A stretch of 42,880 bases of DNA. Source: an uncultured Clostridia bacterium. GTDB taxonomy: Bacteria > Bacillota > Clostridia > Oscillospirales > Oscillospiraceae. The position numbers and the translations under genes are program-made. The notes under the pieces were generated by a model, which was not told the origin of the DNA, did not search any database, and saw only the letters and a program-made list of their open reading frames with translations. Below, piece by piece: positions 1-42,880 of the stretch (its first letter is position 1; each line of letters opens with the position of its first letter). The DNA lies in the NCBI GenBank assembly GCA_947365965.1, contig CANAZG010000017.1:1-42880 (forward strand). The letters run 5' to 3'.

Positions 1-239
<239 letters not shown>

Positions 240-245
240 TCAATT

Positions 246-274
246 ACTATAGCACGAATTTCCCCCGCTGTAAA
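246..274 (-). promoter_or_regulatory. Promoter of nifJ
   Basis: Read leftward: -35 TTTACA (269-274), a 17-bp spacer and -10 TATAGT (246-251). It lies about 70 bp before the nifJ start codon. The only competing signal here is the divergent comM promoter at 379-387. Confidence 0.65.
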
Positions 275-378
275 CGCTATGTTTGCGCCAATGGGGGGAA
301 TTTTTTCTTTTTCTCCGATTGGCTCAAAAAGCGCCCCTTTTTTTGGCAATTTTCGCAAATGGGCGGCCTGGGATTTCG

Positions 379-387
379 TGGTATAAT
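379..387 (+). promoter_or_regulatory. Extended -10 promoter of comM-like gene
   Basis: TGGTATAAT gives a TGn extension plus a perfect -10 TATAAT at 382-387. No good -35 hexamer sits 16-18 bp upstream, as is common for extended -10 promoters. The transcript would start near 394, about 30 bases before the start codon. Confidence 0.6.
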
Positions 388-426
388 GGGGAAAATCCCT
401 CTGAGCGGAGTAAGGAGAGCAAGAGC

Positions 427-1944
427 ATGGTTGTGACGATCACCTCCCTGGGCCTCCAGGGAATCGCGGGATATCCGGTGTCGGCGGAGTGCGCCCTGTC
501 CGGGGGCCTGCCGGCCTTCGACGTGGTGGGCCTGCCCGACGCGGCGGTGAAGGAGGCCCGGGAGCGGGTGCGGGCGGCGGTCCGGTCCTGCGGGGCCCGC
601 TTCCCCGTGTCCCGCATCACCGTCAATCTGGCCCCCGCCGCCCTGCGCAAGGAGGGGACCCTCTACGACCTCCCCATCCTCCTGGGCATCCTGGCCGCCC
701 AGGGGGACGTTCCGCCGCCGCCGGAGACCGCCGCCTTCCTGGGGGAGCTGTCCCTGACCGGGGCCCTGCGGCCGGTGACCGGGACCCTGCCCATGGCCAT
801 GGCCGCCGTCCGGGCGGGGGTGCGGGCGCTGTACGTGCCGGCGGAGAACGCCGCTGAGGCCACCCTGGCCGGGGATCTGACCGTGTACCCGGTGACGGAT
901 CTCTCCCAGCTCCTGGCCCACCTGCGGGGGGAGGGCCCCATCGCCCCGGCCCCGGCCTGGGAGCCGGAGGAGGAGACCCAGCCGGGCCCGGACTTTGCCG
1001 AGGTCATGGGCCAGGAGAACGTGAAGCGGGCCCTGGAGGTGGCCGCCGCCGGGGGACACAACGTCCTTCTCATCGGCTCCCCGGGGGCGGGCAAGTCCAT
1101 GATGGCCCGCCGCCTGCCCTCCATCCTGCCGGACATGACCCGCCGGGAGGCCCTGGAGGCCACGGAGGTGTGGAGCGTGGCCGGCATGACGGACCGCCGC
1201 CGGCCCCTGCTCACCCGCCGCCCTTTCCGCAGCCCCCACCACACCGTGTCCGCCGTAGCCCTGGCCGGAGGCGGGTCCTTCCCCCGGCCGGGGGAGATCT
1301 CCCTGGCCCACAACGGGGTGCTGTTTCTGGACGAGCTGCCGGAGTTCTCCCGGGAGGCCCTGGAGGTCCTCCGCCAGCCCCTGGAGGACGGGGAGGTGAC
1401 CATCACCCGGGCAGCGGGCAGCGTCTGCCTGCCCAGCCGGTTCATGCTGGTGTGCGCCATGAACCCCTGCCGGTGCGGCTGGCGGGGCCACCCCTCGGGC
1501 CGGTGCACCTGCACCGACGCGGCGGTGGAGAAGTACGCCTCCCGCATATCCGGCCCCCTGCTGGACCGGATGGACCTCTATGTGGAGGTGGCCTCGGTGG
1601 CGTTCGAGGCCATGCGCCGCCGGGAAAAGCCGGAGAGCTCCCAGGCCGTCAAGGCCCGGGTGGACGAGGCCCGCGCCCGGCAGGCGGAGCGGTTCCGGGG
1701 CACGGCCGTCAACTGCAACGCCCGGATGACCCCGGCCATGGTGGGGGAGTACTGCCGGCTGGACGAGGCCGGGGAGCGGCTGCTGCAAAGCGTCTTTCAG
1801 CGCATGGGCCTCACCGCCAGGAGCCACGACCGGATTCTGCGGGTGGCCAGGACCATCGCGGACCTGGACGGGGAGGAGGCCATTGCCGTCTCCCATCTGG
1901 CGGAGGCGGTCCAGTACCGGAACGCGGATATTGTGAGAAGATAG
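427..1944 (+). CDS. comM: YifB/ComM family Mg-chelatase-like AAA+ ATPase
   Basis: 505 residues. An N-terminal ChlI-like domain (about 20-145; LPAFDVVGLPDAAVKEARER, then VNLAPA) is followed by an AAA+ core with Walker A GSPGAGKS (217-224) and Walker B VLFLDE (298-303). A Cys-rich segment NPCRCG...CTC (about 346-362) and a C-terminal Mg-chelatase domain complete the normal layout and length of the YifB/ComM family. In naturally transformable Proteobacteria ComM is a DNA branch-migration helicase; the role in Clostridia is inferred. The ATG at 427 is chosen because AAGGAG lies at 412-417; in-frame starts further upstream overlap the promoter. An ABC exporter follows after 41 bp and may be co-transcribed. 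Confidence 0.88.
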   Translation: MVVTITSLGLQGIAGYPVSAECALSGGLPAFDVVGLPDAAVKEARERVRAAVRSCGARFPVSRITVNLAPAALRKEGTLYDLPILLGILAAQGDVPPPPETAAFLGELSLTGALRPVTGTLPMAMAAVRAGVRALYVPAENAAEATLAGDLTVYPVTDLSQLLAHLRGEGPIAPAPAWEPEEETQPGPDFAEVMGQENVKRALEVAAAGGHNVLLIGSPGAGKSMMARRLPSILPDMTRREALEATEVWSVAGMTDRRRPLLTRRPFRSPHHTVSAVALAGGGSFPRPGEISLAHNGVLFLDELPEFSREALEVLRQPLEDGEVTITRAAGSVCLPSRFMLVCAMNPCRCGWRGHPSGRCTCTDAAVEKYASRISGPLLDRMDLYVEVASVAFEAMRRREKPESSQAVKARVDEARARQAERFRGTAVNCNARMTPAMVGEYCRLDEAGERLLQSVFQRMGLTARSHDRILRVARTIADLDGEEAIAVSHLAEAVQYRNADIVRR

Positions 1945-1985
1945 CGGACTGCGGAGGATTTTTGCTGAGAGGATAACCGGACGGA

Positions 1986-3692
1986 ATGAAATCCATTTTC
2001 AGACATTGCGGCAGAGCGCCGCTTTTGGGCTGCGCCCTGAGCTGTCCCCTGGCCACGCTGGCGTCCATCGCCTTCGCCATGTCCCTGCAGCCCATTATCG
2101 ACGTGGGGCTTTCCGGCGATGTCAGCAGGCTTGCGGCCGCGACAGCCGCAGCGGCCGCCCTGGCGTGTACCGACGCGCTGAGCGCGTATATCGAGAACGC
2201 GCAGAAGAAGAGGGCTGTCAGCTCCTATGTGAAGGGCCTGCGGCTCCACTATTTCCAGCTGTTTTTTCAGCAGGACACGGCCTTATTTCTGGAGCGGGAC
2301 AGCGGGGCCCATCTCTCCAAGCTCACAGTGGACGCGGAGGTCATCGGGACGCAGTACTGTGAAAGTATCCTGAACCTCTATGGCGCGCTCTGGAGCTTAG
2401 CGGTTTCTTTTGTCTGCATCGCTGCCACGCAGTGGGAGCTGGCGGTCTATGTTGTGGTTATCTCCCTGGTGTCCGCCAATCTGCCCCGGCTGTTTCAGAG
2501 GAAGGTCAACGCCTCGGAGCAGGCCTATCTGGACAGCAGCGGCGCGCACATCAAAGCGGCCCAGGAGAGCATCCGCAACTATCTGGTCATCCGCCTGTTC
2601 CAGCTGGCGCCCGCCCAGGAGAAGCGGTATGAGCGGGCGGCCTCGGACGTGGAGAAGACGGACAACGCCCGGCGGAAGCGGGCCTTTGCGGTGGACGCCG
2701 CTGCCGGCGTCATCAGCTCCATCAGCTTCCTTCTCATCATCGCCCTGTGTATGCTGTTCGTGCTGCGGGGGAAGCTCAGCGTGGGCTACACCATGTCCGT
2801 CAGCCAGCTGCTGGGGGGCGTGATGCACCCCTTTGAGATGCTCCCGGGCTATCTGGTGGCCTGCCGGGCGGGAAAGAGCCTGTACAGGTCCAATGAATCG
2901 GAATTGCAGGCCCGCCGGCGGCCGGAGAGGGGCCGGCGGCTTCCCCTGTCCCCCGGGGAGAATCGCATGGTTCTGGAGAACCTCTCCTTTGCCTACCGCC
3001 CGGACCATCCCCCTGTGCTGCGGGAAATCAGCCTCACTCTGGATCTCAGAAAGAAGTACGCGGTGGTGGGGGAGAGCGGCTCCGGGAAGAGCACACTGGC
3101 CAAGCTCATTGCGGGACTGCTGGAGCCCACCTCCGGCGCGGCGTCCTGCAACGGCGTGCCCCTGCGGGAGATCGACCGGAGCAGCCTGTATGATGCCGTC
3201 GCGTATCAGAACCAGACTGTGTCCTTTTTCGACAGCGCCATCCGGGAGAACATCCTGCTGGGGAAGCGGCTCCCCCGGCAGGCGTGGCGCGAAATCATCG
3301 CCGCCGCCCGCCTGGAGGACGCCCTCCGCAGGCTGCCGGAGGGGGAGGACACGGTGATTGAGGAGAACGGAAAGAACATCTCCGGCGGCGAGGCCCAGCG
3401 GATCTGTCTAGCCCGGTGCCTGGCCAGGGAGCCGGTATTCATCATCTTTGACGAGATCACCGCCTCCCTGGACGCCCGGAACGCCCAGGCGATAGAGAGG
3501 GCCATTCTCTCCCTGGAAAATGTGGGCGTACTCCAGATCACCCACCGGATTTATGAGGAAAACATGCGGCAGTACGACGCCATTTTCGTCCTGAAGGAGG
3601 GACGGCTTGTGGAGCAGGGGACCTGGGACCAGCTGATGGAGATGGGCGGGGCGTTCTGCCGGCTGGCGGGCGGCTTTTCCCTCAAAAATTGA
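1986..3692 (+). CDS. ABC half-exporter: fused membrane domain and ATPase
   Basis: 568 residues. The N-terminal half (about 10-300) has roughly five to six hydrophobic segments, as in type-I exporter transmembrane domains. The C-terminal half carries Walker A GESGSGKS (362-369), signature ISGGE (465-469), Walker B VFIIFDE (484-490), D-loop SLD and switch histidine ITHR (about 518). All catalytic residues are present, so the ATPase should be active. The protein presumably works as a homodimer in the cytoplasmic membrane, since no partner half-transporter is adjacent. It is weakly similar to SunT/CydC/bacteriocin-type exporters but has no peptidase domain. The substrate is unknown. It sits 41 bp downstream of comM, without an obvious promoter of its own. 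Confidence 0.85.
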   Translation: MKSIFRHCGRAPLLGCALSCPLATLASIAFAMSLQPIIDVGLSGDVSRLAAATAAAAALACTDALSAYIENAQKKRAVSSYVKGLRLHYFQLFFQQDTALFLERDSGAHLSKLTVDAEVIGTQYCESILNLYGALWSLAVSFVCIAATQWELAVYVVVISLVSANLPRLFQRKVNASEQAYLDSSGAHIKAAQESIRNYLVIRLFQLAPAQEKRYERAASDVEKTDNARRKRAFAVDAAAGVISSISFLLIIALCMLFVLRGKLSVGYTMSVSQLLGGVMHPFEMLPGYLVACRAGKSLYRSNESELQARRRPERGRRLPLSPGENRMVLENLSFAYRPDHPPVLREISLTLDLRKKYAVVGESGSGKSTLAKLIAGLLEPTSGAASCNGVPLREIDRSSLYDAVAYQNQTVSFFDSAIRENILLGKRLPRQAWREIIAAARLEDALRRLPEGEDTVIEENGKNISGGEAQRICLARCLAREPVFIIFDEITASLDARNAQAIERAILSLENVGVLQITHRIYEENMRQYDAIFVLKEGRLVEQGTWDQLMEMGGAFCRLAGGFSLKN

Positions 3693-3727
3693 CTTCCGTG
3701 GAGCCTTAACTTCAATCATAAAAATAC

Positions 3728-3765
3728 CGATATAGCAGGATAAGAAAATCGTTCGAGCTATATCG
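3728..3765. repeat. 9-bp inverted repeat CGATATAGC ... GCTATATCG
   Basis: Perfect 9-bp arms at 3728-3736 and 3757-3765, separated by 20 bp, lie between the ABC exporter and the A+T-rich damaged gene. No T-tract follows, so it is not a typical terminator. It could be a regulator site or a leftover of the insertion that brought the A+T-rich segment. Confidence 0.4.
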
Positions 3766-3837
3766 CTGCTTGTTGCAGTCCTGATGTAGAAAATCTTGAC
3801 AAAAAGATACGAGAGGCATTTGTTATGTTGCAGTTTA

Positions 3838-4761
3838 ATGTAAAATGTAAAAAGAGTCTTGTCTTTGTTTCTTGCAGCCTTTTTAGCTCTTACGGTTTCT
3901 CCTGTTGTCTATGCTGCAGATGTTTCTGCGCAAAATGCTCAGGATACAATTCGTGAGTACATTGAGGCGTTGGATAATAACGACTGGGGTAAAATCATAA
4001 CGTTGTCTCCTGATTGTGATTATCAGGAAAATGTTTCCTTCTACTACAGCAAAGAAAATGCCGAAAACGGTGTGGGTTTCCACACAATTACTTCGGCAAA
4101 GCTTGTAACGGCTATTGAGCTAGACAACCAGGACTTATTAGATTATACAAATGCGAATTATTATTTTGACACTTATAACGCCCTAAAACTTTATTTAGTA
4201 GGCGTTGATATGCTTGCCAATAAGGAAAGCAAATATTTCTACAACGGTGTAAACTTTTTCCTGGTAACCCTTGGGCAGGAAAACGGCGTTTGGAAGGTAG
4301 TACTTTTTTCTCAAGCACCTGCCACAGTAATTGCGTCAGCCACGCCGATATCGGCTCCTATTTCGGATGAAGGCAGCTATGTGAACTCTGCTGATATTGA
4401 AAAGGCTCTGAATATTATTCGTTCTCGATATGAAGGAGTTATTTTAGGTAGCGAAGGAAGCGTGATTGAAACAAATATTGCTTCCAGTGAGCAGCTTGCC
4501 GAGGAAAAAGGACTATCAAGCGCAGATATATCGGCTAAAATCAACCAATTTTTTATCAAAAACCAGTATGCTTACGGGGGCGCGGCAACGGCGGATTTCC
4601 TCAGTATTATGAATGGATATTATCAGGAAATTAAAAATCTGTTTTCTTGCTTGCGTTTAGAACCTGTATTCACAGACGCTGAAATCAATCCGCCGCAGAG
4701 GAGCGTACCGGCTCATCTGCGGCGGATTTGTTGTCTGATAATCCTCAAGAGAGATGGCTAA
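3838..4761 (+). pseudogene. Secreted protein of unknown function, damaged at 5' and probably 3' end
   Basis: The frame is open from codon TTG 3859 to 4761 (300 codons). It begins with a clear signal peptide (SLFLAAFLALTVSPVVYA) followed by a secreted domain that I do not recognise (IREYIEALDNNDWGKI... and a C-terminal part ending near 4680). In this frame ATG 3838 is followed directly by TAA and then AATGTAAAAAGAGTC, which would restore a classic MKNVKRV-type signal start if codon 2 were AAA. A second candidate, ATG 3825 with GAGAGG before it, is in another frame. At the 3' end the frame runs through a terminator hairpin (4687-4728), suggesting the natural stop is lost. The segment is strikingly A+T-rich next to its G+C-rich neighbours, which suggests transfer. 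It could still be translated from TTG 3859. Confidence 0.5.
4687..4728 (+). terminator. Strong hairpin at end of A+T-rich gene
   Basis: A 13-bp stem AATCCGCCGCAGA pairs with TCTGCGGCGGATT around a 16-nt loop that can pair further, followed by TGTTGTCT. It lies where the A+T-rich gene meets the convergent cation transporter gene and may serve both directions. Confidence 0.55.
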
Positions 4762-5924
4762 ACATAGCTCTTCTCCACCTCCGCCACAGCGGACCAGCCC
4801 TCGTCCAAGGTGGGCACCCCCTCCTGGATGCGCCGCCGGACCTCCTGGTCCGGCAGGGGGCACTGGTAGGGCACCTCCGCGTCAAAGATCAGCTTGGTGT
4901 GGGTGGGGCCGGGGACCATGCGGAAGTCGTGGATGGTGATGCCCGGGTCAATGAGCCGCACCAGGGCGGACACCCGCTCCCGGGCCTCCCGGGTGGCGCC
5001 GTTGTCGTGGACCACCGGGTCCATGTGGATGGTGGCCAGACAGCCCATCTCCTCCCCCAGCCGCCGCTCGGCCGCGTCCACCACGTCGTGGAGGGCCAGG
5101 ATGTCCCCGCTGGCGGGCACCTCGGCGTGGAGGGAGATAATGCGGCGGCCGGGGCCGTAGTCGTGGACAATGAGGTCGTGGATCCCGATGATCTCCGGAT
5201 AGGAGAGGGTCAGCTCCCTTACCCGGGCCACGAACTCCGGAGACGGAGGCTGGCCCAGCAGGGGGTCAATGGTCTCCTTGGCCGCGCCCACGCCGGACCA
5301 GAGGATAAAGAGGGCCACCGCCCCGCCGCACCAGCCGTCGATCTGAACGTCCCACAGCCGGCCCGCCAGCCCGCCCAGCAGCACCGCCGCCGTGGCCAGG
5401 CAGTCCCCCAGGCTGTCCCGGGCGGCGGCGGACATGGCCGCAGAGCCGATGCGCCGGCCCACAGACCGATTGTAGAGAGCCATGTAGGTTTTCACGGCAA
5501 TGGAGATCAGCAGAATGGCCCCGGCCAGGGGGGTGAAGTCCACCGGCTTGGGGTGCAGAATCTGCTCCAGGGCGGACCGGGCCAGCTCCACGCCCATGAG
5601 GATGATGGCCATGGACACCACCAGACCGGAGACGTACTCCAGCCGTCCGTGGCCGAAGGGGTGGTCCCGGTCCGGGGTCTTGGCCGCCAGCTTGAACCCC
5701 AGCAGGGTCACCACCGAGGACCCGGCGTCGGAGAGGTTGTTCACCGCGTCCGCCGTCACGGCCAGGGACCCGGTGGCCACGCCGGCCAGCAGCTTCCCCA
5801 GAAACAGCAGCACGTTCAGCCCGATGCCCACGCACCCGCACAGGGCTCCGTAGGCCCGGCGTACGGCGGGGTCCTCCACATTGTCACAGTCCCGGATGAA
5901 GCGCCTGGCTAAAAATTGAATCAT
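4758..5924 (-). CDS. Cation diffusion facilitator (CDF) family metal/H+ antiporter
   Basis: 388 residues. Six transmembrane segments occupy about 25-210. Metal-site motifs are visible in TM2 (DAVNNLSD, 59-66) and TM5 (AARDSLGD, about 167-174), together with the family signature HPFGHGRLE (88-96). The cytoplasmic C-terminal domain begins near residue 215 (PLLGQPPSPE) and contains the HDLIVHDYGPG stretch. It is about 80 residues longer than the simplest CDF proteins, as in the FieF/MMT-like subgroup with a second small domain. The protein exports divalent cations such as Zn, Mn, Fe or Co; the specific metal cannot be read. The ATG at 5924 has GAGGTG just before it. Its end overlaps the convergent A+T-rich gene by 4 bp. 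Confidence 0.9.
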   Translation of the reverse strand: MIQFLARRFIRDCDNVEDPAVRRAYGALCGCVGIGLNVLLFLGKLLAGVATGSLAVTADAVNNLSDAGSSVVTLLGFKLAAKTPDRDHPFGHGRLEYVSGLVVSMAIILMGVELARSALEQILHPKPVDFTPLAGAILLISIAVKTYMALYNRSVGRRIGSAAMSAAARDSLGDCLATAAVLLGGLAGRLWDVQIDGWCGGAVALFILWSGVGAAKETIDPLLGQPPSPEFVARVRELTLSYPEIIGIHDLIVHDYGPGRRIISLHAEVPASGDILALHDVVDAAERRLGEEMGCLATIHMDPVVHDNGATREARERVSALVRLIDPGITIHDFRMVPGPTHTKLIFDAEVPYQCPLPDQEVRRRIQEGVPTLDEGWSAVAEVEKSYV

Positions 5925-5942
5925 AAATCACCTCGCGGGTCT

Positions 5943-5998
5943 AGTACTCATCATCTTCGTTGTTCACAAAGAAAAGGCGCAAAAGAAAACTTGAGAGG
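5943..5998. repeat. Degenerate copy of A+T-rich palindromic repeat (family 2)
   Basis: The segment begins AGTACTCATC, contains TTGTTCACAAAGAAAAG, then CAAAAGAAAACTT and GAGAGGCGG. This is the same order of blocks as the left end of the full element at 32441-32623 and the copy at 29219-29268. The inner palindrome is partly decayed. A G+C-rich hairpin-prone stretch follows (6030-6055). Confidence 0.55.
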
Positions 5999-6087
5999 CG
6001 GTGATATAGCTGCTGTTTCCTCCCGTGCGGATGCTGCCGGCTGCTGGCGGCAATGTTGATTCTGCAAGCTCCTCGATAAGCTGGAAG

Positions 6088-6414
6088 TTACCAACGCGTC
6101 ATATTCTTTTCAAACTTTGCAGTATACGCCTGTTTTAATTCGTCAGCAGATATTCCATAACACAGCATGACATCATTGTAATACATGAGAACATCAGCCA
6201 TTTCTTCTACAAGGTCTTTTCTTAATTCCACATCATGAGATGCTTTTATGTCTCCGTGTTTTTTGACAAGATCAATCACTTCGCCAATTTCGCCGATCAT
6301 CCAAAGCAGCTTGTGCTTACCTGCTTGAGGAGAAAGCGTTTCCCATTTATCTTTGTATTTATCCTGAAGCCTTTTCTGCATATCTAACATTTCATTTACG
6401 CTGAAATCAGACAT
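6088..6414 (-). CDS. MazG-like nucleotide pyrophosphohydrolase
   Basis: 108 residues, all-helical. The pattern EIGEVIDLVKKH (about 42-53) followed by DLVEEMADVLMYYND (about 67-81) is the Mg-binding EExxE/ExxD pattern of the all-alpha NTP pyrophosphatase (MazG-like) superfamily. These enzymes hydrolyse nucleoside triphosphates, often damaged ones, to monophosphate and pyrophosphate in the cytoplasm. The length matches single-domain members. GAAGGAGAAG precedes the ATG at 6414. The codon use is clearly more A+T-rich than its neighbours and the gene stands alone between repeats, so recent acquisition is likely. The substrate is not known. Confidence 0.75.
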   Translation of the reverse strand: MSDFSVNEMLDMQKRLQDKYKDKWETLSPQAGKHKLLWMIGEIGEVIDLVKKHGDIKASHDVELRKDLVEEMADVLMYYNDVMLCYGISADELKQAYTAKFEKNMTRW

Positions 6415-6564
6415 AAATCTTCTCCTTCAAACAGGAATTTTTCGCGCTGTACGCAGAGACGCACAGCGCTGCAAACCGAGCAGCAGGGGCGCTTGTGTGC
6501 TTTTTGTGCGCCAATCACCGCCTGAACCCCAGAAACCGTTGCAGCACAAGGGGATCGGTCAGTT

Positions 6565-6590
6565 GATGCCTTTCGCTTTCAAAAGGCATC
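6565..6590 (-). terminator. Hairpin after nhaC-like gene
   Basis: A 9-bp stem GATGCCTTT / AAAGGCATC with an 8-nt loop starts 5 bp beyond the stop codon of the antiporter gene. There is no T-tract, so termination is only a guess; it may instead stabilise the 3' end. Confidence 0.35.
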
Positions 6591-6594
6591 GCCG

Positions 6595-7893
6595 CTACTC
6601 CACGCTGTAGTACCGCTTTTTGGTGAAGAGGTAGCACAGGGGAATGAGCCAGAGCAGCAGGGCATAGGGCAGGGCGGACGCGTCCGCCCCCAGCATGGCC
6701 AGGGGGATGGAGCAGGCGATGGACCAGGGGATCAGCCCCGCGATGAGGATGCCGGAGTTCTCGATGTCCATGGCCAGCTCCTCCCGGTCCTGATAGGCTT
6801 CGCCCAGCACCTGCTCCCCCATCATGCTGGTGACCGCCTGGTTGCACATCACTGCCGCGCACACTGCGGACACCGCGATCATGGCCGGAAACCGGCCGGT
6901 CCGGTCCGCCAGGGCCCGGGCCCGGAGGGAGAGGGGCGTCAGCGCCCCCGTGCCCTCCAGAAGGCCGGAGTACAGCCCCGTGAGCACCACGATCACATAG
7001 CTGGAGGCCATGCTGGTGATCCCCCCGCCGGAGAGGACCGCCGCCAGGGCCGGGTCCTCCGGGTGGTAGCCGCCCCAGGCGGCGGAGAGGATCTCCGCAG
7101 GGGAAAAGCCCTGGACCAGCGCGGCGATCAACGCCGAGAGGCCGGAGCTGATGAGGATGGTCCACTGGATGGGGATCTTGAGAAGGGGCAGCAGGAACAT
7201 CACCGCCGCCGGCAGCAGGGTCCACCAGGAGAGGACAAACCGGCCCGAGAGGGCGGAGAGCGCCGCCCCGTCCATCTGGGAGAGGGGGTGGCGCTGGGAG
7301 AGGAGGGCATAGGCCCCCAGGGTGAGAAGGGTTGGCAGGGCCCCGGTGCGCAGCATCCGGCCCACGTTCCGGTACAGGTCCGTGCCCGTCACCGCCGCCA
7401 CCAGGCTTGCCGCCGAGGAGGCGGGGGAGCAGCGGTCCCCGAAGTAGACCCCGGAGAGGATCACCCCGGCGGCCACGGCGGGGTCCACGCCCCCGGACCG
7501 GGCCAGGGCCATGAGGATGACCCCCAGGGTGCTGCTGACGCCGTAGGAGGTGCCCAGCACGTAGCTGAAGGCGGCGCACAGCAGAAAGGCCAGCAGCAGG
7601 AAGAGCCGGGGCGTCACCAGTCCCACGCCCCACACGATGCAGCAGGCGATGGTCCCCCCGCACCGCCACACCCCGGTGATGACGCCGATGAGGAGGATGA
7701 TCTTCACCACGATCAGGGATTTCCGGCACTTGGCCCAGGCCATCTCCCACAGCTGGCCCCAGGTGAAGCCCAGGCGCAGGCCCAGGCCCCAGAAGAAGAC
7801 CAGTCCCCCCAGCAGGGCCCAGGATACGCTCCATCCGGCGGCCAGACAGGCCGCCACCATGAGAAAAAACAACCCGAAGCAGACACTTACCAT
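6595..7893 (-). CDS. Na+/H+ antiporter NhaC-like
   Basis: 432 residues with about ten to twelve hydrophobic helices. The order of features is that of the NhaC/ArsB-NhaD-like antiporter group: GVITGVWRCGGTIA (about 75-88), SYVLGTSYGVSSTLGV (about 113-128), GVYFGDRCSPASSA (about 149-162, a conserved family motif) and a C-terminal NQAVTSMMGEQV segment. The family exchanges internal Na+ (or organic acids) for protons at the cytoplasmic membrane. The ATG at 7893 has GGAGGG upstream inside the end of the previous gene. The zinc-ribbon gene ends 7 bp before it, so the two are a tight operon. The exact substrate is inferred from the family. Confidence 0.82.
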   Translation of the reverse strand: MVSVCFGLFFLMVAACLAAGWSVSWALLGGLVFFWGLGLRLGFTWGQLWEMAWAKCRKSLIVVKIILLIGVITGVWRCGGTIACCIVWGVGLVTPRLFLLLAFLLCAAFSYVLGTSYGVSSTLGVILMALARSGGVDPAVAAGVILSGVYFGDRCSPASSAASLVAAVTGTDLYRNVGRMLRTGALPTLLTLGAYALLSQRHPLSQMDGAALSALSGRFVLSWWTLLPAAVMFLLPLLKIPIQWTILISSGLSALIAALVQGFSPAEILSAAWGGYHPEDPALAAVLSGGGITSMASSYVIVVLTGLYSGLLEGTGALTPLSLRARALADRTGRFPAMIAVSAVCAAVMCNQAVTSMMGEQVLGEAYQDREELAMDIENSGILIAGLIPWSIACSIPLAMLGADASALPYALLLWLIPLCYLFTKKRYYSVE

Positions 7894-7900
7894 GGGCCCC

Positions 7901-8500
7901 TCACTTCCCTCCGGGGATGGTCAGGGTATACTGGCAGCACAGCCGGTCCAGGTCCTCGTCCGTGGCCGCCGGCAGGCGCAGCCGGGCCCCGCACTGGCGG
8001 CAGACCAGATCCACCGCCCCGCCCTGGACCTCCATGGCGCACTCCCGGGCCCCGCAGGCGCAGGAGACGCCGCCCCGGGCCGCGATGTCCCGCAGCTCGG
8101 AAAGGACCTCGTACATGATGACGCTGTCCACGAAGGCCCCGTCTCTGTCCTCCCTGGTCTTTTCCACCGTCAGCTCCAGCTGCCGCAGGGCCCGTTCCAC
8201 CCGGCGGGGCTCGCCGGCATAGCAGCACAGCTGATGGGTCTTGGGGCAGGCGAGGCCTATGCCCTCCCCCTCCAGCAGCCGCTCCGCCGCCGCCTCAGCC
8301 CGGTGCTCCCCGCCGCACAGGCCGCAGGGCACGGTGAGCCGGTAGACGGGGCCCTCCGGCTGGGCGGTGAGCTCACTCCGCCCGCAGTCGCACACCAGCG
8401 CCACCGCCGATGCGCCCATGGCGAAGCGGGTCCGCTCGCCGTATACCATTTTACCGCATTCCGGGCAGAGGTAGCCCAGAGCCCGCATTTGTTCAGCCAT
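7901..8500 (-). CDS. Zinc-ribbon protein of unknown function
   Basis: 199 residues, soluble, with no signal peptide. Cysteine pairs occur as CPECG (12-16), CDCG (about 38-41), CGLCG (about 59-63), CACGARECAM (about 146-155) and CRQCG (about 166-170). This suggests two or three zinc-binding ribbons around a helical middle section. I do not recognise a named family. GGAGAAG lies before the ATG at 8500, and a TGGAAA/TATCAT promoter is at 8538-8566. It is followed after 7 bp by the NhaC-like antiporter, so its role may be linked to that transporter, but this is only context. Confidence 0.7.
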   Translation of the reverse strand: MAEQMRALGYLCPECGKMVYGERTRFAMGASAVALVCDCGRSELTAQPEGPVYRLTVPCGLCGGEHRAEAAAERLLEGEGIGLACPKTHQLCCYAGEPRRVERALRQLELTVEKTREDRDGAFVDSVIMYEVLSELRDIAARGGVSCACGARECAMEVQGGAVDLVCRQCGARLRLPAATDEDLDRLCCQYTLTIPGGK

Positions 8501-8537
8501 TGGTCTTCTTCTCCTTTATATGACGCGCAGTTCTACC

Positions 8538-8566
8538 ATGATACACCACTTGCCTGGATTTTTCCA
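8538..8566 (-). promoter_or_regulatory. Promoter of zinc-ribbon/NhaC operon
   Basis: Read leftward: -35 TGGAAA (8561-8566), 17-bp spacer, -10 TATCAT (8538-8543) preceded by TG. It lies 38 bp before the start codon and 42 bp from the large palindrome at 8608-8650. Confidence 0.55.
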
Positions 8567-8607
8567 GAGCAAATTGTCATAAATTCCGGAGGGGCGGGTG
8601 CAAATAT

Positions 8608-8650
8608 ATCAATGGACAGCCGGACCAAATTGGTCCGGCTGTCCATTGAT
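8608..8650. repeat. 43-bp near-perfect palindrome
   Basis: The two 21-bp arms (8608-8628 and 8630-8650) are exact inverted copies around a single central A; the arms begin ATCAATGGACAG. It lies between the end of the amino-acid ABC operon (8689) and the promoter of the next gene (8538-8566). No T-tract follows on either strand. It may be a cruciform/RNA hairpin ending the ABC transcript, or a binding site. Confidence 0.7.
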
Positions 8651-8688
8651 GCAGGGATAGACCGCAGCCGCAAAGGATAACCGTCCTT

Positions 8689-9438
8689 TCACAGCACCTT
8701 GGCCAGGAAGGTTTTCAGCCGGTCGCTCCTGGGGCTGGCGAACAGCTCCGCCGGGGTGTTCTCCTCCACGATGACGCCGCCGTCCATGAACACCACCCGG
8801 CTGCCCACCTCCCGTGCAAAGCCCATCTCATGGGTGACCACCACCATGGTCATGCCGTCGTGGGCCAGATCCTTCATGACCTCCAGCACCTCGCCCACCA
8901 TCTCCGGGTCCAGGGCCGAGGTGGGCTCGTCGAAGAGCATCACCTCCGGCTCCATGCACAGCGCCCGCACAATGGCAATGCGCTGCTTCTGTCCGCCGGA
9001 GAGCTGGCTGGGATAGGCGTCCGCCCGGTCCCCCAGCCCCACCCGCTCCAGCAGGGCGCGGGCCTTGGACTCCGCCTCCTCCCGGCTCTTCCTCAGCAGC
9101 TTGATCGGGGCCAGGGTCATGTTCTCCAGAATGGTCATGTGGGGGAACAGGTTGAAGTGCTGGAACACCATGCCCATCTTCTGCCGGTGGATGTCGATAT
9201 TCACCCTGGGGTCTGTGATGTCCACGCCGCCGAAGGTGATGGAGCCGCTGGAGGGCCGCTCCAGCAGGTTCAGGCACCGCAGGAAGGTGGACTTGCCGGA
9301 CCCGGAGGGACCGATGACCACCACTACCTCGCCCCGGCGGATGTCGGCGGACACGCCGTCCAGGGCGTGGATGGAGCCGCTGCCAAAGTGCTTTTGCAGG
9401 TCCCTGACCTGGATGAGGATCTCGTTTTTACCGCTCAC
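8689..9438 (-). CDS. glnQ: Polar amino-acid ABC transporter ATP-binding protein (GlnQ type)
   Basis: 249 residues, the usual length. Walker A GPSGSGKS (43-50), signature LSGGQ (146-150), Walker [13 protein letters not shown] (166 onward) and switch His in VTHEMGF are all present. The sequence [17 protein letters not shown] is typical of the polar amino-acid uptake (GlnQ/ArtP/HisP) ATPases. It energises import at the inner face of the membrane together with the permease and binding protein encoded just upstream. Its start overlaps the permease stop by 11 bp. The transported amino acid cannot be fixed from sequence; the symbol marks the family only. Confidence 0.9.
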
Positions 9439-10144
9439 TGTTTCTCAGCCTCCTCTCCAGCTTGCCCACCAGCCAGGTGAAGAACACCACCATGACCAGG
9501 TAGATGGCCGCCACCGCGATCAGGGGCATGAATGCCTCAAAGGTCCGCCCCCGGATGATCTCCCCGCCCTTGGTCAGATCAATGACCCCGGCGTAGCCGG
9601 CCACGGAGGTCTCCTTGAGCAGCACGATGAACTCGTTGGCCAGGGCGGGCAGCACGTTCTTGAAGGCCTGGGGGATGATGATATAGCGCATGGTCTGGAT
9701 GTAGTTGAAGCCCAGGGACCGGCCGGCCTCAAACTGGCCGTTGTCGATGGACATGATGCCGGAGCGGATGATCTCCGCCACATAGGCGCCGGAGTTGATG
9801 CCGAAGACGATGCAGGCGATGACCACGTCGCTGCCCAGGGCCACCAGAATGACGAACACGCCCAGCAGCAGCTGCACCACCACCGGGGTGCCCCGGATCA
9901 CTGTGAGATAGATCTTGCACACCCCGTTGGCCAGACCCAGCAGGCTCCGGCCTAGGCCGGGACGCATATCGTCCCGGTTCTTGTCCCAGCTGGTGCGGAC
10001 GATGGCCACCACCACCCCCAGGGCCACGCCGATGAGCAGGGCGAAAAAGGTGATGAGCAGGGTGTTGCCCAATCCCCTTGTCAGATACCGCCAGCGGTTG
10101 TCCTCAATGAAGCAGCGGTAGAAGGTGTCCTGAAATGCCGCCAT
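9428..10144 (-). CDS. Polar amino-acid ABC transporter permease
   Basis: 238 residues with about five membrane spans. It carries the inner-membrane component motif: [20 protein letters not shown] near the N-terminus, then RGTPVVVQL and the EAA-like loop [27 protein letters not shown], which contacts the ATPase. The ATG at 10144 is chosen over an in-frame TTG seven codons earlier because that stretch is itself the GGGAGGG ribosome site. It lies between the binding-protein gene (79 bp upstream) and the overlapping ATPase gene. Confidence 0.9.
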
Positions 10145-10191
10145 ACGCTTCCCTCCCTCTCCCAATTAAAGGATATTTTTCTGTTTGGAAA

Positions 10192-10217
10192 GCCGGGGGC
10201 AGCGGACCGCCCCCGGC
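10192..10217 (-). promoter_or_regulatory. Intercistronic hairpin between binding-protein and permease genes
   Basis: A 9-bp G+C stem GCCGGGGGC / GCCCCCGGC starts 7 bp after the binding-protein stop. Such hairpins commonly protect or partly terminate the upstream message, so that the binding protein is made in excess over permease and ATPase; that function is inferred here. Confidence 0.5.
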
Positions 10218-10223
10218 CTGATA

Positions 10224-11027
10224 TTACTTGTTGTTGGTCTCCACGTAGGCCTTGGCGGGCTCCTGGTCAATGACCACGCAGTCCACCTTGCCAGTGAGCA
10301 GGGCCTGGACGGCCTCGTTGCCGGTCTTGTAACGGACCACACGGTCCTCACCGATGCCGCCGTTCTCCGCTGTGTCGGAGAGATAGATGTCGCCGGTGGT
10401 GTCCTGCTGCACGCCCGCCTTATAGCTGGCGCTGGGATCCAGCAGGTCCTCCAGGGTGTTGATGGGGGAGTCCTCCCGGAGAATCACCACCTGCACGCCG
10501 GTGGCGTAGCTCTCGGAGAAGTTGACGGAGGCCTGACGCTCCTCGGTAACGGTCATGCCGGCCATGCCCATGTCGTACTTGCCGGTCTGCACGCCGCCGA
10601 TGATGGAGCCGAACTCGGTGTCCACAATGGTCAGCTTGCGGCCCATCTGGTCCGCAATGGCCGCAGCCATCTCCGCGTCAATGCCCACCACCGTGTCGTT
10701 CTCATAGTACTCGTAGGGGGGGAAGAAGGCGTTGGTGGCCATAATCAGCTCCGGCTTGCCCTCGGCGTCGGCCTGGAAGGTGAGGTCATGGGCCGTACCG
10801 GAGATATACTTGTCCACGATCTTCTGGGCGGTGCCGTCGGCGGTGATGGCGGCCAGAGCCGCGTTCACCTCGGCCAGCAGATCCGTGTTCTCCTTGGCAA
10901 TGGCGATGGCGTAATCCTCAATAGCGTACTCGGTGTCCAGGATCTTCAGCTGGACCTTCTTCTCGCCGCAGGCGGCCAGGCTCAGAACCATGACCAGGGC
11001 GAGGAGCGCAGTGACAAACTTCTTCAT
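10224..11027 (-). CDS. Amino-acid ABC transporter substrate-binding lipoprotein
   Basis: 267 residues. A lipoprotein signal peptide, MKKFVTALLALVMVLSLAAC, ends in the lipobox LAAC, so Cys-20 is expected to be lipidated and the protein anchored outside the membrane. The remainder is a family-3 periplasmic-binding fold; it contains ELIMATNAFFPPYEYYENDTVVGIDAEMA and GMTVTEERQASVNFSESYATG, both typical of polar amino-acid binders. The ATG at 11027 has AAGGAAG upstream. An unusual detail is an N-terminal segment (residues about 20-80) that itself looks like part of a binding-protein lobe (ILDTEYAIEDYAIAIAKENT), placed before the canonical start of the domain. The ligand is not predictable. Confidence 0.88.
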   Translation of the reverse strand: MKKFVTALLALVMVLSLAACGEKKVQLKILDTEYAIEDYAIAIAKENTDLLAEVNAALAAITADGTAQKIVDKYISGTAHDLTFQADAEGKPELIMATNAFFPPYEYYENDTVVGIDAEMAAAIADQMGRKLTIVDTEFGSIIGGVQTGKYDMGMAGMTVTEERQASVNFSESYATGVQVVILREDSPINTLEDLLDPSASYKAGVQQDTTGDIYLSDTAENGGIGEDRVVRYKTGNEAVQALLTGKVDCVVIDQEPAKAYVETNNK

Positions 11028-11051
11028 GTTGATGCTTCCTTTCCATATGTA

Positions 11052-11095
11052 GGTGGACGCGCCACCCCAATTCCACAGCGCCGGGCTTCGCCCGG
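11052..11095 (-). promoter_or_regulatory. Two hairpins in the leader of the amino-acid ABC operon
   Basis: The roughly 70-nt leader contains CCGGGC/GCCCGG (11081-11095, loop TTC) and GGTGG/CCACC (11052-11066). No terminator-like T-run is present. The leader is too short for a T-box and does not match a riboswitch I know. Confidence 0.35.
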
Positions 11096-11103
11096 GTGAG
11101 TGG

Positions 11104-11132
11104 AGCATACTACAATCCGAGGGGATTGTCAA
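11104..11132 (-). promoter_or_regulatory. Promoter of amino-acid ABC operon
   Basis: Read leftward: consensus -35 TTGACA (11127-11132), 17-bp spacer and -10 TATGCT (11104-11109). Transcription would start near 11097. This is one of the strongest sigma-A type promoters in the window. Confidence 0.8.
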
Positions 11133-11244
11133 TGGATTTCCAGAAAAAATGTATATTTATTGATGCAAAATTATCCATTTTTATCACAACGCCAAACCCC
11201 GCTCAAAACGCCGCGCTTTTTTGTGCGATTTGACGGCACGTCTC

Positions 11245-11261
11245 CTCTGCATAATGCAGAG
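11245..11261. repeat. 17-bp palindrome after rlmA
   Basis: CTCTGCAT and ATGCAGAG flank a single A, 11 bp beyond the rlmA stop. It could act as a weak terminator for rlmA but has no T-tract. Confidence 0.35.
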
Positions 11262-11271
11262 AATATACATT

Positions 11272-12105
11272 TCAGTCTCCGGCCTCCCGGCGGAACACGT
11301 GGATGTGGAAGGCCATCTCGCACGTCAGCGTCTCCAGCCGCTCCAGCCGGGCCGCCCCCTGCCGGGAGGTCTTCCAGTAGTAGGGCGTCATCTGGAACAG
11401 TGCGTGGATGTCCGCCTGGGTGGGCAGGCGGACCGTGAAGGATACGGGCAGGATCTCCTGGTAGGCAAAGCCCTCGTAGGGGGTCTCCCGCTCCTCGTTG
11501 GGGTAGGGCCGGTCATAGAGGACCTCCTTGAGCTGCCAGAGGTGTCTGGCGGCGGGGACCACGTAGAGGTACGCGCCCCCGGGGCGGAGCGCCCGCCGGA
11601 ACTCGTCGATGGCCAGGGGGGAGAACACGTTCAGCAGCAGGTCCACGCTCTCCGACGCCACAGGCAGCCGATAGGCGGAGGCCACGGCGAAGGAGATGCC
11701 GGGATACCTCTTGGCGGCCTTCTGGACGGAGAACTTGGAGATGTCGATGCCCGCCACGGCCGGGGCCCGGCCGGCGGACAGGAGGGCGTCCCGGACGGCG
11801 GCGGTGTAGAAGCCCTCGCCGCAGCCCGCGTCCAGCACAGCCGGGGCCGGGCCGTGGGCATACCGCACCGCCAGCTCGCACAGAGCGTCCCGCAGGGGGT
11901 TGTACCAGCCCCGGTCCAGGAAGGCCCGGCGGGCGGCCACCATGCCCTTGTCGTCGCCGGGGGCCTTGGAGCGCTTCTGTCCCACGGGCAGGAGATGGAC
12001 ATAGCCCTCCCGGGCCCGGTCAAAGCAGTGGCCGCCGGGGCAGCAGAGGCCGCCCGGATTGCTTTGCAGCGGTTCCCCGCACAGGGGGCAGAGGAATGGA
12101 AACAC
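11272..12105 (-). CDS. rlmA: 23S rRNA (guanine-N1)-methyltransferase, RlmA family
   Basis: 277 residues. An N-terminal zinc site of the RlmA type is visible: C6, C9, C22 and H26, followed by FDRAREGYVHLLP. A SAM-dependent methyltransferase fold follows with motif I VLDAGCGEGFY (about 90-100) and GIDISKFSVQKAAKR. The family methylates N1 of a guanine in helix 35 of 23S rRNA (G745 in E. coli, G748 in Gram-positives); which position applies cannot be read. The start is GTG at 12105 with AAAGGAGG nine bases upstream. The MATE gene ends 38 bp before it, so the two may share a transcript. Confidence 0.85.
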   Translation of the reverse strand: MFPFLCPLCGEPLQSNPGGLCCPGGHCFDRAREGYVHLLPVGQKRSKAPGDDKGMVAARRAFLDRGWYNPLRDALCELAVRYAHGPAPAVLDAGCGEGFYTAAVRDALLSAGRAPAVAGIDISKFSVQKAAKRYPGISFAVASAYRLPVASESVDLLLNVFSPLAIDEFRRALRPGGAYLYVVPAARHLWQLKEVLYDRPYPNEERETPYEGFAYQEILPVSFTVRLPTQADIHALFQMTPYYWKTSRQGAARLERLETLTCEMAFHIHVFRREAGD

Positions 12106-12143
12106 GGCCGCCGGCCTCCTTTACAGAAATGGGGATATGCGGG

Positions 12144-13523
12144 TTATATCCTGGTAATATCGTTGATCCACTTCCCGCTGCGGAAGCGGATGAGCCCCAG
12201 GGGGCACTTGCAGAGATTCTCCGCCTGCATGGACACGCATACCAGCCACGTGGGCGCGTTCAGAACCAGCCCCGCCAGGGCCATCAGGGGGATGGACGCC
12301 AGCCAGAGGGGGCCGTTGTCGATGAAGGCGGCCACCTTCACATCCCCGCCGGCCCGGAGCACGCCGGTGATGTTGGTGACGTCGAAGGCCCGCATGGGCA
12401 TAAACACCGCGTAGACCACGGCCAGATACCCGGCCACCTCCGCCGCGCCGGCGGTGAGCTTGAAGAGGGGGAACAGCACCGGCCGGAAGAAGAGGGGCAG
12501 CAGCGTCAGCAGCAGGGCCATCACAACCACGCCCACCAGCAGCGACACCACCAGCAGCGTCCAGCCCACGCTGTACACCCGCTCCCGGTCCCGGCCCATG
12601 CCGATCTCCTTGCCGATGATGACGGCGGAGGCGGCGGCGATGCCAAAGCAGACCACGGTGGAGAGCTTGTCGATATTGCCGATGAGGGCGTAGGCGGCCA
12701 GCATGTCCTGGCTGTTGGACATGTGGCCCATGATGACCGTGAGCATGGAGGTGCCCATGCTCCACAGGGTCTCGTTGCACACCACAGGGGTGGAGTACTT
12801 GAGGAAGGAGCGCAGAATGTCCCGGCCCGGCCGGAGGATGCAGGAGGGCCGCAGGGGCAGGCGCTTGTTCCACAGGGCAAAGCCCACGGCCACGGCGAAC
12901 TCCACCACCCGGCTGGTAAGGGTGGCCACGGCCGCGCCGGTGACGCCCATGGCGGGCGCGCCGAAGTGGCCGAAGATGAGCACAAAGTTGAGGAAGGTGT
13001 TCACGCACATGGAGATGGCGAAGAGGATCATGCCGAAGGCGGGATACTCGGTGCTGCGCTGTATGCCGGCGTAGATGCTGCTGACGCCGTTGAAGATGTA
13101 GGAGAAGCCCACAATCTGTATGTAGCTCACCGCCAGCTGTACCAGCTCCTCGTTGGGGGTGATGAGCCGGAGCACCTGGGCGGGGAAGAGGAAGGTGGTG
13201 AGGGCCACGATGGTGGAGAAGCCGGTCACCGCGTACAGGGCCACGCCCATGCAGCGGTTGATGTTGTCCGTGTCCCCCCGGCCCCAGTACTGGCTCACCA
13301 GCACGGCCATGCCGCTCTGGAAGCCGAAGATGACCAGCTGGATGATGAAGATGGGCACATTGGAGGCGGTGACGGCCGCCATTTCCGCGTTCCCCAGCAG
13401 GCCCACCATGAAGGTGTCCGCAAAGCCGAGGGAGGTGGTGATGATGTTTTGCAGGACAATGGGCAGCGCGAGCACCCACAGTCTGCGGTAGAAGCCGGGC
13501 TCCCGGCGCAGGGCGCGAAGCAT
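12144..13523 (-). CDS. MATE family multidrug/sodium efflux transporter
   Basis: 459 residues with about twelve transmembrane helices in two related halves. The first begins RLWVLALPIVLQNIITTSLGFADTFMVGLLG, with the typical P, D and G positions of MATE transporters; the second half starts near residue 235 (YSTPVVCNETLWSMGTSML). MATE proteins export cationic drugs or metabolites in exchange for Na+ or H+. Substrates cannot be predicted. A purine-rich AGGAGG ribosome site precedes the ATG at 13523. It lies between the cysteine desulfurase and rlmA genes, all leftward. Confidence 0.9.
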   Translation of the reverse strand: MLRALRREPGFYRRLWVLALPIVLQNIITTSLGFADTFMVGLLGNAEMAAVTASNVPIFIIQLVIFGFQSGMAVLVSQYWGRGDTDNINRCMGVALYAVTGFSTIVALTTFLFPAQVLRLITPNEELVQLAVSYIQIVGFSYIFNGVSSIYAGIQRSTEYPAFGMILFAISMCVNTFLNFVLIFGHFGAPAMGVTGAAVATLTSRVVEFAVAVGFALWNKRLPLRPSCILRPGRDILRSFLKYSTPVVCNETLWSMGTSMLTVIMGHMSNSQDMLAAYALIGNIDKLSTVVCFGIAAASAVIIGKEIGMGRDRERVYSVGWTLLVVSLLVGVVVMALLLTLLPLFFRPVLFPLFKLTAGAAEVAGYLAVVYAVFMPMRAFDVTNITGVLRAGGDVKVAAFIDNGPLWLASIPLMALAGLVLNAPTWLVCVSMQAENLCKCPLGLIRFRSGKWINDITRI

Positions 13524-13575
13524 GGAAATACCTCCTTATATCCTTCGGTAGTCATTTTTAGCTGATATTTTACAG

Positions 13576-14703
13576 CTACAGCATGGGAAATCTCGTATTC
13601 CTGTGTTCCAGCAGGGCCGCCGCCAGAGCGTCGATGTCCTCAAAGGCGGTCTCGGGGCCGAAGCTGACCCGCACCGTGCCGGCGGCGGTCCGCTTGTCCA
13701 GTCCCATGGCGGTGAGCACGTGGCTGGCCTTCCCCCGGTGGCAGGCGGACCCGGCGGAGATGCAGATCCCCTGGCCGCTGAGCTCGGTGACAATGTTCTG
13801 GCTGGGGTAGCCGGGCAGGGACAGGGCCAGAATGTGGGGCGCGTCCGCCGGGCCCACAAAGCGCAGATCCGGTATGGCGCTCAGCTTCTCCCGGGCATAG
13901 GCCTTGCAGGCCTCCATGTGGGCCCAGCCCTCCTCCAGGCCCGCCAGCCGCAGCTGTACGGCCCGAGCGAATCCGGCGATCTGGGCCGTGGCCTCGGTGC
14001 CCGGCCGCAATCCCCCCTCCTGGCCGCCGCCAAAGAACAGGGGCATGGTGTTTTTCGCCCGGCCGCCGATGTACAGTGCGCCGACGCCCTTGGGCCCCCC
14101 CACCTTGTGGGCGGAGATGACCGCGTAGTCCGCTCCCAGGCCTGCGGCCGTGAAGGGGACCTTCAGAAACCCCTGGACCGCGTCGGTGTGGAGCAGGGCC
14201 GGCCGGTCCCGGAGCAGGGCGGCGATCTCCTCCACCGGGAGCCGTGCGCCGGTCTCGTTGTTCACCAGCATCACGCTCACCAGGGCCGTGTCCTCCCGGA
14301 GGGCCGCTCTCACCTGCTCCGCCGTGATCCGGCCCTCCGGGCCGGGGCGCAGATAGGTGGCCGTGCAGCCCTCCCGCTCCAGCTGCTTCACGCACTGGAG
14401 CACCCCGCTGTGCTCCATGGCGGTGGTGACAATGTGGCGGCCCACCCGGCGGTTCTGGTGCAAAGCCGCCCGGATGGCCCAGTTGTCCCCCTCCGTGCCG
14501 CAGGAGGTGAAGAAAAGCTCCTCCGGCCGGCACCCCAGTGCCCCGGCGATCACCGCCCGGTCCCGGTCCAGCCGCTCCCTGGCGGCCCGGCCGGCCTCAT
14601 ACTGGGCGGAGGGATTGGCGAACTGCTCCGTCATCACCTCCACCATGGCCTGGGCGGCCTGGGGGGAGACGGGGGTGGTGGCGGCGTGATCCAAGTAGTG
14701 CAT
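13576..14703 (-). CDS. Cysteine desulfurase (NifS/IscS-like)
   Basis: 375 residues, a fold-type-I PLP enzyme. It starts MHYLDHAATTPVSPQ, the usual family N-terminus. The PLP lysine is in SAHKVGGPKG (K200), with the stacking histidine in MEHSG (H97) and the catalytic cysteine in SAGSACHRG (C321) on the mobile loop. It takes sulfur from cysteine as a persulfide for Fe-S clusters or tRNA thiolation. No scaffold gene (iscU/nifU) or mnmA is adjacent, so the partner is unknown. The ATG at 14703 has AGGAG 7 bp upstream; a longer in-frame extension would run over the divergent promoter. Confidence 0.9.
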   Translation of the reverse strand: MHYLDHAATTPVSPQAAQAMVEVMTEQFANPSAQYEAGRAARERLDRDRAVIAGALGCRPEELFFTSCGTEGDNWAIRAALHQNRRVGRHIVTTAMEHSGVLQCVKQLEREGCTATYLRPGPEGRITAEQVRAALREDTALVSVMLVNNETGARLPVEEIAALLRDRPALLHTDAVQGFLKVPFTAAGLGADYAVISAHKVGGPKGVGALYIGGRAKNTMPLFFGGGQEGGLRPGTEATAQIAGFARAVQLRLAGLEEGWAHMEACKAYAREKLSAIPDLRFVGPADAPHILALSLPGYPSQNIVTELSGQGICISAGSACHRGKASHVLTAMGLDKRTAAGTVRVSFGPETAFEDIDALAAALLEHRNTRFPML

Positions 14704-14729
14704 AGAAATTCTCCTACCAGAAATTTTCC

Positions 14730-14758
14730 TTGCCCTGGGGCAGGAAATGTAATATAAT
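14730..14758 (+). promoter_or_regulatory. Promoter of GNAT gene
   Basis: -35 TTGCCC (14730-14735), 17-bp spacer, perfect -10 TATAAT (14753-14758), in the divergent space between the cysteine desulfurase and acetyltransferase genes. Confidence 0.65.
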
Positions 14759-14819
14759 GAGATGAAATATCCGCCGGCGGAGCTGCGGACGCGCCGGCCA
14801 GTACAGGAGGAGCCGCCCC

Positions 14820-15296
14820 ATGTCCTACGCCATCCGCCCCATCCAGCCCAAGGACGACCCATTTGTGGAGGGGGTCATCCGCGCCTGCCTGATCGAGTTC
14901 GGCTGGAACCGGGAGGGCACCGCCTGGTGCGACCCGGACCTGGGCCGGTTCTCCCAGGTCTACAGCCGGGAGGGACACCGCTACTGGGTGGTGACGGACG
15001 AGGCGGACCGCGTGGTGGGCGGGGCGGGGATCGGCGCGCTCACGGACCAGATCTGCGAGCTGCAAAAGATGTACTGCCTGCCCCCGGTCCGGGGCACGGG
15101 CATGGCCCGGCAGCTGATGGCGCTGTGTCTGGACTACGCCGGCCGCTTCTACCGCCAGTGCTACATTGAGACCCTCCACAACATGACCGCCGCCAACCGC
15201 TTCTACCAGAAGCACGGCTTCCGCCGCCTGGATCGGCCCCTGCTGGACACGGGCCACTTCTCCTGCGACGTGTGGTATCTCCGGGACCTGCCCTGA
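14820..15296 (+). CDS. GNAT family N-acetyltransferase
   Basis: 158 residues. The acetyl-CoA binding motif A is recognisable as LQKMYCLPPVRGTGMARQLMALCLDYA (about 81-107), with the R/Q-x-x-G-x-A pattern RGTGMA, followed by the family's C-terminal NMTAANRFYQKHGFRRLDRP. The substrate (protein N-terminus, amino acid, drug or polyamine) is not predictable. AGGAGG at 14804-14809 supports the ATG at 14820. mtaB follows 71 bp later, with its own weak promoter. Confidence 0.85.
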   Translation: MSYAIRPIQPKDDPFVEGVIRACLIEFGWNREGTAWCDPDLGRFSQVYSREGHRYWVVTDEADRVVGGAGIGALTDQICELQKMYCLPPVRGTGMARQLMALCLDYAGRFYRQCYIETLHNMTAANRFYQKHGFRRLDRPLLDTGHFSCDVWYLRDLP

Positions 15297-15308
15297 GACG
15301 CGGGACGC

Positions 15309-15336
15309 TCAACAGTCTAATTTTTTATGTTATCAT
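15309..15336 (+). promoter_or_regulatory. Possible promoter of mtaB
   Basis: TCAACA (15309-15314), 16-bp spacer and TATCAT (15331-15336), about 30 bp before the TTG start of mtaB. The -35 is weak. Confidence 0.4.
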
Positions 15337-15367
15337 ATTCTTTTGAAAAAAGCAAGGGGGGCCGCCG

Positions 15368-16663
15368 TTGAATATCGCCATCTATACCCTGGGCTGCAAG
15401 GTCAACCAGTACGAGACTGCGGCCATGGAGCGGATCCTGACGGACCGGGGCCACGTCCTGGTGCCCTTTGACGGCCCGGCGGACGCCTACATCGTCAACA
15501 CCTGCACCGTCACCGCCGTCAGCGACAAGAAGTCCCGGCAGATGATCCGCCGGGCCCGGAAGCGCTCCCCGGCGGCGGTGGTGGCGGTGTGCGGCTGCTA
15601 CGCCCAGACAAAGCCGGAGGAGGTCCGGGCCCTGGACGTGGACCTCATCGCAGGCACCGGGGACCGGCTGGGCTTCCTCCGGCTCCTGGAGAGCGCGGTG
15701 CGGGAGCGGGAGCCGGTGGTGCGCCTGGACGAGGCCCTCCGCCGCCGGCAGTTTGAGGTTCTGCCCGCCGGGGGGCTGGCCCAGCGGACCCGGGCCATGC
15801 TGAAGGTGGAGGACGGCTGCGCCAACTTCTGCGCCTACTGCGTCATCCCCTACGCCCGGGGGCCGGTCCGCTCCCTGCCCCTGGAAGCCGCTGTGGAGGA
15901 GACCCGCCGTCTGGCCCGGGAGGGGTACCGGGAGATCGTCCTCACGGGCATCGAGATCTCCTCCTGGGGCCGGGACCTGCCGGGCAGGCCGGAGCTGACG
16001 GATCTGATCGAGGCGGTCTGCGGGGCCGCGGAGGGGATGCGGGTGCGGCTGGGGTCCCTGGAGCCCCGGACGGTGACGGAGGACTTCTGCCGCCGGTGCG
16101 CGCCCCTGGCCAATCTCTGCCCCCACTTCCACCTGTCCATGCAGTCCGGGTGCGACGCCACCTTGGCCCGGATGAACCGGCGGTACACCACGGCCCGGTA
16201 TCTGGAGAGCGTGGACCTGCTGCGCCGGTTCTTCCCGGACCCCGCCGTCACCACGGATCTCATCGTGGGCTTTCCCGGGGAGACGGAAGAGGAGTTCTCC
16301 GCCACCCTGGACTTTGTCCGCCAGTGCGCCTTTGCGGAGATGCACGTCTTTCCCTACTCCATCCGCACCGGCACCCCGGCGGCGGAGATGGCGCAGGTCC
16401 CCGGGCCGGTGAAGGAGGCGCGGGTGGGCCGGGCGGGGGCGCTGGCCGCCCGGCTCCACCGGGAATATCTGGACCGATGCGTGGGCCGGGTCTTTGACGT
16501 GCTCTATGAGCAGGGCGAGGACGGGCTCTGCCGGGGCCACGCGCCCAACTACATGGCCGTGGCCGTCCAGGGGGAGGCGGCCGCGCTTCACAACCGGGTC
16601 CTGCCCACCCGCATCACCGGGGTGGAGGACGGGCTTTTGCTGGGGGAGCTGGCGGAGCGGTAG
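15368..16663 (+). CDS. mtaB: tRNA (N6-L-threonylcarbamoyladenosine-37-C2)-methylthiotransferase
   Basis: 431 residues, the normal length of the family. The N-terminal domain has the three cysteines of the auxiliary [4Fe-4S] cluster: C10 (TLGCKVNQYE), C46 (NTCTVT) and C77 (CGCYAQ). The radical-SAM CxxxCxxC follows at C151, C155 and C158 (EDGCANFCAYCVIPYARGP). The C-terminal TRAM domain is present (about 370-431). MtaB adds the 2-methylthio group to t6A37 of ANN-decoding tRNAs; the TLGCKVNQYE start separates it from MiaB and RimO. The start is TTG at 15368 because AAGGGGGG lies at 15352-15360 and no ATG is suitably placed. Confidence 0.9.
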   Translation: MNIAIYTLGCKVNQYETAAMERILTDRGHVLVPFDGPADAYIVNTCTVTAVSDKKSRQMIRRARKRSPAAVVAVCGCYAQTKPEEVRALDVDLIAGTGDRLGFLRLLESAVREREPVVRLDEALRRRQFEVLPAGGLAQRTRAMLKVEDGCANFCAYCVIPYARGPVRSLPLEAAVEETRRLAREGYREIVLTGIEISSWGRDLPGRPELTDLIEAVCGAAEGMRVRLGSLEPRTVTEDFCRRCAPLANLCPHFHLSMQSGCDATLARMNRRYTTARYLESVDLLRRFFPDPAVTTDLIVGFPGETEEEFSATLDFVRQCAFAEMHVFPYSIRTGTPAAEMAQVPGPVKEARVGRAGALAARLHREYLDRCVGRVFDVLYEQGEDGLCRGHAPNYMAVAVQGEAAALHNRVLPTRITGVEDGLLLGELAER

Positions 16664-16672
16664 GGCCCGCCG

Positions 16673-16714
16673 GCCGCAGAGATCTCCCTTTCCCGGAGGG
16701 CGGATTTCTGCGGC
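16673..16714 (+). terminator. Hairpin after mtaB
   Basis: An 8-bp stem GCCGCAGA/TCTGCGGC encloses a smaller CCCT/AGGG stem, 9 bp after the mtaB stop. Only a short A-run follows, so terminator function is uncertain. Confidence 0.35.
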
Positions 16715-16730
16715 GCCCCAAAATTCCCTC

Positions 16731-16759
16731 TTGCAATCCGGCTGTTCATCGTGTATAAT
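16731..16759 (+). promoter_or_regulatory. Promoter of SRP RNA
   Basis: -35 TTGCAA (16731-16736), 17-bp spacer, perfect -10 TATAAT (16754-16759). Its position predicts a transcript start near 16766, exactly at the 5' strand of the SRP RNA helix. Confidence 0.8.
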
Positions 16760-16765
16760 AAAGTC

Positions 16766-16940
16766 AGCACCATGAAATATCCTCCGCAGGCATTCGTGTT
16801 GAGGTTCCGGTCTCGCGCAATGGAAGCCTGTGAACCATGTCAGGCGGGGAACCGAGCAGCATTAAGCGGGACGAAATGTGCCGCGAGGGCTCCGGTTCGG
16901 AGCGGATGCTTGCGGAGAGTATTTCATGGGGCTCATTTTT
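16766..16940 (+). ncRNA. ffs: Signal recognition particle RNA (4.5S/scRNA)
   Basis: The apical SRP54-binding domain is clear: GTGAACCATGTCAGGCGGGG, then AACCGAGCAGCATTAAGCG (about 16831-16868), matching the Gram-positive scRNA consensus. The ends pair into a long hairpin: CATGAAATATCCTCCGCAGGC (16770 onward) is complementary, with small bulges, to the stretch at about 16902-16931, and an inner helix pairs GGTTCCGGTCTCGCG with CGCGAGGGCTCCGG. A T-run at 16936-16947 ends the transcript. The RNA acts with Ffh in co-translational membrane targeting. At roughly 170 nt it is between the short 4.5S type and the 270-nt Bacillus type; a separate Alu domain is not obvious. Exact ends are estimates. It lies just before dnaX, as in many Firmicutes. 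Confidence 0.88.
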
Positions 16941-16963
16941 TGTTTTTCCGGGAGGACACTTCC

Positions 16964-18685
16964 ATGTATCAGGCGCTCTACCGCAAGTGGCGGCCCAAGA
17001 CCTTCGCGGATGTGGTGGGCCAGGAGCACATCACCCAGACTCTGCGCCGGCAGGCCGCCCAGGGCCGTCTCTCCCACGCCTACCTCTTCACCGGCACCAG
17101 GGGCACCGGCAAGACCACCTGCGCCAAGATCCTGGCCAAGGCGGTCAACTGCCAGAACCCCTCGGACGGCGATCCCTGCGGCCAGTGCCCGGCCTGCCTG
17201 GGCATTGACAACGGCAGCCTGCTGGACGTGATGGAGCTGGACGCGGCCTCCAACAACGGCGTGGACCACGTCCGTGCCCTCCGGGACGAGGCCATCTACT
17301 CCCCCGCCAGCGTGAAGTACCGGGTGTATATCATCGACGAGGTCCACATGCTCTCCGTGGCCGCCTTCAACGCTCTTCTGAAGATCCTGGAGGAGCCCCC
17401 GGCCCATCTCATCTTCATCCTGGCCACCACGGAGCTCCACAAGGTGCCCGCCACCATCCTCTCCCGGTGCCAGCGGTTCGCCTTCAAGCGCATCATGCCC
17501 CAGGACATCGCCCAGCGCCTGCTGTACGTGTCCGCCCAGGAGAACATCGCTCTCTCCCCGGACGCGGCGGAGACCCTGGCCCGCCTGGCCGACGGGGCCC
17601 TGCGGGACGCGCTGAGCCTGCTGGACCAGTGCGCCGCCGCCGGCGGGACCATCGACGGCAGCCGCGTGCTGGACGTGCTGGGTCTGGCGGGGGCGGTGCA
17701 GACCGCCCAGATGATGGACCTCCTGCTGCGACGGGACGTGCCCGGGGCCCTGATGCTGCTCCATCAGCTCTACACCGGCGGCAAGGATGTGGCGGCCCTT
17801 CTGGGGGAGCTGTCCACCCTGGCCCGGGACCTGCTCATCCGCATGACCGCTCCCGCCGGGGGCGCGGCCCTGCTCTCGGGGACCTACGACAGCGGGACCC
17901 TGGAGAGCCTCGCCCAGTCCGCCAACGCCACCCGGCTCATCTACATGGCCACCCAGCTTCAGAGCGCCCTGGCCGCCCTGCCCCTGAGCCCCAACCGCCG
18001 CACGGACGCGGAGCTGTGCCTGATGCGGCTGTGCGACGAGAGCCTGTGCGGCGACGTTACCGCCCTGGCCGCCCGGCTGACCCGCCTGGAGGAAGGCACG
18101 CCCCGGGAGGCCGCGCCCCGGCCTGCTCCAGTCTGCCGGGAGCCCGCGCCCATTCCCCCCATGCAGGAGGTCCCGCCCCCTGTGCGGCAGGCCGCGCCTC
18201 CGCCCCCGGAGCCCGCCCCCATCCCACCATCTGACCCGCCCCCCTGGGACGACACCCCGGGGCCGGAGGACGGGCCGCCGCCCTACGGCGAGCCGGTGCG
18301 CCGGGAGGCTCCGCCGCCTGTGGAGCGCGAAAAAAAGCCCGCCCCGCCGCCGGCCCAGCAGGGAACCGGCGGACAGCTGTGGCGGAACGTGGCGGAGATC
18401 TGCAAAAATCAGCTGACCCCCATGTACTGGTACATGCTGGACGACGCCAAGGGGACCCTGGAGGGGGACGTGCTGGTGGTTCACTGCGGCGACGAGCTGA
18501 CCATGGAGACGCTGAAGTCCCCGGACGCGGCGGCGGCCATCCGCGCCGCCGCCGGGGAGCAGCTGGGCCGGAATGTGGCTGTGCGGTTCACCCTGGGCGG
18601 CGGCGAGCCGCCGGCCCAGGAGGACAAGCTGGAGGAGCTCATCCGCCAAGGCAGCAGATACGACAGTTTTACGGTCAAGGACTAG
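16964..18685 (+). CDS. dnaX: DNA polymerase III subunit gamma/tau
   Basis: 573 residues. It starts MYQALYRKWRPKTFADVVGQ, a family hallmark. Walker A is GTRGTGKT (44-51), zinc ligands are C63, C72, C75 and C78, Walker B is in VYIIDEVHML, and SRCQRFAFKR carries the sensor/arginine finger. Domain III ends near 375; a Pro-rich linker (about 385-465) leads to a tau-type C-terminal domain (about 470-573). The protein is the clamp-loader ATPase that loads the beta sliding clamp and links it to the polymerase. ATG 16964 is set by GGGAGGA just upstream. An A7-G run at 18330-18337 forms an in-frame A AAA AAG heptamer with a hairpin 9 bases downstream; its possible outcome is discussed in the findings. 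Confidence 0.93.
   Translation: MYQALYRKWRPKTFADVVGQEHITQTLRRQAAQGRLSHAYLFTGTRGTGKTTCAKILAKAVNCQNPSDGDPCGQCPACLGIDNGSLLDVMELDAASNNGVDHVRALRDEAIYSPASVKYRVYIIDEVHMLSVAAFNALLKILEEPPAHLIFILATTELHKVPATILSRCQRFAFKRIMPQDIAQRLLYVSAQENIALSPDAAETLARLADGALRDALSLLDQCAAAGGTIDGSRVLDVLGLAGAVQTAQMMDLLLRRDVPGALMLLHQLYTGGKDVAALLGELSTLARDLLIRMTAPAGGAALLSGTYDSGTLESLAQSANATRLIYMATQLQSALAALPLSPNRRTDAELCLMRLCDESLCGDVTALAARLTRLEEGTPREAAPRPAPVCREPAPIPPMQEVPPPVRQAAPPPPEPAPIPPSDPPPWDDTPGPEDGPPPYGEPVRREAPPPVEREKKPAPPPAQQGTGGQLWRNVAEICKNQLTPMYWYMLDDAKGTLEGDVLVVHCGDELTMETLKSPDAAAAIRAAAGEQLGRNVAVRFTLGGGEPPAQEDKLEELIRQGSRYDSFTVKD
18330..18372 (+). promoter_or_regulatory. Candidate frameshift/slippage signal inside dnaX
   Basis: Codons GAA-AAA-AAG place the slippery heptamer A AAA AAG (18331-18337) in the phase used by E. 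coli dnaX. A 7-bp stem CCGCCGG (18347-18353) / CCGGCGG (18366-18372) begins after a 9-nt spacer. GGGAGG at 18303-18308 could act as an upstream stimulator but is further away than in E. coli. The -1 frame stays open to 18690; the +1 frame stops at 18414-18416. Confidence 0.4.
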
Positions 18686-18694
18686 CATGAAACG

Positions 18695-18729
18695 ATTGTG
18701 CACAGCCCCTCGATGGGGCTGTGCATAAT
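18695..18729 (+). terminator. dnaX terminator hairpin, member of the ATCGA-loop hairpin family
   Basis: A perfect 11-bp stem TGCACAGCCCC (18699-18709) with loop TCGAT, followed by TAATTTA. It starts 9 bp after the dnaX stop. On the reverse strand its loop reads ATCGA, with the stem base TGCA and flanks ATT/AAT, which makes it the same type as the four hairpins at 36712-36879. Confidence 0.7.
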
Positions 18730-18782
18730 TTATATCGGAGTATGGCGGAAAAAGGTCTGCTGTCTGGGCTTCTGCTCGCACT

Positions 18783-19580
18783 TTACTCGGGCAGACCGCA
18801 TTGCGTCCAAAATTCCTCTATCGTCTTGTTGAATATTTGGGGGGTGTCCATATTTACACAATGCCCCGCATTTTCAAAAATCACAGCTTTACATTGTGGT
18901 TCTCGTTCCTTCCACATTTTGATTACTTCCAGTTCCGCTGGTATATCAAACTCCCCGCACCCGATCAGTAAGGGATACGCTCTCTGCCCTGTCTGACAGA
19001 CGTTTACCATATTGCGCAGGGACGCCAAGTACAGAAAGGATTTCCTTGGGAATTGAACATTCATATCGTAAAAATCATTTTGGGCCTGCAAGGTAAATGC
19101 GGATATTTTCTTATTTGATTCTGCAAACCACTTGATAGAAAACAGCGCTTTTAACATCATAAGCATGTGTGACGCACTATTTTCCTTCTGCATTTTCGTA
19201 TCGAAGTTATTGATATCATATCCGCCGAAGCAAGCAAGGGACTTGACCATATCTGGATAACGGTTTGCAAAATCCTGCGCTAAAACAGCGCCCAATGAAA
19301 CCCCCACAATATGTATTTTCCTGATCTTTTCCGCCGTCATAATATCGTATATCCATGCCGGCATTTTATCTATGCTGTCACCCTTTTTTGTATTGATTGA
19401 CTTCCCATGACCGATCATGTCAACGGCCAACACATTGTATTTGCCGCTGAAATATTCAATCTGTGTTCTGAACATATTATGATCGACAAAAGCGGCATGG
19501 AGGAAAAGCGTCCATTCATCGCAGTCCCTCCCGCTAACATAATATGTGATCGGTGAATCATCTATTTTGAGCTGCTTCAT
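18783..19580 (-). CDS. Alpha/beta-hydrolase fold protein
   Basis: 265 residues. The strand-turn-helix nucleophile motif is GVSLG (Ser-95 by my count); acid and base of the triad fit Asp-212 (CGEFDIPAE) and His-240 (NAGHCVN). An oxyanion-type segment LFLHAAFVDHNMF and VDMIGHGKS precede it, as in the haloperoxidase/esterase-like alpha/beta-hydrolases (AB_hydrolase_1). The substrate is unknown. ATG 19580 is preferred because GGGGTG lies 6 bases upstream; an in-frame GTG at 19589 is possible. Base composition is far more A+T-rich than flanking genes, like the two genes upstream of it, so it belongs to an acquired segment. Confidence 0.8.
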   Translation of the reverse strand: MKQLKIDDSPITYYVSGRDCDEWTLFLHAAFVDHNMFRTQIEYFSGKYNVLAVDMIGHGKSINTKKGDSIDKMPAWIYDIMTAEKIRKIHIVGVSLGAVLAQDFANRYPDMVKSLACFGGYDINNFDTKMQKENSASHMLMMLKALFSIKWFAESNKKISAFTLQAQNDFYDMNVQFPRKSFLYLASLRNMVNVCQTGQRAYPLLIGCGEFDIPAELEVIKMWKEREPQCKAVIFENAGHCVNMDTPQIFNKTIEEFWTQCGLPE

Positions 19581-19601
19581 ATTGTTCACCCCGTGTCTCC
19601 T

Positions 19602-19745
19602 TCAGAAAAATTTTATGCCAATCAATGTCCATCTCGTCCACAGCGGGCGGCCGCAAACTGACCCAAACTCTATTCCAAGAGAGAATTTGTCAGGGGGAAT
19701 TTCGCCAAGTAAATCCCCGCGAAATGGGAACCTGTTGGCTATTGA
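19602..19745 (-). other. Open in-frame extension after the rhomboid gene stop
   Basis: Directly after the TAA of the rhomboid-like gene the same frame stays open for 48 codons, reading SIANRFPFRGDLLGEIPPD and then KFSLGIEFGSVCGRPLW onward to a TGA. It has no start codon or ribosome site of its own. Base composition changes to more G+C near 19630-19660. It may be a fragment of an older gene; no function can be assigned. Confidence 0.25.
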
Positions 19746-20339
19746 TTAGCCCTTTGTTTTCGCTTCTAAACACCAAATGATGAAATAAACTGCAAAACAG
19801 CTAATAATACCAGACAGATGGAGGCAGGTTGATATCCAGCCCGTAATCATTGGCAGCAGCATAATCACCGCTAAACCGATCAAAATTGAGTATACTATGC
19901 GCAGCTCTATAGAGTAATCTTTCCATCTATCCCGCATATTTATAATGCCGCCTACTACAAAAGCATACCCGACGGCAGAAATGCCACATCCCAGTTCATC
20001 CTGACCATATAGCAGGACCTGAAAGGTAATAGAAGACAGGAGCATAGCGGCAGCAAACACGATGAACGCATTTTTTGAGCCTGCATTCGCCTCTAACACA
20101 CAGCCAAAGGGGATTATCATGAGATAATTCATGAATAAATGAATCCATAAAAACCATAAAGGCGCGCCTTTGCTTCCATGCATGAAAGTTCCGCTGAAAT
20201 ATTGCCAAAAGCACGTTGGTTTGGAATGAAATGCGAATAAATCATACGCTTCCTCGTGAAAAGAGGTGACGATGGCAAGCAATAAGCATACCAGCGTCAG
20301 CGTAATGACAACTGGATATTTTTTAAGCGCATTCCCCAT
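19746..20339 (-). CDS. Rhomboid-like intramembrane serine protease
   Basis: 197 residues with six hydrophobic helices. Rhomboid landmarks are in the right order: IHLFMNYLMIIPFG (H67, N71; the usual HxxxN of TM2), a GxS motif GIS with the presumptive nucleophile Ser-121 in TM4, and His-174 in CLHLSGI of TM6, forming the Ser-His dyad. The family cleaves membrane proteins within the bilayer. The residue after the nucleophile is Ala instead of the common Gly, a mild deviation. ATG 20339 has GGGAGG 8 bases upstream; ATG 20345 is too close to it. The gene is A+T-rich and lies in the same run as the small membrane gene 29 bp upstream. Confidence 0.72.
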   Translation of the reverse strand: MGNALKKYPVVITLTLVCLLLAIVTSFHEEAYDLFAFHSKPTCFWQYFSGTFMHGSKGAPLWFLWIHLFMNYLMIIPFGCVLEANAGSKNAFIVFAAAMLLSSITFQVLLYGQDELGCGISAVGYAFVVGGIINMRDRWKDYSIELRIVYSILIGLAVIMLLPMITGWISTCLHLSGIISCFAVYFIIWCLEAKTKG

Positions 20340-20368
20340 AGACATAGCCTCCCAAAATAAGTTAGAAC

Positions 20369-20662
20369 TTACCTGACCTTCTTGCCAATCAAAAAACCGG
20401 CAGCCGCACCAACCAAACATATTCCCGCAGGAATTAAAATAAATGAGGCAAAATACTGATTTTCAGCAAGTTCACTCTCGGACACGACGCCCATGCTGTA
20501 AGTAATCAGCGCATAAATGTGCAGCCCAACAGCAAACACACAGCCAGCGGAGGATATCAGCATTGGAATATACCGAATGACTTTATACGCTGCGTTTTTG
20601 GTGCATAACAACTGAGCCAACGCAGAAGCAGCGAACAGAACAATACATAAAAAGGTACTCAC
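20369..20662 (-). CDS. Small membrane protein of unknown function
   Basis: 97 residues with about three hydrophobic helices (1-20, 30-55, 70-92) and a basic C-terminus GKKVR. I do not recognise a family. The start is GTG at 20662 with GGAGG 8 bases upstream. It is A+T-rich, 39 bp after the HAAS/DUF1700 gene and 29 bp before the rhomboid-like gene, so all may be one transcript under PadR control (inference). Confidence 0.6.
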   Translation of the reverse strand: MSTFLCIVLFAASALAQLLCTKNAAYKVIRYIPMLISSAGCVFAVGLHIYALITYSMGVVSESELAENQYFASFILIPAGICLVGAAAGFLIGKKVR

Positions 20663-20701
20663 ATCATCACCCTCCTTGTTAACCTCCTGCTTGCCGGGCT
20701 G

Positions 20702-21259
20702 CTATCCGTCAAGGCGGCGGCGCTGCCGCCCGATGAGCCGCACCAGCCGGACCGTCAGACGCCACAGCCCCTGACCCGCCAGGAGCAGCAGCGCCCCGGC
20801 CACCACGGACAGCTGAAAGGCCGTGGCCGGAGGGGGCATATAGCCGCCGAACTGGAACATGATGAAGGGCAGGTCAATCCCCGCAAGCGAGGCCAGGAAT
20901 TTGGCCAGCCCCGCCGCCGGAACCAGCGCGCCGGATACCAGCAGACTTACCGCCAGCACGCTGGTGAGGGGCAGCACAAACATGCCTCCCAGACCGGCCA
21001 GACCCCAGAAGGCCGCCACAGCCCCCAGGCGGGAGAGGCTGAAGGAGGGCTTTTTCGAGATCGTGTCCCCCAGGTAGGCCGCCGCCAGATCTCTGGCGTC
21101 CCCCAGCCGGGAGAGAATCTCCTCCGGGGCTGCGCCCGCCGCCTCCAGCTCCAGGATCTCGCTTCGGATCTCCAGAATGATGTCCGCCCGCTCCCCGGCG
21201 GGCAGGGGCCGCAGATGGCGGTCCACCTGATCCAGATAATTGCTGAGTGTCTTATCCAT
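20702..21259 (-). CDS. HAAS/DUF1700 domain membrane protein
   Basis: 185 residues. The N-terminal 75 residues are soluble and helical (LSNYLDQVDRHLRPLPAGERADIILEI... LGDARDLAAAYLGD), the pattern of the HAAS signalling domain found with PadR regulators. The rest holds three to four membrane helices. ATG 21259 is preferred because AAGGAGG is 8-9 bases upstream; an in-frame GTG 9 bases earlier is too close. It overlaps the end of padR by 8 bp, so the two are translationally coupled. HAAS/DUF1700 proteins are commonly paired with PadR and thought to sense or transduce membrane stress; the role here is inferred. Confidence 0.82.
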   Translation of the reverse strand: MDKTLSNYLDQVDRHLRPLPAGERADIILEIRSEILELEAAGAAPEEILSRLGDARDLAAAYLGDTISKKPSFSLSRLGAVAAFWGLAGLGGMFVLPLTSVLAVSLLVSGALVPAAGLAKFLASLAGIDLPFIMFQFGGYMPPPATAFQLSVVAGALLLLAGQGLWRLTVRLVRLIGRQRRRLDG

Positions 21260-21596
21260 GTTGTGCACCCTCCTTGATTTCGTTGATGGCCGCCAGCAGA
21301 CTCTCCCACTCCCCGCTCATGGCCTCCAGGTATTCCATGCCCCGCTCTGTGACAGCGTAGTATTTCCTCGGCGGCAGGCCCTGGCTGCTCTCCTGCCAGG
21401 AGGAGGTCAGATACCCCTCCCCCAGCAGGCGGCGCAGAAGGGGATAGACCGTGCTCTCCTTAGCCGCCAGGATGGGCCGCCGCTCCAGGCGGCTGATAAT
21501 TTCATAACCATAGCAGGGGCCCTGTGAGATCATCAGCAGAATGCTGAACTCCAGGGTCCCTCGTTTGATCTGGGAACGCCAGTCGTCGATGTTCAC
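21252..21596 (-). CDS. PadR family transcriptional regulator
   Basis: 114 residues, a short (subfamily 2-like) PadR protein. It has the winged-helix core KRGTLEFSILLMISQGPCYGYEIISRL, then STVYPLLRRLLGEGYLTSSW and GLPPRKYYAVTERG. The start is GTG at 21596 with GGAGGTGA at 21602-21609. It probably represses its own operon from the promoter at 21621-21649, where a GTAC-N6-GTAC motif lies in the spacer. The downstream partner is the HAAS/DUF1700 gene. Confidence 0.9.
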   Translation of the reverse strand: MNIDDWRSQIKRGTLEFSILLMISQGPCYGYEIISRLERRPILAAKESTVYPLLRRLLGEGYLTSSWQESSQGLPPRKYYAVTERGMEYLEAMSGEWESLLAAINEIKEGAQHG

Positions 21597-21620
21597 AGCG
21601 GTTCACCTCCTCGCCGATAC

Positions 21621-21649
21621 ATCGTACCACATAGTACCTTCTTTGTCAA
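21621..21649 (-). promoter_or_regulatory. Promoter of padR operon
   Basis: Read leftward: consensus -35 TTGACA (21644-21649), 17-bp spacer, -10 TACGAT (21621-21626). The spacer and -10 region holds GTAC...GTAC, a possible PadR site. Confidence 0.7.
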
Positions 21650-21753
21650 CAGTATATAGCCATACGAAATCCCCGCCCGGAGACGGAACCGCCTCTGGGC
21701 GGTCCGTCCCTGGCGGGGACGCCTGAAAATGATCTTTGTACCGCACCGCGGGC

Positions 21754-22275
21754 CTACACGCCGAACAGCAGCCGCACCGACCAGGCCGCGGCCATGAATC
21801 CAGTGAGGTCCGCGATGAGGGCGGCGGGAATGGCGTAGCGGGTTTTGTGGACCCCGGCGGAGCCGAAGTAGACGGCGATGGTGTAGAAGGTGGTCTCCGT
21901 GCTGCCCAGCATGACGGCGGCCACCCGGCCCAGGTAGGAGTCCGGGCCGTGGGCTCCCATGAGCTCGCTGCCAATGGCCAGGGCCCCGCTGCCGCTGACG
22001 GGGCGGATGAAGAGCAGGGCCGCCGTCTCCGGCGGGATGCCCAGGCGCACCAGGAGGGGGGCCAGCAGGTCCCCCAGCAGGTCCAGGACCCCGCTGGCCC
22101 GCAGCATATACACCGCCGTCATCAGCCCCACCAGATTGGGCAGGATGCGCAGCAGGATGGTGAGGCCCTCCTCCGCCCCCCGGGAGAGGGCCTCGAATAC
22201 GTTCACTCTTCTGCCCACGCCAAACAGGGCCGTGAAGGCCAGCAGCAGCGGCACCAGATAGGCGGAATAGTCCAC
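21754..22275 (-). CDS. spmB: Spore maturation protein B
   Basis: 173 residues, the standard length. It is a Gate-domain-like membrane protein with five to six helices, including EEGLTILLRILPNLVGLMTAVYMLRASG and the conserved FIRPVSGSGALAIGSELM ... STETTFYTIAVYFGS segment of SpmB. With SpmA it is required for dehydration of the spore core in Bacillus. It lies 62 bp after spmA on the same strand. Its presence supports a spore-forming host. Confidence 0.9.
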   Translation of the reverse strand: MDYSAYLVPLLLAFTALFGVGRRVNVFEALSRGAEEGLTILLRILPNLVGLMTAVYMLRASGVLDLLGDLLAPLLVRLGIPPETAALLFIRPVSGSGALAIGSELMGAHGPDSYLGRVAAVMLGSTETTFYTIAVYFGSAGVHKTRYAIPAALIADLTGFMAAAWSVRLLFGV

Positions 22276-22337
22276 GGAAACCCTCCTCTTTTCGTCTTTT
22301 TGTCATCATTCTTTGTCTCTTAAAAACAGATGACTCC

Positions 22338-22916
22338 CTATGTCCTCCACACGCTCCCCAACGCCCAGGCGGCCAGCAGGCCCGCTGTCACCGACAGCGC
22401 CGAGGCCAGCCACACCGCCGGCAGGATGTCAAAGGCGCTCTCCGCGCCCAGGGCCGCCCGCACCCCGGCCACCGTGGTGGGCAGCAGCTGGACGGAGGCC
22501 GTGTTGAGCACCACCAGCCGGCACAGCTCATCCGTCGCCTGGCCGCCGCTGCCCCGGGCCATCCGGGTGGCCGCCCGGATCCCCAGGGGCGTGGCCGCGT
22601 TGCCCAGTCCCAGCAGGTTGGCGGACACGTTGCCGGACAGGGCCGCCAGGGTGTCCGGGTCCCGGCAGGCCTGGGGCAGAAGGCGGCAGAGCGCCGGCCG
22701 GAAGAGCCGGCTCAGGCCGTCCATCATGCCGCTGGCCTTCATCACCGCCATCACGCCGTTCCACAGGCACATAATCCCCGCCATGCTCAGACACAGCTCC
22801 ACCGCCGCACCCGCGCCCTCCATGGCCGCTCCGCTCACCGCGCCGATGGTCCCGTTCACCAGCCCGAACACCACCGACGCCGCCACCATTCCCGTCCAGA
22901 TCCACGCCATCGCCAT
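22338..22916 (-). CDS. spmA: Spore maturation protein A
   Basis: 192 residues, matching SpmA length. The translation contains MAWIWTGMVAASVVFGLVNG, then LWNGVMAVMKASGMMDGLSRLFRP and SANLLGLGNAATPLGIRA, the SpmA/nucleoside-gate signature. The ATG at 22916 is chosen because AGGAG is 10 bases upstream; an in-frame extension upstream reads through A+T-rich promoter DNA. It functions with SpmB in spore core dehydration. A sporulation sigma-factor promoter is expected but none is clear; a TATAAT at about 22960-22965 on this strand has no good -35. Confidence 0.9.
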   Translation of the reverse strand: MAMAWIWTGMVAASVVFGLVNGTIGAVSGAAMEGAGAAVELCLSMAGIMCLWNGVMAVMKASGMMDGLSRLFRPALCRLLPQACRDPDTLAALSGNVSANLLGLGNAATPLGIRAATRMARGSGGQATDELCRLVVLNTASVQLLPTTVAGVRAALGAESAFDILPAVWLASALSVTAGLLAAWALGSVWRT

Positions 22917-23024
22917 CGCCGCCACGCTCCTCTCCCAGATGGACAGCCGGGGCCGTCCCTCTATTATATAGCGGCCAAAAATGAAAATATGAAGAAATTT
23001 CCTCGCATTTTTTGTCAAAATTTA

Positions 23025-23054
23025 TTGAAAAAGGATGTACAGGTGTGGTAAGCT
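23025..23054 (+). promoter_or_regulatory. Promoter of abrB-like gene
   Basis: -35 TTGAAA (23025-23030), 18-bp spacer and extended -10 TGGTAAGCT (23046-23054). It faces away from the spmA gene and lies about 60 bp before the start codon. Confidence 0.5.
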
Positions 23055-23114
23055 AATCTCAGGGCCGGCGGCGAAGGCCAAAGCGCCCAAATCTATAGAA
23101 CAGGAGGCCGCACA

Positions 23115-23366
23115 ATGAAATCTACTGGTATTGTGAGACGGATTGACGAGCTGGGACGGATTGTGCTCCCGATTGAATTGCGCCGTACCCTGGACATTGG
23201 AGAGCGGGAGACCATGGAGATTTTCGTGGAAGGTTCTTCTGTTGTTTTGAAGAAGTACCGCCCTACCTGCATCTTCTGCGACAGCGCCAGGGATATCGCC
23301 ATCTTCAAGGGGAAAAACATCTGCCCCAAGTGCCTGTCTGAGCTGAAGAGCGCGGCGATCAACTAA
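23115..23366 (+). CDS. AbrB/SpoVT family transition-state regulator
   Basis: 83 residues. The N-terminal swapped-hairpin AbrB domain is unmistakable: MKSTGIVRRIDELGRIVLPI, then ELRRTLDIGERETMEIFVEG. The C-terminal part CIFCDSARDI...NICPKCLSEL has two CxxC pairs that look like a small zinc site, common in AbrB proteins of Clostridia. It probably binds DNA as a tetramer and controls growth-phase or sporulation genes. CAGGAGG precedes the ATG. A strong bidirectional terminator follows at 23381-23426. Confidence 0.92.
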   Translation: MKSTGIVRRIDELGRIVLPIELRRTLDIGERETMEIFVEGSSVVLKKYRPTCIFCDSARDIAIFKGKNICPKCLSELKSAAIN

Positions 23367-23380
23367 ATCCACGCGGCAAA

Positions 23381-23426
23381 AAGTCCCGGAACCCCATAGC
23401 CATGGGATTCCGGGACCTCTTTTTTT
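23381..23426. terminator. Bidirectional terminator between abrB-like and cotH-like genes
   Basis: A long stem from GTCCCGGAA to TTCCGGGAC with a CCCAT/ATGGG top, followed by a T7 run (23420-23426) rightward and T5 on the opposite strand, separates two convergent genes. Confidence 0.85.
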
Positions 23427-23441
23427 GGGGGGACCGCCCCC

Positions 23442-25241
23442 TCAGCCCCGCCGCCGGAAGGTCACGGCCAGAGCAAGCCCCGCCGCCAGAAGGGCCCCCG
23501 AACCCGCCAGCATGGTCAGGCCGGTCCCGCCCGCCTCCTGGGGGCTCCCCTCCTCCCCGGGGCGGCGGAATCCCTCCGGCCGGTCCTTGGCAAAGACCTC
23601 CGCCGCGTCCTGCCGGGGCTGGAACCCGCCGTGGCCGCCGCCGTCTCCGGACATGGAGCCCATGGCGGACAGGGCCAGCCCGGATGCGTCCACCAGACCG
23701 GCACTGTGCTCCGCCTGTCCCTGGCTGGTGGAGGGGACGGTCCCCGCCAGCTGGCCCCGGACGCTCTCCGCCCGCAGTGCGCAGAAGGTCCTCAGGGCCT
23801 CCACGCCCTGCTCAAATTCCTCGTAGGTGCAGAACATGGTGGGGTCCTCCGCCGCGTAGGGGGCGATGAGGGCAAAGGTGCTGTCAATAAGCGCCTGACA
23901 GCTGCCGCTGTCAAAGAGCTCCTCGATGAACTGGGCGTAGTACTGGTGGTACAGGTCCGTGTACTCCTGGCTGCGGAAGATCCAGGCGACCATGGGCCGG
24001 TCCTCCAGATCCCCGGAGGTGACCGGATCGTCAATGGGCTCGTTGACCGCCGCCTCCGCGCTGCCGGTCTGGAATCCGCCGAAGGCCAGATTGTAGTCCC
24101 ACGGGATCATGGCCAGCCGGCCGTCCTCCTCGTAGAGGTAGTAGTTGTGGACCATGCCGCCGGTGTAGCTGTCCCCGTTGCAGACAAAGCCGTGGACCAC
24201 AAAGTAGCGCAGGACCTGTTCCACGTCCACGGCCCCGGCGGCCTCCTCCCCGCCCAGCGCCTTCAGGGCGGCGATGAGCCGGTCCTTGTCCTGATCCGTA
24301 ACGGCGGTCTTGGCGTTATCAAAGATGTTGGGGTAGCTGTCCGGATCGTCGTCCGCATACTGGAGCTTCACGTCCCCGCTGCCCATACCGCCCATGCCGC
24401 CGGGGCCGCCGCCCCTCGGTCCGCTCTCCTGTCCGCCGCCGGGCGGGGTGAACTGGCCGCCGTCCTCCCCTTTGCCGGGCCGCTGGGGCAGGTCCTCCCC
24501 GGCAAAGGGCGGCGCACCGCCGTCATCAAAGGCGGCCGGATCAAAGTCCCCGGCAAAGTCCGCCGGGTCAAAATCTCCGGAAAAGTCCGCCGGGTCAAAG
24601 CTGCCGCCCCGGTCCCCGCCGAAGCTGAGGCTGTCGGGCTTGTAGAGCTCCCCGGCGTCCGTGCCGTAGTTCCGGCGGAGGAACGCGTCCTCCACCCCCT
24701 CCACCGCAAGATACAGGCCCCAGGGCTCCCCGTTGACGGTGATGGAGACATAGCTGCACAGGGGCGCGGCCACGCCAAAGGCCCCCATGAGCTGATAGCA
24801 GAGAAAGTCCTTCATCAGGGTGTTGTCCTGGATGAGGTTGTTCAGGCTCAGTTTGTCCAGGCCGTAGTAGGTGTTGGCGTCGTCGTAGTGGTCAAACTCC
24901 ACCTTGAAGCTGTAGCGGTTGTTTCCATAGGAGGACACCGTGGACAGGGAGGAGTTGCCCTTGGCCCGGATGGCCACGTTCCGGCAGGCCTCGCCGTCGA
25001 TGACCAGGGTGCAGGCGGCGTACTCCTTGTCCTCGCATCCGCTCAGGAAGTCCTCCCAGCCGTCCATGATAATGTCCAGGGTGTGGACCCGGCCTGCGTC
25101 AAAGAGGCGCTCCTCGTACCCCAGGCCCCCGGCCGCCGGCTGGAGCCCCAGGGCCTCGCCGCCCATGAACAGAACCGTCACCGCCAGGGTCAGGGCCAGC
25201 GCCAGGGCGCAGAATCGGTCAATATACTTGTGGGTGGACAT
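23442..25241 (-). CDS. CotH-kinase-family secreted/membrane protein
   Basis: 599 residues. An N-terminal signal or anchor helix lies at about 8-30. The CotH kinase domain shows RAKGNSS (93-99), KLSLNNLIQDNTLMKDFLCY (about 130-149), GEPWGLYLAVEGVEDAFL and the metal/catalytic IPWDYNLAFGG (about 379-389). A Gly/Asp-rich insert (about 205-295) with three near-copies of DPADFxGDF interrupts the domain. A C-terminal hydrophobic helix plus FRRRG looks like a membrane anchor. CotH proteins are atypical secreted kinases; in Bacillus CotH phosphorylates spore coat proteins. ATG 25241 is 5 bp after the stop of the DUF4956 gene, so the genes are tightly coupled. Substrate here is unknown. Confidence 0.88.
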   Translation of the reverse strand: MSTHKYIDRFCALALALTLAVTVLFMGGEALGLQPAAGGLGYEERLFDAGRVHTLDIIMDGWEDFLSGCEDKEYAACTLVIDGEACRNVAIRAKGNSSLSTVSSYGNNRYSFKVEFDHYDDANTYYGLDKLSLNNLIQDNTLMKDFLCYQLMGAFGVAAPLCSYVSITVNGEPWGLYLAVEGVEDAFLRRNYGTDAGELYKPDSLSFGGDRGGSFDPADFSGDFDPADFAGDFDPAAFDDGGAPPFAGEDLPQRPGKGEDGGQFTPPGGGQESGPRGGGPGGMGGMGSGDVKLQYADDDPDSYPNIFDNAKTAVTDQDKDRLIAALKALGGEEAAGAVDVEQVLRYFVVHGFVCNGDSYTGGMVHNYYLYEEDGRLAMIPWDYNLAFGGFQTGSAEAAVNEPIDDPVTSGDLEDRPMVAWIFRSQEYTDLYHQYYAQFIEELFDSGSCQALIDSTFALIAPYAAEDPTMFCTYEEFEQGVEALRTFCALRAESVRGQLAGTVPSTSQGQAEHSAGLVDASGLALSAMGSMSGDGGGHGGFQPRQDAAEVFAKDRPEGFRRPGEEGSPQEAGGTGLTMLAGSGALLAAGLALAVTFRRRG

Positions 25242-25246
25242 GGCGC

Positions 25247-25921
25247 TTACCCCATGTAGTCCCCGTTGTAGCTCACCAGCGCCGCGCTGCGGACCCCCTC
25301 CATGGAGGCCAGGGTGTTGACGAAGCCGGTATCCTCCCCCAGGAGGCGCAGCTCCAGCTGGAGCTCCACCTCCCCGGCCTGGACGGTCTTGCTCTTCACC
25401 ACCAGCCGCTTTACGCTCCGCTCCAGGCAGGAGCGGGCGGCGGTCTCGCTCTCTCCTCCCTCGCAGCGGAGCACCATGATGTAGGGATTCAGGTGGGACT
25501 TCCGGTTTACCAGAGCCAGCAGGACCGCCCCCACGCACACGCTGCCCGCCACGGCCAGGGGGATCAGCCCCGCCGCCAGCACGATGCCCGCAGCAATGGC
25601 CCAGAAGAGAAAGGCGATGTCCAGGGGTTCCTTGATGGCGGTGCGGAAGCGGACGATGGACAGCGCACCCACCATGCCCAGGGACAGCACCACGTTGCTG
25701 GTCACCGCCAGAATGACCAGGGTGGTAATCATGGTCAGGGCAACCAGGGTCACCCCGAAGCTGGAGGAGTACATAACCCCGGAGAAGGTCTTCTTGTAGA
25801 CCAGGAAGATGAACATGCCCAGTCCAAAGGACAGCAGCAGGGCCAGGGCCATATCAAAGAGGCTCACCGAGGCCGCGTTTTCCAGAAAGCTGGACTTGAA
25901 GATGTCTTGAAATGTCAGCAT
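25247..25921 (-). CDS. DUF4956 domain membrane protein
   Basis: 224 residues. Four hydrophobic helices (about 20-45, 50-75, 80-95 and 105-135) are followed by a cytoplasmic alpha/beta domain (145-224). The core SLGMVGALSIVRFRTAIKEPLDIAFLFWAIAAGI is the DUF4956 hallmark. The family is typically encoded with VTC-domain polyphosphate polymerases and CotH proteins, exactly as here: VTC is 45 bp upstream and CotH 5 bp downstream. It may form the membrane path or partner of the polymerase; this is inference from context. Confidence 0.9.
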   Translation of the reverse strand: MLTFQDIFKSSFLENAASVSLFDMALALLLSFGLGMFIFLVYKKTFSGVMYSSSFGVTLVALTMITTLVILAVTSNVVLSLGMVGALSIVRFRTAIKEPLDIAFLFWAIAAGIVLAAGLIPLAVAGSVCVGAVLLALVNRKSHLNPYIMVLRCEGGESETAARSCLERSVKRLVVKSKTVQAGEVELQLELRLLGEDTGFVNTLASMEGVRSAALVSYNGDYMG

Positions 25922-25966
25922 GGCAGGTTGGATTCCTTTCTCAGATCGTCAGATATGGATGCCGGC

Positions 25967-26638
25967 TCAGCCGTACTGCCGGCAGGCCGCGTACTTGGAG
26001 AAGGCCTCTGTCCGGCGGCCCGGCAGCTGCACCGCGTCCCGGATCACGTCCGGCAGATAGGCCCCCCACTTTACCTCCAGGAGCAGGGGGTCCCCGGGCA
26101 CGGGGACGGTGACGCAGTCCGGGTCCAGGAGGTCCGTGGCCGCCAGGCCGGTGCGGATGCCGTAGTCCAGGGTGATCCGCACGTCCCCGGGGCCGAAGAC
26201 AAAGGCCTCCCGGGTGTAGTCCACAATGGTACGGGGCCGCAGAAGCGATCCGGTCATGCGGGCACGGAGCTCCCAGACCAGGTCCCGGCCGCCGCCCTCC
26301 ATCCAGCCCAGATCCCCGGCCAGGAGGGCGCGGACCTCCCCGGCGGAGAGATGGGCCGCCTCCTTCCGGCACAGGCCGTTTGCCTTGCTCTTCTTCTCCA
26401 GGCGGATGAACGATGGGTCCAGATCATAGCAGCGGATGCGGAATTTCTCCCGCCGGTCCACGCCGTCGATCTTCTCCCGCAGGGCCCGGTCCGAGGGGGT
26501 GTCGAAGTACAGGCTGCGGACCAGATACCGGCCCTGGCTGCCGTGGCCGTCCGGCCGGGCCATCAGGCGCAGCCGCCGGCGCAGGACCAGCAGGTCCCCC
26601 GGCGAGATGGGGTGCTTCCACTCGTGGCGGAATGTCAT
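25967..26638 (-). CDS. VTC-domain polyphosphate polymerase
   Basis: 223 residues, essentially just the VTC tunnel domain. Basic and acidic residues lining the VTC4 tunnel are conserved in YLVRSLYFDT, KFRIRCYD, RLEKKSK, TIVDYTREAF and LLEVKWGAYLP. In yeast the domain makes polyphosphate from ATP and feeds it through the membrane; bacterial members are encoded with DUF4956 and CotH. ATG 26638 has GGGAGGAG upstream. The gene is the first of a leftward three-gene operon and faces a two-component pair across a 183-bp spacer. Confidence 0.88.
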   Translation of the reverse strand: MTFRHEWKHPISPGDLLVLRRRLRLMARPDGHGSQGRYLVRSLYFDTPSDRALREKIDGVDRREKFRIRCYDLDPSFIRLEKKSKANGLCRKEAAHLSAGEVRALLAGDLGWMEGGGRDLVWELRARMTGSLLRPRTIVDYTREAFVFGPGDVRITLDYGIRTGLAATDLLDPDCVTVPVPGDPLLLEVKWGAYLPDVIRDAVQLPGRRTEAFSKYAACRQYG

Positions 26639-26714
26639 GGGCGCTCCTCCCTTCTGCGGCGGTTCTCCTCCGCAGGGAACAGTGTACGGCCTGTGGCTGA
26701 AATGACGCTGAAAA

Positions 26715-26728
26715 ATTTGTAAACAAAT
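26715..26728. promoter_or_regulatory. 14-bp palindrome ATTTGT-AA-ACAAAT in divergent spacer
   Basis: It lies between the VTC operon and the response-regulator gene, in an A+T-rich patch within G+C-rich DNA. It could be an operator shared by the two divergent units, possibly for the adjacent response regulator. Confidence 0.35.
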
Positions 26729-26749
26729 CGTGTTCTCCCCTCTTTGCCC

Positions 26750-26778
26750 TGGAAAGGCGGGAGCGGGTGTGGTATACT
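26750..26778 (+). promoter_or_regulatory. Promoter of two-component operon
   Basis: -35 TGGAAA (26750-26755), 17-bp spacer, extended -10 TGGTATACT (26770-26778), about 45 bp before the start codon. Confidence 0.55.
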
Positions 26779-26821
26779 GCGAAAAAAAGCGCCCCCGGCG
26801 GGGCGCGGGAGGGCGGATACT

Positions 26822-27496
26822 GTGCGGATACTCATTGTGGAGGACGACAAGCTCCTGGCCGCGGCTCTGGCGGACCTGCTGGAGGCCAGGGGGTTTGAGA
26901 CGGAGACGGTGTGGGACGGGGAGAGCGGCGCGGCCTACGGGGAGCTGGGGGTCTACGATCTGGTGATTCTGGACGTGATGCTGCCGAAGATGGACGGCCG
27001 GCAGGTGGCCCGGCAGCTGCGGGAGCGGCGCTGCGGCGTGCCCATCCTCATGCTCACCGCCCTCTCCGGTGTCTCGGACCGGGTGGAGGGCCTGGAGGCG
27101 GGGGCGGACTACTACCTGCCCAAGCCCTTTGACGCCCGGGAGCTCATCGCCTGCGTCAACGCCCTCCTTCGCCGCCAGGGGGGACAGGTGGACGAGCTGC
27201 GCTGGGGCAACACGGGGCTGGACCTGGCCGCCGGGACCCTCTCCTGCGGGGACCGGCAGGTGAGATTGTCCGCCAAGGAGTTCGGGGTCATGCGCCACCT
27301 GATGGGCTCCGGGAGAGGGAACGTCTCCAAGGAGGCGCTGCTGGAGCGGGTATGGGGCTTTGAGTCCAACGCCGTGGAGAACCACGTGGAGGTGTACGTG
27401 GGATTTCTCCGCAAAAAGCTGCGGAGCATCGGGTCAGACGTGCGCATCGCGGCGGTGCGGGGCCTGGGATATCATCTGGAGGTGGAGGAGACATGA
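26822..27496 (+). CDS. OmpR-family response regulator
   Basis: 224 residues. The receiver domain begins VRILIVEDDKLLAAAL with the acidic pair ED-D, the phospho-acceptor Asp in VILDVMLPKMDG (about residue 51) and K in YYLPKPFDARELIA. The winged-helix effector domain (about 125-224) ends VRGLGYHLE. The start is GTG at 26822 with GGGAGGG 8 bases upstream. It overlaps the histidine-kinase gene by 4 bp (ATGA), so the two are coupled. Regulated genes are unknown; the divergent VTC operon is the obvious candidate. Confidence 0.9.
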   Translation: MRILIVEDDKLLAAALADLLEARGFETETVWDGESGAAYGELGVYDLVILDVMLPKMDGRQVARQLRERRCGVPILMLTALSGVSDRVEGLEAGADYYLPKPFDARELIACVNALLRRQGGQVDELRWGNTGLDLAAGTLSCGDRQVRLSAKEFGVMRHLMGSGRGNVSKEALLERVWGFESNAVENHVEVYVGFLRKKLRSIGSDVRIAAVRGLGYHLEVEET

Positions 27497-28695
27497 TCCG
27501 GCGGCTGCGAATAAAGTTTGTGTGCATCAACATGGTCCTGGTGACGGCCATGCTGTGGGCCATTCTGGCCGTGGTCCTCCACTCCACCCAGGCGGGGCTG
27601 GCCTCGGAGAGCATACGGGCCATGGAGGCTGCGGCCCTGCCCGGGCCGCAGCGGCCGGCGGGTCCCGGATGGGGCCCCCGCTGCTTCACCCTGGAGCCGG
27701 GCCCCGGCGGGGATCTGATCGCCTCGCCCGGGGCGGACAGCTTTGGCGGCGAGGCGTGGCTGCGTCAGGTGTGGGAGACGGCCCGGGGGCGGCAGGAGGG
27801 CCTTCTGGAGGCGGAGGGCCTGCGGTTTCGCCGGGTGGGGCCGCCGGAGCGGCAGAAGGTGGTCTTTGCCGACGCCTCCGGGGAGCTGGCCGCCATGGCC
27901 AGCCTGCGGCGGAGCTGCCTGCTGGTGGGCTGCGGGGGCTTTCTGGCCTTTCTGGGGCTCAGCATCCTGCTGGCCCGGTGGGCGGTGGGACCTGTGGACC
28001 AGGCGTGGCGGCGGCAGCAGCAGTTTGTGGCGGACGCGTCCCACGAGCTGAAGACGCCCCTGACGGTGATCCTGGCCAACGCGGAGCTGCTGGCGGACCC
28101 GGGCTGCGCCGGGCAGGCGCGGCTGGCGGGGAACATCCTCACCGTGGCCCGGCAGATGCGCTCCCTGGTGGAGCGGCTTCTGGAGCTGGCCCGGATGGAC
28201 GTGGGGAAGGGGGAGGCCCAGGAGCCGGTGGATCTGAGCCGACTGGTGGGGGACGCCCTGCTGCCCTTTGAGCCGGTGTTCTTCGAGGCGGGGCTGACCC
28301 TGGAGAGCCATGTGGAGGAGGGGATCTGGGTCCGGGGCAGCGGGGTGCAGCTGGCCCAGGCGGCGGACATCCTCCTGGACAACGCCAGGAAGTACGCCGC
28401 CCCGGAGAGCGCCGTATCCCTCCGGCTGGAGCGGACGGGGCGGTGGTGCCTTCTGCGGGTGGCCACCGCCGGGGAGCCCCTGACCCGGCAGGAACGGCAG
28501 GACGTGTTCAAGCGGTTCTACCGGGCGGACCCGGCCCGGGCCCGGGAGGGGGGCTGCGGCCTGGGCCTGTCCATCGCCCAGAGCATCGCCGCCGCCCACA
28601 GGGGGCGGATTTGGGCGGAGAGCGGCCTGGCGGGCAACGTCTTTCTGATCCGGCTGCCGGTGTGCCCGGGGCCGGGGGCGGCTGGGGGACGATAG
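27493..28695 (+). CDS. Sensor histidine kinase
   Basis: 400 residues. Two membrane helices (about 10-31 and 143-163) enclose a sensor region of about 110 residues outside the cell. The kinase core follows: H-box DASHELKTPLTVI (His-184), N-box DILLDNARK (Asn-297), F-box DVFKRFYRAD and G-box GCGLGLS (354-360). There is no HAMP of normal length. The sensor domain is Gly/Pro-rich and unrecognised. It phosphorylates the response regulator encoded directly upstream. Confidence 0.9.
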   Translation: MIRRLRIKFVCINMVLVTAMLWAILAVVLHSTQAGLASESIRAMEAAALPGPQRPAGPGWGPRCFTLEPGPGGDLIASPGADSFGGEAWLRQVWETARGRQEGLLEAEGLRFRRVGPPERQKVVFADASGELAAMASLRRSCLLVGCGGFLAFLGLSILLARWAVGPVDQAWRRQQQFVADASHELKTPLTVILANAELLADPGCAGQARLAGNILTVARQMRSLVERLLELARMDVGKGEAQEPVDLSRLVGDALLPFEPVFFEAGLTLESHVEEGIWVRGSGVQLAQAADILLDNARKYAAPESAVSLRLERTGRWCLLRVATAGEPLTRQERQDVFKRFYRADPARAREGGCGLGLSIAQSIAAAHRGRIWAESGLAGNVFLIRLPVCPGPGAAGGR

Positions 28696-28733
28696 ACGGA
28701 CTGCGGGGGCGGGCGCCGCTCCGGATTGCCAAA

Positions 28734-28760
28734 GGCCGGCGCAGCCTCGCTGCGCCGGCC
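28734..28760. terminator. Hairpin between convergent kinase and GNAT genes
   Basis: An 11-bp stem GGCCGGCGCAG / CTGCGCCGGCC with a 5-nt loop. Only weak T-richness follows (CTCTCGATTC to the right, CTTTGG to the left). Confidence 0.5.
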
Positions 28761-28768
28761 CTCTCGAT

Positions 28769-29203
28769 TCAATTTACGGCAAACGCCGTCCAATCCGCAC
28801 GGTTATACACCATCACGTCCCCCGCCCTCTCCATGCCCAGCTTCTCGTAGAAGGGGACGGTGCTCTCGTGGGCGCAGGTATACAGGATGATGTTTTCCTC
28901 TCCTCCGGCAATCTCCAGAGCCCGCTTCACCAGGGCCCGTCCGATTCCCTGACCAGTGCGCCCCCGGACCACCCCCAGGTCTGTGATGAAGAGCCAGTAG
29001 GCGAAGTCCGTGATGGCAAAGCAGACCCCAACCAGCGCGCCGTCCCGGTCCCTGGCCGTCAGGCTGATGGCGGCTCTGTCCACCAGGGCGGCGATCCGCT
29101 CCTCAAACCGCTCCCTGGGATACTGGGACCCCAGATCCGTTTTTCGCAGGAAATCAATATACGCCGCCGGCGTCAGCCGCTCCTCCTGAATGAGATCATC
29201 CAT
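28769..29203 (-). CDS. GNAT family N-acetyltransferase
   Basis: 144 residues. Motif A is clear: ITDLGVVRGRTGQGIGRALVKRALEIAGG, with RTGQGIG the pyrophosphate-binding R/QxxGxG/A loop, then STVPFYEKLGMERAG at the C-terminal end. The substrate is unknown. ATG 29203 has GGAGG 7-8 bases upstream; a 13-codon in-frame extension upstream reads into the repeat at 29219-29268 and is rejected. It stands alone between the two-component pair and yycH. Confidence 0.85.
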   Translation of the reverse strand: MDDLIQEERLTPAAYIDFLRKTDLGSQYPRERFEERIAALVDRAAISLTARDRDGALVGVCFAITDFAYWLFITDLGVVRGRTGQGIGRALVKRALEIAGGEENIILYTCAHESTVPFYEKLGMERAGDVMVYNRADWTAFAVN

Positions 29204-29218
29204 GACATGTCCTCCATT

Positions 29219-29268
29219 TTCTCTTCTTTTCTTTGTGAACAAAGAAAAGAAGCAAAAGAAAAACTTTA
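29219..29268. repeat. Copy of A+T-rich palindromic repeat (family 2)
   Basis: It contains CTTTTCTTTGTGAACAAAG, then AAAAGAAGCAAAAG and AAAAACTTT. The palindrome CTTTGTGAACAAAG with matching flanking purine block is the same as in the element at 32441-32623 and the degenerate copy at 5943-5998. It lies just before the GNAT gene start, so it is part of that gene's upstream region. Confidence 0.65.
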
Positions 29269-29348
29269 TTTTCCTTCGGGCGGCGTACCGTGGGCATCAT
29301 GCGGGGTTTGTCTGATGTTCTTTCCCTATTTCTTTGTTTTCCTGTCGC

Positions 29349-30623
29349 TCATCGGGCCAGCCACTGGGCGGTCATCTCCCCTGCGCCGCTGTCCACATAC
29401 CCGATGGACAGCCCGGCCCCCGGGTACAGGGACGCGATGGCCTGGGCCATGTCCGGCGGCAGCAGGGCGGCGGTCTCCTCCAGGGCCGTATAGGCCCGGC
29501 AGCGGTAGGAGAAGGCCGTAATGGCTCCGCCGGTGATGATGACAGACAGGGCGTCCCCCTCGTCGGAGAAGTAGACCGGGAGCCCCTGGGTCTGGTAGCG
29601 GAAAAAGATGGTCCAGCCGTCCTCGCGCTCCTCCACCGCCCGCAGGCGCAGCGGCGACGCGCCGGCCCCCTCGGTGAGGGCCTCCGCCAGTCCCCAGGCA
29701 GCCCGCAGGGCCTCCCGGGCCTCCGGCTTGTCCCCGGCCGAGGCGCGGACCTGATAGAGGGGAGCCGCCGCCTCCCCCCGGCTGTTGAAGCTGACCGCGC
29801 CGTCGGGGCTGATGCGCAGGGTGCGGGGGGACTCCTCCACCACCTCCGCGCCGCTGCTCTCCGTGTACCGGAAGACGGTGTGGGGGTTGAAGTCCAGGGC
29901 CGTCAGCAGGTTGTAGGTAGAATAGGCCGCCGGCAGATCCCCCTGGACCGCCGGCGCGTCCTCCGCCTCCGCCACCAGCACCGTATAGGGGGCCAGGGGA
30001 GCGTAATTGGTCTCATAGGCAAAGGTGCTGCCGTTGGGGGACAGGCCGGCGCAGACCTCCCGCACTGCGGAGGCGGGCAGGGCGGTGGCGCAGCGGAAGA
30101 TCTCCCCGGCCTCGCTGCGCAGGTACAGCACCGCGTCCTCCTCCTCGCACGTCAGGGCCATGCTGCGCACGTCCCGCTCCAGCTCCACCTCCTCCCCCAG
30201 CCACGCCGCCGCCACCTCCAGGGGCAGCTGGCCCGTGAGATCCAGATAGAGCCCCGGCTCCTCCAGGGCGTCCCGCAGGGTCTTGTCCGCCGCCGCCCCC
30301 AGCTCCGTGGCGGAGCCCAGGGCCTCCTGGAAGAGGGGGATCAGCTGATCCAGCAGGGGATCCGCGCCGTCCACGTGGAGCTGGCCGTACCGGCCGTACT
30401 CGATGTCGCTGGTGACCATCACGTGTACGGCGGGGAACATCTCCTCCGGTCCCCCGGCCTGGGTCTGGTCCCCGTCCGCCGGCCGGGGGACCAGCAGGCT
30501 CTGGACCTGGGCGGCCCAGCTGGTGTGGAACAGGGGCAGGCGGGAGATGAGAAACAGGGCGGAGAGGCTCAGAAGCAGGATGGCCAGATTTTGCAGCGCG
30601 TTTCGCAGGTGCTTATTCACCAT
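29349..30623 (-). CDS. yycH: YycH-like regulatory protein of the WalRK system
   Basis: 424 residues. One N-terminal membrane helix (about 10-30; [18 protein letters not shown]) anchors a large extracytoplasmic region. The overall length, topology and the place directly after walK identify it as YycH, which in Bacillus binds the WalK membrane helices and tunes kinase activity. Sequence similarity within the family is low, so the call leans on position (the start overlaps the walK end by 11 bp). The usual next genes yycI and yycJ are absent; a GNAT gene follows. Confidence 0.78.
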
Positions 30624-32421
30624 GGCCGTCCTCCCGCTCCTGGCGGATGGGCAGCACGATGCGCACCGTGGTGCCCGGTCCCTCGTGGTCCGTCAGGCCG
30701 ATGGAGCCGTGGTGGCGCAGCACGATCTCCCGGGCGATGGAGAGGCCCAGGCCCGTGCCGCCGCTCTCCCGGGAGCGGGCCTTGTCCACCCGGTAGAACC
30801 GATCGAAGATCCGTTCCCGGTCCTTGGGGGGGATGCCGATGCCGGTGTCGGACACCTCGATCCACACCTTCCCGCCCCGCACCCCCGCGTCCACGGTGAT
30901 GGTGCCACCGTCGGGGGTGTACTTGATGGAGTTGCCCACCACGTTCATCATCACCTGCTCCAGCCGGCTCCGGTCCCCGGTCAGCATGGGCAGGCTGCGG
31001 CCATACTGGCGCACCAGGGTGTGGCCCCGGCGCTGGGCCTCCAGCTCCACGGCCTTGCACACGCTCTCAATGGCCTCCAGCAGGGAGAAGCGGACCATCT
31101 TGATCTCCGCCCGGCCGGAGTCCAGGCGGCTGAGGGTGAGGAGGTCCTGGACAATGCGGGTCATGCGGTCCGTCTCGCTGATGATGATGTCCAGAAAGCC
31201 GCTCTCCGTCTCCCGGGGGATGTCCTCCACCGTGCGCAGGGTCTCGGCGTAGCTGCGCACATTGGTGAGGGGGGTGCGCAGCTCGTGGGAGACGTTGGCC
31301 ACGAACTCCTTGCGCATCTCCTCGTTCTTTCGCTGGACGGTCACGTCGTGGAGCACCGCCATGGCGCCGCCGTCCTCCCCGTCGGACACCGGGGCCAGAT
31401 ACAGCTCCAGGGCCCGCTCCCCCACGCTCAGCTCCCCGGACAGGGAGTTGGGCCGCTGGAGCCCCATAACCTTCCACAGGGGGAATTGCTGGCCAAAGAG
31501 CTCGTCGTAGTCGTAGAAGGAGACCTCCCGGCCCAGCATCTGGCTGGCCGCGGGGTTGCTGGTGAGCACGGTCCCGTCGCTGGCAAAGGAGACCACGCCG
31601 TCGGACATGTGAAGAAAGAGGGTGTCCAGCTTGTTGCGCTCGCTGGCCACCGCGTCCAGGGTCTCCTGGAGCACGGAGGCCATGTCGTTGAAGGTGGTGG
31701 TGAGGATTCCGATCTCGTCGGTGGACTCCACCTCAATGGTGGACCCGAAGTCCCCCGCCGCCACCTGCTCCGCCCGCTCGGTGAGCCGCTCGATGGGGAT
31801 AATCATGGTCTTGCTGAGCAGAAAGCTCAGGAGCACGGAGATGAGCAGCCCCACCAGCAGGGCCTGGACGATGATGAGAAAGAGCTGGCTGTTGAGGGCG
31901 CTGACCGTGTCCCGGTTGTCGTAGATGTAGATGATGAAGGCGTTGTCCCCGCCGGTGATGGGGATGGCGATGTCCATGTAGTTGGCGGTGATGTCGCTGT
32001 CGTCGCCCACCTCGTCCGTGCCGCCGGCGATGCTGTTGCGGGCGGCCAGGAGGTTGGGGGTGGCCTGGAGGCGCTCATAGCCCGCCTGATCCTGGCTGCC
32101 GGCCAGGAACGCGCCGGTGCGGCCCTCCAGGATGTAGTAGTTGCGGGTGCTGGAGTTGAGGCCCAGGTCCAGGGCCTTGACCTCGATCATCTCCTGGAGC
32201 TTCTGGGCGCCGTCGTCCTGGGCGGCCTCCCGGCGCAGGGAGCTGACAAAGGCGGCGTTGGCGGGGTCGGAGTCCCCGAACACGCTCTCCATGCGCTGGT
32301 AGAACTCGTCAATATAGAACCCGGTGATGCTGGTCATCATGAAAGCGCCGACGATGGTCATCAGGGACGTGATGAGCAGCAGCATGATGAGCACCAGCTT
32401 CATGTGCAGGCTGCGAAACAA
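30613..32421 (-). CDS. walK: WalK (YycG/VicK) sensor histidine kinase
   Basis: 602 residues: TM1 (about 8-30), an extracytoplasmic sensor (31-178), TM2 (about 180-203), HAMP (204-256), PAS (about 262-370), the phospho-acceptor in [19 protein letters not shown] (His-379) and an HATPase domain (to 595) ending in the D-rich [12 protein letters not shown] box. This order is specific for WalK, the essential kinase of cell-wall metabolism in low-G+C Gram-positives. The start TTG 32421 is chosen because GGGGGGAG lies 5 bases upstream; an ATG six codons on (32403) has no ribosome site. walR is 238 bp upstream rather than adjacent, because a repeat element lies between. Confidence 0.92.
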
Positions 32422-32440
32422 CGGACTCCCCCCTTTTTTC

Positions 32441-32623
32441 AGTAGTCATCCTTTTTCTTGAAAGAAAAAGGATCAAAAAGAACTTTAGAGGTAGGATTCT
32501 GTGGCTGCCGACGGATCTGACGGGCTGTAAACGCCTCCGTCAGACTGCCGGCAGCCCTGGATAACTCCTTGAAAGTTTTTCTTTTGATTCTTTTCTTTGT
32601 TCACAAAGAAAAGAATGATTACT
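32441..32623. repeat. 183-bp inverted-repeat element (family 2, complete) between walR and walK
   Basis: The left end reads AGTAGTCATCCTTTTTCTTG, then AAAGAAAAAGGATC and AAAAAGAACTTT; the right end, read on the other strand, gives AGTAATCATTCTTTTCTTTG, then TGAACAAAGAAAAGAATC and AAAAGAAAAACTTT. Each end is itself a palindrome. The core (about 32497-32565) is G+C-rich and folds on CTGCCGG/CCGACGG- and TGACGG/CCGTCA-type stems. This resembles a MITE or a pair of inverted REP-like units. It may also act as a processing or attenuation site in the walRK message. Confidence 0.7.
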
Positions 32624-32659
32624 CCCGGCTAGGGCGTGTTGACAATTTTCAAACATGCC

Positions 32660-33370
32660 CTACTGCCCGGCGAAGTAGTACCCCACGCCCCGGCGGGTCA
32701 GGATCAGGGACGGGCTGGCGGGGTCATCCTCGATCTTCTCCCGCAGCCGCCGCACCGTCACGTCCACCGTGCGCACGTCGTCCCCCACATACTCGTAGTT
32801 CCACACCTGCTCCATCAGGTCGATGCGGGAGTAGACCCGGCCCGGGTGGCTGGCCAGGAAGGTGAGCAGCTCGTACTCACGCTGGGTCAGGTCAATGGGC
32901 TTGTCCTGCTTGCAGACCTGATAGTTGTCCGGGTTGATGGTCAGCCCGCCGCCGGCGCTCATGGCCCCGCTGGCGTCCGCCGGACCCGCCTGCTGCATGG
33001 CCGTGCGGCGGATGTTGGCCTTTACCCGTGCCATCAGCTCCCGCATGGAGAAGGGCTTGGTGATATAGTCGTCCGCCCCGATCTCCAGGCCCTGGACCTT
33101 GTCCGCCTCCTCCTCCCGGGCAGTGAGGATGATGACCGGCACGCTGCTGCCCTTCTCCCGGAGAATGCGGCACACGTCAAAGCCGATCATCTTCGGCAGC
33201 ATCACGTCCAGCAGCACGATGTCCGGGTTCTTCTCCAGGGCCATGGCGAGCCCCGTCTCCCCGTCGTAGGCGGTGAGGGTGGCGTAGCCCTCCTTCTCCA
33301 GGTTGAAGCGGACGATGTCCACGATGCTCTTCTCGTCCTCCACGATCAATACGGTCTTTTTCTCTTCCAT
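32660..33370 (-). CDS. walR: WalR (YycF) response regulator
   Basis: 236 residues. Receiver: KKTVLIVEDEKSIVDIV, phospho-acceptor Asp-55 in VLLDVMLPKMIGFDVC, and K in YITKPFSMRELMARV. OmpR-type winged helix (about 140-236): LTQREYELLTFLASHPGRVY and the recognition helix in DDVRTVDVTVRRLREKIE, the near-invariant WalR stretch. ATG 33370 has AAGGGGA upstream. It belongs to the run gdpd-nudix-walR-walK-yycH. Confidence 0.92.
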   Translation of the reverse strand: MEEKKTVLIVEDEKSIVDIVRFNLEKEGYATLTAYDGETGLAMALEKNPDIVLLDVMLPKMIGFDVCRILREKGSSVPVIILTAREEEADKVQGLEIGADDYITKPFSMRELMARVKANIRRTAMQQAGPADASGAMSAGGGLTINPDNYQVCKQDKPIDLTQREYELLTFLASHPGRVYSRIDLMEQVWNYEYVGDDVRTVDVTVRRLREKIEDDPASPSLILTRRGVGYYFAGQ

Positions 33371-33401
33371 AGCGGTCCCCTTTTCCGTTTGCGCCGGCCG
33401 C

Positions 33402-33938
33402 TCACAGGTCCAGCAGCAGCTTCCCCTTGAGCACGGCGGCAATGGTTTTCGCGTCCCGGATCTCCCCCTGGAGCACCTGCTCCACCAGCTCCCCGAAGGG
33501 GATCCGCTCCACGTTCAGAAATTCGTCCTCGTCCAGATGGGTCTCCCCGAAGGTGAGGTCCCTGGCCAGATACATGCGGATGATCTCCCCGCAGTAGCCC
33601 GGGGAGGGGTACAGCTCCCCCAGGGAGCGGAACTCCCCGGGCACGGCCCCGGTCTCCTCCTTCAGCTCCCGCAGCGCAGCCGCCCAGGGGTCCTCGCCGT
33701 ACTCCAGTTTGCCTGCGGGCACCTCTCGCACCACCCGCTGGTAGGGGTAGCGGTACTGGCTCACCAGCAGGGCCCGCCCCTGGTCGTCCAGGGCCAGCAC
33801 GCACACGCCGCCCGGGTGGTCCACCACCTCCCGGACGGACCGCCCCCCGCCGGGCAGCTCCACCTGATCCCGGCGGATGTGCAGGATCACGCCGTCAAAA
33901 ATCTTCTCGCTGGACAGTGTCTTCTCCGTCAGCTCCAT
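33402..33938 (-). CDS. Nudix hydrolase, ADP-ribose pyrophosphatase type
   Basis: 178 residues. A perfect Nudix box GX5EX7REUXEEXGU is present at about 76-98, starting GKLEYGEDPWAAALRELKEE. The N-terminal strand VELPGGGRSVREVVDHPGGV and the YRYP-type segment point to the ADP-ribose pyrophosphatase (NudF/YqkG) subgroup, which splits ADP-ribose into AMP and ribose-5-phosphate. ATG 33938 has GGAGAAG upstream. It overlaps the end of the gdpd gene by 44 bp in another frame, a larger overlap than usual, and ends 31 bp before walR. Confidence 0.9.
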   Translation of the reverse strand: MELTEKTLSSEKIFDGVILHIRRDQVELPGGGRSVREVVDHPGGVCVLALDDQGRALLVSQYRYPYQRVVREVPAGKLEYGEDPWAAALRELKEETGAVPGEFRSLGELYPSPGYCGEIIRMYLARDLTFGETHLDEDEFLNVERIPFGELVEQVLQGEIRDAKTIAAVLKGKLLLDL

Positions 33939-34959
33939 GGTCGTCTTCTCCTTCCTCAGCAGAGGCCTGATTTTCCGCCCCGGTCTCCGGCTGCTCCGCC
34001 AGATCGCCGGGGGTCAATTCGTCTGTGTATACTGCGCGCACGCCCTCCGCCAGCAGGGCGAGGGCCTGCTCCGGATCGTTGACCGTATGGACGTAGACCT
34101 TCAAACCCTTCTCCTGGGCGATGGAGGCGTAGTCCTCCCGCCACCAGTAGTCCCACATGGTGATGCCCATGATGCCGTTCTCCCCGCAGAAGTCCGCCTT
34201 CTCCCGGAAGTCGGCCTCCGTGCGGGCAAAGCCGTCGGTGTAGAGGGTGTAGATATAGTGCTTGAAGTGGCGGACGCTGTCCGCCACCCGGAACATCAGC
34301 GGATCGTAGACCTGGATAATCATCCGGTCAAAGAGGTAGCTCAGCCCCAGCTCCGCCCCGTCCCGGACCATGGCCTCAAATTGCAGCTTCACGATCTCCG
34401 CGTCCGTGAACTTGGTGTCCGTGACCACGCAGATATCCGGGTACTGCTCCATGAGCATCAGCAGGTCCTTGAAGCACAGGGGGGTGAACCGGCCCAGCAG
34501 GGGCTTGTCCAGAAACTGCTCCAGGGTGGGCACGCTGGTCTCGCTGACGCCGGCCTGCCAGCCGGCCCGCCAGTCGTGGCGCAGCACCACCTGCTGGTCC
34601 GCCGTCAGGCGCAGATCCACCTCGAACACCCGCACACCCTTCTCATACTGGGCCTGGAACCCCTCCAGGCAGTTGAGGGTGGCCCGGCCGGCGATGGCGC
34701 CCATGCCGTGGGCGATGATCCGCTGCTCCTCCAGGATCTCCGCCGCCGTCCGCTCCCCCGGGGGCGGCTCCTTCTCCTCTGGCAGCTCCTCCCTCTGGGG
34801 CGCAGGCTCCAGCCAGGCGGGCATGGCCTCCAGCGGCTCCGGCTCCGGGATGGCCTGGGCCTCCCCGCCGGCCAGCACCGCCGCCAGAACCACGGACTCC
34901 AGCGCCGCCAGGGCCGAGAGCAGGTAGATGACATACGTATATTTCCCAAATCGCGCCAT
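33895..34959 (-). CDS. Glycerophosphodiester phosphodiesterase-domain protein, membrane-anchored
   Basis: 354 residues. An N-terminal membrane helix (about 8-30) leads to a Pro/Glu-rich linker (about 35-75), then a GDPD TIM-barrel: IAHGMGAIAGRATLNCLEGF with the catalytic HG pair (H84), FEVDLRLTADQQVVLRHDW with the metal ligands E113, D115 and H128. All key residues are present. The family hydrolyses glycerophosphodiesters to glycerol-3-phosphate and alcohol; an extracytoplasmic role in lipid or teichoic acid turnover is inferred. A long acidic tail (about 320-354) is unusual. ATG 34959 is preferred; the further upstream in-frame ATG overlaps the promoter at 34992-35020. Confidence 0.87.
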   Translation of the reverse strand: MARFGKYTYVIYLLSALAALESVVLAAVLAGGEAQAIPEPEPLEAMPAWLEPAPQREELPEEKEPPPGERTAAEILEEQRIIAHGMGAIAGRATLNCLEGFQAQYEKGVRVFEVDLRLTADQQVVLRHDWRAGWQAGVSETSVPTLEQFLDKPLLGRFTPLCFKDLLMLMEQYPDICVVTDTKFTDAEIVKLQFEAMVRDGAELGLSYLFDRMIIQVYDPLMFRVADSVRHFKHYIYTLYTDGFARTEADFREKADFCGENGIMGITMWDYWWREDYASIAQEKGLKVYVHTVNDPEQALALLAEGVRAVYTDELTPGDLAEQPETGAENQASAEEGEDDHGADGEDTVQREDF

Positions 34960-34991
34960 AGGCAGCCTCGCTTCCCACCGTTCTCCTGTGT

Positions 34992-35020
34992 AGTATACCA
35001 TGGTAAGGCGAAAATTTCCA
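34992..35020 (-). promoter_or_regulatory. Promoter of gdpd-nudix-walRK operon
   Basis: Read leftward: -35 TGGAAA (35015-35020), 17-bp spacer, extended -10 TGGTATACT (34992-35000). It is the only good promoter in front of the leftward wal cluster and almost the same as that of the two-component operon at 26750-26778. Confidence 0.6.
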
Positions 35021-35030
35021 CAGGAATTTC

Positions 35031-35050
35031 ATCATATCTCCCCGCGCCCG
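35031..35050 (+). repeat. 20-bp match to the left end of the hairpin element
   Basis: ATCATATCTCCCCGCGCCCG differs at one position from 36655-36674 (ATCATATCTCCCCACGCCCG). It lies in the leader of the P-loop ATPase gene, as if a solo end of the element at 36647-36959 were here, or both are copies of an unrelated motif. Confidence 0.45.
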
Positions 35051-35119
35051 CCCACTGTCACCGGGGCCCCCCGCCGCATATTCTGGAGGGAGAATCTGAA
35101 GAGGTCAGGAGGAGGAACC

Positions 35120-36193
35120 ATGACACAATCTACGCACTTCTTTCTGGGCGCCAACAGCGGACGGGGCTTTCAGAGCCTGTTTGACCGCTTCTGCGCACCG
35201 GAGAACTACCGGGACCTGCTGGTGCTCAAGGGGGGACCCGGGGCGGGGAAGTCCACCATGATGCGAAAAATCGGCGCGGCCATGGAGGAGCGGGGGGAGC
35301 AGGTGGAGTATCTCTACTGCTCCGGAGACCCCCAGTCCCTGGACGGGGTACATATTCCGCGAATCAAAACCGCCATCGTGGACGGCACCGCGCCCCACGT
35401 GGTGGAGCCCCGGTACCCCGGGGCGGCGGACCGATATGTGAATCTGGGCCGGTTCTACGACGTGGACGCCCTCAAGGACCGGCGGGAGGAGATCGTCCGC
35501 CACACGGATGCCTGCTCCGCCGCCTACAGGCGGGCCTACCGGGCCCTGGGCGCGGCCCGGCAGATGGGGGACAGCGCCGCGGCCCTGGCGGCGGAGGGGC
35601 TGGACGGCGGCAAGCTCCTCCACCGCACGGACGGGATCATCGGCCGGGAGCTCCGGGGCCGTGGGGCCGGCGGAGAGGACGTGTACCGCTTTATGGGCAG
35701 CGTGACATGCCAGGGACCCGTCTGGCGGTTTGAGAGCGCAGAGGCGCTGTGTCCGAGGATCTACCAGCTCCAGGACACCTACGGACTGGCCGCGCCCATG
35801 CTGGAGCGGCTCCACGCCGCCGCCCGGGCCCGGGGCTTCTCCGCCGTGGTCTGCCCGGACCCGGAGCATATGGAGCGGATCCAGCACCTGCTGCTGCCGG
35901 AGTTGGGCCTGGCCTTCGTCACCAGCCGGGAGGGCATGGTCTACGACGGCGGTGCCTACCGCCGCATCCGGCTGGACGCCATGATCGCCCCGGCCCACCT
36001 CAAGCGGTGCAAGACCCACCTCCGCTTTGTCCGCCGGGTGGAGGCGGCCCTGCGGCAGGAGGGACTGGACGCCCTCCGGGAGGCCAAGGCCTGCCACGAC
36101 GCCCTGGAGGCGGTCTACCGGCCCCATGTGGACTTTGCAGGCGTGGACCAGTGCGTGGACCAGGAGCTGGCGCGGCTGGAAGCGGCGCTGTAG
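35120..36193 (+). CDS. P-loop ATPase, two-domain PRK06851-type
   Basis: 357 residues. The N-terminal half has HFFLGANSGRGFQSLFD followed by Walker A GGPGAGKST (38-46). In the related PRK06851 group a second, similar domain follows. Here the matching point (RIYQLQDTYGLAAPMLERLH, starting near residue 212) has lost the glycine/lysine P-loop, while the flanking AARARGFSAVVCPDPEHMERIQHLLLPELGLAFVTS keeps the family pattern. It is thus likely one active plus one degenerate NTPase domain. Function is unknown. ATG 35120 has AGGAGGAGG at 35107-35115. A CATATTCT in the leader could be a sporulation sigma-E type -10, but this is weak. Confidence 0.75.
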   Translation: MTQSTHFFLGANSGRGFQSLFDRFCAPENYRDLLVLKGGPGAGKSTMMRKIGAAMEERGEQVEYLYCSGDPQSLDGVHIPRIKTAIVDGTAPHVVEPRYPGAADRYVNLGRFYDVDALKDRREEIVRHTDACSAAYRRAYRALGAARQMGDSAAALAAEGLDGGKLLHRTDGIIGRELRGRGAGGEDVYRFMGSVTCQGPVWRFESAEALCPRIYQLQDTYGLAAPMLERLHAAARARGFSAVVCPDPEHMERIQHLLLPELGLAFVTSREGMVYDGGAYRRIRLDAMIAPAHLKRCKTHLRFVRRVEAALRQEGLDALREAKACHDALEAVYRPHVDFAGVDQCVDQELARLEAAL

Positions 36194-36205
36194 GGGCTCG
36201 AAAAA

Positions 36206-36239
36206 GCCGGACCCGGCGGATACTCCGCCCGGGTCCGGC
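36206..36239. terminator. Terminator between convergent ATPase and lipoprotein genes
   Basis: A stem of about 14 bp, GCCGGACCC ... GGGTCCGGC with inner GGCGG/CCGCC; on the leftward strand it is followed by TTTTTCG, on the rightward strand by CCTTCCGTTT. It serves the lipoprotein gene best. Confidence 0.75.
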
Positions 36240-36246
36240 CTTCCGT

Positions 36247-36624
36247 TTACCAGCGTCCGCTGGCGCTGCCGTCCATATTTCCGTCCACGTCGGTGACGCG
36301 GGCGTTGTCCAGCATCCGCTGGAAGCTGGTGGCGCCGGCTGTGCCCCGGGTCACGTCATCCACCGCCCGGCGGCCGCCGTCCCACATGTCCTCCACCGCG
36401 TCGCCCACGTCGTCCAGCCCCCGGCGCACGTCGCTGCCGATGCTGCTGCGGGCCTGGGTGCCGGCCCGGGCGCTGTTGTTGGCGTTGACGCCGTTGTCGG
36501 AGCTGGTGGAACCGTTGGTGACGGCGCCGTTGGCGTCGTTCCGATCCTGGCTGCCCTGGCCGCCGCAGGCGGTCAGAGACAGCGCCAGAGCTGCGGCTGC
36601 CGCAAAAATCACTGCTTTTTTCAT
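36247..36624 (-). CDS. Small predicted lipoprotein
   Basis: 125 residues. A signal peptide MKKAVIFAAAAALALSLTAC ends in the lipobox LTAC, so Cys-20 is the expected lipidated residue. The mature part begins with a long Asn/Ser/Thr-rich linker (about 25-60) and then a short helical section RSSIGSDVRRGLDDVGDAVEDMWDGGRRAVDDV with no known domain. It is probably surface-exposed; no function is suggested. ATG 36624 is set by GGAGGAGG-like purines just upstream. Its upstream region runs into the hairpin element beginning at 36647, so that element may carry or disrupt its promoter. Confidence 0.75.
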   Translation of the reverse strand: MKKAVIFAAAAALALSLTACGGQGSQDRNDANGAVTNGSTSSDNGVNANNSARAGTQARSSIGSDVRRGLDDVGDAVEDMWDGGRRAVDDVTRGTAGATSFQRMLDNARVTDVDGNMDGSASGRW

Positions 36625-36711
36625 CCCTGGTAATCCTCCCTCCTTAGAGCCTGTATCATATCTCCCCACGCCCGTCTTGGCGGCGTATTTTCCGCCTTGA
36701 CTTCGTTATAG

Positions 36712-36747
36712 ATTCTGCAACGGCCCCATCGAGGGGCCGTGCAGAAT
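36712..36747 (+). repeat. ATCGA-loop hairpin 1 (forward)
   Basis: ATTCTGCA, an unpaired A, the 7-bp stem CGGCCCC, loop ATCGA, GGGGCCG and TGCAGAAT. Confidence 0.75.
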
Positions 36748-36750
36748 TGG

Positions 36751-36786
36751 ATTGTGCATGACCGCTCGATGCGGTCATTGCACAAT
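36751..36786 (-). repeat. ATCGA-loop hairpin 2 (inverted)
   Basis: On the reverse strand: ATTGTGCA, an unpaired A, the 7-bp stem TGACCGC, loop ATCGA, GCGGTCA and TGCACAAT. It starts 3 bp after hairpin 1. Confidence 0.75.
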
Positions 36787-36807
36787 CGTTCCTTGCCATC
36801 CGATCAG

Positions 36808-36842
36808 ATTCTGCACGGGCGCATCGAGCGCCCGTGCAGAAT
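36808..36842 (+). repeat. ATCGA-loop hairpin 3 (forward)
   Basis: ATTCTGCA, the 7-bp stem CGGGCGC, loop ATCGA, GCGCCCG and TGCAGAAT: a perfect 15-bp stem with no bulge. Confidence 0.75.
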
Positions 36843-36843
36843 A

Positions 36844-36879
36844 ATCGTGCATGACCCCTCGATGAGGTCATTGCACGAT
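36844..36879 (-). repeat. ATCGA-loop hairpin 4 (inverted)
   Basis: On the reverse strand: ATCGTGCA, an unpaired A, TGACCTC, loop ATCGA, GGGGTCA and TGCACGAT, with one mismatch in the inner stem. It starts 1 bp after hairpin 3, so hairpins 3-4 repeat the forward/inverted pairing of 1-2. Confidence 0.75.
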
Positions 36880-36891
36880 ATGGATGCCTGC

Positions 36892-36920
36892 GGATTTTTG
36901 CCTTGCAAGGCAAAAAATCC
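36892..36920. repeat. 29-bp palindrome
   Basis: GGATTTTTGCC and GGCAAAAAATCC flank TTGCAA; the arms differ by one extra A. It lies just inside the right end of the element. Confidence 0.6.
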
Positions 36921-36959
36921 ACTCACCAATCCGCACACGTTGAGATATGAAACAGGCTC

Positions 36960-37464
36960 ATAATTTCCAGCGCGAATATGCGCTGGTGGTAGTATTTACG
37001 GCCAGACGTATTTTACTGCTCTCTTTTCCTGCAAATTTTCCGGAAATTCGGAAAACTCTTCCATAAAAACAGCCCTGCCTCTGGCCTGTGTGGTATGATT
37101 TCCCTGACCGTACAGAAAGGAGGACGCATTCTTGACAAATACATACGGCTATATCCGGCTTGTCCATCGCTCGAAAAGCCTTGATTTTCCAGTGTTTTCA
37201 AAAGTATCGTTATCTGACGTCAGCTTTTGACCGGCCGGCCGCCCAGGCCCCTGCCGGAGAACTGCCACAGCGCCTGCCAGCGGCGGAGGGCCGGCGCCAT
37301 CTCCGGAACAATGGCCGCCCGGGAGTGCGGAATGCCCCTCTCCACCTTCCGCTGCTATTCCAAGATTTGCGAATAAGTCCAGGTTTCTCTGCCCGGTGCG
37401 GCGGAGCCCGGGAGGTCCGCTTTTCCGCCCCCGGCTCCGATTTCTAAAATTTTCCACAAATGTA
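36960..37464. other. Gene-free stretch with recombinase remnant
   Basis: No complete gene is seen between the hairpin element and the promoter of the EAL gene. It holds an extended -10 (TGGTATGAT, 37091-37099), a good ribosome site (AAGGAGG, 37117-37123) with a truncated serine-recombinase start, and a G+C-rich 200-bp piece (37236-37440) without recognisable coding content. Confidence 0.6.
37132..37230 (+). pseudogene. Remnant of a serine recombinase/resolvase start
   Basis: AAGGAGG (37117-37123) is followed 8 bases later by TTG and the reading TNTYGYIRL, which matches the first strand of serine recombinases (typically xKTYGYIRVS with the catalytic Ser right after). Homology stops at the tenth residue: VHRSKSLDFPVFSKVSLSDV has no family resemblance and a stop follows at 37228-37230. 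The catalytic serine is lost. A deletion or insertion breakpoint near 37159 would explain this. Only about ten residues support the call, so chance similarity is possible. Confidence 0.4.
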
Positions 37465-37493
37465 TTGAAAATGGGCGATTTTTGTGGTATTCT
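37465..37493 (+). promoter_or_regulatory. Promoter of EAL gene
   Basis: -35 TTGAAA (37465-37470), 17-bp spacer, extended -10 TGGTATTCT (37485-37493). The predicted 5' leader is about 70 nt. Confidence 0.7.
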
Positions 37494-37531
37494 AATCTCG
37501 TCAAATCAGCAATCATTTTCAAGAAGGTGAT

Positions 37532-37552
37532 ATGCTTTTATTTGTGTTTTGA
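37532..37552 (+). CDS. Possible 6-residue leader peptide before the EAL gene
   Basis: GAAGGTGA (37523-37530) precedes ATG CTT TTA TTT GTG TTT TGA, which would encode MLLFVF. It ends 18 bp before the start of the EAL gene, inside its leader. Spacing from the ribosome site to ATG is very short (1-4 bases depending on how it is aligned), so translation is uncertain. Confidence 0.25.
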   Translation: MLLFVF

Positions 37553-37570
37553 AGAGATCGGAGGGGGAGC

Positions 37571-40500
37571 ATGAGCGAGGCGGCAAGACAGGGCAGGATC
37601 GGCTCTGCGGGAGATACCCAGTCAAAAAGTATGCTGACAGGGCTGTATTTTCCATATGCCTTCATGGAGGAGGCACGGCGGTTCATATGGGAGGCCACAC
37701 CCAGCTCTTATTGCATTGTAGCAATTGATATCGTATATTTTAGAATGTTTAACAAGATCCACGGGCGCACTGTGGGGGACAAGCTGCTGCGCTACATCGC
37801 GGACTGTCTGGAGACTGTCCGAACCCAGCAAGGCGGCGTAACAGGATACTTTGAAGGGGACAACTTCTGTATCATCATGCCTTGGCAAATGGAGCGCGTA
37901 CAGCAGCTCCTGGACGATATCCGGGGAGGGATCGAGGTGCTGGGAGGCATGGCGGGAGTGGTCCCCCTTTTCGGCGTATGCCCTATTGACGATCTGGAGC
38001 TGCCGCCGGAGCTGTACTACGACAGAGCCACCCTGGCCCTGTCCCAGGCCACCGGCCACAACCAGGTCTCCCTCTATGACCCCCGGATGGAGGAGAGACT
38101 GGAGGAGGACATCCGCACGCTCTCGGAGATCAACGCCGGCATGGAGCGGGACGAGTTCACCTTCTACGTCCAGCCCCAGTGCGACATCTCCACCGGCAAG
38201 GTGGTGGGCGCGGAGTCTCTGGTGCGCTGGCAGCACGGGGACGAGCTGATCTCCCCGGGCAGGTTTGTGCCCCTTCTGGAGCGGACGGGCATGATCTACC
38301 TCCTGGACCAGCGGGTGTGGGAGAAGGTTTGCCAGTGGCTGCGCAGCTGGATTGACCGGGGGTACCATCCGGTGCCCATCTCCATCAACATCTCCCGCAT
38401 CGACGTCATCTCCATGGACGTTCCCGCCTACCTGTGCAAGCTGCTGAAAAAGTACAACCTGCCCGCCAAGTACATCAAGGCTGAGATCACCGAGAGCGCC
38501 TGCACGGAGGAGGACAGCATTGTCAACCGGACCGTGGACCGGCTGCGGGAGGCCGGGTTCCTGGTGATGATGGACGACTTCGGCAGCGGCTACTCCTCCC
38601 TGAATATGCTCAAGAGCATCTCCGTGGACGTGCTGAAGATCGACATGCAGTTTCTGGCCATGGACGAGCTGGAGGAGCAGAAGGGCGTGAGCATCCTGGA
38701 GTCCATCGTGAACATGGCCCGGCTCATGGGCCTGCCGGTGATCGTGGAGGGCGTGGAGACCCTGCGCCACGAGAACATCCTGCGGAGCATGGGCTGCCGG
38801 TACACCCAGGGGTACTACTACTGCAAGCCCCTCTCTATGGCCCAGTTTGAGGAGATGTTCGCCGACGAGCGGCGGCTGGACTTCCACGGCCTTCACTCCA
38901 AGCAGATGGAGGACTTCCACATCCGGGAGTTCATGGACGGGAACCTGTTCACCGACACCCTGGTCAACAATATCATGGGTCCCGCGGCCATCTACGATGT
39001 CTATAAAAGCCAGATCGAGATCTCCCGGGTCAATGAAAAGTACTACCACATGACCGGCCTGGAGCGGATGGATGACCAGACGCTGGACCGGAAGGTGTGG
39101 AACAGCGTCCGGGACGACGACCGGCCGGTGATGCTGGGCCTCTTCAACGAGGCCTATGAGAAATACCCCATCAACGCTGAGGGCTATATCCACTACCTGC
39201 GGGTGGACGGTCAGGTGCTGTGGGTCAGCGTGAAGGTATTCTTCCTCCAGGAGCAGGGGGAGCACCGTCTGTTCTACGTGTCCTTCGTGGACATGACCGC
39301 CCTGGAGGAGAAGCGGAACGAGCGGATCATGCGGCTGCGGCCCAAGTCAAAGAGGACCGGCACGCCCAAGCAGGAGTGGCTTGACCAGTGCTATGGCTCC
39401 CTCCCCTGCGGCTATGGGCTCTTCCGGATCCTCCCGGAGGAGGAGGCGGACGCGGGAGCCTATGAGGTCCTCTACACCAACCGGGAGCTGGAGAAGATGT
39501 GCGGCGGCGACGCCCGGCGGCTCCCCCTTCTGCTCCAGCAGGCCTTTGAGAACGACATGGCGCTCCTCCGGCAGCGGGCCCGTCAGGTGGCGTTCCTGGG
39601 GGACACCTTCACCCACTGCGCCTACAGCTCCGTCTCCCGGCACTATTTCCAGTTCACCCTCTACCAGCACTGCTACGGCTGCTTCGCCTGCCTGACCCAG
39701 GACGTGACCCACATGCAGGTCCAGAAGCGGGCCCTCAACAGTCTGGTGAACGCCTACCGGGAGGTCTACTATATCCAGCTCCAGGACAACTACTGCCGGA
39801 AGATCCACCCGGAGGACGACCTCATCATGGACCGGGGCAACTACGAGAGCATGGTGGAGCGGCACTTCGGCACAGGCCGGATTCTGCGCCACGACGAGGA
39901 GAACGTGCGCCGGTTCCTCTCCCTGGACCACCTGCGCGCCGCGCTGACGGAGGAGGACTCCGTGTTCTACCGCTACCGCAGGGGCTCTGAGGAGCACCCC
40001 GACGAGTGGTGCATGGTCAGCATCATGGTCAGCGAGCGGCGGGACGGCAAGCCCCTGACGGCGGTGATGACCATCCAGAGCATTGACAAGGAAATGAAGC
40101 GGGAGGAGGAGCAGCGCCACATGCGCATAGCGGACTCTCTGGCCAGCATGTCCGACGGCTTCTTCATCTACCGCGCCATGGAGGACGAGCGGATCCTCTA
40201 CGCCAACCCGGCCCTCATGGACATCTTCGGATGCGAGAGCATGGAGGAGCTGATGGACTGGGTGGGCTGCTCCTTCCGGGGCATCGTCCATCCGGAGGAC
40301 CTGGAGCGTGTGGAGTGGGAGATCAACCACCAGATCCAGAGCTCCGAGGGGAATATGGACTACGTGCAGTACCGGATTATCCGCAGGGACGGGCAGGTCC
40401 GCTGGGTGGACGACTACGGCCACCTGGAGAACTCCAAATGGGGAGAGGAGCACCGCCTGTTCTATGTATTCCTCCAGGACATCACAGATACCATCACCCA

Positions 40501-40591
40501 GGCCCAGAAGGAGAAGCTGCTCAACGCCAACCACTTTTATGCCCAGGAGGAAGAAACCGCATTCCCGGTTATGGATACGGATCCGCAATGA
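37571..40591 (+). CDS. Degenerate-GGDEF / EAL cyclic-di-GMP phosphodiesterase with C-terminal PAS domains
   Basis: 1006 residues, no membrane helix, so cytoplasmic. Residues about 40-170 form a GGDEF-like fold whose signature is EGDNF (95-99), unlikely to be a cyclase. The EAL domain (about 180-435) keeps the catalytic set: ESL (215-217), SINIS, AEITES, DDFGSGYSSL (335-344), LKID and EGVET (393-397), then QGYYYCKP. After it come two clear PAS-type domains (about 470-590 and 855-985, ending LFYVSFVDMT and LFYVFLQDIT) and a less clear one between. Sensors at the C-terminus are the reverse of the usual order. It should hydrolyse c-di-GMP in response to an unknown signal. GGAGGGGG precedes the ATG. 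Confidence 0.88.
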   Translation: MSEAARQGRIGSAGDTQSKSMLTGLYFPYAFMEEARRFIWEATPSSYCIVAIDIVYFRMFNKIHGRTVGDKLLRYIADCLETVRTQQGGVTGYFEGDNFCIIMPWQMERVQQLLDDIRGGIEVLGGMAGVVPLFGVCPIDDLELPPELYYDRATLALSQATGHNQVSLYDPRMEERLEEDIRTLSEINAGMERDEFTFYVQPQCDISTGKVVGAESLVRWQHGDELISPGRFVPLLERTGMIYLLDQRVWEKVCQWLRSWIDRGYHPVPISINISRIDVISMDVPAYLCKLLKKYNLPAKYIKAEITESACTEEDSIVNRTVDRLREAGFLVMMDDFGSGYSSLNMLKSISVDVLKIDMQFLAMDELEEQKGVSILESIVNMARLMGLPVIVEGVETLRHENILRSMGCRYTQGYYYCKPLSMAQFEEMFADERRLDFHGLHSKQMEDFHIREFMDGNLFTDTLVNNIMGPAAIYDVYKSQIEISRVNEKYYHMTGLERMDDQTLDRKVWNSVRDDDRPVMLGLFNEAYEKYPINAEGYIHYLRVDGQVLWVSVKVFFLQEQGEHRLFYVSFVDMTALEEKRNERIMRLRPKSKRTGTPKQEWLDQCYGSLPCGYGLFRILPEEEADAGAYEVLYTNRELEKMCGGDARRLPLLLQQAFENDMALLRQRARQVAFLGDTFTHCAYSSVSRHYFQFTLYQHCYGCFACLTQDVTHMQVQKRALNSLVNAYREVYYIQLQDNYCRKIHPEDDLIMDRGNYESMVERHFGTGRILRHDEENVRRFLSLDHLRAALTEEDSVFYRYRRGSEEHPDEWCMVSIMVSERRDGKPLTAVMTIQSIDKEMKREEEQRHMRIADSLASMSDGFFIYRAMEDERILYANPALMDIFGCESMEELMDWVGCSFRGIVHPEDLERVEWEINHQIQSSEGNMDYVQYRIIRRDGQVRWVDDYGHLENSKWGEEHRLFYVFLQDITDTITQAQKEKLLNANHFYAQEEETAFPVMDTDPQ

Positions 40592-40600
40592 TACAAAAAA

Positions 40601-40635
40601 CGCCGGAAGGGAACAAATTCCCTTCCGGCGCTTTT
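40601..40635. terminator. Bidirectional terminator after EAL gene
   Basis: A 13-bp stem CGCCGGAAGGGAA / TTCCCTTCCGGCG with a 4-nt loop; CTTTTG follows rightward and TTTTTTG leftward. It ends both the EAL gene and the convergent AraC gene. Confidence 0.9.
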
Positions 40636-40674
40636 GCGCGGGAAAATCCCGGCAAGGTCCGTTTTTGGAGAGCG

Positions 40675-41520
40675 CTATTTCCACTCCCTGGGGCTCCGCC
40701 CGTAGGCTCCCCGGAAGGCCCGGAGGAAGACGGAGTAATCCCCGAACCCGGCGTCCCCAGCGGCCTTGAGAATGGGGACGCCCCGGCGGATGTCCTCGGC
40801 GGCCCGCTGGAGGCGCTTCTGGCGGATGTACTGGTGGACCGTGCAGCCGTAGACCGCCTTGAAGCGGTGCATCAGGTAGTAGCGGCTGAGGAAAAAGGCG
40901 CCGGACAGGCGCTCGATGGTCAGCTCCTCCCCCAGGTGGTCCCGGATGTAGCGAGTGACCTCCTCCATCTTGGGATCAAAGCGGTAGGTCACGTCGTCCG
41001 GCTCCGCCGGGGCCTCCAGCAGGTCCCGGTTCAGGGCAATGAGCAGCTGGAGGACGCAGGTGTCGGCCAGGAGTCCGGCGGCAAAGCCCCCCTCCGCCAC
41101 CGCCGCCTCCACCCGCTCGAAGAGGCCCCGGTACCGCTCCCGGGCCTCGCCCCGGGGCCGGTAGAGGTGGAAGGCGCGGCTGGCGGACAGCTCAAAGCAG
41201 GCCGCCAGATCCGTTTCCGGGCCGCTGAATCGGGCCAGAAAGCTCCGGTCCATCCACAGCACCATCCGCTCGTAGACCTGCTCCGGGTCCACCACCGGCA
41301 GGTGGATCAGGTTCCGGCTCACCAGCAGGATGTCCATGGGCTGGAGGGGATAGCTCTTGCCCTCGATGCTGTAGGTGGCCCGTCCCCCTAGCTGGAACAC
41401 CAGCTTGTCAAATTCGTGGTAGTGGTAGTCCAGGGTCAGGGCGCGGCTGTCCCGCAGGTGGAAGAGCCGGTAGTCCTCGTTGAGATAGCCCCGCTTACCC
41501 ACTTCGCTTCTGTCCAGCAT
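40675..41520 (-). CDS. AraC-family transcriptional regulator
   Basis: 281 residues. The N-terminal half is a cupin-type sensing domain (YHYHEFDKLVFQLGGRATYSIEGKSY, LQPMDILLVSRNLIH). The C-terminal 95 residues carry two helix-turn-helix motifs: IRDHLGEELTIERLSGAFFLSRYYLMHRFKAVYG and AAGDAGFGDYSVFLRAFRGAYGRSPREWK, the AraC signature. Such proteins usually respond to sugars. GGGAGGA lies before ATG 41520. Target genes are unknown; the alpha-galactosidase gene 1 kb away is on the other side of a tRNA. Confidence 0.9.
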   Translation of the reverse strand: MLDRSEVGKRGYLNEDYRLFHLRDSRALTLDYHYHEFDKLVFQLGGRATYSIEGKSYPLQPMDILLVSRNLIHLPVVDPEQVYERMVLWMDRSFLARFSGPETDLAACFELSASRAFHLYRPRGEARERYRGLFERVEAAVAEGGFAAGLLADTCVLQLLIALNRDLLEAPAEPDDVTYRFDPKMEEVTRYIRDHLGEELTIERLSGAFFLSRYYLMHRFKAVYGCTVHQYIRQKRLQRAAEDIRRGVPILKAAGDAGFGDYSVFLRAFRGAYGRSPREWK

Positions 41521-41546
41521 GGCGGTCCTCCCTGTTGTGTCACGTC

Positions 41547-41605
41547 AAAAAAGAGGCGCGAAGCGGCGTCTCGCCCAGAGGAGCGGGCGAACCGGAGCTT
41601 CGCGC
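41547..41605 (-). terminator. Terminator of zinc-ribbon coiled-coil gene
   Basis: Read leftward: GCGCGAAGC (41597-41605 region) pairs with GCTTCGCGC (41556-41564), with an inner TCGCCC/GGGCGA stem, followed by CTC and T6 (41547-41552). Confidence 0.75.
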
Positions 41606-41624
41606 AGACCCGTGCCGCGGCGGT

Positions 41625-41999
41625 TTACTCGCCCATGGGCGCACCGCAGTGGGGGCAGAATTTGCTGTCGCTGATCTTGCCGCACACGGGGCAGACCGTG
41701 CCCTCGGCCTGGGCGGAGGCCTCCTGGCTCTCGGCGGCCTCACGGCTGGCCTGGAGCTCCGCGATCTTCTCCTGGGAGGCCCGCACGGCGGCGATCACAT
41801 CCGCGATGGCCTCGGGGACGTCCTCCTTGTGCTCGCAGGCGTACCACTGTCCGATGGCCCGGTAGTTCTTATCCAGCTCACGCTTCTCGGCGATGATCGC
41901 GGCGGAGATTTTTGCCGAATCGGCCGCGCCCCTGGCCTTCTCGGCGGCGGTGGCCACAACCTCCCTCGCCTTCTGGGTCATTTCCTCAAAATAACTCAT
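41625..41999 (-). CDS. Coiled-coil protein with C-terminal zinc ribbon
   Basis: 124 residues. The first about 90 residues are highly helical and charged (EEMTQKAREVVATAAEKARGAADSAK, then AAVRASQEKIAELQASREAAES), likely a coiled coil. The C-terminus CPVCGKISDSKFCPHCGAPM is a small zinc ribbon with two CxxC pairs. Similar short proteins are common in gut Clostridia but I know no function. ATG 41999 has AAAGGAG upstream, and a good promoter is at 42072-42100. Confidence 0.75.
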   Translation of the reverse strand: MSYFEEMTQKAREVVATAAEKARGAADSAKISAAIIAEKRELDKNYRAIGQWYACEHKEDVPEAIADVIAAVRASQEKIAELQASREAAESQEASAQAEGTVCPVCGKISDSKFCPHCGAPMGE

Positions 42000-42071
42000 G
42001 CTGTGCTCCTTTCAAGCCCGTTATTTTCACGCAGTCCATCTGCGCTCCATACCCCCTGCTTATCGCTCTCC

Positions 42072-42100
42072 ATTATATCGCTTTTCGTCCGTTCCTGCAA
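42072..42100 (-). promoter_or_regulatory. Promoter of zinc-ribbon coiled-coil gene
   Basis: Read leftward: -35 TTGCAG (42095-42100), 17-bp spacer, perfect -10 TATAAT (42072-42077). Confidence 0.7.
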
Positions 42101-42212
42101 GCTCTTTTTCCGGGACCCAGGGTGACGGTTTGGCTGAATTGTAAAAAAGAGCGGCTGGGGGAGCGCAGAAAGATGGACCTCCGGGATTTATGGGAAAATT
42201 TCAAGTTTACTC

Positions 42213-42241
42213 TTTACAATCGGGCAAATATCTGCTATACT
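42213..42241 (+). promoter_or_regulatory. Promoter of tRNA-Arg
   Basis: -35 TTTACA (42213-42218), 17-bp spacer, -10 TATACT (42236-42241), 29 bp before the mature tRNA. Confidence 0.75.
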
Positions 42242-42270
42242 ATGCAAAGCCTCAATAGAATAGGCGATAC

Positions 42271-42347
42271 GTGCCAGTGGCGCAGCTGGATAGCGCGTTG
42301 GACTCCGACTCCAAAGGTCGCAGGTTCGAATCCTGTCTGGCATACCA
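42271..42347 (+). tRNA. tRNA-Arg (anticodon CCG)
   Basis: A full cloverleaf of 77 nt: acceptor GTGCCAG / CTGGCAT with a G-T closing pair, D stem GCGC/GCGC, anticodon stem TTGGA/TCCAA with loop CTCCGAC (anticodon CCG at 42305-42307), T stem GCAGG/CCTGT with loop TTCGAAT, discriminator A and encoded CCA. It reads CGG arginine codons, abundant in this G+C-rich genome. It stands alone with its own promoter and terminator. Confidence 0.93.
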
Positions 42348-42382
42348 AACCCCCGGAAAATCAAAGGATTTTCCGGGGGTTT
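42348..42382 (+). terminator. Terminator of tRNA-Arg
   Basis: A perfect 15-bp stem beginning AACCCCCGGAAAATC with loop AAAG directly after the CCA end, then TTTG. It could end transcripts in both directions. Confidence 0.85.
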
Positions 42383-42481
42383 GTCCTGTTCCAGCCGGCC
42401 CTTTGACGATATGCGCCAACGTCTCTGCGGAGTCTGCGTTTTTTTGCAGGATTGATTTCCGCGAGCTGGCCTCCGGGCCTC

Positions 42482-42510
42482 TTGTATTCTGCCCCGGGAT
42501 ATGCTATCAT
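42482..42510 (+). promoter_or_regulatory. Promoter of alpha-galactosidase gene
   Basis: -35 TTGTAT (42482-42487), 17-bp spacer, extended -10 TGCTATCAT (42502-42510), about 68 bp before the start codon. Confidence 0.6.
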
Positions 42511-42578
42511 GGCAGGAATGCGGCGGCGCCTCCACACCGCCGCCCATAAAGTCATCAGCTCAAACCAGGAGGTTTTCC

Positions 42579-42880
42579 ATGAGTATCTACTACCACGAGA
42601 ACACAAAAACCTTTCACCTCACCAACGGCGCGGTCAGCTATCTCATGAAAGTGCTCCCCAACGGGGCGCTTGGCCAGCTCTACTTTGGCCAGGCCATCCG
42701 GGACAGGGAGGACTTTGACTGCCTGCTGGAGCTGCGCCGCCGCCCCATGTCCTCCTGTGTCTTTGAGGGCGATGGAGCCTTCTCCCTGGAGCAATGCAAG
42801 CAGGAGTACCCCGTCTACGGCTCCTCGGATGTCCGCCGCCCGGCGGTGGAGCTGTGCCAGCCCAACGGCAGCCGCATCAC
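42579..42880 (+). CDS. Alpha-galactosidase, GH36 family, N-terminal fragment
   Basis: The first 100 codons are present; the gene runs off the right edge. MSIYYHENTKTFHLTNGAVS, then LPNGALGQLYFGQAIRDRED and LEQCKQEYPVYGSSDVRRPAVEL match the N-terminal beta-supersandwich domain of bacterial GH36 alpha-galactosidases (AgaA/RafA type), which hydrolyse raffinose-family sugars. The catalytic barrel lies outside the window. AGGAGG is 7-8 bases before ATG 42579. Downstream genes are not visible. Confidence 0.8.
   Translation, partial: MSIYYHENTKTFHLTNGAVSYLMKVLPNGALGQLYFGQAIRDREDFDCLLELRRRPMSSCVFEGDGAFSLEQCKQEYPVYGSSDVRRPAVELCQPNGSRI

Follow-up and report, generated by a model that had tools for sequence, protein, structure and literature searches.

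The window analysed here, a stretch of 42,880 nucleotides from the genome of an uncultured Clostridia bacterium (contig CANAZG010000017.1 of assembly GCA_947365965.1), contains a composite element upstream of a short lipoprotein-like gene, so labelled on the basis of what we take to be a lipobox. The location proposed in an earlier, sequence-only reading of this DNA thus holds, with 22 bp separating the element from the ATG start codon (positions 36622-36624, minus strand). On the other flank of the element lies a divergent frame encoding a 1006-aa protein with GGDEF, EAL and PAS domains. When the region between positions 36500 and 37200 was searched by simple consensus, no promoter or terminator was found. 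The coordinates of the individual features are collected in Table 1.

Table 1. Features of the element, its neighbouring gene and one related locus
Feature	Position	Strand	Remarks
Lipoprotein-like frame, 125 aa, with the element in its 5' region	36247..36624	-	No Pfam family
Whole composite element, type-A MITE and two doublets	36647..36959	.	313 bp
Left terminal inverted repeat	36647..36664	+	GAGCCTGTATCATATCTC
Left MITE arm with small GGCGG..CCGCC hairpin (36679-36696)	36665..36710	+	
Hairpin doublet 1: 36711-36747 (+), 36751-36787 (-); spacer 36748-36750	36711..36787	+	Model R1
MITE core remnant separating doublets 1 and 2	36788..36806	+	Alignment with empty copies
Hairpin doublet 2: 36807-36842 (+, no bulge), 36844-36880 (-); spacer 36843	36807..36880	+	Model R1
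Right MITE arm with 29-bp palindrome (36892-36920)	36881..36941	+	
Right terminal inverted repeat	36942..36959	-	GAGCCTGTTTCATATCTC (minus-strand reading)
IS200-type element with Y1 gene in type-C MITE, beside a doublet	1124-2123 of locus L106 (G018:C24)		

Anatomy of the element

The 18-bp inverted ends, described from the sequence as differing at one position, are complementary at 17 of 18 positions (94%). Between them, the small hairpin, the four larger hairpins and the 29-bp palindrome were all located in the order first given, and scoring with model R1 bore out the alternation of the four hairpins (+ - + -), with gaps of 3, 21 and 1 bp between stems. A bulge is present in three of these four hairpins and absent from the first hairpin of doublet 2. 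The sole frame spanning most of the element, a minus-strand GTG ORF of 88 aa, is a mechanical one. Folded as DNA, the element reached -101.7 kcal/mol, as compared to -46.9 +/- 4.2 kcal/mol in 100 shuffles (z -13.1), with the opposite-strand RNA giving a z of -13.6. At the Rfam gathering threshold, no family was assigned to the element.

When the 313 bp were used as a BLAST query against the genome of origin (G000; 3.39 Mb in 230 contigs, 76.6% complete), 53 matches were obtained, including the element itself and hairpins that match in both orientations, such that a single-copy region is excluded. These matches correspond to modules rather than to whole copies, comprising either the ends and outer core (query positions 1-70 and 236-313) or the hairpins. 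The element is confirmed as a real, modular and nested composite, namely, a MITE carrying a separate hairpin repeat. As to the suggestion that REPIN-type doublets are packaged here into a MITE-like unit, the anatomy stood, while membership among RAYT-linked REPINs did not, given that neither a tag nor a hairpin-flanked Y1/RAYT gene was found.

Related sequences were seen elsewhere in the window. A lone hairpin (18695-18730) followed by MITE-like sequence, at positions 18690-18790, probably represents a degenerate MITE retaining half a doublet. Isolated type-B ends (see below) lie nearly back to back at positions 32631-32662 (TAGGGCGTGTTGACAATTTTCAAACATGCCCTA) and are adjoined by other hairpins at approximately 32450-32620, and a lone type-C end with 3 mismatches, for which no partner end was found, lies at positions 4659-4676. 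The bacterial large SRP RNA (RF01854) was recognised at positions 16691-16953.

The outer MITEs and their empty and filled states

Three MITE families can be distinguished by their ends, namely, A (GAGCCTGTTTAGCATCTC), B (AGGGCTTGTTTGATAATT) and C (AGAACCTGTATTCATAAC). Among the collected loci, 14 of 20 two-ended type-A copies are bordered by exact 3-bp target duplications, all of the form TNA (TAA in 5, TTA in 5, TGA in 3 and TCA in 1); the copy in the window is one of the six with no exact duplication (TTA / ATA). In type B, TA is found at both junctions in 9 of 12 copies, and in type C, exact TNA repeats are seen in 4 of 8 rows, provided that the terminal A is assigned to the target.

DUF4096 transposases were sought in 18 genomes, of which 11 were positive, and 30 loci were scanned for MITE-type ends. 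No pair of such ends was detected in the majority of these 30 loci. Each MITE family found a counterpart. The genome of the window contains, at G000:C28, an 868-bp IS that encodes DUF4096 and DDE_Tnp_1 domains, is flanked by TAA and carries GAGCCTGTTTAAAATCTT at both ends; these agree at 15 of 18 positions with the type-A consensus, and at 14 and 15 of 18 with the two ends of the window copy. Type-B ends were found on an IS in G006 (L225; both within 2 of 18 positions), and type-C ends on ISs in G020 (L212; within 2) and G000 (L233; within 2 and 3). Local alignment of the MITE cores with the ISs gave scores of 15-22, where shuffled cores average 16-17, suggesting that the cores were not derived from the ISs. 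By contrast, homology links the A, B and C cores, whose mutual comparison gave scores of 90, 81 and 48; the best of 1000 shuffles in each case reached 32, 27 and 28, respectively. Because of its ends, target duplications, copies and related IS, the unit is a MITE; with ends resembling those of IS5-type elements, a TNA duplication, several copies and no transposase gene, the outer element is an IS5-family MITE of 160 bp.

Each of the three families occurs without a doublet and with one, with two doublets being found in families A and C. In type A, 11 of 20 copies measure 160-161 bp, seven 218-241 bp and one, that of the window, 313 bp, the remaining size being a 106-bp deletion; the empty copies are distributed among five genomes (five in G000, three in G001 and one each in G008, G011 and G023). 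Type-B copies measure 161 or 163 bp when empty, and the nine that hold a single doublet measure 238 or 241 bp. Type-C copies measure 164 bp when empty, 206-239 bp in five cases and 318 bp with two doublets. Rows falling outside these size classes are the 106-bp type-A deletion, a type-B row of 118 bp, a type-C row of 79 bp that is probably due to chance and a type-A copy with a diverged core (L095).

Alignment of filled and empty copies revealed, in family A (L019 versus L003) as in family B (L069 versus L009), that 75-76 bp are inserted precisely at CCGTCA^GGATGCC, with neither target duplication nor loss of sequence. At site 1, which follows GTTA, empty and filled copies disagree in a few bases. 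The change between the empty and filled states is probably insertion rather than loss. The doublet occupies the same core position in A and B, and seven type-B copies in G000 carry it at the same place; since A and B share this position, a single event that spread with the core may be involved. In the merged copies L004, L005 and L006, the left part of doublet 1 is joined to the right part of doublet 2.

The locus of the window itself was also sought in relatives. Matches to the lipoprotein were obtained in 22 of 24 genomes; in 15 stretches containing homologues of its gene, a type-A end was present in none and a type-C end in one (L251). As three neighbouring genes of the window were unmatched in all 15 of these stretches, no syntenic locus and, hence, no orthologous empty site was found among them.

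Structure and distribution of the hairpin doublets

The doublet is a sequence of approximately 75-77 bp comprising two inverted hairpins, mostly bulged and with the loop ATCGA. Alignment of 27 hairpins defined a stem of 15 pairs, interrupted by a single bulged base and closed by a loop of 5 nt, with 97.5% pairing. Cells changed on both sides of a pair numbered 72, whereas shuffles gave 18.4 +/- 3.6 and slid controls no more than 10; the pattern with which the hairpins were gathered fixed part of the stem, leaving free columns 5, 16, 11 and 13, where most of the two-sided change is seen. The number of further pair types was not above that of shuffles (20 versus 19.5). Pairing in the hairpin is kept by compensatory change.

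The layout of the hairpins was considered in G011, keeping the better strand for each of 145 R1 rows. At least 93 hairpins were found in 59 clusters, including 32 doublets, all of them (+-) and none (-+), with spacers of 3 nt in 25, 2 nt in six and 8 nt in one. Lone hairpins number 27, and one same-strand pair was seen. Inspection of eight of these lone hairpins revealed seven to be doublets in which the other half is interrupted at its loop and one to have a decayed partner. The interrupting insert in those seven is hairpin-rich and approximately 57 bp long, running off the contig end in two cases. At L113, L178, L181, L202 and L203 in G011, and at L142 and L169, such an insert was observed at TC^GAT of the doublet-hairpin loop, as was a related one at a hinge of the hairpin array described below, forming a third layer of nesting.

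Across all loci, 75 distinct doublets were collected, with spacers of 3 nt in 60, 1 nt in 11 and 2 nt in four, and with a bulge in 128 of the 150 halves. Membership in this set required at least 4 of 5 loop bases and at least 12 of 15 pairs, such that the loop and pairing values of the set depend on those thresholds. The tag GTAG was encountered in 6 of 149 flanks, amounting to no visible tag, and CGTC, TGTC or CCTC within 6 bases in 10 of 149, short of what a CGTC-type tag would call for.

R1 hairpins were detected at E <= 0.05 in 13 of 26 genomes, all 13 being among the 25 of the genus, with G019 contributing a single weak hairpin. In an order-wide sample of 295 genomes searched with stricter filters at E <= 1e-4, only the window's own genome was positive (0 of 294 others). 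As no more than 150 candidates per genome (23 in the 295-genome sample) were scored in these searches, which list both strands, all such numbers are minimum values. The genomes themselves are draft MAGs, with completeness below 80% in several. Named records bearing the motif belong to Oscillibacter sp., Oscillospiraceae and one Clostridia MAG. Searches of plasmids and phages by blastn, and of viral contigs with one exact pattern, yielded no match.

G000 yielded 20 doublets at 18 loci, every one of them between MITE ends, as well as the lone hairpin at positions 18695-18730 of the window. In relatives, doublets are found outside these MITEs. Indeed, among the matches listed, query positions of approximately 64-143 were matched alone, away from type-A ends, in G008, G009, G011, G015, G017, G018, G020 and G023; two G006 matches of this lone type sit in type-B MITEs. 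In a rough motif-based sort of the 75 doublets, 21 lie between two MITE ends, two are accompanied by one end, 36 lie near a different hairpin array and 16 lie elsewhere. That larger intergenic array was observed in G008, G011, G017, G018, G020 and G023 (e.g., L147, L154 and L164) and comprises, in order, a GCCGCC.. hairpin, a CCCGGGGGC.. hairpin, a CCTACTTTT..AAAAGTAGG hairpin, a CTTAAACC..GGTTTAAG hairpin and AATCCCTT; a doublet lies between its hairpins in some cases and is missing in others. A doublet lies directly upstream in 15 of 48 distinct copies of the core hairpin of the array, the others having none, these 48 having been gathered with a loose pattern and some probably being due to chance. 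According to a naive ORF call for 38 doublets, too rough to bear on any bias in gene context, nine lie between tandem, five between divergent and four between convergent frames, nine are at stretch ends and 11 lie inside frames of at least 90 aa, four of which exceed 200 aa.

Origin of the composite and comparison with known systems

We consider it probable that the element is a nested, composite and non-autonomous one, in which a MITE moved by an IS5-type transposase carries two independently mobile doublets. An IS5-family (DUF4096/DDE) transposase would recognise the ends of the 160-bp MITE and move it in trans, leaving a TNA duplication, as the similarity between the ends of the MITEs and those of the ISs suggests. 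Two copies of the unrelated hairpin heterodimer would enter the MITE at two sites without target duplication. A doublet would, in this manner, insert by itself and then travel along with the MITE as a passenger, with some copies merging two doublets into one. Spread of the doublet would most likely involve folded single-stranded DNA and recognition of its bulge and loop by an enzyme, much as for REPs/REPINs or IS200/IS605 ends. This route is proposed on account of the bulge, the loop and the lack of target duplication, these being features that TnpA_REP and IS200/IS605 transposases read (PMC8266576).

Alternatively, the doublets may not be self-mobile at all, having arisen once and spread as passengers of MITEs and other repeats through transposition of the host repeat and recombination. 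Speaking for such spread are the confinement of all 20 doublets of the window's genome to MITEs, the common position of the doublet in the cores of families A and B, the sharing of cores by families with different ends and the recombination products L004-L006. Elsewhere, however, doublets occur between the hairpins of the array, in a hairpin loop and after the array, 16 of the 75 are in no recognised context, and the junctions are clean, with no residual MITE arm. On balance, passenger spread on its own is an unlikely explanation.

The doublets could also be ordinary REPINs driven by a RAYT, the gene for which was lost or falls in an assembly gap. Like REPINs, as presented in PMC3116915 and PMC8266576, they are extragenic, inverted hairpin dimers with an irregular stem, with the inverted order being kept in 32 of 32 G011 doublets and the stem bulge, as in group 2 REPs, in 128 of 150 halves; moreover, draft genomes easily lose repeat-flanked genes. 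Against this, GTAG was found in only 6 of 149 flanks, such that the 5' tag is missing. The Y1 family (PF01797) was sought in 40 genomes, of which 12 were positive, five of these (G000, G008, G018, G019 and G021) being among the 25 of the genus, yet no match was obtained in G006, G009, G011, G015, G017 or G020, all hairpin-bearing drafts and, in the case of G011, G015 and G017, hairpin-rich. When 20 Y1 loci were scanned for TCGA-loop hairpins, a doublet was found at the G018 locus only, and no hairpin-bordered RAYT gene was seen in these draft genomes. The G018 gene was rejected as a RAYT beside its repeat, as the locus proved to be a type-C MITE into which an IS200-type element is inserted (Table 1). 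As such, the sequence-only proposal that a RAYT/Y1 gene be sought in copy-rich genomes led to none linked to the hairpins, and RAYT/Y1 was set aside as present mover of the doublet, given this lack of linkage and its absence from G011, G015 and G017. Ordinary RAYT-driven REPINs are, accordingly, an improbable account. The sole Y1 match in G000 (L105 1274-1717; G000:C14) reads HVY where an HUH motif is presumably expected and may thus be inactive.

Finally, a role for the host, as a regulatory or RNA element selected for its structure in front of the lipoprotein gene (e.g., an attenuator or mRNA stabiliser), would fit the compensated pairing, the very stable fold and the 22-bp distance from the start codon, but is highly implausible given copies at unrelated loci with varying numbers of modules, the near absence of MITE ends from the 15 lipoprotein-homologue stretches and the lack of an Rfam family or a promoter- or terminator-like consensus site; the element may still affect expression locally.

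Returning to the nested composite, the host is an Oscillibacter-type gut bacterium in which doublets within a MITE represent a parasite within a parasite, the inner repeat being apparently independent. A single MITE core is combined with three sets of ends, and each set is close to the ends of a different IS5-type IS, which points to non-autonomous elements that change transposase. The precise empty and filled MITE sites and the dozens of pairing-preserving variants allow the boundaries of the unit and its recognition features to be identified and tested. It is conceivable, if rather doubtful, that the doublets represent a new, RAYT-independent class of mobile hairpin heterodimers favouring the hairpin loops and hinges of other repeats such as MITEs and hairpin arrays, on a MITE chassis that switches transposase via exchange of ends around one core; if so, repeats accumulate in layers, as a community, within a single genus. 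What would raise the interest of the element is the mover of the doublet.

In terms of known systems, the outer element resembles IS5-family MITEs, the nearest of which we take to be those grouped as IS427/IS1031-like, in having IS5-type ends and TNA duplications, in being non-coding and in occurring in many copies. It differs in that the core is not, on present comparisons, IS-derived, is common to three end types and contains foreign doublets. A search of open-licence papers found neither the hairpin family nor the nested combination described; the parts look like known kinds of element, while the hairpin family and its nesting appear undescribed.

The doublets share with REPINs (PMC3116915 and PMC8266576) the inverted extragenic pairing of hairpins, the irregular stem and the occurrence of lone hairpins as remnants of pairs, and differ in having no GTAG, 15-bp stems, the loop ATCGA, a spacer of 1-3 nt and no linked RAYT. 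The GTAG- and CGTC-tagged REPs treated in PMC3733652 likewise form head-to-head dimers and heterodimers, some with short spacers, and include a family without a transposase and some dimers inserted in palindromes; here, by contrast, there is no tag, and the stem comprises 15 pairs and the loop 5 nt, as compared to a stem of 8-9 and a loop of 4-5 in CGTC REPs. As that paper already describes dimers located inside longer palindromes, heterodimers, 1-2-bp spacers and one superfamily to which no transposase is linked, no single feature seen here is unprecedented. What moves REP-like repeats without a linked RAYT is an open question raised there for CGTC REPs; the terms Firmicutes and Clostridi (as word starts) are absent from the main text of that paper. 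Pneumococcal BOX elements (PMC3049150) are alike in build: their ends are constant while the number of modules between them varies, in S. suis the same module is bounded by different ends, and repeats are nested in one another. They differ in that the module is here also found outside those ends. Among these systems, tagged REPs and REPINs are nearest to the doublets in layout, and BOX is nearest to the composite in its modular build.
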